Source: Flavobacterium lindanitolerans
Lineage (GTDB): Bacteria; Bacteroidota; Bacteroidia; Flavobacteriales; Flavobacteriaceae
NCBI RefSeq assembly: GCF_002846575.1
Contig: NZ_PJND01000007.1
Coordinates: 1,922,001-1,986,000 of the forward strand
Length of the DNA: 64,000 nt
Direction: 5' to 3'
Positions 1 to 64,000 of the stretch are shown here, piece after piece (position 1 is the first letter of the stretch; each line of letters starts with the position of its first letter). Both the position numbers and the translations under genes were made by a program. The notes under the pieces are model-generated. The model did no database searches and was not told the DNA's origin. It saw only the letters and a list, made by a program, of their open reading frames with translations.

Positions 1-447
1 TTGCAATTCTCTTTGGATGGATTTTATGTCGGTATTCCAAAAAGTTTCAGAGTTTGTAATTAGTGAAAAAGTCTGGTTTTCAGGAACGTTTTCCAATAAT
101 TCCTGAACTGCCCGTTTCATCAATTCGCCTTGTTTTCCTTTGGCCTGCATTGAAAAGGAATTGTCGAGAACGATAAACATTTCGTTCGTGATTCCTTTAC
201 TGTCTTTAGCCTGGAAAAAAGGCTGGGCAAATGCAATAATCAAACAAGCCAGAAGAAATAACCGGGTAAGTAATAAAAGCCATTTTTTTAACCTCGAACT
301 TTTTCGGGTTTGTATGGCAAGCTCTTTTAGAAAATGTACGTTGGTAAAATATTCTTTCTTGAAACGACGCAGTTGAAATAAATGAACCAGAATTGGAATG
401 ACCAATAAGAAAAGGAAGTAAAGAATTTCAGGGTGTTTGAACTGCAT
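1..447 (-). CDS. BatA/VWA-domain membrane protein, N-terminal part (runs off the window)
   Basis: Reading from ATG at 447 to the window edge gives 149 codons without a stop. The protein opens with the hydrophobic stretch FLFLLVIPILVHLF, then a basic patch (QLRRFKKEYF), then a second membrane segment (KKWLLLLTRLFLLACLIIAFAQP). This is the layout of the BatA N-terminal domain (TIGR02226). A von Willebrand factor A fold begins at FIVLDNSFSMQ, which carries the metal-binding DxSxS motif. Relatives are inner-membrane proteins of several hundred residues found with Bat/MoxR systems, so most of this gene lies outside the window. The family is clear; the cellular role is not. Confidence 0.85.
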   Translation of the reverse strand, partial: MQFKHPEILYFLFLLVIPILVHLFQLRRFKKEYFTNVHFLKELAIQTRKSSRLKKWLLLLTRLFLLACLIIAFAQPFFQAKDSKGITNEMFIVLDNSFSMQAKGKQGELMKRAVQELLENVPENQTFSLITNSETFWNTDIKSIQRELQ

Positions 448-802
448 TTATTGAAAGTTTGTCAAAAATACAAATTAGTTGGCAGTTGTCGTAGCTAGTT
501 TGGAGATTTTTTTGGAATATTAAATTGGCAGGTTAAAAAGCCACAGATTGAAGGATTAAAAAGATTTGATGCCTAAAATCCGCGTAAATCTGCATAATCC
601 ATGTAATCCGCGACTAAAAACGAATCTTTTGATATTTATAAAAAGCCACAGATTAAAGGATTAAAATGATTCAATGTCTAAAACTGTGTAAATTGGTTTA
701 ATCTGAGGCAAAAATCTATCGCCTCAACATAAGTGAAATTAACATTTCGTGATGATGCTTTTGCTTTCCGAAGCCTTATTTTTGTTCTAAACAATTTTCA
801 AA
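448..802. other. Gene-free intergenic region with a degenerate repeat pair
   Basis: No convincing coding frame is present. The region separates the divergent batA-like gene and the lactonase gene. It contains the two imperfect repeat copies listed separately and a -7-like TATTTTTG at 777-784 in front of the lactonase. Nothing else recognisable is seen. Confidence 0.7.
536..705. repeat. Two imperfect direct copies of a GCCACAGATT-type intergenic repeat
   Basis: Copy A (536 to about 600) and copy B (641 to about 705) both begin AAAAGCCACAGATT, continue with AAGGATTAAAA and stay similar over about 65 bases, 105 bases apart. Between and after them are further related words such as AATCCGCGTAAATCTG and TAATCTGAGGC. 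The words resemble the dispersed noncoding repeats with ATCTGTGGC ends that I recall from Flavobacterium genomes. That resemblance is from memory and was not searched. Confidence 0.6.
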
Positions 803-1912
803 ATGAAAAAAATCAATTTCTTTCTTCTTGTTTTTTTATTTGTTATGAATGCAAAAGCCCAGGATAAAATTTATAATCTGATTGTAGGAACCTACACGAA
901 TTCCTGTGAAAGTAAAGGAATATATGTTTATGATTTTAGTCCGGACACCGGTGATTTTTCTTTAAAAAAGACACAGAAAACAGACAATCCGAGTTATCTC
1001 ACGGTTTCGGAAGATGTCAAATATGTCTACAGCGTTAATGAAAATGGAGCAGACAGTAAAATAAGTTCTTTCCGTTTTGATTCAAAAAGCGGCCAATTGC
1101 AACTGTTAAACTCTCAGGATTCGAAAGGTGCCGACCCGTGTTATATTATTAATGATGACAAAAATGTAATTGTAGCAAATTATTCAGGAGGAAGTATCGT
1201 TGTTTTTGAAAAGAAGGCAGATGGAAGTCTGCAAGAAGCCAAACAGGTTATACAACATACCGGAAAAGGAATCAATAAAAGCCGACAGGAAAGTGCCCAT
1301 GTTCATATGGTATATTTTTCACCGGATAAAAAATATATTTTGGCAAATGATTTAGGAATGGATATGATTTACGTTTACAAATACAATAAGAATGCTCCGG
1401 AAAAAATATTGGAATTAAAAGATAAAATAGCTGTAAAACCAGGAAGCGGTCCTCGTCATCTTACGTTTAGTAAAGATGGGAAGTTTGTCTACTTGCTTCA
1501 GGAACTGGATGGAACACTTACTGTTTTTAAATACAAAAATGGTTCTTTAAAACAGCTTCAGGAAACTACTGTTGTAGCTAAAGATTTTAAAGGAGAAAAT
1601 AGTGCGGCAGACATTCATATTTCGCCCGACGGACATTTTTTATATGCCACAAACAGGGGAGATGCCAACACCATCAACGTCTTTGCTATTAATAAAAAAG
1701 GAACGTTGGATTTAGTCAATCAGGTAAGCACTAAGGGAAAAGGTCCGAGGAATTTTGCCATTGACCCAAGCGGTAAATTTTTACTGGTCGCACACCAATA
1801 TACAAACGATGTTGTGATATTCAGGATAGATAAAACTACAGGAAAGCTTTCCGATACCGGAAAAAGAATTGAGCTTTGTTCTCCCGTTTGTTTGGTTTTT
1901 ACCAAATTCTAA
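803..1912 (+). CDS. Secreted lactonase / 6-phosphogluconolactonase family beta-propeller
   Basis: This 369-residue protein starts with a signal peptide (KINFFLLVFLFVMNAKAQ). It then has repeated propeller blades with the typical YNLIVGTYT opening and ISPDGHFLYATNRG and IDPSGKFLLVAHQ repeats of the lactonase family (PF10282, YbhE type). The cytoplasmic members hydrolyse 6-phosphogluconolactone. The export signal suggests a periplasmic lactonase with another, unknown substrate. It stands alone and converges with the helicase gene, with only three bases between the stop codons. A -7-like TATTTTTG lies at 777-784. Confidence 0.85.
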   Translation: MKKINFFLLVFLFVMNAKAQDKIYNLIVGTYTNSCESKGIYVYDFSPDTGDFSLKKTQKTDNPSYLTVSEDVKYVYSVNENGADSKISSFRFDSKSGQLQLLNSQDSKGADPCYIINDDKNVIVANYSGGSIVVFEKKADGSLQEAKQVIQHTGKGINKSRQESAHVHMVYFSPDKKYILANDLGMDMIYVYKYNKNAPEKILELKDKIAVKPGSGPRHLTFSKDGKFVYLLQELDGTLTVFKYKNGSLKQLQETTVVAKDFKGENSAADIHISPDGHFLYATNRGDANTINVFAINKKGTLDLVNQVSTKGKGPRNFAIDPSGKFLLVAHQYTNDVVIFRIDKTTGKLSDTGKRIELCSPVCLVFTKF

Positions 1913-1915
1913 ATT

Positions 1916-3265
1916 CTATTTGCCTTTATCTTTTCTCTTTTTGTCTCGGTTTCTTTCCACAGCACGGTTTCTTGGCTTTGTCTTTCTTGGTTTAGTTTTG
2001 CCGGGACCGCCCAGATTGACTTTTTTGTTCTTGTCTGATTTTTCATGAAAAGCACTGCCTCCTTCTTTTTTGACTTTTTTCAAAAGCTTAATCGGTTGTT
2101 TTACTTTTTCTGATTCGATAAGAACAGTTGAAATTTCAACTCCTTCCGGAATTGGAAGCATATCTACTTCCATGTCCATCAGCATTTCACACTCAATAAA
2201 AGCATCTTCTTCCTTTGGTCCTACAAAACTGATAGCGGTTCCTTCTTTATCGGCACGACCGGTTCTTCCAATTCTATGGATGTATTGTTCCGGGATTTCT
2301 GCAACATCAAAATTCAATACATGGGTAATATCAGAAATGTCCAAACCTCTGGCCATAACGTCTGTGGTGATGATTCCCCTCAAATCTCCTTTTTGGAAAT
2401 CCTGCATAGTAGTAAGACGATAATTCTGAGACTTGTTGGAATGAATCACACCAAACTGCTCACCAAAATCTTCTTCAATACGGTCGTAAATCATATCAAC
2501 AAAACGCTTGTTATTCACGAAAATTAAGATTCGTGACATGGACTCGTCAGTTGACAAAAGATGTTTCAACAGGTTAATTTTTGTGTTGAAATTCGGAACG
2601 GCATATTTGACCTGCTTGATTTTTTCCAATGGTGTTCCGGATGGGGCCAGCGAAACTTCTTCCGGAAAATCAAAATAATCTTCCAATACAGCATCAACTT
2701 CATCAGTCATTGTAGCAGAGAAAAGGATATTTTGGCGTTTTGGACGCATCATTGCCAAAATGGAAGTTAGCTGTACGCGGAAACCAAGATTCAGCATTTC
2801 ATCAAATTCATCAATCACCAGTTTTTGGGTTTCATCAAAACGCAATACATTGTCTAAAGCCAAATCCATGACACGACCCGGTGTACCAACCAAAACATCT
2901 ATTCCCTGATAAACAGAAGTTTTTTGAGTGTTGATATTGACACCTCCGTAAATGCCCAAAGTCCTGACGGACATGTATTTGGTTAGCTTTTCAACTTCTT
3001 CTACAACCTGTACTACCAATTCTCTGGTAGGAACCAGAATTACAATTTTTGGTGTATGTGTAGGAGTGAACTTATACAGTTTTAACAAAGGCAGAAGGTA
3101 GGCAAAAGTTTTTCCTGTTCCTGTCTGGGCAATACCCATCATGTCACGCCCTGATGCAATTACAGAAAATGACCTTTCCTGAATTGGTGTAGGTGAAGTG
3201 AATCCTAAATCATCAATTGCTTTTTGTAAAGATTTAGGAAGGTTGAATTGCTCAAAAGTTGACAT
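1916..3265 (-). CDS. DEAD-box-family ATP-dependent RNA helicase (DEFD variant)
   Basis: The 449-residue protein has the full helicase set in order: Q-motif region (TSPTPIQERS), motif I AQTGTGKT, Ia PTRELV, TPGR, motif II as DEFD instead of DEAD, motif III SAT, then RGLDI and HRIGRTGR in the second RecA domain. A lysine/arginine-rich tail of about 50 residues follows, typical of RNA-binding extensions. Such enzymes unwind structured RNA in ribosome assembly or cold adaptation. A -7-like TACCTTTG is read on the minus strand at 3290-3283, about 18 bases before the start. The function as an RNA helicase is secure; the specific RNA target is not. Confidence 0.93.
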   Translation of the reverse strand: MSTFEQFNLPKSLQKAIDDLGFTSPTPIQERSFSVIASGRDMMGIAQTGTGKTFAYLLPLLKLYKFTPTHTPKIVILVPTRELVVQVVEEVEKLTKYMSVRTLGIYGGVNINTQKTSVYQGIDVLVGTPGRVMDLALDNVLRFDETQKLVIDEFDEMLNLGFRVQLTSILAMMRPKRQNILFSATMTDEVDAVLEDYFDFPEEVSLAPSGTPLEKIKQVKYAVPNFNTKINLLKHLLSTDESMSRILIFVNNKRFVDMIYDRIEEDFGEQFGVIHSNKSQNYRLTTMQDFQKGDLRGIITTDVMARGLDISDITHVLNFDVAEIPEQYIHRIGRTGRADKEGTAISFVGPKEEDAFIECEMLMDMEVDMLPIPEGVEISTVLIESEKVKQPIKLLKKVKKEGGSAFHEKSDKNKKVNLGGPGKTKPRKTKPRNRAVERNRDKKRKDKGK

Positions 3266-3346
3266 ATTGTATAAATTTTGGGCAAAGGTACGTTAAAATT
3301 TGGATTTCTCAGATTGGGATGCTTTTAAGCCTTAACAGAAGGTTAT

Positions 3347-4111
3347 TTAAAACCCTTCGAACACACCCAAACCAAATAAAGCAAAATCATATTTCACAGG
3401 GTCGTTCGGGTCCAGTTTTCGCAATTGTAAATCTAATTCTGCCAATGCCTTGGCATCGTTTTGTTTTCGGTGTAAAAGACCTAGTTTTCGTGCTACATTT
3501 CCAGAGTGTACATCAAGCGGGCAGGACAGGGCAGAAGGTGAAATGGTTTTCCAGATTCCAAAATCAACGCCTTTTTTGTCCTGACGAACCATCCATCTCA
3601 AAAACATGTTGATTCTTTTGGCTGCGGAATTATTCAGCGGGTCAGAAATATGTTTTTGGGTTCGTTGCAGATGCTCTATTTCAAAGAAGATTTTTTTAAA
3701 TTCATGAATGCTATGCTGCATAGAATCTCCTTTTTGGTTTTTCAAAAAGACAGCTTCCAGTCCACTATGATTGGTATAAATATTCTGTAAAGCTTTGATA
3801 AAACTGATAAAATCCTGTCCGTTGAAAGTCCTGTGTACAAAATTTTCCAGTCGTTCCAATTGGTAATCCTGATGGGTCATGATAAAATCATAAGGAGAGT
3901 TCCCCATCAATTCCATCATTTTTTTGGAATTATTGATAATCATTTTCCGATTGCCCCACGCGATAATCGAACTTAAGAATCCGGCAATCTCGATATCTTC
4001 CTTTATTGAAAAAGCATGCGGAATCTGAATAGGATCGGATTCAATAAAATCAGGATTATTGTATAATTCAACCTTTTCGTTAAGGAAGGCTTTTAATTCT
4101 GTATCTGTCAT
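3347..4111 (-). CDS. TIGR02757 (DUF2400) family protein
   Basis: The 254-residue soluble protein matches the TIGR02757/DUF2400 family. It contains SSIIAWGNRKMI, FLRWMVRQDKKGVDFGIW and the C-terminal CPLDVHSGNVARKLGLL. That C-terminal region resembles helix-hairpin-helix DNA glycosylase folds (L-D-V-H...AR..GL). No catalytic activity is established for the family. It lies 15 bases downstream of the LolD-type ATPase gene on the same strand, so the two are probably co-transcribed. Confidence 0.8.
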   Translation of the reverse strand: MTDTELKAFLNEKVELYNNPDFIESDPIQIPHAFSIKEDIEIAGFLSSIIAWGNRKMIINNSKKMMELMGNSPYDFIMTHQDYQLERLENFVHRTFNGQDFISFIKALQNIYTNHSGLEAVFLKNQKGDSMQHSIHEFKKIFFEIEHLQRTQKHISDPLNNSAAKRINMFLRWMVRQDKKGVDFGIWKTISPSALSCPLDVHSGNVARKLGLLHRKQNDAKALAELDLQLRKLDPNDPVKYDFALFGLGVFEGF

Positions 4112-4126
4112 AAATTAGTTGGTAGG

Positions 4127-4786
4127 TTACGGAATCAATCCGTCAGACATTACCAGTTTTCGGTCTGCCATATTAGCCAGCTCTTCGTTGTGGGTAACAA
4201 TTACAAACGTTTGTCCAAACTCATCTCTAAGCTTAAAGAACAATTGGTGTAGATTTTCTGCGGAAACAGTATCTAAATTTCCGGATGGCTCATCAGCGAA
4301 GATGACGGCAGGTTTGTTAATAAGCGAACGCGCAACGGCCACACGTTGTTGCTCACCACCGGAAAGTTCTCCCGGCTTATGGTCAATCCTGTGTGACAAT
4401 CCAAGGTAATCTAAAAGTCTTTTGGCTTCCGCTTCGGTTTCCGATTTTGATTTTCCGGCAATAAAAGCAGGAATGCACACATTTTCCAAAGCCGTAAATT
4501 CAGGTAAAAGCTGGTGGAATTGGAATATAAATCCAAGTTTTAGGTTTCTGAAACGGGAGAGTGCCTTGTCATTAAGATGCAGGATGTTTTCTCCGTCGAT
4601 TTGTAATTCGGTTCCGTTTTCTATATTCGGTTTGTCTAATGTTCCCAGAATTTGAAGTAACGTGGTTTTTCCGGCTCCGGAAGCTCCCACAATTGAGACG
4701 ATTTCACCTTTTTCAATATGGAGGTCAACGCCTTTTAATACATGGAGCTTGTCGTAATATTTATGTAGGTTTTTTGCCTGAATCAT
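4127..4786 (-). CDS. ABC transporter ATP-binding protein, LolD/MacB type
   Basis: The 219-residue ATPase shows Walker A GASGAGKT, the Q-loop region ([18 protein letters not shown]), the signature LSGGEQQR, Walker [13 protein letters not shown] and the switch histidine in IVTHNEEL. The [11 protein letters not shown] segment and length fit the LolD/FtsE/MacB subgroup, which powers lipoprotein release or efflux with FtsX-like permeases. No permease gene is adjacent, so the partner must be encoded elsewhere. It is upstream of the DUF2400 gene in one transcription unit and divergent from msrA. Confidence 0.88.
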
Positions 4787-4898
4787 TTTTTCCTATTTGT
4801 ACAAAGAAACAAAGTTTTTGAAAATTTTCCCATCTTTAGCAGGTTATTCTTAGTGATAAAGTTTAGTTAATGCCATTCCTGAAACTTCAGATAATCGT

Positions 4899-4906
4899 TA
4901 TTTTTG
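4899..4906 (+). promoter_or_regulatory. -7-like promoter box for msrA
   Basis: TATTTTTG matches the Bacteroidetes TAnnTTTG box. It overlaps the in-frame TTG at 4904, which argues that TTG is promoter sequence and that translation starts at ATG 4925. Confidence 0.5.
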
Positions 4907-4924
4907 AGGAAAACTAAGGACACA

Positions 4925-5575
4925 ATGAAAAAGATGATTGGACTGCTGACTTTGATTACGATTTCATGCCAGTCAAAAGAAAAGGAACAAGAACAATTAA
5001 TTTCTGAAATTAAGGAACCCATAAAAATGGAAGTAGAAAAAGGATTAGAGATTGCAACCTTTGGAGGTGGATGTTTCTGGTGTACAGAAGCTATATTTTT
5101 AGAGTTGGACGGTGTTAAAAAAGTAGAATCGGGCTATACCGGAGGTAAGACCGAAAATCCAACTTATGAGGAAGTTTCTACCGGAACAACAGGACATGCG
5201 GAAGCAACACAAATTACTTTTGACCCGAATAAGATTAGCTTTGGCGAATTATTGGAAATATTTTTTGCAACCCATGACCCAACAACATTAAACCGTCAGG
5301 GAGCAGATATTGGTACCCAATACAGAAGTGAAATTTTTTACCACAATGAGGAACAAAAGAAACTGGCAGAGGACTATATAAAACTTCTGGATAGAGAAAA
5401 TACATTTGGTAAACCGGTTGTGACTAAAGTTTCTCCTGCGGGTAAATTCTACGTAGCAGAAAACTACCATCAGAATTATTATGCAAGAAATAAGGAGAAG
5501 TCCTATTGTAGTTATGTCATTACCCCAAAAGTTGAAAAAGTAAGAAAGCAGTTTGCAGGAAAGCTGAAAAAATAA
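4925..5575 (+). CDS. msrA: Peptide-methionine (S)-S-oxide reductase, lipoprotein form
   Basis: MsrA reduces methionine-S-sulfoxide in proteins. The catalytic signature GGCFWC is present, followed by SGYTGG, GHAEATQI and the conserved EIFFATHDPTTLNRQGADIGTQYRS. The ATG at 4925 is preferred over an upstream in-frame TTG because a -7-like box overlaps the TTG and AAGGA sits just before the ATG. The resulting 216-residue protein begins with a short hydrophobic leader ending in TISC, consistent with a lipoprotein anchored in the cell envelope, although the lipobox is weak. No MsrB domain is fused. Confidence 0.92.
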   Translation: MKKMIGLLTLITISCQSKEKEQEQLISEIKEPIKMEVEKGLEIATFGGGCFWCTEAIFLELDGVKKVESGYTGGKTENPTYEEVSTGTTGHAEATQITFDPNKISFGELLEIFFATHDPTTLNRQGADIGTQYRSEIFYHNEEQKKLAEDYIKLLDRENTFGKPVVTKVSPAGKFYVAENYHQNYYARNKEKSYCSYVITPKVEKVRKQFAGKLKK

Positions 5576-5618
5576 TTGGCATTAGTTTTGCGTTATAATA
5601 GCGACTAAACAATTGAAA

Positions 5619-5918
5619 ATGACAGAACAAGTTCAGATTAAAGTCGCTTCAGGCAAAAAACAGAAACAGTTACTATTGAGTATACTGTTTGATGTTATAG
5701 GAATGACAACTTATGCACTTCCTTTTATTGGAGAATTTGCAGATATTGCCTGGGCTCCTATTTCAGGATTTATCCTGGCAAGAATGTATAAGGGAACAGT
5801 AGGTACGGTTGGGGGTATCATCTCTTTTCTGGAAGAATTATTTCCCTTAACAGATATATTGCCAACATTTACCCTGACATGGATTTATACTTATTATTTC
5901 AGCAATGAAAAAAAGTAA
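5619..5918 (+). CDS. Small hypothetical membrane protein
   Basis: A 99-residue protein starting MTEQVQIKVASGKKQKQ. A charged N-terminus is followed by hydrophobic segments around LLLSILFDVIGMTTYALPFI and YKGTVGTVGGIISFLEELF, and the motif DIAWAPISGF lies between them. It resembles small Flavobacterium inner-membrane proteins of unknown function. An upstream TTG at 5613 is in frame, but ATG at 5619 is the more likely start. A strong terminator follows at 5941. Confidence 0.65.
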   Translation: MTEQVQIKVASGKKQKQLLLSILFDVIGMTTYALPFIGEFADIAWAPISGFILARMYKGTVGTVGGIISFLEELFPLTDILPTFTLTWIYTYYFSNEKK

Positions 5919-5940
5919 CGATTTTGTTAGATAATAAAAA

Positions 5941-5973
5941 AGCCGGAAGTTCAATTCCGGCTTTTCTTTTTTA
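5941..5973 (+). terminator. Rho-independent terminator after the 5619-5918 gene
   Basis: AGCCGGAA (5941-5948) pairs with TTCCGGCT (5955-5962) over a six-base loop and is followed by a T-rich run. The preceding A-run could also serve the opposing gene. Confidence 0.88.
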
Positions 5974-5986
5974 TAGCAGTTGCAAC

Positions 5987-6313
5987 TTAGTTGCTTTCTT
6001 CGTTTTTTTCTTTAGGCAATAAAAATCCCAATCTCATGCTTCGAATCATTCGCTTGGCAAAAGGAAAGAAAAATCCCGATTGTCCAAAAATATATCCGAA
6101 AACCATTAGCATAAAAGGATAAAGTGGTAACACCAATACCAATAGAATGATATAGTATAGCGACCAATGCGTATTTTCTTTTGTTATTCCGAGAAGTCCC
6201 ATCAAAAAATAGGAAATACGGGCTGAAAGGGAACCGTTTATGGCAAAAACAATAAAAATTATGACAAGCTGGTAGTTTGATGTAATGCCCCAGCGCTTTT
6301 TAAGCTTATTCAT
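5987..6313 (-). CDS. Small membrane protein, DUF6787-like
   Basis: The 108-residue protein has a basic N-terminus (NKLKKRWGITSNYQL) and three hydrophobic stretches (LVIIFIVFAINGSLSARI, SLYYIILLVLVLPLYPFML, VFGYIFGQSGFFFPFAKR). I recognise this as a family conserved in Flavobacteriia (DUF6787, from memory). No function is known. It is followed at a short distance by the terminator region at 5941 and lies downstream of the 6344-6769 lipoprotein gene on the same strand. Confidence 0.7.
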   Translation of the reverse strand: MNKLKKRWGITSNYQLVIIFIVFAINGSLSARISYFLMGLLGITKENTHWSLYYIILLVLVLPLYPFMLMVFGYIFGQSGFFFPFAKRMIRSMRLGFLLPKEKNEESN

Positions 6314-6343
6314 ACTTAATAAATATAGCGCAAAACTACAACT

Positions 6344-6769
6344 TTAAATTCGAGGCACAAAACCTCCAAGTTTTATATTATGGGTAAGTTGAAAATAAGT
6401 GAGATAGTTATACAGCATATAATTAACTTCATAGCCATAGTTTATATTGTTTTGATAGTCAATACTCATATCAAAGCGTCGGTCGCCCTGGTTGAAACGG
6501 CTATTCCATTCCATGACCCACACGCGGTTTCGCGTTTCCATGTATTGTTGTGAATAATAATTTCGTGGCCTTGCATAGCTGTAAAACCAGCTGTTGAATC
6601 CCGGGTCGATAATGATAACTTCATATTCAAGTTCTTCATTGGCAATTTTTATCGTGTCATTTTGTACCGCCTTATCAGTCTGTTGAAACGTTTTGGTTTT
6701 TGTATCTTTTGTTGTGGTACATCCAAAAATCAAAAAGAATAACGCAATGATGTAAATGAGATTTTTCAT
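6344..6769 (-). CDS. Hypothetical lipoprotein, DUF6146-like
   Basis: Start is taken at ATG 6769 because the product then opens with a lipoprotein signal, KNLIYIIALFFLIFGC, and 141 residues result. An upstream in-frame ATG at 6799 would bury that signal. The mature part contains the conserved block IDPGFNSWFYSYARPRNYYS and RNRVWVMEWNSR, which I associate with the DUF6146 family of Bacteroidetes lipoproteins. It is rich in tyrosine and asparagine and has no recognisable catalytic motif. The function is unknown. Confidence 0.7.
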   Translation of the reverse strand: MKNLIYIIALFFLIFGCTTTKDTKTKTFQQTDKAVQNDTIKIANEELEYEVIIIDPGFNSWFYSYARPRNYYSQQYMETRNRVWVMEWNSRFNQGDRRFDMSIDYQNNINYGYEVNYMLYNYLTYFQLTHNIKLGGFVPRI

Positions 6770-6838
6770 GTTTGACAGGATTTGTATAAAGTTACTCATT
6801 CTTTTCGGAATGCTTTTTCGGCTTCTTATATTTTTAAC

Positions 6839-6864
6839 AAAAAAAAGCCAGACGTCAGTCTGGC
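6839..6864 (-). terminator. Rho-independent terminator of the DUF937 gene
   Basis: Read on the minus strand, GCCAGAC (6864-6858) pairs with GTCTGGC (6853-6847) over a four-base loop and runs into eight T residues. Confidence 0.88.
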
Positions 6865-6888
6865 CTTAGTATACTATATTGTAATGAT

Positions 6889-7446
6889 TTATCTTCCGAA
6901 AAGTTTTCCAAGAAAACCACCGATGCCTCCTTTTTTATTGACAGCAGCCATTGCATCACTCATGTCTATCTTGCCGTCATTGTTTTGGTCTAATCCAAAC
7001 TGACCTCCATATTTCTGGATGGCATCCATGATAGATGAACCGCCCTGACCACCGCTAAGGGAGTTGACAATGTCTGAAATTTCAAAACTTTTGTCGTTAG
7101 GATTTTTTGCTTTTCCAATCAGAGACCCTAAAACTTTTGGAATTAGTCCGCCGGCAACACCCGAAGCAGCATCACTGCTAAGGCCGAATTTTTCTCCCAG
7201 ATTTCCGGAAAGCTGCTCTGTTAGTTGTTTCACAACAGGATTTGATGCTGAACCGGCATTATCGCCTTGAAACAATTGACCAATCTGGTCTGCGCCACCA
7301 TCAGAAATAATTTTCTGAAGCCCTGAAAAAATAGAGGTGCTGGCTTCGTCCATAACACCTTCGTTCAATTCATTTGGTACGGAATTATTGTTTACTACAG
7401 CGTCGTTTCCGTACTGTCTTACTAAATCGGATAATTGTTCTAGCAT
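6889..7446 (-). CDS. DUF937 family protein with an EF-hand-like C-terminus
   Basis: The 185-residue protein begins with MLEQLSDLVRQYGNDAV and has the glycine/alanine-rich middle LSSDAASGVAGGLIPKVLGSLIGKA typical of DUF937 proteins. Near its C-terminus GLDQNNDGKIDMSDAM matches a calcium-binding EF-hand loop (DxNxDGxID). It ends in glycine-rich GGIGGFLGKLFGR. The protein has no signal peptide. No catalytic role is known. A -7-like TAGATTTG on the minus strand at 7477-7470 precedes it, and a clear terminator follows. Confidence 0.78.
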   Translation of the reverse strand: MLEQLSDLVRQYGNDAVVNNNSVPNELNEGVMDEASTSIFSGLQKIISDGGADQIGQLFQGDNAGSASNPVVKQLTEQLSGNLGEKFGLSSDAASGVAGGLIPKVLGSLIGKAKNPNDKSFEISDIVNSLSGGQGGSSIMDAIQKYGGQFGLDQNNDGKIDMSDAMAAVNKKGGIGGFLGKLFGR

Positions 7447-7512
7447 CTTCTGTAAGTTTAAAGTTTAAACAAATCTATACAAAAAAGCCTAATATTTAAC
7501 AAGAATGATAAA

Positions 7513-8472
7513 TTATATGTCTGATTTTAATAAACTGATGATTTGTTCTGCCAGTTCAATTCCAATTCGGTCCTGTGCTTCCAATGTTGCTGCACCAATA
7601 TGCGGTGTTAGTGATATTTTAGGGTGCATGAGAACCTGTACGGCTGGTGTAGGTTCTTCTTCAAAAACATCCAGTCCGGCAAATAAAACCTTTCCGTTAT
7701 CTAAGGCTTCAATAAGGTCAACTTCGTTAATTATACCGCCACGCGAAGCGTTTATAATTCCCACACCGTCTTTCATCTGCTCAAATTCTTCTTTCCCGAT
7801 TACATATCCGTCTTGTGCAGGAACGTGCAATGAGATAAAGTCGGAATGCCTTAAAATATCTTCCATTGGTTCAGTCACGATGTCAACATTAATAAACTGA
7901 CCATTATAAAAATCCACCTTAATTTCTGCATTGCCTACAAACTTATCGGAAGCGATGACACGCATGCCCAATCCGAGTCCGATTTTGGCAACCGCTTTTC
8001 CTATTTTTCCAAAACCGATTATTCCAAGTGTTTTTCCTTTTAATTCAATTCCATTGGCATACGCTTTCTTTAGTCCTTCAAAATTAGAATCACCTTCAAG
8101 CGGCATGTTGCGGTTGGCATCATGCAGGAATCGTACGCCCGAAAAAAGGTGGGCAAAAACCAGTTCGGCCACAGATTCTGATGAAGAAGCCGGAGTGTTG
8201 ATAACATGTATTCCTTTTTCGCGGGCATAATCCACATCGATATTATCCATGCCTACACCGCCTCTGCCTATAACTTTCAGCGTAGGGCAGTTGTCAATAA
8301 TGTCTTGTCTTACTTTAGTTGCACTTCGTACTAAAAGCACTGAAATAGCATTTTTATTGATATAATTGGCGACCTGTTCCTGTGCTACCTTGGTCGTTAT
8401 GACTTCAAATCCGCCTTTTTCCAAAGCGATGATGCCGCTTTTTGAAATTCCGTCGTTGGCTAATACTTTCAT
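7513..8472 (-). CDS. serA: D-3-phosphoglycerate dehydrogenase (short form, no ACT domain)
   Basis: The enzyme oxidises 3-phosphoglycerate with NAD+, the first step of serine synthesis. Seen motifs are GRGGVGMDNID, the Rossmann segment LGIIGFGKIGKAV, NASRGGIINE and the catalytic-histidine region TPHIGAATLEAQ. ATG 8472 is chosen (319 residues, starting MKVLANDGI) because the longer frame adds residues that overlap the serC stop and do not fit the family. It follows serC by 31 bases on the same strand, and together they supply two consecutive steps of the serine pathway. It lacks the regulatory ACT domain of long SerA enzymes. Confidence 0.9.
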   Translation of the reverse strand: MKVLANDGISKSGIIALEKGGFEVITTKVAQEQVANYINKNAISVLLVRSATKVRQDIIDNCPTLKVIGRGGVGMDNIDVDYAREKGIHVINTPASSSESVAELVFAHLFSGVRFLHDANRNMPLEGDSNFEGLKKAYANGIELKGKTLGIIGFGKIGKAVAKIGLGLGMRVIASDKFVGNAEIKVDFYNGQFINVDIVTEPMEDILRHSDFISLHVPAQDGYVIGKEEFEQMKDGVGIINASRGGIINEVDLIEALDNGKVLFAGLDVFEEEPTPAVQVLMHPKISLTPHIGAATLEAQDRIGIELAEQIISLLKSDI

Positions 8473-8503
8473 GTTTCTTAATTGTGTTTTATGTTTTGGT
8501 GAA

Positions 8504-9577
8504 TCAGGCATTTGTCTTTTCAAATTCCTTCATTACATCTACCAGTACCTGTACGCTCTCCAAAGGCAAAGCATTATACATGGAAGCCCTGTAACCGCCT
8601 ACGGAACGATGTCCGGTCAGACCAGATATTCCGGCTTCTTTCCAATACTGGTCGAATGCCTGTGCCTGGGTTTCGTCCTTTAGCAAGAAAGTCGCATTCA
8701 TGTTGGAACGGTCTTCTGTAACGGCTGTTCCGTTGAATAATGGGTTTCGGTCTATTTCTGCATATAATAACTGGGCTTTGGCCTCGTTGATTTTTTCAAT
8801 GGCAGGAATTCCACCTTGTCGTTTTAGCCATTGCAATGTCAGTAGGGAAGTGTAGACTGCAAAAACTGCAGGTGTATTGTACATACTTTCTTTTTCAATG
8901 TGCTGCTGATAGTTTAATATATTCGGTATGTTTCGTCCTGTTTTACCCAAAATAGCTTCTTTGACCACTACGAGCGTAACTCCTGCTGGTCCCATGTTTT
9001 TTTGAGCTCCGGCATAAATGAGGTCAAATTTTGAGAAATCGAGTTGGCGTGAAAAAATATCCGAACTCATATCGCAGACTACCGGAATTTTTGTTTCCGG
9101 AAATTCTTTTATCTGTGTTCCGTAAATCGTATTGTTGGAGGTGCAGTGAAAATAATCAGCATCTGCAGGAATAGCATAATGTTTAGGAATATGATTGTAT
9201 TTATCTTCTTTTGAGGAAGCAACCACAATGGTTTCTCCAAATGCTTTGGCTTCCTTTATGGCTCCTGCTGCCCAGGTTCCGGTATCTAAATAAGAAGCTT
9301 TCCCGCCGTCTCGCAATAAATTGTAAGGAACCCGTAAAAATTCCATACTGGCGCCGCCTTGTAAAAATAAAGCCTGATAACCTTTTCCCTGCAAGCCCAG
9401 AAGTTCCAAAACCAGGGCTCTGGCTTCTTCCATTACGGCTACAAAATCTTTACTCCTGTGTGAAATTTCCAGAATGGATAAGCCCGAATCATTGAAGTTC
9501 AAAATAGCCTGTGCTGATTTTTCAAATACTTCTTGCGGCAGGATGCAAGGACCTGCACTGTAGTTATGCTTTTTCAT
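8504..9577 (-). CDS. serC: Phosphoserine aminotransferase
   Basis: The 357-residue PLP enzyme transfers an amino group from glutamate to 3-phosphohydroxypyruvate. It opens with the family signature KHNYSAGPCILP and has the PLP-lysine segment YAGAQKNMGPAGV, the motif FLQGGASMEF and the C-terminal GHRSVGGYRASMYNALP. It is the first gene of serC-serA. Its 145-base upstream region has no clear TAnnTTTG box, but it contains an 18-base word (9674-9691) that recurs in the same relative orientation before the sugar transporter at 62393. Confidence 0.95.
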   Translation of the reverse strand: MKKHNYSAGPCILPQEVFEKSAQAILNFNDSGLSILEISHRSKDFVAVMEEARALVLELLGLQGKGYQALFLQGGASMEFLRVPYNLLRDGGKASYLDTGTWAAGAIKEAKAFGETIVVASSKEDKYNHIPKHYAIPADADYFHCTSNNTIYGTQIKEFPETKIPVVCDMSSDIFSRQLDFSKFDLIYAGAQKNMGPAGVTLVVVKEAILGKTGRNIPNILNYQQHIEKESMYNTPAVFAVYTSLLTLQWLKRQGGIPAIEKINEAKAQLLYAEIDRNPLFNGTAVTEDRSNMNATFLLKDETQAQAFDQYWKEAGISGLTGHRSVGGYRASMYNALPLESVQVLVDVMKEFEKTNA

Positions 9578-9673
9578 GCTGTGTTTTTAAGAAAGTGTTG
9601 TTGTGAGTTTGAAAAGCAAATTTCAGGAATTAAGATTAAAGATTTCTTAGCCTTTTCATGATAATTTCGTAAG

Positions 9674-9691
9674 GTTATTAACGAAAACGAT
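9674..9691 (-). promoter_or_regulatory. Shared 18-base upstream element, copy 1 (serC)
   Basis: On the minus strand this reads ATCGTTTTCGTTAATAAC. It is identical to 62261-62278 on the plus strand and sits 96 bases before serC. It includes CGTT repeated with a two-base gap (CGTTTTCGTT). A role as regulator site is inferred only from its recurrence and position. Confidence 0.4.
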
Positions 9692-9722
9692 ATAGTAAAA
9701 CTATTTTTATGAGCTATTTTGA

Positions 9723-10781
9723 CTAAATCGATGAAAGAAATGCAATAGTGTCTACATTGTCAGCATAGTCCCAAAGTTCCGGTTTCTGTGTTTTGCCAAA
9801 CGGAATGCTGTTTTCAATTATTCCTTTGGAAACAATACATTGGATTTGCTCATTATCTGTTATAAGACGTTTTTTAAGTTCCTCTGTATTTTGATAGAAT
9901 TCATAAAATACACTTGAAATAGGAGAGGAATAGCTCGTGTCTTCCTTAATAGTAAGGAATCCGTTATCGAGCAGTTTGAAATTACTCATCAGGAAGACTG
10001 CCTTATTGTAGTCGTAATTGTTGGCATATTTTTCATAATGGATGACATCCTGATACTCAAAAATCCCTTCAAAAAAGGCTTCGAATTTATAATCTTTTGG
10101 GACAAAAAGTTTGGAAACGTTTCTGCAGCCCAATCCGAAATATCGGAAGATGTCCTCACCCAGTTGAATAAAGTCTTCTTTGGATTCCGTGCCGTCCAAT
10201 ACCGCAACAGAATTTCTGTTCTTTCTGATTATGGAAGGTTTGTCCTTAAAATAATATTCAAAATAACGGGCCGTATTATTACTTCCTGTTGCAATGACAG
10301 CATCAAAATTTTCTAATTTTCCTTCAGTGAATATGATGTATTCTGCCATTTTTGGTTCGACAGCCATAATGTATTTTGCTAAAAACGGCAACAGATGCTG
10401 GTCATTTGAAGAGGTTTTGACCAATACTTTATGACCGGAAATTAAAACACTCAAAAAATCATGAAAGCCCACCAATGGGATATTTCCAGCCAAAACCAAT
10501 CCAACTGTTTTTCCGCCAACGTTTTCCAGATTGTATTTGGAAAGCCATTGGTTCAGGTTTTCTTTTGTCAAGGCTTCAGCCCAGGAGCGTATGGCAAAGT
10601 ATACCTGTTCCGGGGTATACCAACCGTTATGGGATTGAGACAACTCAATCAAATCCAAAAAATCATTGAAAAACAAATCGTTATGTAAAACGTTTTCTTT
10701 TTTAATACTTTCATTTTCAGAAAATTGACTTAAGAATTTTCCTAACTCTGCGAAAATATTTTTTTTGTGCTCTAAAGTCAT
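9723..10781 (-). CDS. Acyl-CoA reductase (LuxC-like)
   Basis: The 352-residue protein, from ATG 10781 (MTLEHKKNIF), resembles the LuxC/acyl-CoA reductase family of the aldehyde dehydrogenase superfamily. It contains VGLVLAGNIPLVGFHDFL, VLVKTSSNDQ, AVIATGSNNTARYFEYYF and FGLGCRNVSKLFVP, where the Cys of GLGCRNV is the likely nucleophile. Such enzymes reduce fatty acyl-CoA to aldehyde. In this lineage the physiological substrate is not established. It is divergent from a ferredoxin gene, and the two promoters overlap. serC follows on the same strand after 145 bases. Confidence 0.8.
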   Translation of the reverse strand: MTLEHKKNIFAELGKFLSQFSENESIKKENVLHNDLFFNDFLDLIELSQSHNGWYTPEQVYFAIRSWAEALTKENLNQWLSKYNLENVGGKTVGLVLAGNIPLVGFHDFLSVLISGHKVLVKTSSNDQHLLPFLAKYIMAVEPKMAEYIIFTEGKLENFDAVIATGSNNTARYFEYYFKDKPSIIRKNRNSVAVLDGTESKEDFIQLGEDIFRYFGLGCRNVSKLFVPKDYKFEAFFEGIFEYQDVIHYEKYANNYDYNKAVFLMSNFKLLDNGFLTIKEDTSYSSPISSVFYEFYQNTEELKKRLITDNEQIQCIVSKGIIENSIPFGKTQKPELWDYADNVDTIAFLSSI

Positions 10782-10786
10782 ATTGA

Positions 10787-10818
10787 TTTGCTTATGAATT
10801 GTTTTGGATGTAATTTTG
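10787..10818 (+). promoter_or_regulatory. Promoter of the ferredoxin gene
   Basis: TTTG (10787-10790), a 20-base gap and TAATTTTG (10811-10818) match the Bacteroidetes -33/-7 promoter. The predicted transcript start lies about 70 bases before the ferredoxin ATG. Confidence 0.55.
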
Positions 10819-10820
10819 CA

Positions 10821-10851
10821 CAAAAATAAACCTTTTCTAGGCAGCAGGCAA
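10821..10851 (-). promoter_or_regulatory. Promoter of the acyl-CoA reductase gene
   Basis: On the minus strand TTG (10851-10849), a 20-base gap and TATTTTTG (10828-10821) form a -33/-7 pair. Its -7 box lies two bases from that of the divergent ferredoxin promoter. Confidence 0.55.
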
Positions 10852-10894
10852 GCCTTACGCATATTGCCTATAGCTTATAGCAAAAAATGAAAAA

Positions 10895-11245
10895 ATGGCA
10901 ATCATAATAACAGACGAATGCATCAATTGTGGTGCTTGCGAACCAGAATGCCCAAATACTGCCATCTATGAAGGTGCAGATGATTGGAGATATAAAGACG
11001 GAACGAAACTTAATGGAAAAATAGTGCTTCCAAATGGAGAGGAAGTGGATGCGGATGCGCCACATACGCCTCTTTCGGATGATATCTATTATATTGTTCC
11101 GGGTAAATGTACAGAATGTAAAGGATTCCACGAAGAGCCGCAATGCGCTGCCGTTTGTCCGGTTGACTGTTGCGTTCCGGACGACAACCATGTAGAAAGT
11201 GAAGAGACTTTGCTTAACAGGCAGGCCTTTTTACATGGGGAGTAA
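10895..11245 (+). CDS. 2[4Fe-4S] ferredoxin
   Basis: The 116-residue electron carrier has two cysteine clusters. The first is CINCGACEPECPNTAI near the N-terminus and the second is CTECKGFHEEPQCAAVCPVDCC. The longer spacing in the second cluster is typical of the Alvin-type (Allochromatium) ferredoxins. It is soluble and cytoplasmic. Its location opposite the acyl-CoA reductase suggests a possible shared regulation, but which enzyme it serves cannot be read from the sequence. A bidirectional terminator follows. Confidence 0.92.
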   Translation: MAIIITDECINCGACEPECPNTAIYEGADDWRYKDGTKLNGKIVLPNGEEVDADAPHTPLSDDIYYIVPGKCTECKGFHEEPQCAAVCPVDCCVPDDNHVESEETLLNRQAFLHGE

Positions 11246-11270
11246 TCTTACTTATTAAAAGAAAATAAAA

Positions 11271-11300
11271 AAACCTGAATTAAACAATTCAGGTTTTTTT
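11271..11300. terminator. Bidirectional terminator between ferredoxin and the 11319-11858 gene
   Basis: AAACCTGAATT (11271-11281) and AATTCAGGTTT (11286-11296) form an 11-base stem with loop AAAC. A-run before and T-run after give U-tracts in both directions. Confidence 0.9.
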
Positions 11301-11318
11301 ATGTGTGTCAATAAAATT

Positions 11319-11858
11319 TTATTTCGGAGAACGTACATAGGTCTCTATAGAAACCTTATCGGATTTGTCGTCATAAGTTTCTACGACCAAATTTCCGTTG
11401 GTGTCAAAATAACCTATTGAAGTCTGGTTTTTACCTCTGTAGATATAACTGTTTGTAGTTGTAGCTCTCAAAAGTCCCAGTCTTTTATTGTCCTGTGTGG
11501 TAATCACGTAACCGGCCGGGTCTAATCGTAACTGATAGGTTTTACCATTTGATGTATAATAAGAGGAACGGTCAATATCTACTGTTCGGGTACTTCCGTC
11601 AGGATTGATTACCTGAGTTTTTGAAATTACTTCAACAGGTGTTTCCTTCAAGTCTTTGTTTAATGCTTTGGAATCCGCATTTTGGAACTCGATATTCTGA
11701 ACTTCCTTAACTTCCTGGGTTTTCAGGTATGTTTTCTCGCCATCAGAATCCTTAACAGTAGTTACCGTGGTTTTGGAAACATCTGTGACATTTTTATTCT
11801 GGGCCTGTAGGCTTAATGCCGCCAACAATGTAATGCTGCTTAACAAAATAGTTTTCAT
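11319..11858 (-). CDS. Secreted hypothetical protein
   Basis: A 179-residue protein with a signal peptide (KTILLSSITLLAALSLQAQ). The mature part is rich in Thr, Lys and Asp and contains VINPDGSTRTVDIDRSSYYT and IGYFDTNGNLVVETYDD, which suggests short beta-strand repeats. It has no cysteine and no enzyme motif. I do not recognise a family. A -7-like TAAATTTG occurs on the minus strand at 11892-11885. The gene stands alone between a terminator and ychF. Confidence 0.7.
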   Translation of the reverse strand: MKTILLSSITLLAALSLQAQNKNVTDVSKTTVTTVKDSDGEKTYLKTQEVKEVQNIEFQNADSKALNKDLKETPVEVISKTQVINPDGSTRTVDIDRSSYYTSNGKTYQLRLDPAGYVITTQDNKRLGLLRATTTNSYIYRGKNQTSIGYFDTNGNLVVETYDDKSDKVSIETYVRSPK

Positions 11859-12024
11859 AATGAGTTGATTTAGAGTGATATTAACAAATTTAAGGATTTT
11901 ATGTTAAATTGATTTTTAAAAAATCATAAAGAATTGCTAAATGTTATTTTTTAATAGAAATAGTTTAATTTTTTAAGAAATAAAAATAGAAAGGCATTGA
12001 GGTTTAATTTCAAATCCAAAAGCG

Positions 12025-12032
12025 TATATTTG
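12025..12032 (+). promoter_or_regulatory. -7-like box before ychF
   Basis: TATATTTG matches TAnnTTTG and lies 36 bases before the ychF ATG. No convincing -33 partner is seen. Confidence 0.45.
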
Positions 12033-12068
12033 CACCCTTAAAATTATCAATATCATACTTATACCATA

Positions 12069-13163
12069 ATGAAAGCAGGAATTGTAGGGTTGCCAAATGT
12101 TGGAAAATCAACATTATTCAATTGTTTATCAAATGCAAAAGCGCAAAGCGCAAATTTCCCGTTCTGTACTATCGAGCCGAACATTGGAGTCGTAAACGTA
12201 CCGGACCCGAGGATTAATAAGTTGGAAGAATTGGTGAAACCGGAGCGCGTTCAGATGGCTACTGTAGATATTGTAGATATTGCAGGATTGGTAAAAGGAG
12301 CAAGTAAAGGTGAAGGTTTGGGGAATCAGTTCCTTGGAAATATCCGCGAGTGTAACGCTATCATTCACGTATTGCGTTGTTTTGATAATGATAATATAGT
12401 GCATGTGGATGGCAATGTTAATCCAATCCGTGACAAAGAAACGATCGATATCGAATTGCAGCTGAAAGACCTTGAAACTGTTGAAAAACGTTTGGAGAAA
12501 GTAAACCGTGCTGCCAAAACAGGAAACAAGGAAGCGCAGGTTGAACAGGCATTGCTTAACCGAATCCGTGAGGCTTTATTACAGGCAAAATCAGCCAGAA
12601 CCATAACGCCACAAAATAATGATGAGGAAGCCCTTTTGGAATCGTTCCAATTGATTACCGCTAAACCGGTTTTGTATGTATGTAATGTGGATGAAGCTTC
12701 TGCAGTTAACGGAAATAAATATGTAGACCAGGTTAGAGAATTGGTAAAAGACGAAGATGCAGAGGTTATTGTGCTTTCTGTTGGGGCTGAGGCCGATATT
12801 ACAGAATTGGAAAGTTATGAAGAACGTCAGGTGTTTCTTGAAGACATGGGCTTGACAGAACCGGGGTCGTCTGTACTGATTCGTGCGGCTTATAAGTTGT
12901 TGAAGCAACAGACTTATTTTACCGCCGGTGTAAAAGAAGTACGTGCCTGGACAATCAATATTGGAGCAACAGCGCCACAGGCAGCCGGAGTAATCCATAC
13001 TGATTTTGAAAAAGGATTTATCCGTGCGGAAGTAATTGCTTATGATGATTTCGTAACCTACGGTTCTGAATCTAAAGTAAAAGAAGCCGGAAAACTGCGT
13101 GTGGAAGGTAAAGAATATATAGTAAAAGATGGAGATGTGATGCACTTCAGATTTAATGTATAA
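12069..13163 (+). CDS. ychF: Redox-regulated ATPase YchF (OLA1 family)
   Basis: The 364-residue P-loop protein begins MKAGIVGLPNVGKST, with the G1 loop at about residues 7-14. It also shows VDIVDIAGLVKGAS (G3), an altered G4 region (YVCNVDE) typical of this ATP-preferring Obg-family branch, and a C-terminal TGS domain (AWTINIGATAPQAAGVIHTDFEKGFI). YchF binds ribosomes and is linked to translation and stress control. Length and domain order are normal. It is a single-gene unit with its own terminator. Confidence 0.96.
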   Translation: MKAGIVGLPNVGKSTLFNCLSNAKAQSANFPFCTIEPNIGVVNVPDPRINKLEELVKPERVQMATVDIVDIAGLVKGASKGEGLGNQFLGNIRECNAIIHVLRCFDNDNIVHVDGNVNPIRDKETIDIELQLKDLETVEKRLEKVNRAAKTGNKEAQVEQALLNRIREALLQAKSARTITPQNNDEEALLESFQLITAKPVLYVCNVDEASAVNGNKYVDQVRELVKDEDAEVIVLSVGAEADITELESYEERQVFLEDMGLTEPGSSVLIRAAYKLLKQQTYFTAGVKEVRAWTINIGATAPQAAGVIHTDFEKGFIRAEVIAYDDFVTYGSESKVKEAGKLRVEGKEYIVKDGDVMHFRFNV

Positions 13164-13183
13164 TCTCAAAGTATAAAACAATT

Positions 13184-13210
13184 AAAAGCGGCTTCTTGGC
13201 CGCTTTTTTT
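13184..13210 (+). terminator. Rho-independent terminator of ychF
   Basis: AAAAGCGGC (13184-13192) pairs with GCCGCTTTT (13199-13207) over the loop TTCTTG, followed by T residues. Confidence 0.9.
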
Positions 13211-13267
13211 ATGAAGATATGTCATGTTAAAAATCCTATAAACTGACCGGTGAATTTCTTAAAATCA

Positions 13268-13275
13268 GCTATATT
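13268..13275 (+). promoter_or_regulatory. -7-like box before the YihY gene
   Basis: TATATTTG matches TAnnTTTG. It overlaps the in-frame TTG codon at 13275 and therefore favours ATG 13302 as the start of the next gene. Confidence 0.5.
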
Positions 13276-13301
13276 TGAGTAAACCGAAACCAAAAAGCAC
13301 T

Positions 13302-14243
13302 ATGAAATCGAAAGGATTATTCTCAAAAACCTGGTATTTACTCAAAAATACGATATCAGAGTTTAATGATGACAATGCAATCAAATTAAGCGCATCACTC
13401 TCTTATTATACCATTTTTGCAATACCTCCATTAATGATTATTATCATTACGCTTTGTGGTTTCTTCTTTGGAAAAGATGCGGTTACCGGAGAGCTGTACG
13501 GACAGATTAACAGGCTTGTAGGTAATGATGCGGCAATCCAGATACAAAATGCCATTAAAAATGTGGAGCTTTCAGATAGTAATGCATTTGCGGCCATTTT
13601 TGGAGGAGTAATGCTTTTGATAGGAGCTTCCGGGGTTTTTGCCGAAATCCAGAGTTCCATAAACTTTATATGGGGGCTCAAGGCAAAACCCAACAAAGGA
13701 TTTAAAAAGTTTATCCAAAACCGATTGATGTCGTTTTCGATGATTGTTTCTGTCGGATTCTTGCTATTAGTCAGTTTGTTGGTCAATTCGGTTATGGACC
13801 TTTTAAGTGCAAAACTCCGGTCATATTTTCAGGAAGGAACCATTTACATCTTTTATGTGCTGAATCTACTGCTGGTATTTGCCATTATTACGTTGCTGTT
13901 TACTATTATTTTCAGGACGCTGCCGGATGGAAAAATCAGGTGGAAAGACGCTTTCATAGGTTCGTCTTTTACAGCCGTACTTTTTATGGTTGGTAAATTT
14001 GCAATCGGGCTCTATTTGGGGAATTCTACTGTTGCCAGTGTTTATGGGGCAGCCGGTTCAATAATAATAATTTTGGTATGGGTGTATTATTCCGCAATAA
14101 TTCTTTATTTTGGTGCTGAATTCACTAAGGTGTATGCAAAAGCTTACGGAGGCAGTATTAGCCCTAATGAATATTCGGTAGAAATCCAGAAAGAGATTTT
14201 TGAAATAACAGACGCGGAAACCAATACAAAAACCAGGATATGA
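13302..14243 (+). CDS. YihY/BrkB family inner-membrane protein
   Basis: The protein of about 313 residues has six hydrophobic segments and the family hallmarks AIKLSASLSYYTIFAIPPLMIIII near the N-terminus, GASGVFAEIQSSINFIWGL in the middle and VYGAAGSIIIILVWVYYSAIILYFGAEFTKVYA near the end. The family was once called ribonuclease BN, but its role is uncertain and transport has been proposed. ATG 13302 is preferred over TTG 13275, which lies inside a promoter box. Its stop overlaps the next start (ATGA at 14240), so the two genes are translationally linked. Confidence 0.88.
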   Translation: MKSKGLFSKTWYLLKNTISEFNDDNAIKLSASLSYYTIFAIPPLMIIIITLCGFFFGKDAVTGELYGQINRLVGNDAAIQIQNAIKNVELSDSNAFAAIFGGVMLLIGASGVFAEIQSSINFIWGLKAKPNKGFKKFIQNRLMSFSMIVSVGFLLLVSLLVNSVMDLLSAKLRSYFQEGTIYIFYVLNLLLVFAIITLLFTIIFRTLPDGKIRWKDAFIGSSFTAVLFMVGKFAIGLYLGNSTVASVYGAAGSIIIILVWVYYSAIILYFGAEFTKVYAKAYGGSISPNEYSVEIQKEIFEITDAETNTKTRI

Positions 14244-14767
14244 AAATAATTGCCTTTGGCGGGAGCAATAGCTCCAAATCGATTAATAAAATGTTGGCTA
14301 CTTATGCTTCCGGGCTTTTTGAAGATGCGGAAGTAGAAATTTTAGACCTTAATGATTTTGAAATGCCGCTTTTTTCGGTTGATAGGGAAAAAGAGGTAGG
14401 ACAGCACGAAACTGCAAAAAAGTTTTTGGCTAAGCTGGCTTCGGCAGATATTCTGGTCGTTTCTCTGGCTGAAAATAACGGCATCTATTCTACCGCTTTC
14501 AAAAATATTTATGATTGGAGTTCCCGAATTGACAATGAGGTATTCCAGCAAAAACCAATGCTGCTAATGGCAACTTCACCAGGCGGAAGAGGAGGTAAGG
14601 GCGTATTGGATTTTGCTAGCAGCAATCTGCCAAGACATGGGGCTAACATTAAAGCCCTGTTTTCACTTCCGAGCTTTTATACCAATTTTGATGTGGAAAA
14701 TAAAAAGATTTCAAATGCCGAATTGGATAATGAGTTAAAAGAAATTGTAACCAATTTTGAGGCTTGA
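14240..14767 (+). CDS. NADPH-dependent FMN reductase family protein
   Basis: The 175-residue flavodoxin-like protein opens with IIAFGGSNSSKSINKMLATYA, the phosphate-binding loop of the family. It has ILDLNDFEMPLFSVDRE and LLMATSPGGRGGKGVLDFASS, typical of NAD(P)H:FMN/quinone reductases (PF03358). It likely reduces quinones or flavins with NAD(P)H in the cytoplasm. It overlaps the preceding YihY gene by four bases and is followed closely by the DUF2459 gene. Confidence 0.85.
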   Translation: MKIIAFGGSNSSKSINKMLATYASGLFEDAEVEILDLNDFEMPLFSVDREKEVGQHETAKKFLAKLASADILVVSLAENNGIYSTAFKNIYDWSSRIDNEVFQQKPMLLMATSPGGRGGKGVLDFASSNLPRHGANIKALFSLPSFYTNFDVENKKISNAELDNELKEIVTNFEA

Positions 14768-14772
14768 AAAAC

Positions 14773-15447
14773 ATGAAGAAAATTTTCAGGATTTTACTGA
14801 AGATAATTTTAGGAATACTCGGATTTTTTATTGTTTACATTCTGTTAGCTCTTGCTATTCCTTACATTGGTGTCAATACTGAAGACAAGGACAAGCAGGA
14901 AGACGTCGCCATTTATATTAAAACCAATGGTGTACATACCGATATTGTGGTTCCAATCAAAACGGAATATAAAGACTGGAGTGAAAAAATAAAATACGAA
15001 CATATTGCTTCAAAAGATTCTACCATGCAGTTTATTGGTTTTGGCTGGGGTGATAAAGGGTTTTATTTAAACACACCGGAATGGTCTGACCTGAAATTTA
15101 GCACGGCATTTAATGCGGCTTTCTATTTGGGAACTTCCGCCATGCATGCTACTTTTTTCAAACAGCTGAAAGAAAACGAAAGCTGTGTGAAAATTAATAT
15201 CAGCAAGGAGGAATATGCTAAACTGATTGCTTATATTGAAGATAGCTTTCAATATGATTCTCAGGGAAATCCAATCCTGATTCATGCCACAACTTATGGG
15301 CAGAATGACAGCTTCTATGAAGCCAATCGAAAATACAGCCTGTTTTACACCTGTAATACCTGGGCAAACAATGCTTTAAAGGCAGCCAACCAAAAAGCGG
15401 CAATATGGACACCATCCGATAAAGGTATTTTTTGCCATTATAGATAA
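14773..15447 (+). CDS. TIGR02117 (DUF2459) family membrane-anchored protein
   Basis: About 224 residues from ATG 14773. A TTG at 14764 overlaps the previous stop and is less likely. An N-terminal membrane anchor (IFRILLKIILGILGFFIVYILLALAI) precedes a conserved domain with IYIKTNGVHTDIVVPI, FIGFGWGDKGFYLNTPEW, MHATFF and YTCNTWANNALKAA. The conserved His and Cys suggest an NlpC/P60-like cysteine hydrolase fold, but this is inference. It is the third gene of the YihY-flavin reductase unit. Confidence 0.8.
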   Translation: MKKIFRILLKIILGILGFFIVYILLALAIPYIGVNTEDKDKQEDVAIYIKTNGVHTDIVVPIKTEYKDWSEKIKYEHIASKDSTMQFIGFGWGDKGFYLNTPEWSDLKFSTAFNAAFYLGTSAMHATFFKQLKENESCVKINISKEEYAKLIAYIEDSFQYDSQGNPILIHATTYGQNDSFYEANRKYSLFYTCNTWANNALKAANQKAAIWTPSDKGIFCHYR

Positions 15448-15472
15448 TTCATATTAAAAAATAAATTTAGCA

Positions 15473-16426
15473 ATGAGAAAAATTATCACTCTTTTTCTGT
15501 GTTTTTGTATCAACAATTCTTTTTCTAAAGACTTTTTGGAAGTTGATGAAATTGTAAAAAAATATCCTTCAAAAGTTCAAAGCTTAGAAACGATAAGCAA
15601 TATGATTAAGAAGGATTTTACCAGCGATTCTGAAAAAGCCAGAGCGGTTTATTCCTGGATAGCTTTTAATATTGCGTTTGATGTTGCGGCAGCCAATTCA
15701 ATGAACAGTGCATCGAGTATGGCATTTTCTTATAAGGATGAAAAGGAAAAAAAAGCAAAGGAAATTAAATTTAAGGAATCAATAATTTCTAAAACATTAC
15801 TTTCTGGTAAGGCTATCTGTCATGGGTATTCAATGGTGTTTGAAAAATTAAGCCGTTTAGTAGGGCTTGAAAGTGAGATAATAACTGGAGCCTTAAAATC
15901 TGACCCGTCACAAATTGGACAAGTAAATTTGGCAATAGACCATGCTTGGAATGCTGTAAAAATTGATAATGTTTGGAAATTTGTAGATACTACACTTGGA
16001 GCCGGATATATTTCCCAAAAAGACGATTCTTTTAAGCCTGACTTTAATGGTTCTTATTTTTTTATGTCAGCAGAGGACTTATTTTTAAACCATTATCCAG
16101 AGGATAAAAAATGGCTCACAATTAATAAATCAAAACTGGATTTTTCAAAATTACCACTTTACTACAGGGATTATTTTAAAGGTAATTATGAAATATTCCC
16201 GAAAAACGGTATCATTTCTTCAGCTACGCCAAATTTCCATTTAGAAATTAAAAATTTAGGGGAATATGATAATGCCGAGTTTGTACTCAGTAGTGAAAAT
16301 AAACTTACCTATCTGAACAATGAAAATAAAGAAACTCAATTTGATATCCCATTGGCAGGAAAATCAGGTGATTATCTGACGATTTATGTTAATCGGAAAA
16401 TTATGGTAACCTATTTAATCAAATAG
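15473..16426 (+). CDS. Secreted transglutaminase-like domain protein
   Basis: The 317-residue protein has a signal peptide (RKIITLFLCFCINNSFS). A papain-like transglutaminase core is visible: ARAVYSWIAFNIAFD, the catalytic Cys in SGKAICHGYSMVFEKLSRLVGLE, His in DHAWNAVKIDNVWKFVD and the Asp in KFVDTTLGAGY. This resembles the kyphoscoliosis-peptidase branch of the family. It may act as a periplasmic protease or peptide cross-linker; the substrate is unknown. It lies 25 bases after the DUF2459 gene and may be co-transcribed. Confidence 0.82.
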   Translation: MRKIITLFLCFCINNSFSKDFLEVDEIVKKYPSKVQSLETISNMIKKDFTSDSEKARAVYSWIAFNIAFDVAAANSMNSASSMAFSYKDEKEKKAKEIKFKESIISKTLLSGKAICHGYSMVFEKLSRLVGLESEIITGALKSDPSQIGQVNLAIDHAWNAVKIDNVWKFVDTTLGAGYISQKDDSFKPDFNGSYFFMSAEDLFLNHYPEDKKWLTINKSKLDFSKLPLYYRDYFKGNYEIFPKNGIISSATPNFHLEIKNLGEYDNAEFVLSSENKLTYLNNENKETQFDIPLAGKSGDYLTIYVNRKIMVTYLIK

Positions 16427-16569
16427 CATTTTTTTCTTCCGAAAATTATAGAGCTACAGCAGAAAGCCTGAATTACACTACTATTCTGATGCAAACCGGA
16501 TTGCAATTTTGTCAATTATTCTATTGATAACTTTGCTTTCCATGACTTTCATTTTTCTTGCGGATACTG

Positions 16570-16577
16570 TATATTAG
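16570..16577 (+). promoter_or_regulatory. -7-like box before parE
   Basis: TATATTAG differs from TAnnTTTG at one position and lies 21 bases before the ATG. The rest of the 172-base gap (16427-16598) shows nothing recognisable. Confidence 0.35.
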
Positions 16578-16598
16578 CACAAAATCCATAATTTTCAA

Positions 16599-18452
16599 AT
16601 GTCAGAACAAAATCAGTATACCGAAGACAATATCCGTTCTCTCGACTGGAAGGAGCATATCCGAATGCGTCCGGGGATGTATATCGGGAAATTGGGCGAC
16701 GGTTCTTCACCAGACGATGGTATTTATATCCTATTGAAAGAAGTTTTGGACAACTGTATCGATGAATTCGTTATGGGTGCCGGAAAAACGATAGAGGTGT
16801 CAATTAAGGAGAAGACCGTTACCGTAAGAGATTATGGGCGTGGAATTCCGCTGGGAAAAGTAGTGGATGTAGTGTCCAAAATGAACACGGGAGGGAAGTA
16901 CGATTCCCTTGCCTTTAAAAAATCAGTCGGTCTGAATGGTGTCGGTACCAAGGCAGTCAATGCCCTCTCGACTTATTTCAGGGTAGAATCCGTTCGTGAA
17001 GAAAAACAGAAAGCGGCAGAATTCTCTGCGGGTAATCTGGTGCTTGAAGAAGATATTATTGAAACAACCAAGCGTAAAGGAACCAAAGTAACCTTTACTC
17101 CGGATGAGGCCATTTTCAAAAACTACAAGTTCAGGAACGAATATGTATTGAAAATGCTGAAAAATTATTGTTATCTGAACACCGGACTGACAATAATTTA
17201 CAATGGCGAAAAATTTTATTCTGATAACGGACTTAAAGACCTGTTAGAAGAAAACATTGCCGAGGAAGATATGGTCTATCCAATCATCCATCTTTCCGGC
17301 GATGATATAGAAATTGCCCTGACGCACAGTAAGTCGCAGTACTCAGAAGAATATCATTCTTTCGTGAACGGGCAGAATACAACTCAGGGAGGAACGCATT
17401 TGGTTGCTTTCCGTGAGGCGGTCGTAAAAACAATCCGCGAATTTTACAACAAAGGTTTTGAACCTTCGGATATCCGAAAATCCATTGTCAGCGCAATCAG
17501 CGTGAAAGTAATGGAGCCGGTGTTTGAATCGCAGACAAAGACAAAACTGGGTTCTACGGAAATGGGACCGGATTTGCCTTCGGTTCGTACGTTTATCAAT
17601 GATTTTATCAAAAATAAACTGGATAACTTTCTGCATAAAAACCCGGAAACAGCCGATTTGCTTTTGCGTAAGATTCTACAGGCGGAAAGAGAACGAAAAG
17701 AACTTTCAGGAATTCGTAAATTGGCGAAAGACCGTGCCAAAAAAGCCAGTCTTCACAATAAAAAATTACGGGATTGCCGTGTACACTTAACGGATTCTAA
17801 AAACCCAAGAAGTTTAGAAAGCACGCTTTTTATCACGGAGGGAGATTCGGCTTCGGGTTCTATCACCAAGTCGCGTGATGTGAATACACAGGCCGTATTC
17901 AGCTTGCGTGGTAAGCCTTTGAATTCGTATGGCATGAGCAAAAAGATTGTGTATGAAAACGAGGAATTCAACCTGCTTCAGGCCGCTTTGAATATTGAAG
18001 AAGACATGGGTGACCTGCGTTACAACAATATTGTAATTGCAACCGATGCCGATGTTGACGGAATGCACATTCGTTTACTGCTGATTACGTTCTTCCTGCA
18101 ATTTTTCCCGGAGTTAATCAAGGAAGGACATTTATATATCCTGCAAACGCCGCTTTTCAGGGTAAGAAACAGAAAAGAAACCATTTACTGCTATTCTGAA
18201 GAAGAACGGGTTAATGCTATTGAAAAGCTAAAACCTAAGCCGGAAATCACACGATTTAAAGGTTTGGGAGAAATCTCTCCTGACGAGTTCAAGCATTTTA
18301 TTGGTGATGATATCCGTCTGGACCCGGTCATGTTAGACAAGCTGACTTCCATTGAACAGCTTTTGTCTTTCTATATGGGTAAAAACACGCCGGATAGGCA
18401 GGAATTTATCATCAATAATCTGAAAGTAGAACTGGATGTTGTTGAGAAATAA
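16599..18452 (+). CDS. parE: Topoisomerase IV subunit B (ParE; GyrB family)
   Basis: The 617-residue ATPase subunit has the GHKL motifs ([37 protein letters not shown]), a transducer domain, then a TOPRIM domain with [10 protein letters not shown] at about residue 413 and [10 protein letters not shown] at about 482. It binds and hydrolyses ATP to drive strand passage. Its adjacency to the A subunit and modest length fit ParE rather than GyrB in this group, where gyrase genes are usually apart. It is 35 bases upstream of the A-subunit gene. Confidence 0.88.
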
Positions 18453-18487
18453 GATTAGAATTAAATAATTATAGGACCGCTTAATAA

Positions 18488-21139
18488 ATGGACGAAGAAG
18501 AGAATTTAGAGCCGATTGAAGGTCAACCTGAGGGTTCAGGGTCGCATTTTTACGATAATCAGGAAGAAAACAATCCGGAGGATACCATTACCAAGGTAAC
18601 CGGAATGTATAAGGATTGGTTCTTGGATTATGCTTCCTATGTAATCCTAGAACGTGCCGTTCCTGCCATAGAAGATGGTTTTAAGCCTGTACAACGCAGG
18701 ATTATGCACTCGATGAAAGAATTGGACGATGGACGTTACAACAAAGTAGCGAACATTGTTGGGCATACGATGCAGTATCACCCGCACGGTGATGCCAGTA
18801 TTGGTGATGCGATGGTGCAGATAGGGCAGAAGGACCTGCTTATTGACATGCAGGGAAACTGGGGTAACATCCTGACAGGCGACGGTGCCGCCGCTTCCCG
18901 TTATATCGAAGCAAGAATCAGCAAATTCGGGCACGATGTTCTCTATTCTCCAAAAATTACCTCATGGCAGGCTTCCTATGATGGGAGAAGGAATGAGCCT
19001 ATAAACCTTCCTGTAAAATTTCCACTGTTATTAGCTCAGGGGGCAGAAGGTATTGCCGTAGGACTTTCTACCAAAGTACTGCCGCATAACTTTAATGAAC
19101 TGATAGATAGTTCTATAAAAATATTAAAAGGGAAACCTTTTACCTTATATCCTGATTTTCCAACGGCGGGTATTGCCGACGTTTCCAATTATAACGATGG
19201 AATGCGTGGTGGACGTGTGCGCGTTCGTGCCAAAATTTCCCAGCTTGATAAGCAGACGTTGGTCATAACGCAGATTCCTTTCACGACCAACACCTCAACC
19301 TTGATTGAAAGTATCCTGAAAGCCAATGAAAAAGGGAAAATCAAGATTAAAAAAATTGAAGATAATACCGCTGCTGAAGTTGAAATCATCATTCATCTTT
19401 ATCCGGGTGTTTCACCAGATAAGACCATTGATGCCTTGTTTGCTTTTACAGCCTGTGAAACTTCTGTTGCACCGCTTGGTTGTGTGATACAGGACCATAA
19501 GCCGTTATTTATTGGCGTATCAGACATGCTTAAGATTTCTACCCAGAGAACGGTAGACCTGCTCAAGCGTGAACTGGAAATCCAGTTGGATGAACTGGAA
19601 GAACAATGGCATTTCCTTTCTCTGGAGCGTATTTTTATCGAGAAAAGAATTTACCGTCTTATTGAAGAAGAAGAAACATGGGAAGGCGTTATCAAGGCAA
19701 TTGATGAAGGACTGAAACCTTATGTTCAGCATTTGAAGCGTGCCGTTACAGAAGAAGATATTGTTAGGCTGACCGAAATCCGAATCAAGAGAATTTCCAA
19801 GTTTGATATTGACAAGGCGCAAGAGAAAATCGAGGCTTTGGAAGGCGATATTGAACAGGTAAAATATGATTTGGACCACATTATTGATTTCACAATTGCA
19901 TTCTTTACCAAACTGAAAGAAAAATACGGAAAAGGGAAGGAACGCCAAACCGAACTCCGAATTTTTGATGATATTGAAGCTACAAAAGTAGTATTGAGAA
20001 ATACCAAGCTTTATGTAAACCGGGAAGAAGGCTTTATTGGAACCGGATTGAAAAAAGACGAATATGTTACAGACTGTTCTGATATTGATGATGTGATTGT
20101 CTTTCTTCGAAACGGAACCATGATGGTTTCCAAAGTCGATGATAAAAAGTTCGTAGGCAAAGACATCATACATGTAGCTATTTTTGATAAGAACGATAAA
20201 CGTACGATTTATAACATGATTTATCGTGATGGAAAATCAGGCCCGTCCTATATCAAACGTTTCAATGTTTCAGGAATTACCAGAGACAAGGCTTATGACC
20301 TGACACAGGAAAAGCCGGGTTCACAGGTATTGTACTTTTCGCATAACCCGAATGGAGAAGCGGAAGTTATTACTGTATTGCTCAGACAGGTTGGAAGTGT
20401 CAAAAAATTGAAATTTGATATTGATTTTGCGGCAATGGCCATCAAAGGAAGAGCTTCAAAAGGAAATCTGGTAACCAAATATCCAATCAAGAAAATAGAA
20501 TTAAAGGAAAAAGGAATTTCAACCTTAAAACCAAGAAGAATCTGGTTTGATGATACAGTCCAGAAACTAAATGTAGACGGCAGGGGAGAATTGTTAGGCG
20601 AATTCAGGCCAAATGACAGGCTTTTGATTATCAATCAGTCCGGAAGGCTGAAAACGATTATTCCGGAATTGACAACGCATTTTGATGAAGATATGGTAGT
20701 TCTCGAAAAATGGCTGCCTAAAAAACCTATTTCTGCAATCTATTATGACGGAGAAAAGGAACGCTATTTCGTAAAACGATTCCTCGTCGAAAATGAAAAC
20801 AAAGAAGAAATTTTTATTACGGAACATCCGAAATCGCAACTGGAAATCGTAGCGACAGATTACCGTCCGGTAGCCGAAATTGTGTTTGCAAAAGTAAAAG
20901 GCGTACAGAAAGAAAACCAGACGGTTGATTTGGAGAGTTTTATTGCTGTAAAGGGAATAAAAGCCTTAGGAAACCAATTGACAACAGATAAGTTAAAACA
21001 GGTCAACCTTTTGGAACCGTTACCTTATGAAGAACCGGAAGAAGAAATTCCTGAAGAAATAGAAGTTTCCGGCTCGACAGAAATTTCAGATGATGTTCAG
21101 CTTGATGATGACGGACAGATTACATTAAGTCTGGATTAA
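18488..21139 (+). CDS. parC: Topoisomerase IV subunit A (ParC; GyrA family)
   Basis: The 883-residue DNA cleavage subunit has PVQRRIMHSM, the quinolone-region segment YHPHGDASIGDAMV (residues 97-110) and the catalytic tyrosine Y139 in AASRYIEAR. A long coiled tower segment and a C-terminal beta-pinwheel follow, and the tail is acidic (EEPEEEIPEEIE). At the position of GyrA Ser83 / ParC Ser80 of E. coli this protein has Ala. It forms one unit with parE and ends at a strong bidirectional terminator. Assignment to topoisomerase IV rather than gyrase is inferred from gene pairing. Confidence 0.88.
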   Translation: MDEEENLEPIEGQPEGSGSHFYDNQEENNPEDTITKVTGMYKDWFLDYASYVILERAVPAIEDGFKPVQRRIMHSMKELDDGRYNKVANIVGHTMQYHPHGDASIGDAMVQIGQKDLLIDMQGNWGNILTGDGAAASRYIEARISKFGHDVLYSPKITSWQASYDGRRNEPINLPVKFPLLLAQGAEGIAVGLSTKVLPHNFNELIDSSIKILKGKPFTLYPDFPTAGIADVSNYNDGMRGGRVRVRAKISQLDKQTLVITQIPFTTNTSTLIESILKANEKGKIKIKKIEDNTAAEVEIIIHLYPGVSPDKTIDALFAFTACETSVAPLGCVIQDHKPLFIGVSDMLKISTQRTVDLLKRELEIQLDELEEQWHFLSLERIFIEKRIYRLIEEEETWEGVIKAIDEGLKPYVQHLKRAVTEEDIVRLTEIRIKRISKFDIDKAQEKIEALEGDIEQVKYDLDHIIDFTIAFFTKLKEKYGKGKERQTELRIFDDIEATKVVLRNTKLYVNREEGFIGTGLKKDEYVTDCSDIDDVIVFLRNGTMMVSKVDDKKFVGKDIIHVAIFDKNDKRTIYNMIYRDGKSGPSYIKRFNVSGITRDKAYDLTQEKPGSQVLYFSHNPNGEAEVITVLLRQVGSVKKLKFDIDFAAMAIKGRASKGNLVTKYPIKKIELKEKGISTLKPRRIWFDDTVQKLNVDGRGELLGEFRPNDRLLIINQSGRLKTIIPELTTHFDEDMVVLEKWLPKKPISAIYYDGEKERYFVKRFLVENENKEEIFITEHPKSQLEIVATDYRPVAEIVFAKVKGVQKENQTVDLESFIAVKGIKALGNQLTTDKLKQVNLLEPLPYEEPEEEIPEEIEVSGSTEISDDVQLDDDGQITLSLD

Positions 21140-21144
21140 ATAAA

Positions 21145-21174
21145 AAACGGAATGCAATGCATTCCGTTTCTTTT
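21145..21174. terminator. Bidirectional terminator after parC
   Basis: AAACGGAAT (21145-21153) pairs with ATTCCGTTT (21161-21169), flanked by an A-run and a T-run. It also lies just beyond the stop of the convergent peroxidase gene. Confidence 0.85.
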
Positions 21175-22958
21175 TAGTTGTATCTCTTGTCTGTCAGTGT
21201 TTTCATAAAGGCAACCAGCGCTTTTTTTTCAGCTGCCGTCAGGTTCAGCTTGTCGGTAGGAAGAGTTTGGTTTTCTACGCTTAGGCCCAATCCTGTTCCT
21301 CCACCCAAATCATAAAATTCGACTACTTCTTCCAAAGTAGCAAATGCCCCGTTATGCATATAAGGTGCGGTTACGGCCACATTGCGAAGTGTTGGCGTTT
21401 TAAAAGCTCCTTTGAGCTGTGGCAGCTGATTGAATATATAGCGGCCTCTATCTTCGCTCAGGCGTTTTCCGGAAGCATCTTCCGGGGTGCCTACAACTTC
21501 ATGTTCTGTTTTGGCAAAGTTGGGCGGTACTGTTCCGTTAAACAATGGCGTAAAATGGCAAGTCGCACATTTTGCTTTTCCCATAAACAGGTTCATACCC
21601 TGAATTTCTTCGGCATTGATACTGTTTTTATTGCCACGCATGTAAGAATCAAATCGTGAATCGAAAGAATTGAGCGAACGAACATAACTGGAGATTGCAT
21701 TTTGAATCTGCCAGGCTTCCGTCTTATCTGATTTAGGATAGGCTTTCTGGAAAAGTTGGATGTATTCCCTGTCAGAAGAAATTTTAGAATGGATTGCAAC
21801 AAGCGAGCCGTGCATTTCGTCTTTGTTTTCAATGACGTCAACACTTTGTTTTTCTAAATCTAGCTGTCGCATATCCCAAAATTGCGCATTTTGGAAGGAG
21901 GCATAGGTCAAGGTAGGCGTATTGCGGTTGAGGTTTTTCCCTTTTAAAGAAACATTGGTTTTCAACCCGTCTGTAAATGCTATCTCAGGATTATGACAAG
22001 AAGCGCAACTTCTGTTTCCGTCTTTGGACAGACTTTTATCATAAAACAGTTTTTCACCTAAAATCGCTTTTTCATCAGAATATCGGTATTCATTAGAAGC
22101 TACAAAACCGTTCACATCAAAAGCATTTTCATCAAACAGAGTTGCCGCTGTTGCTTTTAACGGTCGGTTGCGTTCTACGGCCGGTATCTTTTCTTCTTTT
22201 TGGAACAGATTTAGTTTTTGTGACAACGGATTCAGATATTCTGTAATAAATACAACCCTGTTGAACGTATTAAAATTCGGATTTGAATCACAATACTCTT
22301 TTGCTTTTGCCGCTATTTGTTTTACATCGTCCAAAATCTTGCTGTTAGGCTGGATAATTAAAAGCAGTTCCGGAATTACGGACAAGCTTTGTCGGGCTTC
22401 CGGAATGGAAGAATTGAGTATAGGGCTGTCAAAGCCGGTAATTCCCAAAGTCAGGATTCTGTGTACATTTTGCTGTAAGGCATCCAAAACATAATCATCA
22501 CTGATTGTAATGGCTCCAAAAGTTGTCTCAACTTGTTTTGTATTGGAAAGCAAAATATCCAGTTCGCGGATTATTTCTTTTTTATTTTTGAAATCATATT
22601 CAGGATAGATGTGTTCTTCAATAACCTGAAATCCGTTAGGAACGAAAAACTTATTCTCTTCCAGTTCCATTTCATCCAATGCCGGGCCGTTCATGAATCG
22701 GGCCGTTTCCGGAACAAAATATTCAATTGCCCATTCGATTCTTTTGTATTGCAATCGGGTTTTTTTGAATTGTTCCAAAACTTCTTTTTGAGAACTATCT
22801 GCAGCAATTTTTTCCTGCAACAATATGATTTCGTTTTTCAGTTTTGTAAGGTCTATTAAAAGTTCCTGTTTTATGTTTTTTTCAAATGCCCTGTCCTGAC
22901 AGCCAGAAAAAAAGAAAGTAAGCAGGGTAAGGGAAAATATAAAATACTTTAATTTCAT
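21174..22958 (-). CDS. Di-heme cytochrome c peroxidase lipoprotein with an extra N-terminal domain
   Basis: The 594-residue protein begins with a lipoprotein signal (LTLLTFFFSGC). Residues of about 25-270 are an all-helical domain that resembles imelysin/EfeO-like helical bundles by eye, a weak guess. The C-terminal half is a MauG/CcpA-type di-heme peroxidase with CASCH at about residue 317 and CATCH at about 462, plus TPTLRNVAVTAPYMHNGAFATLEEVV. It probably reduces peroxide or carries out oxidative chemistry in the periplasm. Classical CcpA proteins are about 330 residues, so the N-terminal extension is notable. It lies downstream of the PhoX-like gene, with a hairpin terminator between. Confidence 0.85.
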   Translation of the reverse strand: MKLKYFIFSLTLLTFFFSGCQDRAFEKNIKQELLIDLTKLKNEIILLQEKIAADSSQKEVLEQFKKTRLQYKRIEWAIEYFVPETARFMNGPALDEMELEENKFFVPNGFQVIEEHIYPEYDFKNKKEIIRELDILLSNTKQVETTFGAITISDDYVLDALQQNVHRILTLGITGFDSPILNSSIPEARQSLSVIPELLLIIQPNSKILDDVKQIAAKAKEYCDSNPNFNTFNRVVFITEYLNPLSQKLNLFQKEEKIPAVERNRPLKATAATLFDENAFDVNGFVASNEYRYSDEKAILGEKLFYDKSLSKDGNRSCASCHNPEIAFTDGLKTNVSLKGKNLNRNTPTLTYASFQNAQFWDMRQLDLEKQSVDVIENKDEMHGSLVAIHSKISSDREYIQLFQKAYPKSDKTEAWQIQNAISSYVRSLNSFDSRFDSYMRGNKNSINAEEIQGMNLFMGKAKCATCHFTPLFNGTVPPNFAKTEHEVVGTPEDASGKRLSEDRGRYIFNQLPQLKGAFKTPTLRNVAVTAPYMHNGAFATLEEVVEFYDLGGGTGLGLSVENQTLPTDKLNLTAAEKKALVAFMKTLTDKRYN

Positions 22959-22976
22959 TTTGTGTAGTTAAAAAGC

Positions 22977-23006
22977 AACAACCCTTATGTTAGGATAAGG
23001 GTTGTT
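22977..23006 (-). terminator. Hairpin between the PhoX-like and peroxidase genes
   Basis: AACAACCCTTAT and ATAAGGGTTGTT form a perfect 12-base stem with loop GTTAGG. On the minus strand it ends in GCTTTTT. It would end PhoX-like transcripts or reduce reading into the peroxidase gene. Confidence 0.82.
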
Positions 23007-23029
23007 TTATAGTGTTGTTTTTGTGTGAA

Positions 23030-24511
23030 TTAACGCTGTACGTTTCGTATAATTACGGTCTGTCCACCTTCTTTGTTAGTGCTTCTTCCGCTTCCGTCAG
23101 CATTCAGGAAAGCATCTTTCTGCCAGGTGTGCGGGTGGATGTTTACAAGGAATGTTCCCGGAACACCTATGATGTCTGATATGTCAGTCATTGCGCCAAA
23201 TTCCCAGCTTCCAAAACGCATTTCGCCTGTCTGGTTGTAAAGAGAGTTCCAAGCCGCATCGTTTCGCTTATGATTCATGTTTAACCATGGCTTGTTTTGT
23301 TTTGTAGCGATATTGTACTGCCATATGTATGAATCGTGCTGGGCTGCGGTATAATAGCTGTCACCATCTTCCTGAATGTACACGAAGTTTTCCGTAACAC
23401 AAAGGTTATCCGGATTGATTAATCCTGTTCCCGGAGTACTGTCGCCTTCAGCAATTACTTCAAGAGTTCCTGCCAACGGATTGTTAGCATCCATTTTTAA
23501 TCTGTAAACTCTTCCCCACATCGTGTAGCCATCTACCGGAGCATTTGAAGTAGCCTGACCTGTGGCCGTGAAATAAACTTCACGATTGTTGCTGGCACTT
23601 CCTTTTCTGTAATCTACATCTTCCACTCTGGAGAAACGGATTGCACCCAAATTGTTTACTGTAGTATTGATTACAGCACCGGTAAGGTTTTTAGCATTTG
23701 GAATTTCAACAAAAGAAACATTGTAGCTATTGTTCATAGTCATAGCAGTTTCAACCTGATTTCCGTCAGTTCTTTTTAGGGCATATAGTTTTCCGTTAGA
23801 CAAATCGCCTACTGTATTACTCATGTACATAATCATTTGTCCTGCGCTGGCATGCGAAGTAGTATAAGATTGGTCTTCCCCAATTAAGATAACGGTTTTA
23901 CCCGGATAAGCGTCTTTTGGAAGTGGCACGGCATTTTCCATACTGGCTTTTCCTAATGCAGGAAGAATTCTGTCGGTTCTGCTTCTGTCGTTTGCTAACC
24001 CCATTGGGTCAATTCCGTGAACCATACTTTCTTCGCCACTTTCTCCTGCTGTAAGGAAGATAGGACCAAAGCCATGAATTTCAGGAGTTGCAAGAGTAGC
24101 CGAGCACAAACGGGTCATTCCGCCCACGCCGTCAACAATATATTCACCTTTGACAGGCTTAAAAGTCTTGTCTAAATATACCCTTGAAACTGATTGCAGG
24201 ATTTCGTGGTTTGAAATCAGGATATAACCTTCACCTGAAGGATTCTTCATTAATCCGGCACCATCAGGCTGGGCTCCGTATACGAAAGCGGGAGACTGTG
24301 ACAGTTGGTCGGCACTTGTAATTAAGGTGCTAATTTCCATGCTCTCAAATCCGGGCATTGCAAACACAAAAGCCGGGATAGAGGAATGTGATGTAAAGTC
24401 AATTTCCCGGTTTACTGGAGTTCCGTTTGAACTGTCATCATTTTGGCAGCTTGCCAATAAGATGCTTGCCGTTGCCAAAATGGCAAAAGTCTTGGTTGTT
24501 AGTTGTCTCAT
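23030..24511 (-). CDS. PhoX-like (DUF839) lipoprotein
   Basis: The 493-residue protein has a lipoprotein signal (ATASILLASC) and the DUF839/PhoX pattern: GEGYILISNHEILQ, VHGIDPMG, an Asp/Glu-rich SYTTSHASAGQ region and GLINPDNLCVTENFVYIQED, where PDNL is characteristic. PhoX enzymes are calcium/iron phosphatases built as a beta-propeller, usually active under phosphate shortage. Whether the metal-site residues are all kept cannot be settled by eye. It is followed by a di-heme peroxidase gene. A -7-like TAGCTTTG on the minus strand (24541-24534) lies before the start. Confidence 0.72.
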   Translation of the reverse strand: MRQLTTKTFAILATASILLASCQNDDSSNGTPVNREIDFTSHSSIPAFVFAMPGFESMEISTLITSADQLSQSPAFVYGAQPDGAGLMKNPSGEGYILISNHEILQSVSRVYLDKTFKPVKGEYIVDGVGGMTRLCSATLATPEIHGFGPIFLTAGESGEESMVHGIDPMGLANDRSRTDRILPALGKASMENAVPLPKDAYPGKTVILIGEDQSYTTSHASAGQMIMYMSNTVGDLSNGKLYALKRTDGNQVETAMTMNNSYNVSFVEIPNAKNLTGAVINTTVNNLGAIRFSRVEDVDYRKGSASNNREVYFTATGQATSNAPVDGYTMWGRVYRLKMDANNPLAGTLEVIAEGDSTPGTGLINPDNLCVTENFVYIQEDGDSYYTAAQHDSYIWQYNIATKQNKPWLNMNHKRNDAAWNSLYNQTGEMRFGSWEFGAMTDISDIIGVPGTFLVNIHPHTWQKDAFLNADGSGRSTNKEGGQTVIIRNVQR

Positions 24512-24634
24512 GTTGTTGGTTTTTTGTTTGTGGCAAAGCTATTTATGAGACGTTAACAGTAAATTAAGGGATGATTTTTAAAAGTATATTTAAAAGTAAA
24601 GGAATTGTATTGTAAAAGTGTTTTGTGTAAACAA

Positions 24635-24666
24635 AAAGCGCTTCCGGATTACGGAAGCGCTTTCTA
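24635..24666 (-). terminator. Rho-independent terminator of the murQ-terC operon
   Basis: AAAGCGCTTCCG (24635-24646) and CGGAAGCGCTTT (24652-24663) form a perfect 12-base stem with loop GATTA, just after the terC stop on the minus strand. Confidence 0.88.
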
Positions 24667-24681
24667 TTTATAGTGGTGGAT

Positions 24682-25458
24682 TTAATTAGAAGATTTTTTC
24701 CTCATTTTCATGTTAAGAAATTCTACCGCAAGTGAAAAGGCAATCGCAAAATACAGATAGCCTTTTGGAACGGCTCCAACATGTTGTCCGGCCAATTGCG
24801 CCTCAGAAAGATGCATACTTTCCGTAATCAGCATAAAACCAATCAGGATAAGGAAAGCCAGACCTAAAATTTGGATAGAAGGGTTTGCATTTACGAAATT
24901 TCCAACAGGAACAGCAAAAAGCATCATGACACCTACAGAAATTACTACAGCAGTAATCATAATGTATAAGGCGCCTTCCAGGCCGTTTGTCATACCAACC
25001 GCTGTCAGGATGGAATCGACAGAGAAAATCAGGTCAATTAATAAAATTTGAAGGATTACACTGGAGAATGATTTTTTGGCAACATCGCCCAAACTCTTTT
25101 CTTCTTCCCCTTTGTGGTCCACCTTTTCATGAATTTCTTTGGTACTCTTATAAATAAGGAAAAGTCCTCCAAGCAGTAAAATTAGTGCCTGACCGGTAAC
25201 ATGGCCGCTAAACCATCCAAAATCAAAAGAAAACAATGGGGCTTTCATGGCAATCAGCAGCGTAATTCCAAAAAGTAGCCCTATTCTCATAAACATGGCA
25301 AGGAAAAGTCCTATTCGTGTAGCTCTTTTACGGTCTTCGACAGGCAGCTTTCCGGTTACGATTGAAATAAAAATAATATTGTCAATACCTAAGATAATCT
25401 CTAAAAAAGTCAGAGTCAATAAGGCAATCCATGCATCCGGATTTAAAAATACTTCCAT
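24682..25458 (-). CDS. TerC family integral membrane protein
   Basis: The 258-residue protein has seven or so membrane segments and both TerC signatures: LEIILGIDNIIFISIVTGKLP near the N-terminus and DLIFSVDSILTAVGM in the middle. The Asp residues of these motifs are thought to bind metal. The cytoplasmic loop carries KVDHKGEEEKSLGD. Family members have been linked to tellurite resistance and, more recently, to manganese export. It is the last gene of a six-gene minus-strand operon, six bases after a small lipoprotein gene, and is followed by a strong terminator. Confidence 0.9.
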   Translation of the reverse strand: MEVFLNPDAWIALLTLTFLEIILGIDNIIFISIVTGKLPVEDRKRATRIGLFLAMFMRIGLLFGITLLIAMKAPLFSFDFGWFSGHVTGQALILLLGGLFLIYKSTKEIHEKVDHKGEEEKSLGDVAKKSFSSVILQILLIDLIFSVDSILTAVGMTNGLEGALYIMITAVVISVGVMMLFAVPVGNFVNANPSIQILGLAFLILIGFMLITESMHLSEAQLAGQHVGAVPKGYLYFAIAFSLAVEFLNMKMRKKSSN

Positions 25459-25464
25459 TTTTGT

Positions 25465-25842
25465 TTATTTGATTTTGGTTACTGTTCCTTTCTGTTTGTT
25501 TGTATTGCCCAGTTTTGAAAACTCAAATGTATATGAGTTTTCAGTTGTACTCAAAATTTTCATGTGGATTGCCTGTTTTTCCGCCATATTTTTCGGATTC
25601 ATTTTCTCCAGAATATATTCACAATCATTAATCCATCGAACTTTTGAAGTGTCGGTCTTTCCTTCAAAAGTATCAATTTCCAAAGTATCATTTCTTACAA
25701 AGTGAGATGTTTTTTTTACACCATTAACTTCATATTCGAATTGAAATTCTCCGGTTTTAAAATCTTTGCAGTTTCGTTCTACATTATAGCAGGAAGTCAG
25801 CAATCCAAGAGTGAGCAGGGCAAGGGAAAGTATTTTTTTCAT
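25465..25842 (-). CDS. Small hypothetical lipoprotein
   Basis: The 125-residue protein has a lipoprotein signal ending LLTSC. The mature part has CKDFKTGEFQFEYEVNG, a beta-rich middle and WINDCEYILEKMNP. A Cys pair (CKDF and DCEY) could form a disulfide. I recall homologues in many Flavobacteriaceae, without known function. It lies between the DUF1572 gene (7-base gap) and terC (6-base gap), so it belongs to the murQ-terC operon. Confidence 0.75.
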   Translation of the reverse strand: MKKILSLALLTLGLLTSCYNVERNCKDFKTGEFQFEYEVNGVKKTSHFVRNDTLEIDTFEGKTDTSKVRWINDCEYILEKMNPKNMAEKQAIHMKILSTTENSYTFEFSKLGNTNKQKGTVTKIK

Positions 25843-25849
25843 GTGTTGT

Positions 25850-26425
25850 TTATTTAAGTTTATTTAATTCGTCGTCGGTAAAATTTTTGATGGATTTTTC
25901 CTGGGCGAATTTTGCAGCGTTGTAGTCACCAGATTTGTTTTTAGGGATTGAAAGGCTATCCCATTCGGTCTTTTTCAAAAGTTTGGCATAAAAGACAATC
26001 TGCCCGATATGGTATGGATAATGTGCCAGTTGCCTGTTAATGGCTTCAATAACGGTATGTCCTTCATTACGGATATAGATGATTTCTGTTAGCTGTTCCG
26101 GATGTAACGGATTTATAGCATTAAAAAGACACTCCCAGCCTTCGTTCCATTTTGCCATCAATTCTTCTCTTGACTGGTAGGTGTCTACAAATTCACCGTC
26201 TCTCTTGCGCCATTCTTTTTCTCCGTCAGAAGTGAGAAAGTCGGTCCAGCGGGAAAGCATATTGCCATGCATATGTTTGACGATGACAGCAATGCTGTTT
26301 GTGTCTTCGTTTAGCGAAATAAAAAGCTGTTCGTCAGCTAGTTGGGCCATTGCTTTTTCGCCAAGAGTTTTATAGTATAAAAACTGTTTTTTAACACTGT
26401 CCAGAAAGTGAGAATTTGCATCCAT
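25850..26425 (-). CDS. DUF1572 (DinB-like) family protein
   Basis: The 191-residue protein fits DUF1572, a branch of the DinB/YfiT four-helix metalloenzyme fold. It has LADEQLFISLNEDTNSIAVIVKHMHGNMLSRWTDFLTSDGEK and, later, INRQLAHYPYHIGQIVFYAKLL. The His residues of KHMHGN, AHYPYHIGQ form the probable metal site. Relatives include bacillithiol S-transferases, but the substrate here is unknown. It follows the pentapeptide-repeat gene after two bases. Confidence 0.82.
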   Translation of the reverse strand: MDANSHFLDSVKKQFLYYKTLGEKAMAQLADEQLFISLNEDTNSIAVIVKHMHGNMLSRWTDFLTSDGEKEWRKRDGEFVDTYQSREELMAKWNEGWECLFNAINPLHPEQLTEIIYIRNEGHTVIEAINRQLAHYPYHIGQIVFYAKLLKKTEWDSLSIPKNKSGDYNAAKFAQEKSIKNFTDDELNKLK

Positions 26426-26427
26426 GA

Positions 26428-27000
26428 TTAAACGAGTTTTATGTTGTATTTTTCTAATAATCCGCCCGCATCTTTGAGCGAAAATTTAGCTTTTTTTAGG
26501 AAATTAAGTTCAGGGTCAATTGAAAAATTATAAGCTTTTGACAAATCGGCTTCTACTAATATTGTCCGGTTAAATAATGCCCTGTTGAGGTTGATGTCTT
26601 CAAAAACAGCCTTTGTCAGGTCTGTTTCAGAAAAATTGACTTCCTGCATCGATGAATTTATAAATTTGGTCTTTTGCATTTTTTTGCGTGCAAAAGACGA
26701 GAAGTCTAAAGTACAGTCGTTGAATTGTACCTCAAATAAAAAGTCGTCACTGTAGTCAAAACCAATTCCCATCATCTTGCAGGCATCAAATACAACATTT
26801 TTCAACCCTGTGGCATTGAGTTTTATCATCGAAAGGTTACATCCTTTAAAAGAACAATCGATAAACTGACTTTGTGAAAAATCGCTGCCATACAGGTCAC
26901 AATCTATAAAAGTACAATTTTCGAATTCCCGTTTCTGTATCGATTCTTCGGTATAGGTAACTTTTGTAAATGTCTTGCCTATGTGAACGGTTTCTTTCAT
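26428..27000 (-). CDS. Pentapeptide-repeat protein
   Basis: The 190-residue protein consists largely of A(D/N)LXX-type repeats with Phe or Leu at the centre: FENCTFIDCDLYGSDFSQSQ, FIDCSFKGCNL, FINSSMQEVNFSETDLTKAVF and LNRALFNRTILVEADLSKA. This gives a right-handed quadrilateral helix, as in Qnr, McbG and MfpA proteins that protect gyrase. Length is close to McbG (about 187 residues). Whether it interacts with topoisomerase cannot be told from sequence. Its start overlaps the stop of the small membrane protein gene by four bases. Confidence 0.85.
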   Translation of the reverse strand: MKETVHIGKTFTKVTYTEESIQKREFENCTFIDCDLYGSDFSQSQFIDCSFKGCNLSMIKLNATGLKNVVFDACKMMGIGFDYSDDFLFEVQFNDCTLDFSSFARKKMQKTKFINSSMQEVNFSETDLTKAVFEDINLNRALFNRTILVEADLSKAYNFSIDPELNFLKKAKFSLKDAGGLLEKYNIKLV

Positions 27001-27221
27001 CGCTTTTTGAATAGGCTGTTCATGATTTTTCGAATTCCAAGAAACAACATGAGCATGGCTCCCAAACAGGTGAGAATACCTATTCCCAGAACAATCAGAT
27101 ACAACGGATGGCTTTGGTTTTTAAAAGCACTGTGAATTATCACAGGACCTAAAAAAAGCAGAGGCATTGCTATGGATAGGTATAAAATTCCTTTTTGCAG
27201 TATTTTTTTGTCGGTATTCAT
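26997..27221 (-). CDS. Small membrane protein, DUF6095-like
   Basis: A 74-residue protein with two membrane helices, ILYLSIAMPLLFLGPVIIHSAF and LYLIVLGIGILTCLGAMLMLFLGI, and a basic C-terminus. It matches my memory of the DUF6095 family, conserved near murQ in Flavobacteriaceae. It lies three bases after murQ and overlaps the pentapeptide-repeat gene start. The function is unknown. Confidence 0.75.
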   Translation of the reverse strand: MNTDKKILQKGILYLSIAMPLLFLGPVIIHSAFKNQSHPLYLIVLGIGILTCLGAMLMLFLGIRKIMNSLFKKR

Positions 27222-27224
27222 GGT

Positions 27225-28037
27225 TTACTTTTTATAGTTTTCTATAGAATTCCTGACATTTTTATATTTTTCAAGCAGCGATGTTGCTTCCGTTTCCGAA
27301 ACAGACAGTTCTTCCATAATCATTCTAACGGCTCTTCCTACAAGCTTATGGTTGCTGAGCTGCATGTCCACCATTTTATTTCCTTTGACTCTGCCTAACT
27401 GAATCATGGTAGAAGTTGAAATCATATTCAATACCAGTTTTTGGGCAGTTCCTGCTTTCATTCTGGAACTTCCGGTTACAAATTCCGGCCCGACTACTAC
27501 ATCTATAGGAAAATCAGAAGTTTTAGACAACGGACTTTCAGCATTACAAGAAATGCTTCCTGTAGTAATGTTCTTTTCGATGCATTTCTGCAAGCCGCCA
27601 ATTACATAAGGAGTAGTCCCGGAGGCTGCTATGCCAATAACGACATCTTTTTCGTTAATATCCCATTCCTGAAGGTCTTTCCATGCCTGTTCTCTGTCGT
27701 CTTCTGCAAACTCCACAGCTTTGCGGATAGCAGTATCACCTCCGGCAATAATACCAATTACCAGGTCAAAAGGAACACCAAATGTTGGCGGGCATTCCGA
27801 AGCATCGACTATGCCTAATCGCCCGGATGTTCCGGCACCGATGTAAAACAAACGGCCGCCTTCTTTCATTTTTTCGACGATTTTTTCGACCAGTTTTTCA
27901 ATCTGTGGTAATGCTTTTTCAACGGCAAGAGGAACCGTTTTGTCTTCGTTGTTGATGTTGCGAAGCAGGTCGGCAACAGGCATTTTTTCTAAATGCTCAT
28001 ATTTTGAAGACTGTTCGGTAGTTTTAGTGAAGGCCAT
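27225..28037 (-). CDS. murQ: N-acetylmuramic acid 6-phosphate etherase
   Basis: MurQ cleaves the lactyl ether of MurNAc-6-phosphate during recycling of cell-wall sugars. The 270-residue protein has the SIS-domain signature GAGTSGRLGIVDASECPPTFGVP, with the catalytic Glu in ECPPTFG, and also VIGIAASGTTPYVIGGL and VTGSSRMKAGTAQKL. The C-terminal helical part (LSNHKLVGRAVRMIMEELSVSE) is slightly shorter than in enterobacterial enzymes. It is the first gene of a six-gene operon. A -7-like TATTTTTG is present on the minus strand at 28065-28058. Confidence 0.95.
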   Translation of the reverse strand: MAFTKTTEQSSKYEHLEKMPVADLLRNINNEDKTVPLAVEKALPQIEKLVEKIVEKMKEGGRLFYIGAGTSGRLGIVDASECPPTFGVPFDLVIGIIAGGDTAIRKAVEFAEDDREQAWKDLQEWDINEKDVVIGIAASGTTPYVIGGLQKCIEKNITTGSISCNAESPLSKTSDFPIDVVVGPEFVTGSSRMKAGTAQKLVLNMISTSTMIQLGRVKGNKMVDMQLSNHKLVGRAVRMIMEELSVSETEATSLLEKYKNVRNSIENYKK

Positions 28038-28144
28038 CTTTAAAAGGAATATTTTTTCAAAAATACGAAGTTTATTAAGTTATTTATTCATTATCCTAAC
28101 AAGTATTTTTTTAAAGAAAAGCTTTCGAATTGTTATTTTTATTT

Positions 28145-28152
28145 TATATTTG
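28145..28152 (+). promoter_or_regulatory. -7-like box for the four-gene Cys-peptide locus
   Basis: TATATTTG matches TAnnTTTG, 46 bases before the ATG at 28199. It is the only clear promoter motif upstream of the unit ending at 32206. Confidence 0.5.
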
Positions 28153-28198
28153 TTTTATATCGATACAAATTATTTATAAACCAATTAGATTTAAATTT

Positions 28199-28507
28199 AT
28201 GAAAAAAATTAAATTATTTTCAACTTTTTGTTTGTTTACATCTTCCTTTAGTTTGCTTGCTTCAAATAACGGAAAAGAAGAATTTAGACAAAATTTTAAT
28301 GAAGTTACTATGTGCTGTGTTGGTCAAGCTAGCAAGGGGATAGCGGGAACAGCCGATTATATAAAAATTTCAGTTAAAAAATGTGCTACTTCAGCCAAAG
28401 GTAATAGAGACCAGGCATATGTTTACGCATGTACTAATGCGCAAAAGGCAGCAGAAAATGCTCTAAATGCTCTTAAGAATATGGATTTAACACTAAAACA
28501 ATCTTAA
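28199..28507 (+). CDS. Small secreted four-cysteine protein A
   Basis: The 102-residue protein starts at ATG 28199 (MKKIKLFSTF), which restores a normal signal peptide ending near LLAS. The upstream in-frame ATG at 28130 lies before the promoter box. After cleavage it has CC at 39-40, C62 and C78, in the contexts VTMCCVGQASKGIAGT, VKKCATS and DQAYVYACTNAQKAAE. The C-terminal third is alanine-rich and probably helical. The downstream protein has the same pattern, so the two are paralogues. I recognise no family. Two disulfides or a metal site are possible. Confidence 0.75.
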   Translation: MKKIKLFSTFCLFTSSFSLLASNNGKEEFRQNFNEVTMCCVGQASKGIAGTADYIKISVKKCATSAKGNRDQAYVYACTNAQKAAENALNALKNMDLTLKQS

Positions 28508-28510
28508 GAG

Positions 28511-28813
28511 ATGGGAAGAATAATTTTAACAGTGTTATCGGTCTGTGTTTTTTCTCAATTCGCTTCGTCAAAAAATCAAACAGATATAAAAAGAACAGAT
28601 TCTCCTGTTGCTTGCTGTGAGAGAAGGGCTGAAGGAGGTGTAAGAGGGACAAATACTCATACGGTTGTTGTGGTGAAAACTTGTGTCACATCAGATATTT
28701 CATATCAAGATGCACAGGCGAAGGCATGTAGTAAAGCAGGAAGGCTGGCTGATTTAGCCCTGCAAATGTCAATGGAAATAAAAGTACCTGTTACCATTGA
28801 AGCCGGAAAATAG
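28511..28813 (+). CDS. Small secreted four-cysteine protein B (paralogue of A)
   Basis: The 100-residue protein has a signal peptide (GRIILTVLSVCVFSQFASS). Mature cysteines are CC at 35-36, C58 and C73. The CC-to-C distance is 22 residues in both paralogues, and the last gap is 15 here against 16 in protein A. Shared contexts are CC..RAEGGVRGT / CC..QASKGIAGT, VKTCVTS / VKKCATS and QAKACSKAG / YVYACTNAQ. It begins three bases after gene A and ends two bases before the GLPGLI gene. The function is unknown. Confidence 0.75.
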   Translation: MGRIILTVLSVCVFSQFASSKNQTDIKRTDSPVACCERRAEGGVRGTNTHTVVVVKTCVTSDISYQDAQAKACSKAGRLADLALQMSMEIKVPVTIEAGK

Positions 28814-28815
28814 CC

Positions 28816-29550
28816 ATGAGACACATTTTTTTACTATTACTATTATTTACTATTTCAATTTGTTGGGGTCAAACCCTTACTGTTGATTATAAGTTTGATT
28901 TAGCTGATGATAAAGATAAATATGGCTTTTCATCATTCGGAATCATCAGGCTGATAACAGATGGCTCAAATAGTATTTCCTATGTGAAAGTTACAGATAC
29001 CATTGTAAGTTTTAAAAATATTGGTGAAACTATACAAAAGGCTTCCGAATTTGATTTTTCAAATCCTGCTGAATATAAAGATTTTGTTTCTAATGAATAT
29101 TATTCGAAAACAATTTTCCCTAAATATTTGCTTAAAGACAATACCTATATGACTGCATGGACTATAACTGGAAACTATAAAGAAATATTAGGATACAAAT
29201 GCCAGCAGGCTGTTGGAAATTACAGGGGTAGAGATTATACACTTTATTTTACAACAGCAATCCCTATTCAAAACGGACCAAAAAAATTTGATGGCTTACC
29301 GGGTCTAATCCTGGAAGTTATTTCAAATGATGGGGCTATACATTACAAGGCTATTAAAATACAGAATAGTAATGAGGTTATAGAAAATCCTTTTGATAAA
29401 TTAAACCTATCTTATATTAATTGGGATCAATTTATCAACGCTTATAAGGATTATTTTAAAAGAATAACCAATTATGTGCCTGATGAAGATACAGCTATTT
29501 TTATTCCTAAAAGAGGCATTGAGGTATATATAAATGACAATAATGAATAA
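28816..29550 (+). CDS. GLPGLI family protein
   Basis: The 244-residue secreted protein has a signal peptide (RHIFLLLLLFTISICWG) and the hallmark motif GLPGLILEV at about residue 160, preceded by YKCQQAVGNYRGRDYTLYFT and IPIQNGPKKFDGLPG. The family (TIGR01200) is confined to Bacteroidetes and often lies next to TonB-receptor-like barrels, as here. The conserved lysine/cysteine of LGYKC precedes the motif. No biochemical function is firmly known to me. It overlaps the start of the barrel gene. Confidence 0.88.
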   Translation: MRHIFLLLLLFTISICWGQTLTVDYKFDLADDKDKYGFSSFGIIRLITDGSNSISYVKVTDTIVSFKNIGETIQKASEFDFSNPAEYKDFVSNEYYSKTIFPKYLLKDNTYMTAWTITGNYKEILGYKCQQAVGNYRGRDYTLYFTTAIPIQNGPKKFDGLPGLILEVISNDGAIHYKAIKIQNSNEVIENPFDKLNLSYINWDQFINAYKDYFKRITNYVPDEDTAIFIPKRGIEVYINDNNE

Positions 29551-32206
29551 TTTATGTTACTTCATAATTATTGTTTTTTTTACCAGTTTTGACTTTAAAG
29601 CACAAACTATAAAAGGCACGGTTTTTCATGAAAATGAGACCGTGCCTTATGCCAGTGTCATAATTCGTAAATCGGAAAATAGTAGTTCTATACATCAATA
29701 CACAAAAACAAACAAAGAAGGCTTTTATCAAATAGATTTAAAAGAATCCTTAGATTCAATTTGTGTAGAAGTGAACGCTCTTGCTTTTGAATCACAGATA
29801 AAACATTTGAGTAACATTCAAAAAAATAGACAAATCATTATTTTAAACTTTAATCTTGAAAACAAACCCACAGAATTAGAAGAAGTAGTTATTACTAAAG
29901 AAGTGCCAATCAGAATTAAAAATGATACGACTACTTATAATCCTGAAAGTTTTAAAGATGGAACAGAGAGGGTTGTAGAGGACTTACTTAAAAAACTACC
30001 CGGTATTAAAGTGGAAGAAAGCGGAGAGATAAAATTTAAAGGCAAAAGCATTAAAAAATTCTTACTTGATGGAGATGATTTGTTTAATAGTCAATACACA
30101 ACCGGAAGTAAAAATCTCAGTGTTGACATGGTTGAAAAAGTTCAGGCTATTGAAAACTTTAATGAAAATGCAATGCTTAAAGGACTTGTAAATGCTGAGG
30201 ATGTAGCTATTAATATCTTACTGAAAAAGGGAAAGACAGACCTCTCAGGTGATGCTTTTTTTAGTTATGGAATTCAAGACAGGTATAATGTTTCAATGAC
30301 GGGTTTGTTTGTGAACAAAAAGACAAAAGGTTTTTTAACAACGGCCTACAATAATATTGGCAATAATTACAGTCCGTATGATTTTAGTTCTGAAATTACT
30401 TCATTGAGCCAAAAAAGCGAAAAAGAAGAACAAACTAAAACATTAATTGGTCAGGGAGGATTTTATTCTCAACTGGAAAATAAATACCATAGGATAAACA
30501 GTAATTTTAATTCGGAACTAAATTTATTGCATAAATTTTCATCGAAGATTACGGCAAAAACAAATTTAGGAATTTATGATGACAGACTAACCAGAACGAA
30601 TAAATCACATACTGAATACAGTATTAATGAGGAACAATTTGTAATTAATGAGATTGAAGATATCATTAAAAAACCACGTCTGTATAACGCCAATATTCAA
30701 TTGTCGAATAAAGTAAATGATTGTTTTATATGGGAATATATTGGAAAAGCGAATTATCAGGAAATTGATTTTGACAGCAATAGCCTAAATAATGAAGTAG
30801 CGCAGAAGAATGAGGTAAAAACAACTAATTTTTTTACCAAACAGGATTTTAATTTTACCAATAGGATAAATGAAAATAGTGCTGTAACAGGAGTAGTGCT
30901 TTATAGTAATAATCGGGCTCCACAAGATTTTTTGCTTACCCCTGGTTTAAATATTGAAGAAGGTAATACTAATGCCGTAATCAGCAATAATCAATACAGC
31001 CGTTTTGATAAAGAAACTTTTAAGACCAAAGGTGAATACTACCGCAATTTTAATAAAGCGAAATTGAAATTGATGGCAGGATATTTATCTGTCAATAATA
31101 CGCTAAACTCAAGCCTGAAAGCAAATTATTCTGATGGTACGGTTTATACAGACAGGCTTTATCAAAATAGAATGCGCTATAAGTATCAACTTCCTAATGT
31201 AGCTTTAAGTTTGAGTTATATAAAAAAACAAAAATATGGTTTCGCAATTTTATTTAATAATCAGTATTATGATATCGCCCTGAATGACGAAATCAGAAAC
31301 CTGAACAGGAAAGAGGAAAAATTTGTCTTTTCACCAATAATGAAGTTCCAGTATGTTTTGAATACCAAATCTAATCTGGTTGCTACCTATAGTTATAATG
31401 AAATAGTTCCTTCTGAAGAGCATCTTTTTGAAGGTTTTGTGCTTACGGGTTTTAGAAGTTTCAGAAATAATAGCCCCAATATTTCATTTTTAAACACACA
31501 TACCTATAATCTTAATTATATTTATAATGATACTTTTAAGGTAACCCGTTTTTCTGTATCCGGCAATCATAATAACAGGAGTAATAATTATTTTTCAAGA
31601 AATACGATTAACCTTGATAATACTTTTACAAATTCATTTTTATTGGAAGCAGGCAATAGAGATTACAGTTTGAATTTGGATTTTGAACGTTATATGCATT
31701 TTATGAGGACTACCCTGCAGATTAATGGCAGTTATGCCTTATCATTTGACAAAAACATTGTAAATGATTCCAATCTAAGAGATGTTGAATCCAGGCTATT
31801 GTTTATAAACTGTGTTTTAAGAGCCAGTTTCAAATCAAAATTTTATATTGAAAACAATTTTAGTTATTCTACTATTGACTTTTTACTGGATAATGTGATT
31901 CAAAACCGATTTAGCAGTTTTAATGATACTTTTAAAATGACTTATAAAATAAGACCTGATTTGAAGGCCAATCTAGCTACTAATTTTGTCTTTCCGGATT
32001 TGTCAAAAAACAACAATTATCTGTTTTTAGATTCTGAACTGCGATATACGCCTCTAAATAAAAGATTTCAATACGCCTTAATTATGAGAAACCTGACCAA
32101 TAATAAGAAATTTGAAACAGTTTCAATTTCCGACTATTCAAAAACCATAGCTTCACATAATTTATTGGAAAGATATATTCTGGGGAGCGCTTCTTTTCGG
32201 TTTTAG
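29534..32206 (+). CDS. Outer-membrane beta-barrel protein, TonB-receptor class, with carboxypeptidase-like regulatory domain
   Basis: The product has up to 890 residues. A signal peptide (CYFIIIVFFTSFDFKAQ) is followed by a CarboxypepD_reg-like fold (IKGTVFHENETVPYASVII), a plug-like region (ELEEVVITKEVPIRIKNDTTTYNPESFK, LLKKLPGIKVEESGEIKFKG) and a long barrel rich in Asn, Tyr and Phe with a terminal Phe (SASFRF), as in outer-membrane barrels. Start may be ATG 29534 or 29543; both overlap the GLPGLI stop. The class of barrel partnered with GLPGLI proteins usually takes up or binds an unknown ligand. Together with the two small Cys proteins it forms one transcription unit. Confidence 0.85.
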   Translation: MTIMNNLCYFIIIVFFTSFDFKAQTIKGTVFHENETVPYASVIIRKSENSSSIHQYTKTNKEGFYQIDLKESLDSICVEVNALAFESQIKHLSNIQKNRQIIILNFNLENKPTELEEVVITKEVPIRIKNDTTTYNPESFKDGTERVVEDLLKKLPGIKVEESGEIKFKGKSIKKFLLDGDDLFNSQYTTGSKNLSVDMVEKVQAIENFNENAMLKGLVNAEDVAINILLKKGKTDLSGDAFFSYGIQDRYNVSMTGLFVNKKTKGFLTTAYNNIGNNYSPYDFSSEITSLSQKSEKEEQTKTLIGQGGFYSQLENKYHRINSNFNSELNLLHKFSSKITAKTNLGIYDDRLTRTNKSHTEYSINEEQFVINEIEDIIKKPRLYNANIQLSNKVNDCFIWEYIGKANYQEIDFDSNSLNNEVAQKNEVKTTNFFTKQDFNFTNRINENSAVTGVVLYSNNRAPQDFLLTPGLNIEEGNTNAVISNNQYSRFDKETFKTKGEYYRNFNKAKLKLMAGYLSVNNTLNSSLKANYSDGTVYTDRLYQNRMRYKYQLPNVALSLSYIKKQKYGFAILFNNQYYDIALNDEIRNLNRKEEKFVFSPIMKFQYVLNTKSNLVATYSYNEIVPSEEHLFEGFVLTGFRSFRNNSPNISFLNTHTYNLNYIYNDTFKVTRFSVSGNHNNRSNNYFSRNTINLDNTFTNSFLLEAGNRDYSLNLDFERYMHFMRTTLQINGSYALSFDKNIVNDSNLRDVESRLLFINCVLRASFKSKFYIENNFSYSTIDFLLDNVIQNRFSSFNDTFKMTYKIRPDLKANLATNFVFPDLSKNNNYLFLDSELRYTPLNKRFQYALIMRNLTNNKKFETVSISDYSKTIASHNLLERYILGSASFRF

Positions 32207-32233
32207 TTATATGTGTTTCAAAGCTACGAAGTA

Positions 32234-33133
32234 TTAGATAGATTCGTTCCTGACTTTAATTTTTTTATTTCTTAAAACGGTCATCATTTCAAGCCAATGT
32301 TTGTCACGAAGGGTTCCTGCTAAAAAGCGACTGTTGTCAAAATCTTTTGTGATAATTCGTAACGCATTCGGTTGTCTTACTTGCTGGTCATATACTATTT
32401 CTCGAATGTCTTTAAGTAAGTAGACTTTTTTAATCCAAAAGAAGTAATGATTTTTTACAATAAAATACTTATTAGAAATCTGAAAATAATGAGCCATCCA
32501 GGAGTTTAATAAAAACCAGAACAAACAAAAGGCAGATACAACCAATATAGGAACAAACTCAAGGCTTTTAGGGTTTTTTGATGGTACAAAAATGACGAAC
32601 AGGATAAGCCCCCACATCATAATTCCCCTAAAAGAAAAAATGGGATGGCCTTTAAAAGTTTTTAAGTTCTCAAATGATAAATTCTTTTTTTCTAAACGTA
32701 TTTTTTCAAACTTAAATGCTTCGCTTTCGTTGATTACAACCTGATTGATAAAACTTTTGATTTCAGGAGAGTTAGCGTAATAAACATCATAAATACAAAC
32801 CACCTCCTGATTTTTGAATAAAATCTTTGTTGCTTCGTAATCAGAATGGATATATCCCATTCCTTTTCCGGTAATTTCGATTTCTAAACGATCATTCCAA
32901 TAGTATTGTTTTTTTCCAACTTGGATTCCCTTATCATTTACAATAATCTTTGGCGATTTTTTTAAAAAAATATAATTGAAGACTGCCGCCATTCCAATAA
33001 AAATAAATCCAAGAGCATGTGCATTTACTTCATTACTTATAAAAAAGAAGATACTAAAGCATAAGAAGGCTAGGTTTATTATTAGAAGTGCAAAATAAAA
33101 CTTATAAGGATGTCTTCTGGATGTGATTTCCAT
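32234..33133 (-). CDS. Hypothetical membrane protein with two PH-like halves
   Basis: A 299-residue protein with two pairs of membrane helices (FYFALLIINLAFLCFSIFFFI / ALGFIFIGMAAVFNYIFL and GIMMWGLILFVIFV / FVPILVVSAFCLFWFLLNSW). Each pair is followed by a beta-rich soluble part (PKIIVNDKGIQVGKKQYYWNDRLEIEIT and NKYFIVKNHYFFWIKKVYLLKDIREIVYD). The strand pattern recalls bacterial PH (bPH) domains, an inference. No enzyme motif is present. It converges with the barrel gene and lies six bases after the ZIP transporter gene. Confidence 0.6.
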   Translation of the reverse strand: MEITSRRHPYKFYFALLIINLAFLCFSIFFFISNEVNAHALGFIFIGMAAVFNYIFLKKSPKIIVNDKGIQVGKKQYYWNDRLEIEITGKGMGYIHSDYEATKILFKNQEVVCIYDVYYANSPEIKSFINQVVINESEAFKFEKIRLEKKNLSFENLKTFKGHPIFSFRGIMMWGLILFVIFVPSKNPKSLEFVPILVVSAFCLFWFLLNSWMAHYFQISNKYFIVKNHYFFWIKKVYLLKDIREIVYDQQVRQPNALRIITKDFDNSRFLAGTLRDKHWLEMMTVLRNKKIKVRNESI

Positions 33134-33139
33134 AAAAAC

Positions 33140-33859
33140 TTATATAAAATAAGCCGCAACAATTCCAATAGCAATCATAGACAACTTGGCAAGGTTGAAT
33201 TTATGCCCTTCACTGCTTTCAAAAATAATGGTAGATGAAATATGGAATAAAATCCCGATTACAACCGCTGTGATTTCTGTATAATAAGCTGTCAGGAAAG
33301 GTAAGTATTCTGACAGTACTGTTCCTAGTGGTGTCATGATTGCAAAAGCAACCATAAACAGCAAAATCGCAGTTTTATTGAGATGTGCATTTACGAAAAA
33401 GGAAGTCAGGATAATAGCAATCGGAAGGTGGTGGATGGCTATTCCTAACGCCAGGTCGTGATGATGGCTCACCGGAAAACCTTCTAACAAGGCATGGATG
33501 CAAAGGCTTATAAATAACAACCAGGGCATTTTATGCATTTCTTCATGTCCGTGAACGTGGCCGTGTTCTGCTCCTTTGGAGAAAAATTCCAATATAATCT
33601 GGAACAAAATCCCCAGCATTATAAAAATTCCTATCGCATTCGAATGTTCATGCCCGTGGTCATGGTCGTGATGTGCGTGGAGACTGGCTTCATAAACTTC
33701 AGGAAGCAGGTGCATAACGGTTATGGAAAGTAGAAACGAACCGCTAAAAGCCATTAGCAGCTTTAGATTGGTTTTCTTTTTCGGTTTTAGAAACAGCGCA
33801 ATAGCATAACCGATTAAAACTGAAAATAGGGGCAGGATATAGGGTACAATGTGGTCCAT
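33140..33859 (-). CDS. ZIP family divalent metal transporter
   Basis: The 239-residue membrane protein has about eight helices and two histidine-rich loops (HAHHDHDHGHEHS and HGHVHGHEEMHK), typical of zinc-handling ZIP proteins. The TM4/TM5 metal-site region is HALLEGFPVSHHHDLALGIAIHHLPIAI, so the usual His and Glu of TM4 (H..EG) are kept. The TM5 motif HE.P.E is altered to HHLPIA. It probably imports zinc or a related metal. It lies on the minus strand 42 bases from the methyltransferase stop and may be co-transcribed with the PH-like gene. Confidence 0.85.
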   Translation of the reverse strand: MDHIVPYILPLFSVLIGYAIALFLKPKKKTNLKLLMAFSGSFLLSITVMHLLPEVYEASLHAHHDHDHGHEHSNAIGIFIMLGILFQIILEFFSKGAEHGHVHGHEEMHKMPWLLFISLCIHALLEGFPVSHHHDLALGIAIHHLPIAIILTSFFVNAHLNKTAILLFMVAFAIMTPLGTVLSEYLPFLTAYYTEITAVVIGILFHISSTIIFESSEGHKFNLAKLSMIAIGIVAAYFI

Positions 33860-33901
33860 ACTTTAAAATATAGAAAATTATCAGGCAGTTTATCGCCCAG
33901 A

Positions 33902-34633
33902 TTATTTGAAAACCATGATGAGTCTTTCGCTTTCGTTCTTATAGAACTTTTTTAATTTATAATCTCCAAAAGTATCTAACAGGAATATGCCTGCTACTTC
34001 CATCATTTCCTCAAAATCCTGTAATGTTAATGCCTGTACTTTTTCAACAAAATGAAACTTTTCGCCCTTGTCTTCAAAGTCTATTTCTTTGAAAATATGA
34101 TTGTCCTTTACGTATCTTTTGATTTTAAACTCAATGCCCTCAACGATTTTGGTTTCTTCAGGAACCAGATTGCTAATGACATGATGAACATTCATAAAGT
34201 CGATTACGGCAAAACCATATTCAGACAAACTTTCCTTAATTGCTTTCAGGGTAGTAAGATTGTCTTCATCATTTTCAAAATAACCAAAACTGGTAAACAG
34301 GTTAAAGATAGCATCAAATTTTTCATCAAATGGCATCCTCATGTCATGAACCGTAAAATGCAGTTTACTGTTTGAAAATTTAGAAGCTTCGGCAATACTG
34401 TTTTCAGACAGGTCGGCTCCGGTCACATCATATCCTAGTTGGTTGAGATATATAGAATGGCGGCCTTTTCCGCAGGCAAGGTCTAGTATTTTGGCGTCTT
34501 CAGGAAGATTTAAATAATTGGTGATATTGTCCATAAACACTTGGGCTTCCTCATAATCCCGGTCTTTGTAAAGTATGTGATAATAAGGAGTGTCGAACCA
34601 GGAGGCAAACCAAGTATTTTTTTCTTTTTGCAT
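33902..34633 (-). CDS. Class I SAM-dependent methyltransferase
   Basis: The 243-residue cytoplasmic protein shows SAM motif I ILDLACGKGRHSIYL, the acidic residue of motif II in VTGADLSENSI, and LHFTVHDMRMPF before FDAIFNLFTSFGYFE. This fits the methyltransferase-25/11 group. The opening TWFASWFDTPYYHILYKDRDYEEAQ is shared with a Bacteroidetes family of unknown substrate. It is divergent from the RNA methyltransferase gene at 34716, with 82 bases between them. Confidence 0.85.
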   Translation of the reverse strand: MQKEKNTWFASWFDTPYYHILYKDRDYEEAQVFMDNITNYLNLPEDAKILDLACGKGRHSIYLNQLGYDVTGADLSENSIAEASKFSNSKLHFTVHDMRMPFDEKFDAIFNLFTSFGYFENDEDNLTTLKAIKESLSEYGFAVIDFMNVHHVISNLVPEETKIVEGIEFKIKRYVKDNHIFKEIDFEDKGEKFHFVEKVQALTLQDFEEMMEVAGIFLLDTFGDYKLKKFYKNESERLIMVFK

Positions 34634-34637
34634 CGTA

Positions 34638-34669
34638 TTGAATTAAGCTGCAAATTTAGTGTATTTTTG
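34638..34669 (+). promoter_or_regulatory. Promoter of the THUMP methyltransferase gene
   Basis: TTG (34638-34640), a 21-base gap and TATTTTTG (34662-34669) form a -33/-7 pair, 46 bases before the ATG. Confidence 0.5.
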
Positions 34670-34715
34670 CATAAAATAACTATAAGTATTCCCAATTTAA
34701 GGGAGTAAAATCAGT

Positions 34716-35876
34716 ATGGAGAATTTCAAGATGATAGCCAAAACTTTTTTCGGATTTGAAGAAATTTTGGCGAAAGAATTACAGGTTTTAGGGGCTCAAA
34801 AAGTAGAACAGGGCGTAAGAATGGTCAGTTTTGTAGGAGATAAAGGATTTATGTATAAAGCCAATCTTGCCTTGCGTACCGCCTTAAAAATCTTAAAACC
34901 TATTTACCAGTTCAGGGCAACCAATGAACAGTCATTATACAAAGGCATTTCAGCAATTGACTGGTCACAACATCTAAATTCCAACCGTACTTTTGTGATT
35001 GATACTACCGTGCATTCGGATTATTTTAAACACTCGCAATTTGTTTCGCAAAAAAGCAAGGATGCCATCGTAGACCAGTTTAGGAGCAAGACCGGAGCAA
35101 GACCAAGTATTGACAAGGACTATCCGGATTTGAGAATCAATATCCACATCGACAGAGACCAGGTTTCTGTGGCGCTGGACACTTCAGGGAGTTCCCTACA
35201 TCAAAGAGGTTACAGAATCGCAACCAATATAGCACCAATCAATGAAGTACTGGCGGCCGGAATGTTATTGCTTTCCGGTTGGGACGGTCAGGGACATTTT
35301 TTAGACCCGATGTGCGGTTCGGGAACCATACTGGCAGAAGCGGCCATGATTGCCTGCAATATTCCTGCTAACCTGAACAGACGGGAATTTGCTTTTGAAA
35401 AATGGAACGATTGGGATAACGACCTTTTTGACCAGATTGTAGATTCTTTATTGAAGAAGGTAAGAGAATTTCATTATACGATTCAGGGCTATGACAAGGC
35501 ACCGTCGGCAGTTTTAAAAGCAAAAGACAATATCAGAAATGCCAACCTTGACGAATATGTTTCCATTGCAGAGAAAAATTTCTTCGACACAGAAAAAACG
35601 ACACAAGGTCCCTTACATATGGTTTTCAATCCGCCGTATGGTGAACGCCTCGATATTGAAATGGAGCGTTTTTACAAAAATATAGGTGATACCCTGAAAC
35701 AAAACTATCCTAATACTAATGCCTGGTTTATTACTGCAAATATTGAAGCGTTGAAATTTGTGGGTTTAAGGCCTTCCAGAAAAATCAAATTATACAACGG
35801 TAGCCTGGAAGCCAGACTGGTCAAGTATGAAATGTATGAAGGCAGTAAAAGAGCCAAATTTGCCCAACCGGACTGA
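34716..35876 (+). CDS. THUMP-domain class I RNA methyltransferase (RlmL N-terminal half type)
   Basis: The 386-residue protein has an N-terminal ferredoxin-like/THUMP domain (MIAKTFFGFEEILAKELQVLGAQ, RTFVIDTTVHSDYFKHSQFV). A Rossmann methyltransferase domain follows, with FLDPMCGSGTILAEAAMIA and the N6-adenine/N2-guanine type motif FNPPYGERL. It corresponds to the RlmL part of RlmKL, which methylates 23S rRNA G2445; the YpsC group is the alternative. RlmK is not fused. It lies two bases before the AraC regulator gene. Confidence 0.88.
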   Translation: MENFKMIAKTFFGFEEILAKELQVLGAQKVEQGVRMVSFVGDKGFMYKANLALRTALKILKPIYQFRATNEQSLYKGISAIDWSQHLNSNRTFVIDTTVHSDYFKHSQFVSQKSKDAIVDQFRSKTGARPSIDKDYPDLRINIHIDRDQVSVALDTSGSSLHQRGYRIATNIAPINEVLAAGMLLLSGWDGQGHFLDPMCGSGTILAEAAMIACNIPANLNRREFAFEKWNDWDNDLFDQIVDSLLKKVREFHYTIQGYDKAPSAVLKAKDNIRNANLDEYVSIAEKNFFDTEKTTQGPLHMVFNPPYGERLDIEMERFYKNIGDTLKQNYPNTNAWFITANIEALKFVGLRPSRKIKLYNGSLEARLVKYEMYEGSKRAKFAQPD

Positions 35877-35878
35877 TA

Positions 35879-36715
35879 ATGGAAAAATTTGTTTCTATAC
35901 AGCCTAAAAACGAAATAATCAGGAAGTATATTGCCTATTATTATTTCCATAGCTGTACGGATGCTAAATTTGAAAAATCATTTGTCTTTTATCCGAATTA
36001 TAAAAACGCGCTGACGGTTTATAAAAATGCTGAAATCGTATTGTCAGAAGAGGGAACGGCTGTTTCTGATTCGGCTACCAAACAGTTATGTGTTTTATAT
36101 ACTACAAATCTTGACAAGAGTATCCGGGTCAGATTTAAGGGTGCTTTTGATAAGATAGGAGTTGTTTTTACTCCATTAGGACTTAATCATTTTGTAGATA
36201 AGCCTCTTTTTCAGGTACTTTCGGAAAGGATTGGCTATTTTGATTATTTCGGTTTTCCTTTTGAAAAATGCGTTACGGCTGTTTTTGAAGAAAATGATGA
36301 ATCTGAAAAAGCAAAGCTTTTGGACGCTTTTTTTGAAAACAGGCTGGTAGATTTTAATGTTCCTGCTCTTGAAAAGGCGGTGAGTGAAATTATAAAATCC
36401 GGTGGACTGGTCAAAGTCGCAGCACTTTCGGAAAAATTAAAGACAAACCGAAAAACACTGTTGCGGTTGTTTCAAAAGCATCTGTTGTGTTCTGTTGAAG
36501 AGTATAAAAAAATGGTGCGGTTCCGACAGGCAATTAATTTTTCGCAAGAGCAAAACGGAGCCAATACGCTTACTGAGGTTGCTCTTTTCAGTCAATATTA
36601 TGACCAGGCCGATTTTATACGCCAATTCAAATCCATTACAAAAGAATCCCCCAAAAAAGTTATCCCATCCATTTCAAAACTGGGCAACGAAGAAACCTAT
36701 TGGAAATTGGAGTAA
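35879..36715 (+). CDS. AraC family transcriptional regulator
   Basis: The 278-residue protein has an N-terminal ligand-type domain (RKYIAYYYFHSCTDAKFEKSFVFYPN, RVRFKGAFDKIGVVFTPLGLNHF) like the Bacteroidetes DUF6597 sensor. A C-terminal double HTH follows: KVAALSEKLKTNRKTLLRLFQKHL and LTEVALFSQYYDQADFIRQFKSITKESPKKV. The signature F..Y.DQ.HF.R.FK is present with D in place of H. It begins two bases after the RNA methyltransferase gene. Its targets are unknown; the esterase-like gene 64 bases downstream is a candidate. Confidence 0.85.
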   Translation: MEKFVSIQPKNEIIRKYIAYYYFHSCTDAKFEKSFVFYPNYKNALTVYKNAEIVLSEEGTAVSDSATKQLCVLYTTNLDKSIRVRFKGAFDKIGVVFTPLGLNHFVDKPLFQVLSERIGYFDYFGFPFEKCVTAVFEENDESEKAKLLDAFFENRLVDFNVPALEKAVSEIIKSGGLVKVAALSEKLKTNRKTLLRLFQKHLLCSVEEYKKMVRFRQAINFSQEQNGANTLTEVALFSQYYDQADFIRQFKSITKESPKKVIPSISKLGNEETYWKLE

Positions 36716-36779
36716 TGTCCCAATCATACAATTAATTACGAGAAATCAGGCTTTAATTTGTCTGACTTAAATAAATTTT

Positions 36780-38042
36780 ATGGTATCCAGAGTCGTATTT
36801 ATCATGTGTTTATTCTATCTGCAATTTTCATTCTCACAGGAAAAGCAGGAGTATCTTTCAGTAAATAAATTCGACCTGAATAAACTGCCTGAGTTTCCAC
36901 AGTCGGAAATGAAGATTATAGGTTTTGGGGCCTATCACGGGAGTGCCAAAACAGAAGAAGCCGAACTTTTACTGTTGCAGGCTGTTTTAAAAAACAACGA
37001 TGTTCGGTTTTATTTTCCGGAAACAGATTATAGCATTGCTTATTATTTTAATGAATATCTGCAAAAAGGGGATGAAAAACTACTGAAAGATTTGGTTCAG
37101 ACGTATGGTACGAGAGTGCCGCAGGAACGTTCTGTAGAAGCCTTTATGAAATGGAAAAAGCTTAAAGGCATAAACGATAATTTGCCTCCCAATAAAAAAA
37201 TAAAAGTTCTTGGGGCTGACCCTATTGTGACCTATAAATACACATGCAGGCATTTGCTGTTATTGGCTGATGCGGAACCAAACCAATGGAAAAAGCTATC
37301 CGAATTAAAAGGAATGGTTGAAAAAGATACGGCAAATTATTCGCCTTATAAAGAAAGTTATTCTAAAAAAATGTTGAGGGAATTTGTAGCCGATTATGAA
37401 GCCAATACCCAAAACTACAGAAGATTTATCAAAAACCAAAAGCAGTTTGACTATCTGATAGCGACTATAAAAACAAGTTTTGGGGAGTATTCAAGAGAAG
37501 AAAGTATTTATAATAACTACATAGCTCTTTCAAAAATCTATAACTATGATGAAGGAGTAAAGTTTTTCAGGTATGGATTTGCCCATTTGATGAAAATAAG
37601 AGAAGAGGAACATTTTGCTTCCTTCTTTACCCAATTGATTGAAAACGGGGTTTATAAAAAAGAAGAGATAGTTTCGGTTTTGGGCTACCTGACCAAATCG
37701 AGAGTGCTTTGGGACGATGTTTTTGATAAACAGGGCAATTATAAAAAATCAACCACAAAAGGCGGTTTTGGTATTGGAGACTATAGCAAGGAGTATTTTA
37801 AAGGAATAGACGGGCTTAAAAAGCAGCAGGTTTCTGACCTTAGCCTTTTTAGATTAAACCAACCCCATAGTCCCTACCGTCAAAAGGGTTGCTCTGATTT
37901 GATAGAGGTAGTAACAAAGCCTAAGCCAAAGCATATTATAGACTACAGCAGCAAAAAAAGTACGGCAGATTTTATTGATTATGCTGTTTTATTAAGTCAT
38001 TCAAAAGCCAATACTTCTCTTTATAAACTTTCGGAAGAATAA
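36780..38042 (+). CDS. Secreted protein distantly like erythromycin esterase/TraB fold
   Basis: The 420-residue protein starts with a signal peptide (SRVVFIMCLFYLQFSFS). Its mature domain opens with MKIIGFGAYHGSAKTEEAELLLLQAVL and VRFYFPETDYSIAYYFNEYLQKGD. This order of Gly-x-x-His-Gly, a nearby acidic pair and FPETD resembles the Ere/ChaN/TraB superfamily, where His and Glu act in catalysis. The resemblance is by eye and weak beyond those motifs. I see no substrate clue. It is transcribed after an AraC regulator and may be controlled by it. Confidence 0.55.
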   Translation: MVSRVVFIMCLFYLQFSFSQEKQEYLSVNKFDLNKLPEFPQSEMKIIGFGAYHGSAKTEEAELLLLQAVLKNNDVRFYFPETDYSIAYYFNEYLQKGDEKLLKDLVQTYGTRVPQERSVEAFMKWKKLKGINDNLPPNKKIKVLGADPIVTYKYTCRHLLLLADAEPNQWKKLSELKGMVEKDTANYSPYKESYSKKMLREFVADYEANTQNYRRFIKNQKQFDYLIATIKTSFGEYSREESIYNNYIALSKIYNYDEGVKFFRYGFAHLMKIREEEHFASFFTQLIENGVYKKEEIVSVLGYLTKSRVLWDDVFDKQGNYKKSTTKGGFGIGDYSKEYFKGIDGLKKQQVSDLSLFRLNQPHSPYRQKGCSDLIEVVTKPKPKHIIDYSSKKSTADFIDYAVLLSHSKANTSLYKLSEE

Positions 38043-38091
38043 TTTTATGGTTAGATTTGCAGGACTGGAATTAATCTAACGAATTTTTACA

Positions 38092-38325
38092 ATGACTCTA
38101 AAAACGAAAGCTTTCCTTTACCAATTATTATCTTTTGCTGTTTTGTTTATCCTATTCCGCTTTCTGGTAGCGGCTTATACCAATTTGCACGGATTCTGGA
38201 TTCCATTGACGGCTTTTATGATTGCAACACTTCTTTCGCCTCAATTTCAGGCCGTGAAAACAAATGACGGAGAAAAGCTTTTTATGAAATGGATTTTCAT
38301 GAAGGGAATCAGGCAAATCAAATAG
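38092..38325 (+). CDS. Small hypothetical membrane protein
   Basis: A 77-residue protein with two hydrophobic segments (FLYQLLSFAVLFILFRFLVAAY and GFWIPLTAFMIATLLSPQF) and a basic end (GIRQIK). I recognise no family by function. It converges with the DUF6048 gene, with one base between stops. Confidence 0.65.
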   Translation: MTLKTKAFLYQLLSFAVLFILFRFLVAAYTNLHGFWIPLTAFMIATLLSPQFQAVKTNDGEKLFMKWIFMKGIRQIK

Positions 38326-38326
38326 C

Positions 38327-39067
38327 TTATTCCTTCTTTTTACCTTCAGTTTCCGCTTTAGGAAGATTTTTCTTTTTGTAGATAGGAATAAAATAACTCA
38401 CGGTGTAATTGAAGCCTACACCAAAGTCACCGTCATACGTACGATTATATCCCGGAATGTAAAGGTTGTCAAAATCACTAGGTTTTTTGTTGGAAACCAA
38501 TCGATTCAGACGTAGTGTAAAACCCATGAAAAAATTGTCAAAGACTTCTGCTTTTACACCGGCTACAAATTCTACCCAATGCGCCGAAAGTCCGGAGTAT
38601 TTTCTCGATACGGTAATCACACCCGATTCGTCAAAATAAGGATGCGGATTATAGATGGAATAGCTGTTTAATTCTTGTGTAAAAGAACTTACGCCGTAGC
38701 GCATTCCCAGCGTAATCATGTTTTCCATATCCAGCCAGTTTTTGTAGATATTGTAATCAAATCCGGCTTTGAAATAGGTTCCTTTTGTTGTAAAATTCAA
38801 TTGAGGCTCGTCAGTAGTTTTGTTTTCGTTACCTACTTCTCCGGCAATATAGATTTTTTCTGTCAGGCGGTAATCGCCGGTAATCTCAAAACCTTTATAA
38901 TCGTTGTCGTAGATAGACCGTGCAATTTTATATAAATCGGTACCAAGACGCAATCCATAACGCTCTGTCCTGGGAGCGACTGTGTCTTTTTTTTTGTCTT
39001 GTGCAAAAGCGGATAATGAAATCAGCACTAAAGCCAGATTAAAAATAGATTTTAATGTGTATTTCAT
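38327..39067 (-). CDS. DUF6048-like outer-envelope protein
   Basis: The 246-residue protein has a signal peptide (KSIFNLALVLISLSAFA). The mature part has many amphipathic strands ending in aromatic residues (ERYGLRLGTDLYKIARSIYD, FTLRLNRLV, GVGFNYTVSYFIPIYKK), typical of a small outer-membrane barrel. From memory this is DUF6048, which in Flavobacteriaceae follows DUF6452 and rlmD. It overlaps the end of the DUF6452 gene by 29 bases, suggesting coupled translation. Confidence 0.75.
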   Translation of the reverse strand: MKYTLKSIFNLALVLISLSAFAQDKKKDTVAPRTERYGLRLGTDLYKIARSIYDNDYKGFEITGDYRLTEKIYIAGEVGNENKTTDEPQLNFTTKGTYFKAGFDYNIYKNWLDMENMITLGMRYGVSSFTQELNSYSIYNPHPYFDESGVITVSRKYSGLSAHWVEFVAGVKAEVFDNFFMGFTLRLNRLVSNKKPSDFDNLYIPGYNRTYDGDFGVGFNYTVSYFIPIYKKKNLPKAETEGKKKE

Positions 39068-39584
39068 TTTCGGTTACGATGTTAGGTGTTTCAACAACAA
39101 TATTGCTAATCCAACGGTTGCTGTCAACGGTGTTAGGTTCTTGTACAGGGCTTCCGGTAAGGTCAAAATTGGTCTTGTAGCCGCAGGCTCTGGAAACGTA
39201 GATTTCTTTTGTAGTATAATTGAAGACAATCTTATCCTCGTTGCGAATTGCAGGATTTGTGCTTGTCGAATTTTGGGTAAGCGTATATTCTGTTGTTTCT
39301 CCGGTAATTTTTAAAGGCAGCCCGATTTTATTTGCGCTGGTCAGATAACGATTAGGGTCGGTAGATGACAGTCCTTCATTAAAAACTACTCCTGTTGTCA
39401 TTCCTGTTGCTACTGCTGTAAGATTGGTAACAGGTTTTAGAATGGAAGGATTGTCCTTTTCGCGAAACTCAATCATAAGTCTTGGAGTAGTAGGGGTGCC
39501 TCCGGAGCAGATATCGTCCTTTTCACAGCCAAAAAAGCAGATAGCTATAAAAAGTGCCGTTATTATATTTAGAATCTTATTCAT
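39039..39584 (-). CDS. DUF6452-like lipoprotein
   Basis: The start is placed at ATG 39584 so that the product (181 residues) opens with a lipoprotein signal, ITALFIAICFFGC. The mature part begins EKDDICSGGTPTTPRLMIEF, a conserved opening of the DUF6452 family as I remember it. An in-frame ATG 36 bases upstream would put 12 polar residues before the signal. It starts four bases after rlmD stops and overlaps the DUF6048 gene. The function is unknown, but the constant partnership with DUF6048 suggests an outer-membrane pair. Confidence 0.75.
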   Translation of the reverse strand: MNKILNIITALFIAICFFGCEKDDICSGGTPTTPRLMIEFREKDNPSILKPVTNLTAVATGMTTGVVFNEGLSSTDPNRYLTSANKIGLPLKITGETTEYTLTQNSTSTNPAIRNEDKIVFNYTTKEIYVSRACGYKTNFDLTGSPVQEPNTVDSNRWISNIVVETPNIVTENEIHIKIYF

Positions 39585-39588
39585 CAAT

Positions 39589-41001
39589 TTATCTTTTTTC
39601 CAAAAGTACAACATTTTCAACGTGATGCGTTTGCGGAAACATATCTACCGGACGCACTTTGGTTACTTTATAAAACTCATCCATTAGAGCCAGGTCGCGC
39701 GCCTGTGTTGCAGAATTACAGCTTACATAAACGATTCTTTTTGGCGCAATTTTTAAAATCTGTTCGATAACGTCTTTGTGCATACCGTCTCTTGGCGGGT
39801 CAGTAATAATCACGTCCGGTTTGCCGTGCTGTGCAATAAATGCTTCATTGAAGACTACTTTCATGTCGCCAACAAAAAACTCACAATTGATAATCTCGTT
39901 ACGTTTTGCGTTTTCTTTGGCATCTGCAATAGCTTCTGGTACGGCTTCAACTCCAATTACTTTCCCTGCTTTTTTGGAGACAAATTGTGCAATAGTTCCT
40001 GTCCCTGTATACAAATCATACACCAGCTCATTGCCGGTCAGCCCTGCAAAATCACGTGTAATTTTATACAATTCATAGGCCTGGTCAGAATTGGTCTGGT
40101 AGAATGATTTGGCATTAATGCTAAATTTAAGGCCTTCCATTTCTTCCAGAATATAATCTCTTCCTTTGTAAAGGATTACGTTTTGGTCATAAATAGTGTC
40201 ATTAGGTTTGCTGTTGATTACATATTGCAGCGATTTTATATTCGGGAATTTTTCCAACAGGAAGTTTAGCAATGCTTCTCTTTGTTCTTTATTTTCTTCA
40301 AAAAACTGAATCAATACCATGATTTCACCAGTTGAAGCCGTACGAATCATTAGCGTACGCAAAAAGCCTTCATGGTTTCTTGGATTAAAAAATGCCAGGC
40401 CATGCTCGTTTGCATAATCGCGGATTGAATTTCGGATGGCATTGGATGGGTCTTCCTGAAGATGGCATTGGGTAATGTCTAAAATTTTATCCCACATTTT
40501 AGGAATATGGAAACCAAGGGCATTTCTGTTCCCCAGGTCCTCATCGCTTTCAATTTCCTTTTCGGTCAGCCAACGGGCGTTCGAAAAAGAAAACTCCATT
40601 TTATTTCTATAGAAAAACTGTTTTTCAGAACCAAGGATAGGTTCAAATTCAGGCAGTTCGATTTTACCAATGCGTTTCAGGTGATTGAAAACTTCGTTGT
40701 TTTTGTAAAACAGCTGTTTTTCATAAGCCATATTTTGCCATTTACAGCCTCCACAGGCTCCAAAATGTTGGCAAACCGGCTCGACTCTATCTTCGGAAAA
40801 TTCATGAAAGGCAACGGCTTTACCTTCGTAATAGGCCTTTCTCTTTTTAAATGTCTGAATATCTACTACATCACCAGGCACGACGTTTGGAATAAAAATT
40901 ACTTTTCCATCCGGCGCTTTTGCAACTGAAACTCCTTTGGCACCTGCATCCAGTACCTTAATATTTTCAAAAACGATCTTGTCTGTCTTCTTTCTTCCCA
41001 T
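39589..41001 (-). CDS. rlmD: 23S rRNA (uracil-5-)-methyltransferase
   Basis: The 470-residue TrmA/RumA-type enzyme methylates uracil C5 in 23S rRNA using SAM. It has an N-terminal TRAM domain (GKVIFIPNVVPGDVVDIQTFKKRKAYYEG), an iron-sulfur cluster site (CQHFGACGGCKWQNM with a later Cys), SAM binding at VYDLYTGTGTIAQFVSKKA and the catalytic Cys in RIVYVSCNSATQARDL. A -7-like TATTTTTG on the minus strand (41013-41006) lies only about four bases before the ATG, so its transcript may be nearly leaderless. Confidence 0.9.
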   Translation of the reverse strand: MGRKKTDKIVFENIKVLDAGAKGVSVAKAPDGKVIFIPNVVPGDVVDIQTFKKRKAYYEGKAVAFHEFSEDRVEPVCQHFGACGGCKWQNMAYEKQLFYKNNEVFNHLKRIGKIELPEFEPILGSEKQFFYRNKMEFSFSNARWLTEKEIESDEDLGNRNALGFHIPKMWDKILDITQCHLQEDPSNAIRNSIRDYANEHGLAFFNPRNHEGFLRTLMIRTASTGEIMVLIQFFEENKEQREALLNFLLEKFPNIKSLQYVINSKPNDTIYDQNVILYKGRDYILEEMEGLKFSINAKSFYQTNSDQAYELYKITRDFAGLTGNELVYDLYTGTGTIAQFVSKKAGKVIGVEAVPEAIADAKENAKRNEIINCEFFVGDMKVVFNEAFIAQHGKPDVIITDPPRDGMHKDVIEQILKIAPKRIVYVSCNSATQARDLALMDEFYKVTKVRPVDMFPQTHHVENVVLLEKR

Positions 41002-41104
41002 ACGGCAAAAATAAGTGATTGTTCTGTTTTTTGAATTGAAATTAAGAAAATTTTTCCGTGCCGGTTTTCGGAATGCTGTAAGCTAATTTTTAAACAGTAT
41101 GAAA

Positions 41105-41134
41105 TTGTTTTGGAGGTCTTATTTTATAAATTTG
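41105..41134 (+). promoter_or_regulatory. Promoter of the DUF1697 gene
   Basis: TTG (41105-41107), a 19-base gap and TAAATTTG (41127-41134) match the -33/-7 consensus, 26 bases before the ATG. Confidence 0.55.
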
Positions 41135-41159
41135 GAAAGAAATTTTTAAAAAGAAAATC

Positions 41160-41717
41160 ATGAAATCGTATGTAGCTCTTCTTAGGGGAATTAATGTTAG
41201 CGGTCAAAAATTGATTAAAATGGAAACTTTAAGAAAAGTAATGGAAGATTTTGGTTTTCAAAATGTTAAAACCTATATACAAAGTGGAAATATTCTCTTT
41301 GATACTACAGGAAACATGACTCCGGAAACGTTGGAAAAGCAGATTCACGACCTGATTGAAGCCCATTTTGGTTTTGATGTTTCGGTTGTGGTAACAGACA
41401 GGGAAATGCTGCAATGGATTTCGGTAAATAATCCTTACCTGAAAGAAAAAGAGATTGATTTGAAAAAACTCTATATCACTTTTCTGGGTTCTGAACCTTC
41501 AAAAGAAAACATTCAGGCCTTACTAAATGCAAATTTTGAACCTGATGAAATTATTATAAAAGAAAGAATCATCTTTATGAAATATAATAATCCGGCCGGT
41601 AATTCAAAACTTAACAACAAGCTGATTGAAAATAAGCTGAAAGTGACCGCAACAGCCCGAAACTGGAATACCACAATAAAGCTGTTGGCGTTGTTTGAAG
41701 AAAGGGTAGTATCCTGA
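41160..41717 (+). CDS. DUF1697 family protein
   Basis: The 185-residue protein begins with the family signature YVALLRGINVSGQKLIKMETLRKVMEDFGFQNVKTYIQSGNILF, then has VVVTDREMLQWI and ends with NNKLIENKLKVTATARNWNTTIKLLAL. DUF1697 proteins are small, soluble and of unknown function; the KVTATARNWNT end resembles a nucleic-acid or nucleotide binding site in some reports. It is a single-gene unit with its own promoter. Confidence 0.88.
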   Translation: MKSYVALLRGINVSGQKLIKMETLRKVMEDFGFQNVKTYIQSGNILFDTTGNMTPETLEKQIHDLIEAHFGFDVSVVVTDREMLQWISVNNPYLKEKEIDLKKLYITFLGSEPSKENIQALLNANFEPDEIIIKERIIFMKYNNPAGNSKLNNKLIENKLKVTATARNWNTTIKLLALFEERVVS

Positions 41718-41799
41718 TACTTTTGTTAAAGTTTATAAAATTTAATTTCTTCCCGTTTTTGATTTTCGTAATTTTAGGAGAAACAAATCTACAACACTT

Positions 41800-42216
41800 A
41801 TGAAAAGAAATGCCACAGCAGTTTGGGAAGGTTCACTCAAAGAAGGGAACGGAAAAATTTCTACCCAGAGTACCGTTTTAAGTAATGTTCAATATTCTTT
41901 CAAAACCCGTTTTGAACATGGAAACGGGACAAATCCTGAAGAGTTAATTGCGGCAGCCCATGCCGGCTGTTTTACCATGCAACTCACAGCCTATTTGAAT
42001 GAGGCAGGTTTTAGGGTAGCATCTATCGAAACCAAATGCGATGTTGATTTTCAGGATGGAAGCGTTGTAGGCTCACATTTGTCAGTTATAGGAAGAGTCG
42101 ATGCGATTTCAACAGACCAGTTCCAGGAATTGGTAAAAAAGGCAGAAACAACCTGTCCGATTTCCAGATTGCTAAATACTAAAATTACTTCGAATGCTAC
42201 GTTAGTACTTCCGTAA
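41800..42216 (+). CDS. OsmC-type peroxidase
   Basis: The 138-residue protein matches OsmC/Ohr peroxidases that reduce organic hydroperoxides. It has [18 protein letters not shown] near the start, [20 protein letters not shown] with the peroxidatic Cys, and [14 protein letters not shown] with the resolving Cys. The OsmC branch is preferred to Ohr from the [14 protein letters not shown] pattern. It stands alone. Confidence 0.92.
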
Positions 42217-42239
42217 TTTTAATTTTTTATAGATACATG

Positions 42240-42283
42240 AATCCCATTTTTGCATCTGAAAAGTCAGTTGGAGAAATGGGATT
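42240..42283 (+). terminator. Terminator-like inverted repeat between the OsmC gene and rocD
   Basis: AATCCCATTT (42240-42249) and AAATGGGATT (42274-42283) form a 10-base stem with a 24-base loop. The T-run after it is weak, so it may be a partial terminator or another RNA structure. Confidence 0.35.
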
Positions 42284-42311
42284 TCCATTTGTTTTCGTTC
42301 AACTACAACGA

Positions 42312-42341
42312 TTGAAAATCCATTTAGATTCATTAATTTTG
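42312..42341 (+). promoter_or_regulatory. Promoter of rocD
   Basis: TTG (42312-42314), a 19-base gap and TAATTTTG (42334-42341) match the -33/-7 consensus closely, about 69 bases before the ATG. Confidence 0.6.
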
Positions 42342-42409
42342 TAATGTCATATGGATGATTTCTCTCCACAAGAAGGAATTGATTTTTGAAGAATTAAAAT
42401 ACTTTCACA

Positions 42410-43654
42410 ATGTCAGTTTTAGAAAAAAACAATGCCTCTGAAGCTATTTCTTTAGAAGATAAATTCGGTGCGCACAATTACCATCCGCTTCCTGTAGTTT
42501 TAAGCAGAGGTGAAGGTGTGTATGTCTGGGATACGGAAGGGAAAAGATACTATGACTTCCTTTCGGCCTATTCTGCCGTAAATCAAGGCCACTGCCATCC
42601 AAAAATCATTACTGCTTTGGTTAATCAGGCACAGACCCTGACATTGACTTCCAGGGCTTTTTATAATGACAAGCTGGGCAAATACGAAGAGTTTGTTACC
42701 CGATATTTTGGGTTTGACAAAGTATTGCCAATGAACACTGGTGCAGAAGCAGTTGAAACGGCCATCAAAATTTGTAGAAAATGGGCCTACGAGAAAAACG
42801 GAATTCCGGAAAATGAAGCAAAGATTATTGTCTGTGATGGGAATTTCCACGGCAGAACTACAACAATCATTTCTTTCTCTAATGATGAGAATGCACGCAA
42901 AAATTTCGGGCCTTACACAGGCGGATTCATTAACATCAACTATGATGATATTGAAGCTCTGGAAAATGTTTTGGCAACCCAAAAGAATATAGCCGGTTTC
43001 TTAGTTGAGCCTATTCAGGGAGAAGCAGGTGTATATGTGCCTTCTGAAGGATATCTGGTAAAAGCCAAAACCTTGTGCGAAAAGCATAACGTTTTGTTTA
43101 TTGCAGACGAAGTACAGACCGGAATAGCAAGAACGGGTAAACTGCTGGCGGTACACCATGAAAGTGTACAACCGGACATACTGATACTTGGAAAGGCATT
43201 ATCAGGTGGTGCTTATCCTGTTTCGGCGGTATTGGCAAACGATGAGATTATGAATGTTATCAAGCCGGGACAACACGGTTCTACTTTTGGTGGAAATCCT
43301 ATTGCGGCGGCTGTTGCCATTGCTGCTTTGGAAGTTGTGAAAGATGAAAAGCTTGCAGAAAATGCAGACTATCTGGGGACTATTTTCCGTGAAAAACTTG
43401 GGGAATATATCAAGACCAGTAATATCGCAACTTTAGTAAGAGGAAAAGGGCTATTGAATGCCATAGTAATTAATGATACGGAAGAAAGCGATACGGCATG
43501 GAATATCTGCCTGTCGTTACGCGATAACGGACTTCTGGCAAAACCAACACATGGTAATATTATTCGTTTTGCACCGCCATTGGTCATGAATGAAGAGCAA
43601 TTGCTGGATTGTGTTTCCATTATTATCAAAACCTTGAAAGAGTTTGAAAAATAA
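42410..43654 (+). CDS. rocD: Ornithine--oxo-acid transaminase
   Basis: The 414-residue PLP enzyme converts ornithine and 2-oxoglutarate to glutamate semialdehyde and glutamate. It has [22 protein letters not shown] near the start, [53 protein letters not shown] and the PLP lysine in [18 protein letters not shown]. These identify the ornithine branch rather than acetylornithine aminotransferase. It allows growth on arginine or ornithine and links them to proline and glutamate. Confidence 0.93.
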
Positions 43655-43660
43655 AAACTA

Positions 43661-43690
43661 AAAAAGCCGCTATAGCGGCTTTTTTTTATG
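43661..43690. terminator. Bidirectional terminator after rocD
   Basis: AAAAAGCCGC (43661-43670) and GCGGCTTTTT (43675-43684) form a stem with loop TATA, with A and T runs on each side. Confidence 0.9.
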
Positions 43691-43704
43691 ATATTGGATA
43701 GGGC

Positions 43705-44037
43705 TTAGCCTCCCATAACATCTCTCATCAGAGCTTCTACTTGTTGTTGGTCTTGCATACCTTCAAGTCCAAGCTTTGCATATAGCCATACATAAAGAAG
43801 AATCATAAGTACGTTAAGAACAATTCCAATTATGGCTAAAATCTTTCCGGTTGTCAGGTTAGAGTAATTCGAATATAATTCTGGATTTTCAACATAAAGT
43901 TTCTTGTCCTTTGCAGCCAGTATAAGTGCTACAACAGCAAGAATTAATCCGATTATACCATAACAGCAGCAGGTTAGGATAGATAGAATCCCCAGAATAA
44001 GAACGGCTAAAGCATTAGGTAATTTTTGTTTTTCCAT
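43705..44037 (-). CDS. CCC-motif membrane protein
   Basis: A 110-residue protein with two hydrophobic regions, ALAVLILGILSILTCCCYGIIGLILAVVALILAA and LAIIGIVLNVLMILLYVWLY, the first containing three consecutive cysteines. The connecting loop is KDKKLYVENPELYSNYSNL. This is the layout of the DUF4190-like 'CCC motif' membrane proteins common in Flavobacteriaceae. The function is unknown. It is 20 bases downstream of the DUF2752 gene, a frequent neighbour. Confidence 0.8.
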   Translation of the reverse strand: MEKQKLPNALAVLILGILSILTCCCYGIIGLILAVVALILAAKDKKLYVENPELYSNYSNLTTGKILAIIGIVLNVLMILLYVWLYAKLGLEGMQDQQQVEALMRDVMGG

Positions 44038-44057
44038 AGATAAAAAGATTTAATTGT

Positions 44058-44333
44058 TTAGTTGGTGATTTTGTAAATGTAAGAAATTACCATTATTACC
44101 GCATTGATTATTGCCAAAGAAATTATTGCTTTATGGTAATTTCGTGCTTTGTCGATGAAGTTTAATCCTAACACCATGAAAAACAAGATGGTAGTGTAAA
44201 TGGCCGGAAACATGTGGAAAGCGTCCACAAATTCTCCTTTAAAGATTAAAGCCAGGGCTCTCTGTGTTCCGCAGCCCAGACAGTCCACTCCAAAAATTTT
44301 TTTATTCATGCAGGGAATCATGTATTCTTCCAT
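44058..44333 (-). CDS. DUF2752 family membrane protein
   Basis: The 91-residue protein carries the family motif IFGVDCLGCGTQRALALIFKGEFVDAF, then two membrane helices (YTTILFFMVLGLNFI and AIISLAIINAVIMVISYIY). The CxxCGxxR motif is the family hallmark, and no function is known. It is followed by the CCC-motif gene on the same strand and is divergent from the small gene at 44445. Confidence 0.85.
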   Translation of the reverse strand: MEEYMIPCMNKKIFGVDCLGCGTQRALALIFKGEFVDAFHMFPAIYTTILFFMVLGLNFIDKARNYHKAIISLAIINAVIMVISYIYKITN

Positions 44334-44412
44334 AGCGTATAAATTTGTTACTACAATTTTACGAAAAAAGCATAAAGTTTGAGGTGTGTCCGGAAATTAT
44401 TTTTAAAGTTAT

Positions 44413-44420
44413 TACTTTTG
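44413..44420 (+). promoter_or_regulatory. -7-like box before the 44445 gene
   Basis: TACTTTTG matches TAnnTTTG and lies 24 bases before the ATG at 44445. No -33 partner is clear. Confidence 0.4.
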
Positions 44421-44444
44421 GCAGATAGCAAATTTGAATCTACA

Positions 44445-44630
44445 ATGAAAAAAATATACATACCCATAATGGCACTCGCAGGTGTTTTTGCATTATATGA
44501 ACAAAGTAAAGAGAAGCCAAATCTGTATATTATGATAGTTGCCATTGTCATTTTTATGTATGGAATGATGAGGCTGATGGCAAAAGTACCAAGTAAAAAC
44601 CAGGATAATTCTGAAGATGATGTTAGTTAA
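44445..44630 (+). CDS. Very small membrane protein upstream of the Smr gene
   Basis: A 61-residue protein starting MKKIYIPIMALAGVFALYEQ. It has two short hydrophobic helices (IYIPIMALAGVFALYEQ and LYIMIVAIVIFMYGMMRLM) and an acidic/Ser end (NQDNSEDDVS). ATG 44445 is chosen because an upstream in-frame ATG at 44379 precedes the promoter box. It overlaps the Smr gene start by 14 bases, so the two are probably coupled. I recognise no family. Confidence 0.65.
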   Translation: MKKIYIPIMALAGVFALYEQSKEKPNLYIMIVAIVIFMYGMMRLMAKVPSKNQDNSEDDVS

Positions 44631-45174
44631 AGGAGATAGGGTAACGGTGATTGATGAAGCGGTTAATGGTGTTGTTTTGTCGGTCAAAAATAGTGAAATT
44701 ACCATCGAAACTGATGATGGTTTTCAGTTGACATATTTTGTCAATGAATTAATTAAAATTCATAAATCCAGTGATTTAAACTTTGGAATTGGAAGTCATA
44801 ATTTAAGTCAGGTTTTAAAAGAGAAAGAAATACCAAAACCAAGGAGTTTCGTTAAAGAAAAGAAGACAAGAGACGAAAGAGGCGTTCCGGAATTTGATTT
44901 GCACATCGAAAAATTGGTTCCGAATAAAAGAGGCATGTCAAATTATGACATACTCACACTCCAGACCGAAACGGCAAAAAGGCATGTTGAATTTGCCATC
45001 AAAAACAGGATTCCTAAAATTGTTTTTATACATGGAGTTGGCGAAGGTGTATTGAAAGCCGAGCTTGATTTTTTATTGGGTCGTTATGATGAAATAATTT
45101 TTCAGGATGCCGACTATCAAAAGTATGGTCTGGGAGCTACAGAAGTTTATATCAAACAAAATCCTAACAGATAA
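44617..45174 (+). CDS. Smr (MutS2 C-terminal-like) domain protein, DUF2027 type
   Basis: The 185-residue protein has an N-terminal SH3-like/DUF2027 region (KGDRVTVIDEAVNGVVLSVKNSEITIETDDGF) and a C-terminal Smr domain with VPEFDLHIEKL, then KIVFIHGVGEGVLKAELDFLL and GATEVYI. Smr domains cut branched or damaged nucleic acids. The HGVGEG segment is the conserved motif, and the first DLH is present. It may be a stand-alone nuclease acting on RNA or DNA. It overlaps the small upstream membrane protein gene. Confidence 0.85.
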   Translation: MMLVKGDRVTVIDEAVNGVVLSVKNSEITIETDDGFQLTYFVNELIKIHKSSDLNFGIGSHNLSQVLKEKEIPKPRSFVKEKKTRDERGVPEFDLHIEKLVPNKRGMSNYDILTLQTETAKRHVEFAIKNRIPKIVFIHGVGEGVLKAELDFLLGRYDEIIFQDADYQKYGLGATEVYIKQNPNR

Positions 45175-45180
45175 TTATAA

Positions 45181-45212
45181 AAAAAGCCCGATTAAACAAT
45201 CGGGCCTTTTTT
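45181..45212. terminator. Bidirectional terminator after the Smr gene
   Basis: GCCCGATT (45186-45193) pairs with AATCGGGC (45198-45205) over loop AAAC, with A and T runs on each side. Confidence 0.88.
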
Positions 45213-45228
45213 ATAATTATAGACTCTA

Positions 45229-46218
45229 TTAGTTGGTCGTTATATAGTCCCCAAAAGTTTGGATTTCCTGTACAAACGTATTATTGGTAGGTCCTGTTTT
45301 TCTATACTGTACCTTTGTCAATGTAATAGTATGTGTACGGGTGGTTCCATTTATAGCAGTATCAATTTTGATGACTCCTGTAGAATCCGCACCATTTGAA
45401 ACCCCGTCTTCAGCTTGCCATTCTTCATAGAGCGCCGGCAATCCTGTTTCTGAGCAAAGTGCAGTAGCAATAACATCACCACCATATAGTCTGTAAGTAA
45501 TCTGATGGGAGTCGTCTACATAATAAGTTTCAGAACCGGCCGCTTGTTGAAAAACAGAAGGAGGCAAATCAAGAATTATAACTTCATTGAGATTCTGCCT
45601 GTTCTCAACATTTCCAACATTGGAATCAAATATCTTGATCAGTTTGCTTTCCGAACATTTTTGGATAGGCACCGAGCCGAAAGCGAACGTAATATTCGAT
45701 TTGGTTTGGTATTTTCCGAAAATATATTCCGTATAGGTTACAGTTCCACCAGTTGAATTGGATAGGGTAATTCCTTTAAAAACGATAGTGTGGTCATATT
45801 TTGCATCCTGCATTTTTGTGGTATTGTTTACAGGAGTAGTTTTAATTTCAATAGAACCACTGGATTGGTCGGCCGTACTCCACTCGTCAATAACAACAGG
45901 AGTGACAGGAGGAATTACAGAGCAGAAATAAGTTGGGGTAACCTGCCCGTTAAAAACCCGATAGATAATTTTATTTTCTGCAGAAATTGATAAGGTGCTT
46001 GTTCCTTCTATATTTCTGAAAGGAAAAACGTTTGTTGGAAATTTGATAACCAGGGCTTCATTGTTGTTTAGCTTAAAAACAGAGTTTAAGACTTCTGGAT
46101 TGTTAGAACAGTCTGCCGCAGTAACATTGCTAAAGTCAAATGAATCAAAAGTCAGGTCGCCGTCATCGCAGGCGCTTAACAAAAAGAGACAAGACATTAT
46201 TCCTAAGTATTTTTTCAT
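45229..46218 (-). CDS. Lipoprotein with an internal duplication
   Basis: From ATG 46218 the product has 329 residues with a lipoprotein signal (YLGIMSCLFLLSAC). An upstream in-frame ATG at 46272 would bury it. The mature part holds two related halves. Half 1 contains LVIKFPTNVFPF, NKIIYRVFNGQVTPTYFCS and IDEWSTADQSSGSIEIKTT. Half 2 contains VIILDLPPSVFQ, HQITYRLYGGDVIATALCS and YEEWQAEDGVSNGADSTGVIKIDT. Both have an early Cys and a later Cys, suggesting one disulfide each. I recognise no family. A -7-like TATTTTTG is on the minus strand at 46243-46236. Confidence 0.75.
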   Translation of the reverse strand: MKKYLGIMSCLFLLSACDDGDLTFDSFDFSNVTAADCSNNPEVLNSVFKLNNNEALVIKFPTNVFPFRNIEGTSTLSISAENKIIYRVFNGQVTPTYFCSVIPPVTPVVIDEWSTADQSSGSIEIKTTPVNNTTKMQDAKYDHTIVFKGITLSNSTGGTVTYTEYIFGKYQTKSNITFAFGSVPIQKCSESKLIKIFDSNVGNVENRQNLNEVIILDLPPSVFQQAAGSETYYVDDSHQITYRLYGGDVIATALCSETGLPALYEEWQAEDGVSNGADSTGVIKIDTAINGTTRTHTITLTKVQYRKTGPTNNTFVQEIQTFGDYITTN

Positions 46219-46301
46219 TTCAATAGAATTTAGAGCAAAAATAGTTTTTTTTATTATTTGGAGCAGCAGCATTAATTTTTATTTAAGTTTCCTGTCAATT
46301 C

Positions 46302-46316
46302 AAACATAATATGTTT
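46302..46316. promoter_or_regulatory. 15-base palindrome upstream of the PUL regulator
   Basis: AAACATA (46302-46308), one central base and TATGTTT (46310-46316) form a perfect dyad three bases before the -7-like TATATTTG at 46319. It is placed where an operator would block or aid the promoter. Confidence 0.4.
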
Positions 46317-46318
46317 CT

Positions 46319-46326
46319 TATATTTG
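46319..46326 (+). promoter_or_regulatory. -7-like box of the PUL regulator gene
   Basis: TATATTTG matches TAnnTTTG, 21 bases before the GTG start at 46347. Confidence 0.5.
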
Positions 46327-46346
46327 GAAATAAAACCCCTTAAATT

Positions 46347-49100
46347 GTGAAACTAAGATTTTTTCAATTTCTATTCTTTTATTCTTTTTCATTGTGTGTC
46401 CAGGCGCAGGAATTACTGCCTTTTGTAGAGAATTTTACCAAATCGGATTACAATGGAGATAATCAGGTGTGGAATGTAACCCAGGGAGGTGATAATGCCA
46501 TGTATTTTGCAAATAATCATTATTTCCTTAGATACAATGGTGTGATATGGGAAAAATATGCCCTTCCTAACAAAACGGTTATCCGTTCCATATTTATTGA
46601 TGATGACAAGATTTATTCCGGTTCCTATAAAGAATTTGGTTATTGGAAAAGAATGAATGGCAAGATGGAATATTTTTCGCTTACCAGAGGTAAGAATATT
46701 TTTCAAGGCGGGTCTGATAACGAAGAAATCTGGAAAATTTTTAAATATAAGGACAGGCTGTACTTTCAGACTTTTAACGAAGTTTTTATTTATGATGGAA
46801 AAGCAATAAAAAAAATAGAATTCCCTTCCCAAATTTCATATTGCTACCTCATTGACAATGAGATTTATGTGGCGACTGTCCGCGAAGGAATTTATATGAT
46901 GAAAGGGGAAAAATTTGTTAAGAGAAAGAATTGGAAGATTTTAGAAGAAAATGTCATTCATCATATTGAAAAATACCAGAGCAAGGTTTATATTTTTACA
47001 AAAAATAACGGGGTTTTTGTAGTAATAGATGGTAATCTTGTGCCCTGGAGCCATCCGTTGAATGAAGTCATTAAAAAAGAAGTTCTTGTAACGGCCAAGT
47101 TTGTTGACGATAATACGCTGGTTATTGGTAGCGGATTACAGGGATTGTATATTATTAATCTTAAAAACGGAAGCTACCAGAATCTTAACAGGCAGAATGC
47201 ACTTAAAAACAATGCCATCCTGTCTATTGGTGTAGACAAGGAAAAAGATTTGTGGTTGGGTCTCGACAACGGAATTTGCCATGTTGAAATCAATTCTCCT
47301 GTTCAGGTTTTTTCAGACAGTTCCGGTATTTTGGGTTCGGTCTATTCGCTTTCTACTATAGACAACGGCTACCTTTTTGTAACCAATCACGGAATTTTTA
47401 CGAGTAAAAATAAAATACTGGAGGTACTCCCCAATTCACAGGGACAGGTTTGGGACATATACAAAAGAGGTAACGAATTTATTATAGGCCATAATGACGG
47501 AACATTTTTGTATGATGGAAGAACAGCACGATTGCAAAAAGTCAGCCCGATAAATGGCGGATGGAAATTCTTAAAAGGAGAATTTGAAAATGTATATTTT
47601 CAGGGAAATTATGCAGGTATTGTAGTCTATGAAGATATCAATGATCTCTCGAAGTACAAACTTTTAGCCGGACTGAAAAAACCTATCAAGAATCTGGCCC
47701 AGAACAAACGTGGAGAATTATGGGCGGCAGACAATTACAGAAGTCTTTACAGGATTTTATATGATAAAAATTTCAATGTCAAAAAAATTGAAAATGTTTC
47801 ACTGCAAAACGGTATAAAGAATGATTATGGCGTGAAGCTTTTTAGCTATAAAAATGAAATCCTGTTCCTGATCGATAATAATTGGTATGTCTATAATTCC
47901 ATTTCGGGGAAATTAGAAAAGGATAAGATTTTTAATGCTTCTTTTAAAAACACTTCAGACATCATACCTATTAATGATGAAAATTTTATAGTATTAAAAA
48001 ACGGATTACTCTATGTAGTGTCTCAGGTTAAAGACCGGTTTATTTGGGAACTTATCCCTGAAAAGTATTATGAAGGAAGAATCATTATGGAAAACATTAA
48101 GGTTTATCAGGATGGAGACCATTACCTGATGAATCTGGACGACGGATTTATTGCTTTCAAAATCAATAATAAGAAACTCAAAATACGAGGTGTCTATGCC
48201 GAAGCTTTCTATCAGGATAAATTGATCGATAAAGATACCCGGGTGAAGTATAACCAGTCGGTTGAAGTGAATGTAATAACAGAATATTTTGGCTACAACC
48301 GTCCGGACCTGTTTTATAAGCTGAATGATTCCAATGACTTTGTACCCATAAAAAAAGGAAAGCTGATTTTGAATAACCTAAGCAGCGGTCTTCAGGAACT
48401 GGAATTTTATTATAATGACGGAACCAAATACACCAAAGTGGCCACCTATACATTTACTGTCAGCAAGCCATGGTATTTTTCGTTCTGGATGATAGTGTTC
48501 TATATTTTGGTTATTTCGAGTAGTTTTTTCCTGTATTACCGTTGGAACAAAATCCGGTATATTGAAAAAATCAAATTGAAAGAAGAAGAGCTCAAACACC
48601 AGAAAGAAATTCTTGAATTGGAACTTAATGCGGAAAACAAACTGAAACTGCAGGAATATGAAAAGCACATTCTTGAAATAGAAGTCCAGAATAAGGCTTA
48701 TGAAGTTGCCGGAAAATCACTTTCAATAGCCAAACAAAGTGAAATGATTGACAGTATTCAGGAAATTCTTGAAACAGAAAAAGATATCAACCAGATTAAG
48801 AGCAAGATTAGAAAATCAATAAAAATTAATGCGCTTAACAAAAATGAATGGGAGAGCTTTGAACATAACCTCATGCAGAGCCATGAAGAATTTGTACATA
48901 AGCTGTCGAATAAATTTCCAATGCTTACTTCAAAAGATATCAAGCTATGCATCTACCTTAAAATGAATTTATCATCCAAAGAAATTGCCCCGTTGATGAA
49001 TATTTCATTCCGTGGGGTAGAGCTACATCGTTATCGTTTGAGAAAAAAATTAGGCCTGACTTCAGATGATAATCTTTCCAAGTTTATGATTAATATATAA
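46347..49100 (+). CDS. SusR-like membrane regulator: propeller, Y_Y_Y, LuxR-type HTH
   Basis: The 917-residue protein starts at GTG 46347 with a signal peptide (RFFQFLFFYSFSLCVQAQ). Two-component-regulator-type propeller repeats fill about residues 25-640 (DKEKDLWLGLDNGICHVE is one blade). A Y_Y_Y-like domain (ELEFYYNDGTKYTKVATYTFTV) is followed by one membrane helix at about 711-733 (FWMIVFYILVISSSFFLYY), a long coiled coil, and a C-terminal HTH ([39 protein letters not shown]). There is no histidine kinase. It resembles SusR and would sense a periplasmic oligosaccharide and activate the adjacent susCD genes. Confidence 0.85.
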   Translation: MKLRFFQFLFFYSFSLCVQAQELLPFVENFTKSDYNGDNQVWNVTQGGDNAMYFANNHYFLRYNGVIWEKYALPNKTVIRSIFIDDDKIYSGSYKEFGYWKRMNGKMEYFSLTRGKNIFQGGSDNEEIWKIFKYKDRLYFQTFNEVFIYDGKAIKKIEFPSQISYCYLIDNEIYVATVREGIYMMKGEKFVKRKNWKILEENVIHHIEKYQSKVYIFTKNNGVFVVIDGNLVPWSHPLNEVIKKEVLVTAKFVDDNTLVIGSGLQGLYIINLKNGSYQNLNRQNALKNNAILSIGVDKEKDLWLGLDNGICHVEINSPVQVFSDSSGILGSVYSLSTIDNGYLFVTNHGIFTSKNKILEVLPNSQGQVWDIYKRGNEFIIGHNDGTFLYDGRTARLQKVSPINGGWKFLKGEFENVYFQGNYAGIVVYEDINDLSKYKLLAGLKKPIKNLAQNKRGELWAADNYRSLYRILYDKNFNVKKIENVSLQNGIKNDYGVKLFSYKNEILFLIDNNWYVYNSISGKLEKDKIFNASFKNTSDIIPINDENFIVLKNGLLYVVSQVKDRFIWELIPEKYYEGRIIMENIKVYQDGDHYLMNLDDGFIAFKINNKKLKIRGVYAEAFYQDKLIDKDTRVKYNQSVEVNVITEYFGYNRPDLFYKLNDSNDFVPIKKGKLILNNLSSGLQELEFYYNDGTKYTKVATYTFTVSKPWYFSFWMIVFYILVISSSFFLYYRWNKIRYIEKIKLKEEELKHQKEILELELNAENKLKLQEYEKHILEIEVQNKAYEVAGKSLSIAKQSEMIDSIQEILETEKDINQIKSKIRKSIKINALNKNEWESFEHNLMQSHEEFVHKLSNKFPMLTSKDIKLCIYLKMNLSSKEIAPLMNISFRGVELHRYRLRKKLGLTSDDNLSKFMINI

Positions 49101-49168
49101 ATTCGGATTCTTTTTTAATAATAATTAAATATTTTCATAACATTTTTATCAAATAACAATACATCAAC

Positions 49169-49209
49169 ACTACATCATCGGCTAATTTAGAGGGTGTTCT
49201 AAATGTAGT
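49169..49209. promoter_or_regulatory. Nested dyad symmetry upstream of susC
   Basis: ATTTAGA (49185-49191) and TCTAAAT (49198-49204) are exact inverted repeats around six bases. Outside them ACTACAT (49169-49175) is inverted as ATGTAGT (49203-49209). No U-run follows, so an operator is likelier than a terminator. Confidence 0.4.
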
Positions 49210-49298
49210 AGTTGTTTTTATAAGTTATTTAAAATCAAGTTTTTATTTTGTATTTATTTTAAAATGATGTGTTTGTGTAGTGAGTTCAGAAAGTTTAC

Positions 49299-49310
49299 TA
49301 CAACGTTGTA
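49299..49310. promoter_or_regulatory. Perfect 12-base palindrome TACAACGTTGTA upstream of susC
   Basis: It lies 43 bases before the susC ATG. The central word AACGTTGTA recurs at 62227-62235 before the sugar transporter. CG-centred dyads of this kind are typical of LacI-family operators. Confidence 0.45.
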
Positions 49311-49353
49311 ATTCGTAATTTGGTAACACTAACTTTTAACAAAATATAAACAA

Positions 49354-52300
49354 ATGAAAAACTTTATTTTCGGAGTATTTGTACTCCTTTTTTTCCATGG
49401 GCATCTCTACGCTCAGGATATAAAAGGTAAGGTACTGGATGAAAATGGGCTCCCACTCCCTGGAGTCAACATTTTGAGTTCCACATCAAGCTCAGTATCA
49501 GATTTTGATGGAAATTTTTCAATTAATGCAAAAGTAGACGAGCCTATTACGTTTACATTTCTGGGGTATGTCACTCTCACGATAAATGCTGCAGAAAACA
49601 TGAGCGTGACCATGAAAATGTCAAGCACAGACCTTACGGAAGTTGTAGTCGTAGGGTATGGTACTCAAAAAAGGACAGACCTTACGAGTGCTATTTCAAC
49701 AATCAAATCAGACCAGATTACTAAACAGCCGGCATTTAATGCCCTTCAATCCTTACAAGGTAAGGCGGCAGGTGTAAACATTATTGCCAATGATGCGCCG
49801 GGTGCAACACCTACAATTATTATCAGAGGTTTGGGAACTGCAGAATCGGGAAGGTCACCTATGTTTGTGGTAGATGGTGTTATTACCGGAAGTATTGCTA
49901 ACCTGAACCCAAACGACATCGAATCTTTTGATGTCATGAAAGATGCGGCTTCGGCTGCCATCTATGGTTCTAATGCTGCTAATGGAGTTGTGTTTATTAC
50001 AACAAAAAAAGGAAAGCTTGGAAAAACTAGCATTAAGATAAACTCTTTTTATGGTGCAAAATCAATACTGAATCCGGTAGAGATGGCCAATTCAAGCCAG
50101 TTCGTGACTTACTTTAATGAAAGCCGTGCAGCTATTGGAAATCCGGACAGATTAGCACTTAATCAACCGTATAACACGGATTGGTATGATGCATTGGCAG
50201 GAACAAGCTTCTCACAAGGAAATGATGTTTCCTTTTCCGGAGGTTCAGAAAGCGTAACTTATTATTTTAGCTTCAACAACTACAAAGAAGACGGACTTTT
50301 AGAAGGTCATGAAGTAGCAAGAAATGTTTTAAGGTCTAATAATACATTTAAGGCATTTGACGGGAAATTAAAAATTACTCAAAATGCCAGTGTTGCTTTC
50401 ACTAAGTCTACACCAAAACCATACAGCTCATTTACTGAAGCTTACAAACAGGCTCCTATAATTCCGGTTTACTATCCTGACGGAAGATATGGTATGTCTT
50501 ATTGGAACAAGACTACAGGATTGCCTGATTACATCATTGGAGCCGGACAACAGGGAGGCCGATTGAATTCTATTGGAAACCCGGTTGCCAACGTAAACTT
50601 CCAGAATGAAAAGAATAAGATGATGGAACTTCAGGGGTTGCTTCAGGCAGATTATACTGTTACAGATTGGCTGACGGCTACAACCCGTTTTGGAGCGACA
50701 AAATCATATTCAAAGACCAGAATTTATAATGATATCCGTGGTCGCTATTTGGCAGCAGACCCGCTCAGAACGCTTACGGATTTTCAAAATGCTCAAAATG
50801 GAGCGCCTACTTCTACAGAATTTGCTAACAACTCCCTATCCTATAAAGATGTTGAAAGTTTCAGATACAACTGGGATACCTATTTAACAGCAAGCAAATC
50901 CTTTGATAAGCATAATTTTAATGCTACAGTAGGTGTTACAAAAGAAAGAAGAAATGATGTATATGAATCTTTCATAGAAGGTTATGGTGTTCCGGAACAG
51001 GAAAATTACTGGAACCTGGATATGGCATCATTAAACTATACTAAAGTAGTGAAGCAATTTTTTCAAACTCCTACCAATGTTCTTTCTTATTTTGGAAGGC
51101 TTCAGTATAATTTCGACGAGAAATACTATATTTCCGGAACTATCAGAAGAGACGGGAACAGTAATTTTAAAAAGAATGCAGAGTACTGGGGTACATTCCC
51201 TTCCGTTAGCGTAGGTTGGGTATTGACCAACGAAAGCTTCTTAAGCGAAGTTAACAATCTCGATTTCCTTAAGCTAAGAGCAGGCTATGGTGAAGTAGGT
51301 AACGCAAACGTGCCTTTTAATGCAACTTCTATTATTACAAACCCGGGTAGTGCGAATACGAATTACGTTTTTGGACCAAATCAGGATTTAGTATTTGGAG
51401 GTGCAGTAGGGTCACCAGCCACAAACTTGACTTGGGAAGTTACTAAGGAAATTAATGCTGGTGTTGATTTTGAATTACTGGACAGAAGATTGTCAGGTAG
51501 TTTCGATTACTATAACAGAATAAATACCAATGCAATATTAAATGTAAAGCCAATTCTAAATTCACCTGCGTCTCAAAATTACTTTGACCATGGAGGAGAG
51601 GTAAGAAACCAGGGATATGAAATTGCTTTAAACTGGAAAGATAATATTACTGAAGATTTCTCCTATAGCATAGGTGTTAATTATGCCCACAATAAAAACA
51701 CCCTGGAGAATGTAAAACCTGCCTACGATGGAATGACAGGTGGTAGTCTTGGTGACGGTCAAATTACAAAAAGATTACAGGAAGGTCAGCCAATATATTC
51801 ATGGTGGCTGTTAGAAGCTGACGGTGTTTGGCAAACTCAGGCAGAGATTGATGCGAATCCGCACATCGGAACGCCTCAGCCTGGTCAGTTGCGTTATAAA
51901 GACCAGAATGGAGATGGTGTAATTGATGACAGAGACAAGAAATTCTATGGTTCTTATATACCAAAATTCTCTTATGGAATCAATGTAAATCTGGCTTACA
52001 AAAATTTCGATTTATCTGTTGACGGATTCGGAGCAGGTGGCAACAAAGTGTATAACGGACTTAAAGGAACCCGTGTAGATGCAGGTGAAAATATTGCTGC
52101 AGAAACATTCAATAACCGTTGGACAGGACCTGGAACTTCAAATACAAATCCTGGTGCAAACAGAGATGCCCTGTCTTCAAGTTATTATTTAGAAGATGGT
52201 GACTACTTCAGAATTAACAACATTACTTTAGGATATACTTTTAAAGATATGTTTAATATTTCCAGACTTAGAATTTACGGAACGGCTCAAAACCCTTTCC

Positions 52301-52431
52301 TGTTCACTAAATATTCAGGATTCACTCCGGAGTTGAATAATAGTGGAGCACCAAACGAGACTGCCGGTATTGAATTAGCGGCTTATCCGAATATCAAAAC
52401 TTTCATTTTTGGTGTAAACCTTGAATTTTAA
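49354..52431 (+). CDS. SusC/RagA family TonB-linked outer-membrane transporter
   Basis: The 1025-residue protein opens with a signal peptide ending HLYAQ. A CarboxypepD_reg-like domain (IKGKVLDENGLPLPGVNILSS) is followed by the SusC linker (TDLTEVVVVGYGTQKRTDLTSAIS), the TonB plug (LQSLQGKAAGVNI, IIRGLGTAESGRSPMFVVDGV, DAASAAIYGSNAANGVVFITTKKG) and a 22-strand-type barrel ending in aromatic VNLEF. It imports oligosaccharides through the outer membrane with the SusD lipoprotein. It begins 253 bases after the regulator and lies 11 bases before susD. Confidence 0.95.
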   Translation: MKNFIFGVFVLLFFHGHLYAQDIKGKVLDENGLPLPGVNILSSTSSSVSDFDGNFSINAKVDEPITFTFLGYVTLTINAAENMSVTMKMSSTDLTEVVVVGYGTQKRTDLTSAISTIKSDQITKQPAFNALQSLQGKAAGVNIIANDAPGATPTIIIRGLGTAESGRSPMFVVDGVITGSIANLNPNDIESFDVMKDAASAAIYGSNAANGVVFITTKKGKLGKTSIKINSFYGAKSILNPVEMANSSQFVTYFNESRAAIGNPDRLALNQPYNTDWYDALAGTSFSQGNDVSFSGGSESVTYYFSFNNYKEDGLLEGHEVARNVLRSNNTFKAFDGKLKITQNASVAFTKSTPKPYSSFTEAYKQAPIIPVYYPDGRYGMSYWNKTTGLPDYIIGAGQQGGRLNSIGNPVANVNFQNEKNKMMELQGLLQADYTVTDWLTATTRFGATKSYSKTRIYNDIRGRYLAADPLRTLTDFQNAQNGAPTSTEFANNSLSYKDVESFRYNWDTYLTASKSFDKHNFNATVGVTKERRNDVYESFIEGYGVPEQENYWNLDMASLNYTKVVKQFFQTPTNVLSYFGRLQYNFDEKYYISGTIRRDGNSNFKKNAEYWGTFPSVSVGWVLTNESFLSEVNNLDFLKLRAGYGEVGNANVPFNATSIITNPGSANTNYVFGPNQDLVFGGAVGSPATNLTWEVTKEINAGVDFELLDRRLSGSFDYYNRINTNAILNVKPILNSPASQNYFDHGGEVRNQGYEIALNWKDNITEDFSYSIGVNYAHNKNTLENVKPAYDGMTGGSLGDGQITKRLQEGQPIYSWWLLEADGVWQTQAEIDANPHIGTPQPGQLRYKDQNGDGVIDDRDKKFYGSYIPKFSYGINVNLAYKNFDLSVDGFGAGGNKVYNGLKGTRVDAGENIAAETFNNRWTGPGTSNTNPGANRDALSSSYYLEDGDYFRINNITLGYTFKDMFNISRLRIYGTAQNPFLFTKYSGFTPELNNSGAPNETAGIELAAYPNIKTFIFGVNLEF

Positions 52432-52442
52432 AAAAAAATAGT

Positions 52443-53867
52443 ATGAAAATAAATTATAAAAAAATTGTTTGTCTTTCATTCGCTCTCGGCGTATTAGTTG
52501 GATGCGACGATTTCCTTGATGTTGATTCAAGAGAAAAGATTACAGAAGAAGACAGTGGGGAAAATTTAGAACCGATTGCTTTTGTGAATGGAATCTATGG
52601 AATGATGACGGAGTGGGATTATGCTTTCTCCTATCTTGGAATTACTGAAATTATTTCTGATAATGCAGACAAAGGAAGTTCGCCTGGTGATCCGGGAGGT
52701 GATAAAGGATTACTTGATGGATTGACATTCACAGCTACAGCAGGTTCTGTTGAAGCCATGTGGACTAACTGGTACAAAGCCATTGGACGCGCTACTTATT
52801 CTATAGGTTATACAGAAAATTACGGACTTACAGACGAGGCTTACAAAAACAGATTAATTGGAGAAGCCAAATTTCTTAGAGCCTATCACTACTTTTTCTT
52901 AGTTAGGGCTTTTGGCGATGTGCCTTTACAACATGTTGACCTAACTGTAAGAGTTCCTAAAGAACAAGTTTATGATTTTATTGAGCAGGATTTGCTGGAT
53001 GCCATTCAGGTATTGCCGGAAAAGAGCCAATATGCATCTGCTGATTTGGGAAGGGCTACCAAAGGTGCTGCACAAGCGTTGTTAGCAAAGGTTTATCTGT
53101 ATCAAAAAGATTGGCAGAATGCTTATGATTATGCAGATGATGTAATCACTTCCGGACAATACGGTCTTGAGCCGGATTATGCTCAGATATGGAGAGTCAA
53201 TACAGAAAATGGCGTGGAATCTATATTTGAAGTTCAGGCCCGAGGAGAATCTATTGCTCACGGTGTACAGCAATATTCAGAAACGCAAGGTGCGAGAGGA
53301 CCAAGCGGTTGGGGATGGGGATTCAATACGCCATCACAGAATCTTTTAGATGCCTATAATGCTGAAGGCGATGTTATCAGAAGAGACGCGACTATCATCT
53401 TCAGAGGTGAAACAATGTATGACGGGCGTGTAGTAAGCACTGCCGTAGAAAACCCAATGTATAATGAAAAAGCTTATTCCAGTGCCAATGCAGGTGCAGG
53501 AGATGGTGATAAAAACATCAGGGTATTGCGACTTGCAGAAATTTATTTAATTCGTGCAGAAGCTGCAAATGAACTGGGGAACTCAAGCGTAGCATTGTCT
53601 TCGTTGAAAGAAGTTCGTGACAGAGTAAACCTTGGAGAAATAACTACAACAGACCAGACTTTATTAAGAAACCTGATTTGGAAAGAAAGAAGGCTGGAAC
53701 TGGCTTTTGAACACGACAGGTGGTTTGACCTGGTTAGAACCGGACAGGCAGCACAAGCCATGCAAGCCAATGGAAAACCTTTTGAAGTAGGCAAACACGA
53801 GCTTTTCCCAATCCCGAATGGTCAATTAATACAAACACCAGGTTTGGGCCAAAACCCGAACTGGTAA
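52443..53867 (+). CDS. SusD/RagB family glycan-binding lipoprotein
   Basis: The 474-residue protein has a lipoprotein signal (SFALGVLVGC) followed by DDFLDVDSREKI, the standard SusD opening. It has the TPR-like helical scaffold (NRLIGEAKFLRAYHYFFLVRAFGDVPL, ATKGAAQALLAKVYLYQKDWQNAYDYADDVI) and the C-terminal RNLIWKERRLELAFEHDRWFDLVRTGQA. It sits on the cell surface as the lid of the SusC pore and binds the target glycan. The hydrolase gene downstream starts about 10 bases after its stop. Confidence 0.95.
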   Translation: MKINYKKIVCLSFALGVLVGCDDFLDVDSREKITEEDSGENLEPIAFVNGIYGMMTEWDYAFSYLGITEIISDNADKGSSPGDPGGDKGLLDGLTFTATAGSVEAMWTNWYKAIGRATYSIGYTENYGLTDEAYKNRLIGEAKFLRAYHYFFLVRAFGDVPLQHVDLTVRVPKEQVYDFIEQDLLDAIQVLPEKSQYASADLGRATKGAAQALLAKVYLYQKDWQNAYDYADDVITSGQYGLEPDYAQIWRVNTENGVESIFEVQARGESIAHGVQQYSETQGARGPSGWGWGFNTPSQNLLDAYNAEGDVIRRDATIIFRGETMYDGRVVSTAVENPMYNEKAYSSANAGAGDGDKNIRVLRLAEIYLIRAEAANELGNSSVALSSLKEVRDRVNLGEITTTDQTLLRNLIWKERRLELAFEHDRWFDLVRTGQAAQAMQANGKPFEVGKHELFPIPNGQLIQTPGLGQNPNW

Positions 53868-53876
53868 TAAACTCTA

Positions 53877-55250
53877 TTGATGAAATACCTATTTTTTATA
53901 TTTCTAATATTTGCAAGTTGTGGTTCAAACGAATCGTCTCCAAAAGGAGACGATTCGTCCACACCTGCAACCCCAACACCGTTGACTGATGAACAATTAG
54001 TAGATGCGGTTGAAAAACAGACATTTAAATATTTCTGGGATTTTGCCGAGCCAAACTCAAAATTGGCAAGGGAAAGATACCATCCGGATGGTAATTATCC
54101 GGAAAATGATTCCAATATTGTTACCACAGGAGGTTCCGGTTTTGGACTGATGTCAATAATTGCAGCAACTTCCAGAAACTATGTTTCCAGAAGTGAAGCC
54201 GTATCCCGATTGAATACAATTGCAGATTTTCTTGCCAGTGCCGACCGTTTTTACGGAGCATGGCCTCATTGGATGGATGGAACTACGGGCAGAGTAAAGC
54301 CTTTTGGACAAAAAGACAATGGTGGTGATTTGGTAGAAACAGCTTTTTTATGTCAGGGAATGATTTGCGTACGCGAATTTTTCAAAGATGGTACCGCCGA
54401 AGAAAAAGCCCTGGCACAGAAATTCGACAATTTATGGAAAGGTGTTGATTGGAATTGGTACAGAAACAACCAGAATGTTTTGTATTGGCACTGGTCGCCT
54501 GATTATGCATGGGAAATGAACTTTCCTTTGGAAGGTTATAATGAATGCCTGATTACTTATGTTCTTGCAAGTGCGTCGCCAACACATGGCATAACTCCGG
54601 AGGCTTATCATAAAGGATGGGCAAGAAACGGAGGAATCGTTTCGTCTGCAACAAAATATGGAATTCCTTTATTACTAAAGCATAATGGTGCTGAACAGGC
54701 CGGAGGACCTTTGTTCTGGGCACACTATTCTTATTTGGGCTTAGACCCGAGACAGCTAACAGACCAATATGCTAATTATTGGGATGTCAATGTCAATCAT
54801 TCAAAAATCAATTATAAATATTGTGTTGAAAATCCTGGGAATTTTGCAGGATATGGCCCGAATTATTGGGGATTAACAGCTTCCTATTCCAGAAATCCCG
54901 ATGGAAGTATTGGCTATAACGCACATATGCCAAGCAACGATTTAGGAATCGTATCGCCTACGGCAGCTATAAGTTCTATAGTGTATACTCCAACAGAATC
55001 ATTAGCAGCGATGCGCAATTTTTATGAAAACTACAGCGGACAGTTATGGGGTCCGGCAGGTTTTTACGATGCCCACAGCAAGCATTACGGATGGACAGCT
55101 AACAGATATCTGGCAATTGACCAGGGGCCAATGGTGGTTATGCTGGAGAACTACCGTTCAGGATTGCTTTGGAGTTTATTTATGAATGCACCGGAAGTGC
55201 GACAAGGTTTGGTAAATCTTGGATTCCATTCCGGACAACACGGATTTTAA
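53877..55250 (+). CDS. Glucoamylase-family lipoprotein, GH144-type endo-beta-1,2-glucanase
   Basis: The 457-residue protein has a lipoprotein signal (KYLFFIFLIFASC) and a Ser/Pro/Thr-rich linker. It then carries the PF10091 glucoamylase fold: LVDAVEKQTFKYFWDFAEPNSKLARERYHPD, IVTTGGSGFGLMSIIAAT, YHWSPDYAWEMNFPLEGYNECLITYVLASASP and GLDPRQLTDQYANYWDVN. Characterised members of this group are GH144 endo-beta-1,2-glucanases. The surface lipoprotein form and its place after susD fit the enzyme that makes oligosaccharides for import. The assignment to GH144 is by resemblance. Confidence 0.8.
   Translation: MMKYLFFIFLIFASCGSNESSPKGDDSSTPATPTPLTDEQLVDAVEKQTFKYFWDFAEPNSKLARERYHPDGNYPENDSNIVTTGGSGFGLMSIIAATSRNYVSRSEAVSRLNTIADFLASADRFYGAWPHWMDGTTGRVKPFGQKDNGGDLVETAFLCQGMICVREFFKDGTAEEKALAQKFDNLWKGVDWNWYRNNQNVLYWHWSPDYAWEMNFPLEGYNECLITYVLASASPTHGITPEAYHKGWARNGGIVSSATKYGIPLLLKHNGAEQAGGPLFWAHYSYLGLDPRQLTDQYANYWDVNVNHSKINYKYCVENPGNFAGYGPNYWGLTASYSRNPDGSIGYNAHMPSNDLGIVSPTAAISSIVYTPTESLAAMRNFYENYSGQLWGPAGFYDAHSKHYGWTANRYLAIDQGPMVVMLENYRSGLLWSLFMNAPEVRQGLVNLGFHSGQHGF
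53929..53958 (+). promoter_or_regulatory. Strong RNA hairpin inside the GH144 coding start
   Basis: Positions 53929-53941 and 53946-53958 are exact inverted repeats of 13 bases with the four-base loop AAAA. The stem lies within codons about 18-27, after the lipoprotein signal. No T-run follows, so it is not a terminator. A role in mRNA stability or translation control is inferred. Confidence 0.5.
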
Positions 55251-55251
55251 A

Positions 55252-55950
55252 ATGAAAATAAAACTGGCTTTATTGGGGTTATTGGTGTCCGGTATTTCTT
55301 TTGCTCAAAAAGACATTACCGGAGCAATTTCTGTCGAAATTACCCAAAAAAGCGAATTAAATTATGCCCTGCATATCCCCAAAAATACAAAAGGAAAGAA
55401 ACCGCTCATGGTCTTTCTCCACGGTTCAGGAGAACGAGGTTCAGATATTGAAAAGGTTAAAATGCACGGCCCTTTCAAATACCTGAAAAATAATGAATTG
55501 GATAGTTACGTTCTCGCGCCACAATGTCCTGACAATGAATATTGGAACGCAGAAGTCTTATATAAATTGATACAAAAAATCCAAAAAGAAAACAATATAG
55601 ATTCCAACAGAATTTATCTTACAGGTTTGAGTATGGGAGCCTGGGGAGCCTGGAATCTGGCCTTTGCTCATCCCGAAATGTTTGCCGCACTGGTGCCCAT
55701 TGCAGGATTTGTTGACAGGGTGCCTATGATGGAAAATTGCAAGATTAAGGATATTCCAACACGTATTTTCCATGGACTGGTAGATGATGTTGTAGATGTG
55801 AATTATTCGATAGCCATCTACAAAAAACTAAAAACATGTAGCAAAGACATTCATCTGACCATTTTCGATGATGCCAATCACGACAGTTGGAGCAGAGTAT
55901 ATGACAACAAAGAAATTTATGACTGGATGCTGGAACAGCAGAAGCAATAA
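55252..55950 (+). CDS. Secreted alpha/beta-hydrolase (esterase/peptidase S9-like)
   Basis: From ATG 55252 (the stop of the previous gene ends at 55250) the product has 232 residues with a signal peptide (KLALLGLLVSGISFAQ). It has the oxyanion segment PLMVFLHGSGERG, the nucleophile S127 in LTGLSMGAWGAW, Asp in GLVDDVVDV (about 178-179) and H210 in DDANHDSW. The family is often named predicted peptidase or dienelactone-hydrolase-like. In a glycan locus it could remove acyl groups from the polymer. The substrate is unknown. Confidence 0.8.
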   Translation: MKIKLALLGLLVSGISFAQKDITGAISVEITQKSELNYALHIPKNTKGKKPLMVFLHGSGERGSDIEKVKMHGPFKYLKNNELDSYVLAPQCPDNEYWNAEVLYKLIQKIQKENNIDSNRIYLTGLSMGAWGAWNLAFAHPEMFAALVPIAGFVDRVPMMENCKIKDIPTRIFHGLVDDVVDVNYSIAIYKKLKTCSKDIHLTIFDDANHDSWSRVYDNKEIYDWMLEQQKQ

Positions 55951-55976
55951 ACAAATTTCCCTAAATAAATATCATA

Positions 55977-58220
55977 ATGAAATTTAAAACAGTAGTACTA
56001 TTATTATTAGCAGGTTCGCTTACAGCTAATGCCCAAAAGGACAAAAAGAAGAGCGCAATTAAGCCCAAAAAAGAATTTGTTTCAGAGCTGATGGCTAAAA
56101 TGACAATTGATGAAAAAATTGGCCAGCTTGTACAGTTTACGGCAGATGGAACCATAACCGGACCAGCCGCCGGAGATAATTTTATCGAACAAATCAAAAA
56201 AGGGAATGTAGGTTCTATATTGAATGCGACTACCGTAAAATATACAGCCGAACTTCAAAAGATGAATCTCGATAATTCAAGATTGAAAATTCCGTTACTT
56301 TTTGGATATGATGTTATCCATGGCTATAAAACTATTTTCCCAATTACTCTTGGTGAATCAGCTACTTGGGATTTGAATGCTGTGGAATTGGCAGCCAAAA
56401 TTTCTGCTGCAGAAGCTGCCGCAGGAGGCGTTCACTGGACTTTTTCACCAATGGTAGATATTTCCCGTGACCCACGTTGGGGTAGGGTATCAGAAGGTGC
56501 CGGAGAAGATACCTATCTGGGTTCTAAATTAGCGATGGCTCGTGTAAGAGGTTATCAGGGGAATGACCTTTCAGCCATCAACACTATTTTGGCATGTACA
56601 AAACACTTTGCGGCTTATGGAGCTGCAGAGGCAGGACGTGATTACAATACGGTTGATATGTCAGAAAGAATGCTAAGAGAAGTTTATCTGCCGCCATTTA
56701 AGGCTACGGTTGATGCAGGAGTAAGAACTTTTATGACCTCTTTTAATGAAATTTCTGGAGTTCCGGCCACCGGAAATAAATTTCTGGTTAACGGAATATT
56801 GAAAGACGAATGGAAATTTGACGGTTTTGTTGTAACCGATTATACCGGAATGAACGAAATGATACCTCACGGCTATGCAAAAGATGAAAAACATGCGGGC
56901 GAATTGGCATTAAACGCGGGTGTTGACATGGATATGGTTGGAGGAATCTACATGAAGAACCTTAAAAAATCATTGTCTGAAGGAAAAGTTACCGAGGCGC
57001 AGATAAATGATGCCTGCCGAAGAATTTTAGAAGCAAAATACGATTTAGGCCTGTTTGAAGACCCTTACCGATATAATGATGCCAAAAGAGAGAAAGAAGT
57101 CACCTATAAAAAAGAATATCTGGAGGCCGCTTTAGATGTGGCTAACAAATCATTGGTACTGCTCAAAAACAGCAATCATACGCTACCGCTGAAAAAAGAA
57201 CAGAAAGTAGCCTTTGTTGGGCCGCTAATCAGCGATGAATATAATATTATTGGTTCCTGGGCAGCATCAGGCGACAGACACGGATTTGCTGTTAGTGTTG
57301 AAGAAGGAGTAAATAAAATTATCACAGACAAAAGCAAAATCAGTTTTGCAAAAGGAGTGGAAATTCTGGATAAGAAAAGAGACATGATGCAGGCTGCCAT
57401 TGACAATGCTAAAAAAGCAGATGTTATCGTTGCAGTAATGGGCGAATTCGAAAACATGACAGGAGAAGCCGCTTCACGTACCAATATAGACCTGCCTGGA
57501 ATACAGAAAGAATTTTTGGCAGAATTGAAAAAACTGGGCAAACCTATCGTTTTAGTATTGCTGAATGGAAGACCGCTAACATTAGAATGGGAAGACCAAA
57601 ACATGGATGCAATTCTTGAAGCCTGGTGGCCTGGAACAAGAGGAGGCGATGCTATTGCACAGACGCTTTACGGAATCAATAACCCAAGCGGAAAATTGCC
57701 AATGACTTTTCCTAGAAATGTAGGGCAGATTCCATTGTATTACAATCATAAAAACACCGGACGCCCTTATTTAGGAAAAGCAGACAATGAGCAAAAATAT
57801 AAATCACGCTATATTGATGTTGACAATTCACCTTTGTATGAATTTGGTTATGGACTAAGCTATACAAAATTTACCTATTCTAATTTTAAGCTATCTGCTA
57901 CCAAAATCAACTTCAATCAAAAATTAAAAGCTACAGTTGAAGTTGCCAATACAGGAAATTATGATGGAGAAGAAGTAGTTCAGCTCTATATCCGGGATAA
58001 AGTCGGGTCTGTAACCAGACCGGTAAAAGAACTAAAAGGTTTCCAGAAAATTCTCTTGAAAAAAGGAGAGAAGAAGACTGTTGAATTCGAAATTTCTTCC
58101 GAAGATTTGAAGTTCTACGGAATAGATATGCAGTTTGCCGCAGAGCCGGGAGATTTTGAAATCTTTGTTGGCGGTACATCAGCGACAGACATGAAATTGG
58201 AGTTTGAGTTAGTTAAATAA
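55977..58220 (+). CDS. GH3 family beta-glucosidase
   Basis: The 747-residue exported protein (signal KTVVLLLLAGSLTANAQ) has the GH3 N-domain with IDEKIGQLVQFT, GYDVIHGYKTIFPI, KHFAAYGAAEAGRDYNTVDMSE and the nucleophile D288 in FDGFVVTDYTGMNE. The C-domain acid/base is probably E497 in ENMTGEAASRTNIDLPG. A fibronectin III-like end (AGDFEIFVGGTSATDMKLEFEL) completes the BglX-like form. It would split glucose from the oligosaccharides imported by SusCD. GH3 beside GH144 fits a beta-1,2-glucosidase. It lies 26 bases after the esterase gene. Confidence 0.92.
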   Translation: MKFKTVVLLLLAGSLTANAQKDKKKSAIKPKKEFVSELMAKMTIDEKIGQLVQFTADGTITGPAAGDNFIEQIKKGNVGSILNATTVKYTAELQKMNLDNSRLKIPLLFGYDVIHGYKTIFPITLGESATWDLNAVELAAKISAAEAAAGGVHWTFSPMVDISRDPRWGRVSEGAGEDTYLGSKLAMARVRGYQGNDLSAINTILACTKHFAAYGAAEAGRDYNTVDMSERMLREVYLPPFKATVDAGVRTFMTSFNEISGVPATGNKFLVNGILKDEWKFDGFVVTDYTGMNEMIPHGYAKDEKHAGELALNAGVDMDMVGGIYMKNLKKSLSEGKVTEAQINDACRRILEAKYDLGLFEDPYRYNDAKREKEVTYKKEYLEAALDVANKSLVLLKNSNHTLPLKKEQKVAFVGPLISDEYNIIGSWAASGDRHGFAVSVEEGVNKIITDKSKISFAKGVEILDKKRDMMQAAIDNAKKADVIVAVMGEFENMTGEAASRTNIDLPGIQKEFLAELKKLGKPIVLVLLNGRPLTLEWEDQNMDAILEAWWPGTRGGDAIAQTLYGINNPSGKLPMTFPRNVGQIPLYYNHKNTGRPYLGKADNEQKYKSRYIDVDNSPLYEFGYGLSYTKFTYSNFKLSATKINFNQKLKATVEVANTGNYDGEEVVQLYIRDKVGSVTRPVKELKGFQKILLKKGEKKTVEFEISSEDLKFYGIDMQFAAEPGDFEIFVGGTSATDMKLEFELVK

Positions 58221-58240
58221 TTTTTTTTGTGAGTTTTAAA

Positions 58241-58272
58241 AGGCCCTTTAGGTTTCTCTAAAGGGCTTTTTT
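58241..58272 (+). terminator. Terminator between the GH3 and GH97 genes
   Basis: GCCCTTTAG (58243-58251) pairs with CTAAAGGGC (58258-58266) over six bases, followed by TTTTTT. It should end the susC-GH3 transcript. Confidence 0.85.
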
Positions 58273-58311
58273 CTAAATCCGATTAGCTACCTTTAGCGAA
58301 ATTTATATAAT

Positions 58312-60399
58312 ATGAAAAACATCTTTACCCTGTGCCTTCTCGTATTGACGGGATTTTTAAACGCTCAGACAGTCCAGTCTCCATCCAAAGAAATTGCAGT
58401 AACCTTTAAACTAACTGCCGAAGGTCGCCCGTCCTATTCCGTAAACTATAAAAACAAACCTGTCATAAAAGAAAGTTTGTTAGGGATTGCTTTAAAAGAG
58501 ACAGAAGCATTGGAAACAGGATTTGAAATAACAAATACACAAAACAAAAGCGTTGATGAAAGTTGGAAACCGGTATTAGGAGAACAATCTGTTATCCGCA
58601 ATATATACAATCAGGCTGTTTTTTCACTCGTACAGAAAGCTACGGGAAGAAAGCTGGATATCGTTTTCAAAGTATACGACGAAGGTGTTGCTTTCAGGTA
58701 TGAATTTCCAAAACAGGACAAGCTGAATTATTTTATCATTTCTGATGAAAAAACAGAATTTAATCTGGCAGGAAACCATAAGACATTCTGGATTCCGGGC
58801 GATTATGACAGCCAGGAATACGTATACAATGAGACAAAATTATCAGAAATTGATAACGACAAATTAAACCTGAACAATGGTATTGCCGTAAAATCTATTG
58901 GTGGCCGTTATGTCGTACAGTCGCCATTGATGATGAAATCGGCAGAGGGTCTTTATCTTAATATTTTTGAAGCTGCTGTAGTGAATTATCCGGTAATGCA
59001 CCTGGATGTCAATACTTCAAACTTTAAAATAAAATCACATTTAGTACCTAACGCAATAGGTGATAAAGCATATCTCCAGGCTCCGGCTGTTTCTCCATGG
59101 CGCACGATTATAGTAAGCGATGATGCCAGAGATATTGTAGGCTCTAAAATGATTCTAAACCTGAACGAACCATCCAGAATAGAAGACACCTCATGGATTA
59201 AACCTATGAAATATGTAGGGGTTTGGTGGGAAATGCACGTTGGTGTTTCAACCTGGGATTTGAGCGGTACACAAGATGCATCTCAAAAAAGCGTAGGCAA
59301 AAAGCCGCACGGAGCAACCACAGAAAACACAAAACGCTATATTGATTTTGCTGCAAAACACGGTTTTGATGGCGTATTGGTTGAAGGCTGGAATGTAGGT
59401 TGGGAAGACTGGTTTGGAAACTGGAAAGAAGAAGTTTTTGACTTTGTGACCCCCTATCCGGATTTCGACATACAGCAAATCAGTGACTATGCAAAGTCGA
59501 AAAATGTAAAGATGATTATGCATCACGAAACTTCAGGTTCTGTTGCCAATTATGAAAGACGTTTGGACAGAGCATTGAACGTAATGAAAAAATACGGTTA
59601 TCCGGCAGTTAAAACAGGTTATGTCGGGAAAATTATTCCAAGAGGAGAATTTCACGACGGTCAGAGTATGGTCAACCATTTCAATTATGTTCCGCAAAGA
59701 GCGGCAGAATATAAAATTATGGTCAATTCTCACGAATCATCACGTCCAACAGGTGTAAGCAGAACATGGCCAAACTATATTGCTGCCGAAGCGGCAAGAG
59801 GAAACGAATTCAACGGATGGAGTAACGGAAATCCGCCAACACATGAAACCATTCTTCCTTTTACACGACTTTTAGGAGGACCGATGGATTATACGCCGGG
59901 TGTTTTCGAAATCAAGATGAGCCATTACGATGCAAGTAAGACAGAACAGGTACATACTACACTTGCCAAACAACTGGCCCTCTATGTTACGATGTATTCT
60001 CCATTGCAAATGGCTTGTGACCTGCCTGAGAATTATGAAAGATATGCTGACGCTTTCCAATTCATCAAGGATGTTGCAGCAGATTGGGATGAAAGCAAAT
60101 ATCTGGAAGCAGAACCGGGCGATTATTTAACGGTTGCCAGAAAAGCCAAAGGAAGTGAAAACTGGTTTGTGGGTGCAATTACAGACGAAAACCCTAGAAA
60201 TACCACAATTCCACTCGATTTTTTAACTCCGGGAAAAAAATATAAAGCCATTATTTATCAGGACGGAAAGACAGCACACTGGGAGAAAAACCCAATCAAT
60301 TATGAAATCAAGACAATTGAAGTGACTTCAAAAAGTAAGTTAAAGCTAAATCTGGCTGCTGGTGGCGGAATAGCTATCAGTATTTTTCCGGTAAAGTAA
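58312..60399 (+). CDS. GH97 family glycosidase, inverting (SusB-like) type
   Basis: The 695-residue secreted protein (signal FTLCLLVLTGFLNAQ) has an N-terminal beta-sandwich and a catalytic barrel starting YVGVWWEMHVGVSTW. Candidate catalytic residues are E406 (MHHET), E475 (NSHES) and E499 (GNEFN). Their spacing of 69 and 24 residues equals that of E439, E508 and E532 in SusB. The retaining branch's Asp nucleophile is replaced by TG in VKTGYVG. It is therefore probably an inverting alpha-glucosidase. It follows a terminator and may have its own promoter or receive read-through. Confidence 0.9.
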   Translation: MKNIFTLCLLVLTGFLNAQTVQSPSKEIAVTFKLTAEGRPSYSVNYKNKPVIKESLLGIALKETEALETGFEITNTQNKSVDESWKPVLGEQSVIRNIYNQAVFSLVQKATGRKLDIVFKVYDEGVAFRYEFPKQDKLNYFIISDEKTEFNLAGNHKTFWIPGDYDSQEYVYNETKLSEIDNDKLNLNNGIAVKSIGGRYVVQSPLMMKSAEGLYLNIFEAAVVNYPVMHLDVNTSNFKIKSHLVPNAIGDKAYLQAPAVSPWRTIIVSDDARDIVGSKMILNLNEPSRIEDTSWIKPMKYVGVWWEMHVGVSTWDLSGTQDASQKSVGKKPHGATTENTKRYIDFAAKHGFDGVLVEGWNVGWEDWFGNWKEEVFDFVTPYPDFDIQQISDYAKSKNVKMIMHHETSGSVANYERRLDRALNVMKKYGYPAVKTGYVGKIIPRGEFHDGQSMVNHFNYVPQRAAEYKIMVNSHESSRPTGVSRTWPNYIAAEAARGNEFNGWSNGNPPTHETILPFTRLLGGPMDYTPGVFEIKMSHYDASKTEQVHTTLAKQLALYVTMYSPLQMACDLPENYERYADAFQFIKDVAADWDESKYLEAEPGDYLTVARKAKGSENWFVGAITDENPRNTTIPLDFLTPGKKYKAIIYQDGKTAHWEKNPINYEIKTIEVTSKSKLKLNLAAGGGIAISIFPVK

Positions 60400-60408
60400 A
60401 CAATAACA

Positions 60409-62199
60409 ATGATTTTTTTTAAAAGACAAAATTTAAAGAAAGTAACAAAAATAGTAAGTCTTGCAGGAATCTTGCTCCTTTCGGGGCAAGGTTTCTCGCA
60501 ACAAAAAACCTATTGCAATCCAATTAATATTGATTACGGATATTGCCCGATTCCAAATTTTGTAACACAAGGAAAACATCGCGCAACAGCAGACCCGGTA
60601 ATCACCAACTTTAAAGGCGAATATTATCTGTTTTCGACCAATCAATGGGGCTATTGGCATAGTTCCGATATGCTCAACTGGAAATTCATATCCAGAAAAT
60701 TCCTCCGCCCGGAACATAAGGTTTATGACGAACTCTGTGCGCCATCGCTATCATTTGTAAATGATACGCTATTAGTAATCGGTTCGACGCATACTAAGGA
60801 TTTTCCGCTATGGATGAGCAAAAATCCAAAAACAGACGATTGGAAAGAACTCGTTCATAAATCGGAAGCAGCTGCATGGGACCCGCAAATCTTCTGGGAC
60901 AAAGAAAAAGATGAAGTCTATATGTATTACGGTTCCAGTAATCTGTATCCGCTGTATGGTGTGAAGTTAAACCGTAAAACCTTTCAACCCGAAGGCGAAC
61001 GTATTCCGGTTTTGGCACTCAATGACGACGAACATGGCTGGGAACGGTTTGGCGAACACAACGACAATACTTTCTTACAGCCTTTTACTGAAGGTGCTTT
61101 TATGACCAAATACAAAAACAGGTACTATCTGCAATACGGAGCACCCGGAACCGAATTTAGCGGTTATGCAGATGGCGTTTATGTAGGGTCAAATCCGTTA
61201 GGACCTTTTGAATACCAATCCCATAATCCGTTTTCCTATAAACCCGGAGGATTTGCAAGAGGAGCAGGGCACGGAGCTACCTATCAGGACATCAATAATG
61301 ACTATTGGCACGTATCTACAATTGTAATTTCAACAAAGAATAATTTTGAAAGACGAATAGGAATCTGGCCCGCCGGTTTTGATGAAGATGGAATATTATA
61401 TTCCAATACGGCTTATGGCGATTATCCGACTTTTCTTCCTTCACAGAAAAAGAACCATTTACAGGAAAGCTTTTCAGGATGGATGCTTTTAAATTACAAT
61501 AAACCGGTTCAGGTTTCTTCTACCCTGGGAGGTTTTCAGCCTAATTTTAGTAATGACGAAGACATCAAGACGTATTGGTCTGCTAAAACGGGTGCTAAAG
61601 GCGAATACCTGATTTCTGATTTGGGAGAAAAATCGACAATTCATGCCATACAAATCAACTTTGCAGACCAGGATGTGGAACTGATGGGCAAACCGGAAAC
61701 TACAACAGGGCATAAGTACATTATCTATTCTTCAAATGATGGTAAAAACTGGAAAATAGCTGTCGATAAAAGCAAAAATACTAAAGACGTGCCCCATGAT
61801 TATATGGAATTGGAAAAGCCAATTACTGCACGGTATTTAAAAGTAGAAAACATCCAAATGCCAACAGGGAAATTTGCCATCAGCGGTTTCAGGATATTTG
61901 GAAAAGGAGCAGGGCAGAAGCCAGATGCAGTACAAAACTTTGCTCCGTTACGTGCCGAAGCCAGAAAAAAAGGAGAGCGAAGAAGTGTCTGGTTCAAATG
62001 GCAACAGGAGCCTAATGCAGATGGATATGTCATTTATTTCGGAAAATCGCCTGAAAAACTGTACGGTTCAATAATGGTATATGGCAAAAATGAATACTAT
62101 TTCAGCGGATTAGACCGTTCTGATGCCTATTATTTTCAGATTGAAGCTTTCAACAGTAACGGGATAGGTCCTAAATCCGAAATAAAAAAATCAGAATAA
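60409..62199 (+). CDS. GH43-like glycoside hydrolase with discoidin and Fn3-like domains
   Basis: The 596-residue exported protein has a five-blade-propeller GH43/GH117-like domain. Catalytic candidates are Asp in TADPVITNF (about residue 63), Asp in AAWDPQIFWD (about 158) and Glu in FTEGAFMTKY (about 227). A discoidin/F5-8C-like domain follows at about 370-490 (FSNDEDIKTYWSAKTGAKGEYLISDLGEKSTIHAIQ). A final Fn3-like segment (RSVWFKWQQEPNADGYVIYFGKSPEKLYG) ends the protein. The exact substrate is unclear: arabinan, xylan or galactan for GH43. It starts nine bases after the GH97 stop. Confidence 0.85.
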   Translation: MIFFKRQNLKKVTKIVSLAGILLLSGQGFSQQKTYCNPINIDYGYCPIPNFVTQGKHRATADPVITNFKGEYYLFSTNQWGYWHSSDMLNWKFISRKFLRPEHKVYDELCAPSLSFVNDTLLVIGSTHTKDFPLWMSKNPKTDDWKELVHKSEAAAWDPQIFWDKEKDEVYMYYGSSNLYPLYGVKLNRKTFQPEGERIPVLALNDDEHGWERFGEHNDNTFLQPFTEGAFMTKYKNRYYLQYGAPGTEFSGYADGVYVGSNPLGPFEYQSHNPFSYKPGGFARGAGHGATYQDINNDYWHVSTIVISTKNNFERRIGIWPAGFDEDGILYSNTAYGDYPTFLPSQKKNHLQESFSGWMLLNYNKPVQVSSTLGGFQPNFSNDEDIKTYWSAKTGAKGEYLISDLGEKSTIHAIQINFADQDVELMGKPETTTGHKYIIYSSNDGKNWKIAVDKSKNTKDVPHDYMELEKPITARYLKVENIQMPTGKFAISGFRIFGKGAGQKPDAVQNFAPLRAEARKKGERRSVWFKWQQEPNADGYVIYFGKSPEKLYGSIMVYGKNEYYFSGLDRSDAYYFQIEAFNSNGIGPKSEIKKSE

Positions 62200-62226
62200 A
62201 AAAAACTTTGTGAAAAAGATTACGCA

Positions 62227-62278
62227 AACGTTGTATTTTGATTAAAAAACGACTTAAGAAATCGTTTTCGTTAATAAC
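62227..62278 (+). promoter_or_regulatory. Operator-like cluster before the sugar transporter
   Basis: Three elements lie together. AACGTTGTA (62227-62235) is shared with the susC palindrome. AAAACGA (62246-62252) is inverted as TCGTTTT (62262-62268). The 18-base word 62261-62278 is identical to the serC upstream element. The ATG follows 114 bases later. Confidence 0.45.
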
Positions 62279-62392
62279 TAAATCGTAATCTGTTGCAAGG
62301 TGTTTTCATATAAATGTATATTTATCAAAAATTAATTGTTTTTATTAAATAGAATCCTATTTTTTATTGCTTTAACTAAACTATCTTAATAA

Positions 62393-64000
62393 ATGAGTTC
62401 AGAAACTAAAACAAATTATCCTGCGCTGTATACGCTGATTACAGTATTTTTCTTCTGGGGATTTATTGCTGCCGGAAACAGCATTTTTATTCCTTTCTGT
62501 AAAAACTATTTTTCGTTAGACCAGTTTCAATCACAGCTGATTGATTTTGCTTTCTATACTGCATATTATCTGGGAGCGTTGCTGCTTTTTATTTTCGGAG
62601 CCGTGAACGGAAAAGACCTGGTTGGCAAATGGGGATATAAAAGAAGTATTGTTTACGGATTGCTATTTTCTGCCTTAGGAGCCGGAGCCATGATTGTTGC
62701 GGTAGAAGCGAATGTATATGCAGGAATGTTGGTAGGTTTGTTTATAGTTGCCTTAGGATTCTCATTGCAGCAAACAGCAGCAAACCCATTTGCTGTTTTA
62801 TTGGGTGACCCGAAAACGGGTACCAGCCGTCAAAACCTTGCAGGTGGTATTAACTCTTTCGGAACGACAATCGGGCCAATTGTTGTTGGTTTTGCTTTGT
62901 TTGGAACGGCAGCAGCAGTAAGTGATGAACAGATTAAAGGATTAGGTTTGGATAAAGTAATCCTGTTATATGTAGGAGTGGGAATCTTATTCTTGATAGC
63001 AGCAAGCGTTTTCTTCTTCTCGAAAAAACTTCCATCCGGAATTTCGGACGAGCCAATGGAAAAAGCAAATAAAGCGATGACTACTTTAATTGTCATGACG
63101 GGTCTTTTGGCCATAATGTTTGCGCCCGTTTTCAACAGCTATAATTCACCGGAAGCAAAAAAGATAGTTGAAATTGAAAAGTCAATCGAACCTATAACGA
63201 AAGACATCAAAAAATTAAGCGATAATCTGGTAAAGATTAAAAAAGATAAAGTGCTTACTGAAGAAGAAAAAAATACAGCTTCCGAATCAATCAAAAGCGA
63301 AATCAAAGTATTGGAATTGAGTGTTGAACCACAGCATAAAGAAATTCAGGAAATCAGACACCCGCTTGAAAAATACAGAATGTATTGGCTGTCTGGCGCT
63401 TTATTGGTAATCGTGGGCGGGCTTTTATTCGCAAACCGAAGCGCACAAAAGAAAAACGAAGGCTGGGGTGCCATGAAATACCCGCAGTTGGTTTTAGGAA
63501 TGCTGGCTATTTTCACCTATGTAGGAGTTGAGGTTGCTGTAGGAAGTAACCTGGGAGAACTATTGAAACTGCCTGAATTTGGAAGTTTCCAATCATCGGA
63601 AATCGCACCTTATATCTCAATGTACTGGGGAAGTTTGATGATTGGCCGTTGGGCAGGAGCTATCAGTGTTTTTAACCTGTCTGCAAGCAAAAGAAAACTA
63701 GCCCTTATTATTGTTCCATTGATAGCCTTTTCGGTTATTATTGGCGTAAATACATTGGCGCAGCAAGATATGACCTCACTATACTATTATGTAATCTGTG
63801 TGTTATTGCAGGTTTTGGTTTTCTTCCTAAGCAAGAACAAACCGGCCAGAACATTAATCTTATTTGGACTAATGGGTGTTACTGCCATGCTGATTGGATT
63901 GTTCTCTACGGGAACCGTTGCAATCTACGCTTTCCTTGCAGGAGGTTTGGCTTGTAGTATTATGTGGCCGTCTATCTTTACATTATCAATTACGGGTCTT
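62393..64000 (+). CDS. Sugar MFS transporter, FucP type (3' end outside the window)
   Basis: The gene is open from ATG 62393 to the window edge, 536 codons. It begins [33 protein letters not shown] and has [18 protein letters not shown] and [16 protein letters not shown], both typical of FucP-like sugar/H+ symporters. Between the sixth and seventh helices is a long hydrophilic, Lys/Glu-rich segment at about residues 250-322 that should form a coiled coil. The later helices carry [15 protein letters not shown]. It would bring the monosaccharides or disaccharides released by the locus through the inner membrane. Confidence 0.9.

Follow-up and report, generated by a model that had tools for sequence, protein, structure and literature searches.

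A block-moving unit of two small cysteine proteins, a GLPGLI protein and a TonB-dependent-transporter-like barrel in Flavobacterium lindanitolerans

In the window, a 64,000-nucleotide stretch of the F. lindanitolerans genome, two small cysteine-bearing proteins with predicted signal peptides are encoded directly upstream of a GLPGLI family protein and a TonB-dependent-transporter-like outer-membrane barrel. The four genes move as one block, and small genes of this kind accompany a particular part of the barrel tree. We tentatively propose, as a possible reading, that the small proteins (S1 and S2) are the dedicated cargo of the barrel, passed out across the outer membrane with the GLPGLI protein as a periplasmic helper.

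Layout and movement of the unit

The genes lie head to tail on the forward strand, in the order S1 (28199..28507, 102 aa, CC-x21-C-x15-C), S2 (28511..28813, 100 aa, CC-x21-C-x14-C), the GLPGLI family protein (28816..29550, 244 aa, TIGR01200 and Porph_ging) and the barrel (29534..32206, 890 aa, assigned from an AF2 model, Foldseek and profile matches). The gaps are 3 nt between S1 and S2 and 2 nt between S2 and the GLPGLI gene, and the barrel start overlaps the GLPGLI end by 17 nt; the four frames of the preliminary description are present, in the open reading frames and in the letters themselves, with the place, strand, spacing and overlap it gave. The unit is contained, with a gene for a 299-aa protein, in the murQ-to-ZIP stretch (28038..33139), the GC content of which is about 0.30 versus about 0.37 in the flanks. 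A promoter scan gave 19 sites versus a mean of 23.0 in shuffles, i.e. no excess, and the dN/dS values range from 0.15 to 0.23, which corresponds to purifying selection.

The unit lies between murQ and the ZIP gene in the window genome and in F. microcysteis, and adjoins odhA in two other Flavobacterium genomes, Flavobacterium sp. SM15 among them. No unit is present at odhA in the window genome or at murQ in SM15. As the same gene order is found at two sites, each empty in the other genome, the four genes move as a whole. None of the 29 other murQ loci carried the unit within the stretch examined; the ZIP gene was near murQ without the unit in 22 of them, and outside the stretch examined or absent in 7.

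The four proteins

The cysteine residues of S1 are C39, C40, C62 and C78 and those of S2 are C35, C36, C58 and C73, each protein having one more inside its signal peptide. The spacing CC-x21-C-x15/14-C is common to both, in the contexts VKKCATS (S1) or VKTCVTS (S2) and AC, as previously noticed. BLASTP aligned S1 and S2 at 32% over 74 residues (E = 0.002, single comparison), and S2 as query retrieved S1 across the whole genome at E = 1.6e-5; judged from these alignments, the resemblance exceeds chance. Both small frames appear to be translated, with dN/dS values against F. microcysteis of 0.23 (S1) and 0.22 (S2), both below 1.

Neither S1 nor S2 gave anything above cut-off in Pfam or NCBIfam, and no significant match was obtained in Pfam, NCBIfam, PADLOC and PDB sequence searches. 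DUF7692 for S1 (E 0.0098, under the cut-off) and SLBB_2 for S2 (E 0.13) were rejected. When 28 small proteins were scanned against Pfam and NCBIfam, with curated cut-offs at hand for the first member only, no two members had a family in common (best E 0.0041). As far as these profile searches reach, no curated family takes in the small proteins. In their profile, A1, conservation is confined to Cys, Gly, Ala and the first Met, a pattern closer to a scaffold than to an enzyme; the metal site suggested earlier is not supported by this profile, which holds no conserved His, Asp or Glu.

The AF2 model of S2 (mean pLDDT 82.9, core blocks 91-98) presents the mature part as a strand-strand-helix, for which fold searches in the PDB found no clear relative. 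In some homologues Cys 1 and Cys 3 are jointly missing. The S2 model together with this joint absence supports, without proving, the kept fold with two disulfides of the preliminary description, the pairing of which would be C1-C3 and C2-C4.

According to types assigned by eye, the helical two-Cys small proteins belong to one barrel subclade (7/7 placed loci, 3 unplaced), and the strand-strand-helix sets to another (16/16 placed loci, 6 unplaced). The mean column identity of the small-protein alignment A4 is 20%. With full-length sequences of the small-protein sets, hhalign gave probabilities of 96% for A5-A11, 95% for A5-A10, the latter over 19 signal-peptide columns only, and 32% for A5-A12. 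After truncation of the alignments ahead of the first mature Cys, with L025 and L027 poorly aligned, the probabilities were 27% for A5-A11, 2% for A5-A10, 84% for A10-A11 and below 1% for all three A12 comparisons. Because of the drop for A5-A11 upon removal of the signal peptides, a common origin of these two sets is unsupported, as is a single origin of the strand-strand-helix sets.

The third gene encodes a full member of the GLPGLI family, above the cut-offs of both TIGR01200 (123.4 bits, cut-off 50) and Porph_ging (PF09697; 40.7, cut-off 25), and its PF22252 match also exceeds the cut-off. Its signal peptide shows, by eye, no canonical lipobox, and the mature part has one Cys (C129), invariant in 26/26 aligned GLPGLI proteins (A7). 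The GLPGLI profile matches the N-terminal domain of PNGase F-II (7zgn, 1.6e-7; 4r4x, 1.3e-6), in which the GLPGLI-like domain belongs to a longer chain (about 550 residues), whereas here it is a standalone protein adjoining a barrel. GLPGLI proteins are widespread across Bacteroidota: TIGR01200 was found in 57/148 order-level and 43/148 phylum-level genomes, and the narrower profile A8 in 280/349 family-level genomes. GLPGLI genes are named among PhoP targets in the available part of PMC9603813; our literature search found no role assigned to GLPGLI proteins, and no paper describing a four-gene unit of small proteins, GLPGLI protein and barrel.

The barrel protein was modelled by AF2 with a mean pLDDT of 88.2 and a pTM of 0.77, and consists, within limits set by eye on this model, of a CarboxypepD_reg-like domain (about 25-115), a plug-like part (about 125-235) and a beta barrel (about 237-890). 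As modelled, it thus presents the large outer-membrane barrel and N-terminal plug by which a TonB-dependent transporter is recognised. Its best Foldseek matches in the PDB are Cir and FhuA; for these and others E is about 1e-16, with low query TM-scores of 0.29-0.41. Its profile matches are SusC homologues and 9gbc, the plug region of the latter being covered. Neither Pfam nor NCBIfam gave a curated barrel, plug or receptor family for it at E <= 1, and for this reason the protein is called transporter-like, on fold evidence. The scores were 31.5 bits against PF13715, just below the cut-off of 32.2, and 24 against PF13620 (cut-off 32.3). The CarboxypepD_reg-like domain matches a SusC homologue among PDB profiles at 5.7e-11; the domain is common, and these scores are weak evidence either way on an Oar-type N-terminal extension. 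The match to SusC homologues recalls SusCD uptake pairs, but the four-gene unit differs from such pairs in having no SusD-type gene, and its barrel matches no SusC family at E <= 1. A TonB-box-like LEEVVI is present in the window barrel.

Association of the small genes with one barrel clade

Of 398 genomes from the genus, 9 were matched by the small-protein profile at E <= 0.01. All four of those at E <= 0.001 have GLPGLI and barrel genes adjoining the small genes; the five weaker matches cover the signal-peptide end only. Within the genus, the small proteins are therefore dedicated neighbours of GLPGLI and barrel, as had been supposed, and widespread homologues lacking these neighbours were not seen in this search.

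A survey of loci used a crude signal-peptide rule, a length of 45-135 aa, an ATG start and at least 2 Cys. A small signal-bearing ORF ended near the GLPGLI start for 23/56 GLPGLI genes (1 apparently spurious), compared to 5/360 among the remaining ORFs of these loci with 200 aa or more; the Fisher p of 5.7e-18 overstates the difference since the loci are related. The survey criteria miss small genes visible on reading (L032, L034, L045, L064) and admit a few apparent chance cases (L067, L069, L229).

The association follows the barrel. In a quick tree of 79 barrels, with flagged long branches that include L071, L035, L028 and L060 in clade A, a small gene preceded GLPGLI for 18/22 GLPGLI-paired clade-A barrels versus 1/21 in clade B, this one being spurious (p 2.3e-7). 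Of the four clade-A misses, three have a small ORF on reading (L032, L060, L064) and L026 has none. Sorting of held-out barrels by a two-class HMM was uninformative (16/52 vs 0/4, p 0.31), as its training had lacked a third barrel clade. The tree was used in its place, so that the held-out groups were drawn after the tree had been seen; with these groups, the small gene was found in 15/23 loci, the window's own included, versus 1/27 (p 5.4e-6).

Among high-scoring GLPGLI genes, only 2/63 have a small Cys gene upstream, which rules out a general claim that GLPGLI genes have small Cys partners. The earlier proposal of an accompaniment of GLPGLI/barrel pairs as such has to be narrowed to a part of the family, most tested members being without the upstream gene and the link being to a part of the barrel tree. 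GLPGLI/barrel pairs that lack a small gene are frequent, and the pair must therefore have a job that needs no such cargo.

Possible direction of transport and alternative readings

In the export reading, the predicted Sec signals would bring S1 and S2 into the periplasm. There they are likely held or presented by the GLPGLI protein, and from there the barrel would release them across the outer membrane, with TonB as the probable source of energy. The helper role, physical contact among the four proteins and outward transport are inferred. That the barrel carries the small proteins is likely because similar blocks recur in related bacteria. The block move, the association with one part of the barrel tree, the sorting of small-protein types by barrel subclade and the scaffold-like conservation of A1 also favour this reading. 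An outward direction is suggested by the Sec-type signal that the cargo already bears, by a unit without inner-membrane transporter or peptidase, and by Oar, a TonB-dependent transporter published as required for protein secretion, namely that of PopC in Myxococcus xanthus. In the part of the Oar literature available to us, Oar has an N-terminal CarboxypepD_reg-type domain, a plug and a barrel, which the window barrel, with its CarboxypepD_reg-like domain, resembles as modelled; it is likened by this domain make-up, its cargo is a protease and that text names no GLPGLI partner. In Bacteroidetes, graspetide precursors have nearby barrel/SusC proteins predicted as exporters, and their loci likewise place a small ribosomal product beside a TonB-type outer-membrane protein, according to the available part of PMC8939145. 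They differ from the present unit, in which S1 and S2 carry a Sec-type signal and Cys pairs, and no ATP-grasp or other maturation gene was found among ten neighbours scanned, two of them without a Pfam match.

Several observations run against export. The solved transporters that resemble the barrel in Foldseek are importers or receptors, GLPGLI/barrel pairs occur without the small gene, a strict TonB-box pattern is present in only 14/24 clade-A rows (3/9 of the others), 8/23 associated held-out loci have no small gene by script, and the A5-A11 similarity of the small proteins drops when signal peptides are cut off.

The first of these fits import, in which S1 and S2 would leave the cell elsewhere, bind something outside and be retrieved, themselves or their load, by the barrel, in the manner of a secreted binding protein working with its receptor. 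The modelled transporter fold matches importers, and the small-protein type goes with the barrel subclade, as expected of a ligand and its receptor. However, the unit offers neither another outer-membrane exit nor a gene for uptake across the inner membrane, and A1 has no conserved metal or haem ligand besides Cys. We consider import somewhat unlikely.

The small proteins could also remain in the periplasm, as small regulators or stabilisers of a GLPGLI/barrel complex. A Sec-type signal is the only signal seen, and pairs without the small gene are what an add-on subunit predicts; this is nevertheless unlikely, as the same slot is filled by sets without detectable similarity and the divergence within A4 is unusual for the regulator of a better conserved partner.

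It is quite improbable that S1 and S2 are bacteriocin-like secreted antagonists, with the barrel as exporter or receptor and GLPGLI as self-protection. They are small, Cys-bearing and variable, two small genes per locus occur in the window, L018, L022 and L023, and orphan and tandem GLPGLI genes exist. Against this stand the purifying selection, the frequency of GLPGLI without small genes, a scan of the ten neighbours that revealed neither an ABC gene nor a maturation enzyme, and 0 matches of the four proteins to PADLOC anti-phage models at E <= 0.01. Accidental small ORFs upstream of GLPGLI, for which the 2/63 could speak, are highly improbable given the control frequencies, the tree clustering and the block move.

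Extended beyond this unit, export would amount to a Bacteroidota secretion route from Sec through GLPGLI and outward by special TonB-transporter clades, in which a slot for Cys-stapled mini-proteins is refilled by unrelated folds (strand-strand-helix, helical) and the GLPGLI and transporter parts are retained; we regard this as doubtful, though worth stating. Export of proteins would be an unusual job for a TonB-type channel, and if the barrel exports a small protein, the outward function of TonB transporters would extend further than Oar. For the GLPGLI/transporter pair, a small, secretable, operon-encoded partner is a concrete candidate ligand or cargo.

The four-gene unit and its products

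The four adjacent frames of the preliminary description are present: two genes for small, putatively secreted Cys proteins, S1 (28199-28507) and S2 (28511-28813), separated by 3 nt, a GLPGLI gene (28816-29550) 2 nt after S2, and a barrel gene (29534-32206) whose start overlaps the GLPGLI end by 17 nt. The Cys pattern ascribed to both small proteins was likewise found, as CC-x21-C-x15-C in S1 and CC-x21-C-x14-C in S2. The two match at 32% over 74 residues, with an E value of 0.002 in one comparison and of 1.6e-5 in a whole-genome search. The third gene encodes, as claimed, a full GLPGLI family member (123.4 bits for a cut-off of 50), which also exceeds the cut-off of PF22252, the PNGase F-II N-terminal domain (30.7 vs 27.6), and has no canonical lipobox; 7zgn, a solved structure named "Glpgli family protein", has a chain of 559 residues. 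The mature GLPGLI protein has a single Cys, invariant in 26/26 aligned GLPGLI proteins. A special link of this residue to the small proteins was rejected, because aligned GLPGLI proteins without small partners have it too. No curated barrel family matched the barrel at E ≤ 1. Its model (mean pLDDT 88.2, pTM 0.77) matches TonB-dependent transporters, Cir, FhuA and FecA among them, at low query TM-scores (0.29-0.41). In profile searches the barrel aligned to the N-terminal domain of SusC homologues (5.7e-11) and, in 9gbc, to the domain plus the plug (1.4e-6).

The small-protein sets A5, A10, A11 and A12 were aligned before trees were made; a structure model was made for S2, and the remaining types were judged by eye. 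The S2 model presents strands at 14-23 and 32-41 and a helix at 46-70, with a core pLDDT of 91-98 and all four Cys in the core. A5 is the S1/S2 type, A10 and A11 follow the order C, strand, turn, strand, C, helix, and A12 has two Cys in a helical frame. Since Cys 1 and 3 jointly have no counterpart in the protein of locus L027 and in the A10 members, which keep Cys 2 and 4, the sequences suggest disulfide pairs C1-C3 and C2-C4, a reading that presumes kinship of A5 and A10. P0005, a close S2 relative, counts against this pairing, because only Cys 1 is missing: it has Phe at the first position of the CC motif and keeps Cys 3.

Comparison of the window genome with F. microcysteis gives dN/dS values of 0.23 for S1 and 0.22 for S2 (0.15 when only the mature part of each is taken), 0.15 for GLPGLI and 0.13 for the barrel. 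Among the neighbours it is 0.016-0.033 for murQ, ZIP, methyltransferase, RlmL and TerC, 0.10 for an AraC-type gene and 0.23 for a 299-aa gene. The small genes are therefore kept as proteins yet fast-changing, their values being below 1 but above those of most neighbours.

Small genes and barrel clades

Scanning with the barrel alignment found 457 stretches that encode a relative, and the best 80 of them yielded 79 named loci. A fixed script called a small gene where an ORF of 45-135 aa, with ATG, a crude signal peptide and at least two Cys after it, ended near the GLPGLI start. Out of 58 GLPGLI genes, 2 lay at edges and 56 had enough upstream sequence. A small gene preceded 23 of these 56, compared with 5 of the 360 other ORFs that reach 200 aa (p 5.7e-18, relatedness of loci ignored); one of the 23, at L067, appears spurious. 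A rapidly built tree of 79 barrels (2 edge barrels excluded, some long branches flagged) is divided, with support 99, between clade A with 23 barrels and clade B with 56. Among GLPGLI-paired barrels, the small gene accompanies 18/22 in clade A and 1/21 in clade B, the latter being the spurious L067 (p 2.3e-7). On reading, the four clade-A misses of the script show a 63-residue frame with Cys (L032), a two-Cys frame with no recognised signal (L060), a signal-bearing frame with one Cys in the mature part (L064) and no small frame (L026). The sole clade-A barrel without an adjoining GLPGLI gene, L071, has a small gene and GLPGLI 1.4 kb off. For clade-B barrels without GLPGLI, 1/33 with enough upstream sequence is positive, at L069, where the frame resembles a two-segment membrane protein; 2 more lie at contig edges.

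Beside complete units, an orphan GLPGLI gene with no barrel (L023:2621-3352) and a GLPGLI gene followed by an apparently truncated barrel start (L032:1756-2722) are signs of duplication and decay. In Psychroserpens sp. SPM9, two small-gene/GLPGLI sets flank one barrel (L034:3903-9185).

Sorting the held-out barrels with two HMM classes was uninformative (p 0.31), because a third barrel clade, of 23 held-out barrels, exists. In a FastTree tree of 129 barrel N-terminal pieces of 470 residues, this third clade has a small gene in 1/23 and includes L097, the window genome's other paired barrel. Held-out rows grouping with clade A have a small gene in 15/23 (window's own included) vs 1/27 for the other two clades together (p 5.4e-6, the groups having been drawn after the tree was seen). 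Clade A falls there in several parts, one adjoined by the third clade; gains or losses must therefore have occurred repeatedly. On this tree a subclade of 13 rows takes in the A12 loci (7/7 of those placed, 3 unplaced), and a separate one of 30 rows takes in those of A5, A10 and A11 (16/16 of those placed, 6 unplaced).

GLPGLI genes at large serve as a control. At the top-scoring TIGR01200 loci of 148 order-level and 148 phylum-level genomes, 2/63 GLPGLI genes have a small gene. The window genome has 5 GLPGLI matches, one in a 557-residue frame; among the other four, only the unit's own follows a small gene. The narrower GLPGLI alignment matched 280/349 family-level and 88/296 phylum-level genomes, and at its fetched loci the script found a small gene for 27 of the 79 GLPGLI genes whose upstream sequence sufficed; at least one of these, L229, is a chance find. 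Where tandem GLPGLI pairs come with a small gene (L216, L217, L222, L227), it precedes the first copy, and tandem runs of at least three occur on G884 contig 23 and G1079 contig 5.

Relatives and genomic placement

The single-sequence search with S2 found relatives in 3/199 genomes, the window's own, F. microcysteis and Flavobacterium sp. SM15. The small-protein profile matched 9/398 genus genomes at E ≤ 0.01. Four of these match at E ≤ 0.001, the three just named and a further genome, G344, and in all four the small genes are followed immediately by GLPGLI and barrel; the 5 weaker matches are confined to the signal peptide (profile positions 1 to 30-43). The protein database yielded 6 relatives of S2 and 5 of S1 (identity 70-94%), and no curated family convincingly matched any of 28 small proteins (best E 0.0041). 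Of the two small genes at L023, the first resembles S1 more (38%, vs 29% for S2) and the second resembles S2 more (43%, vs 33% for S1), so this pair apparently predates the split; such assortment was not seen for the two small genes of the SM15 locus.

The unit moves as one block. Both the window genome and F. microcysteis carry it with murQ on one side and a ZIP gene on the other. murQ was detected in 53/60 relatives, and the best 30 of these 53 loci were fetched, 29 besides the window's own. ZIP is near murQ in 22/29 and missing from the fetched stretch in 7/29; no GLPGLI or barrel gene occurs at murQ in any of the 29, within the stretch examined. In SM15 and G344, the unit adjoins odhA and a secreted protein of 182-196 residues. 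The odhA-side site of the window genome has these neighbours and no unit, and the murQ site of SM15 is likewise without it. GC is ~0.30 in the unit vs ~0.37 in the flanks. We presume the gene names odhA, murQ and polyprenyl synthase from sequence; a domain scan of the neighbours supports the SIS-domain, ZIP and RlmL genes. The 299-aa gene (32234-33133, minus strand), fast-evolving, also low in GC and between murQ and ZIP, has no Pfam match and may be part of the inserted stretch; a 38% relative lies beside murQ in L258.

Proposed export of the small proteins

The unit contains cargo candidates with a Sec-type signal, a GLPGLI protein and an outer-membrane transporter. Export of the small proteins is proposed because it would be the simplest use of exactly these parts; the outward direction, contacts between the parts and TonB use are inferred. 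The unit has no inner-membrane transporter or peptidase, and inspection of ten neighbours found no maturation enzyme. Import via the barrel, periplasmic regulation by the small proteins and a bacteriocin role are live rivals. The proposed export resembles transporter-dependent protein release by Oar, described as necessary for PopC release (PMC6434023). It also resembles the export that has been predicted for barrel proteins near graspetide precursors (PMC8939145).

The arrangement first described, in which a TonB-type transporter joins a GLPGLI protein and an operon-encoded mini-protein, is confirmed. It belongs to a wider pattern, on which literature searches limited to open-licence papers listed no paper.
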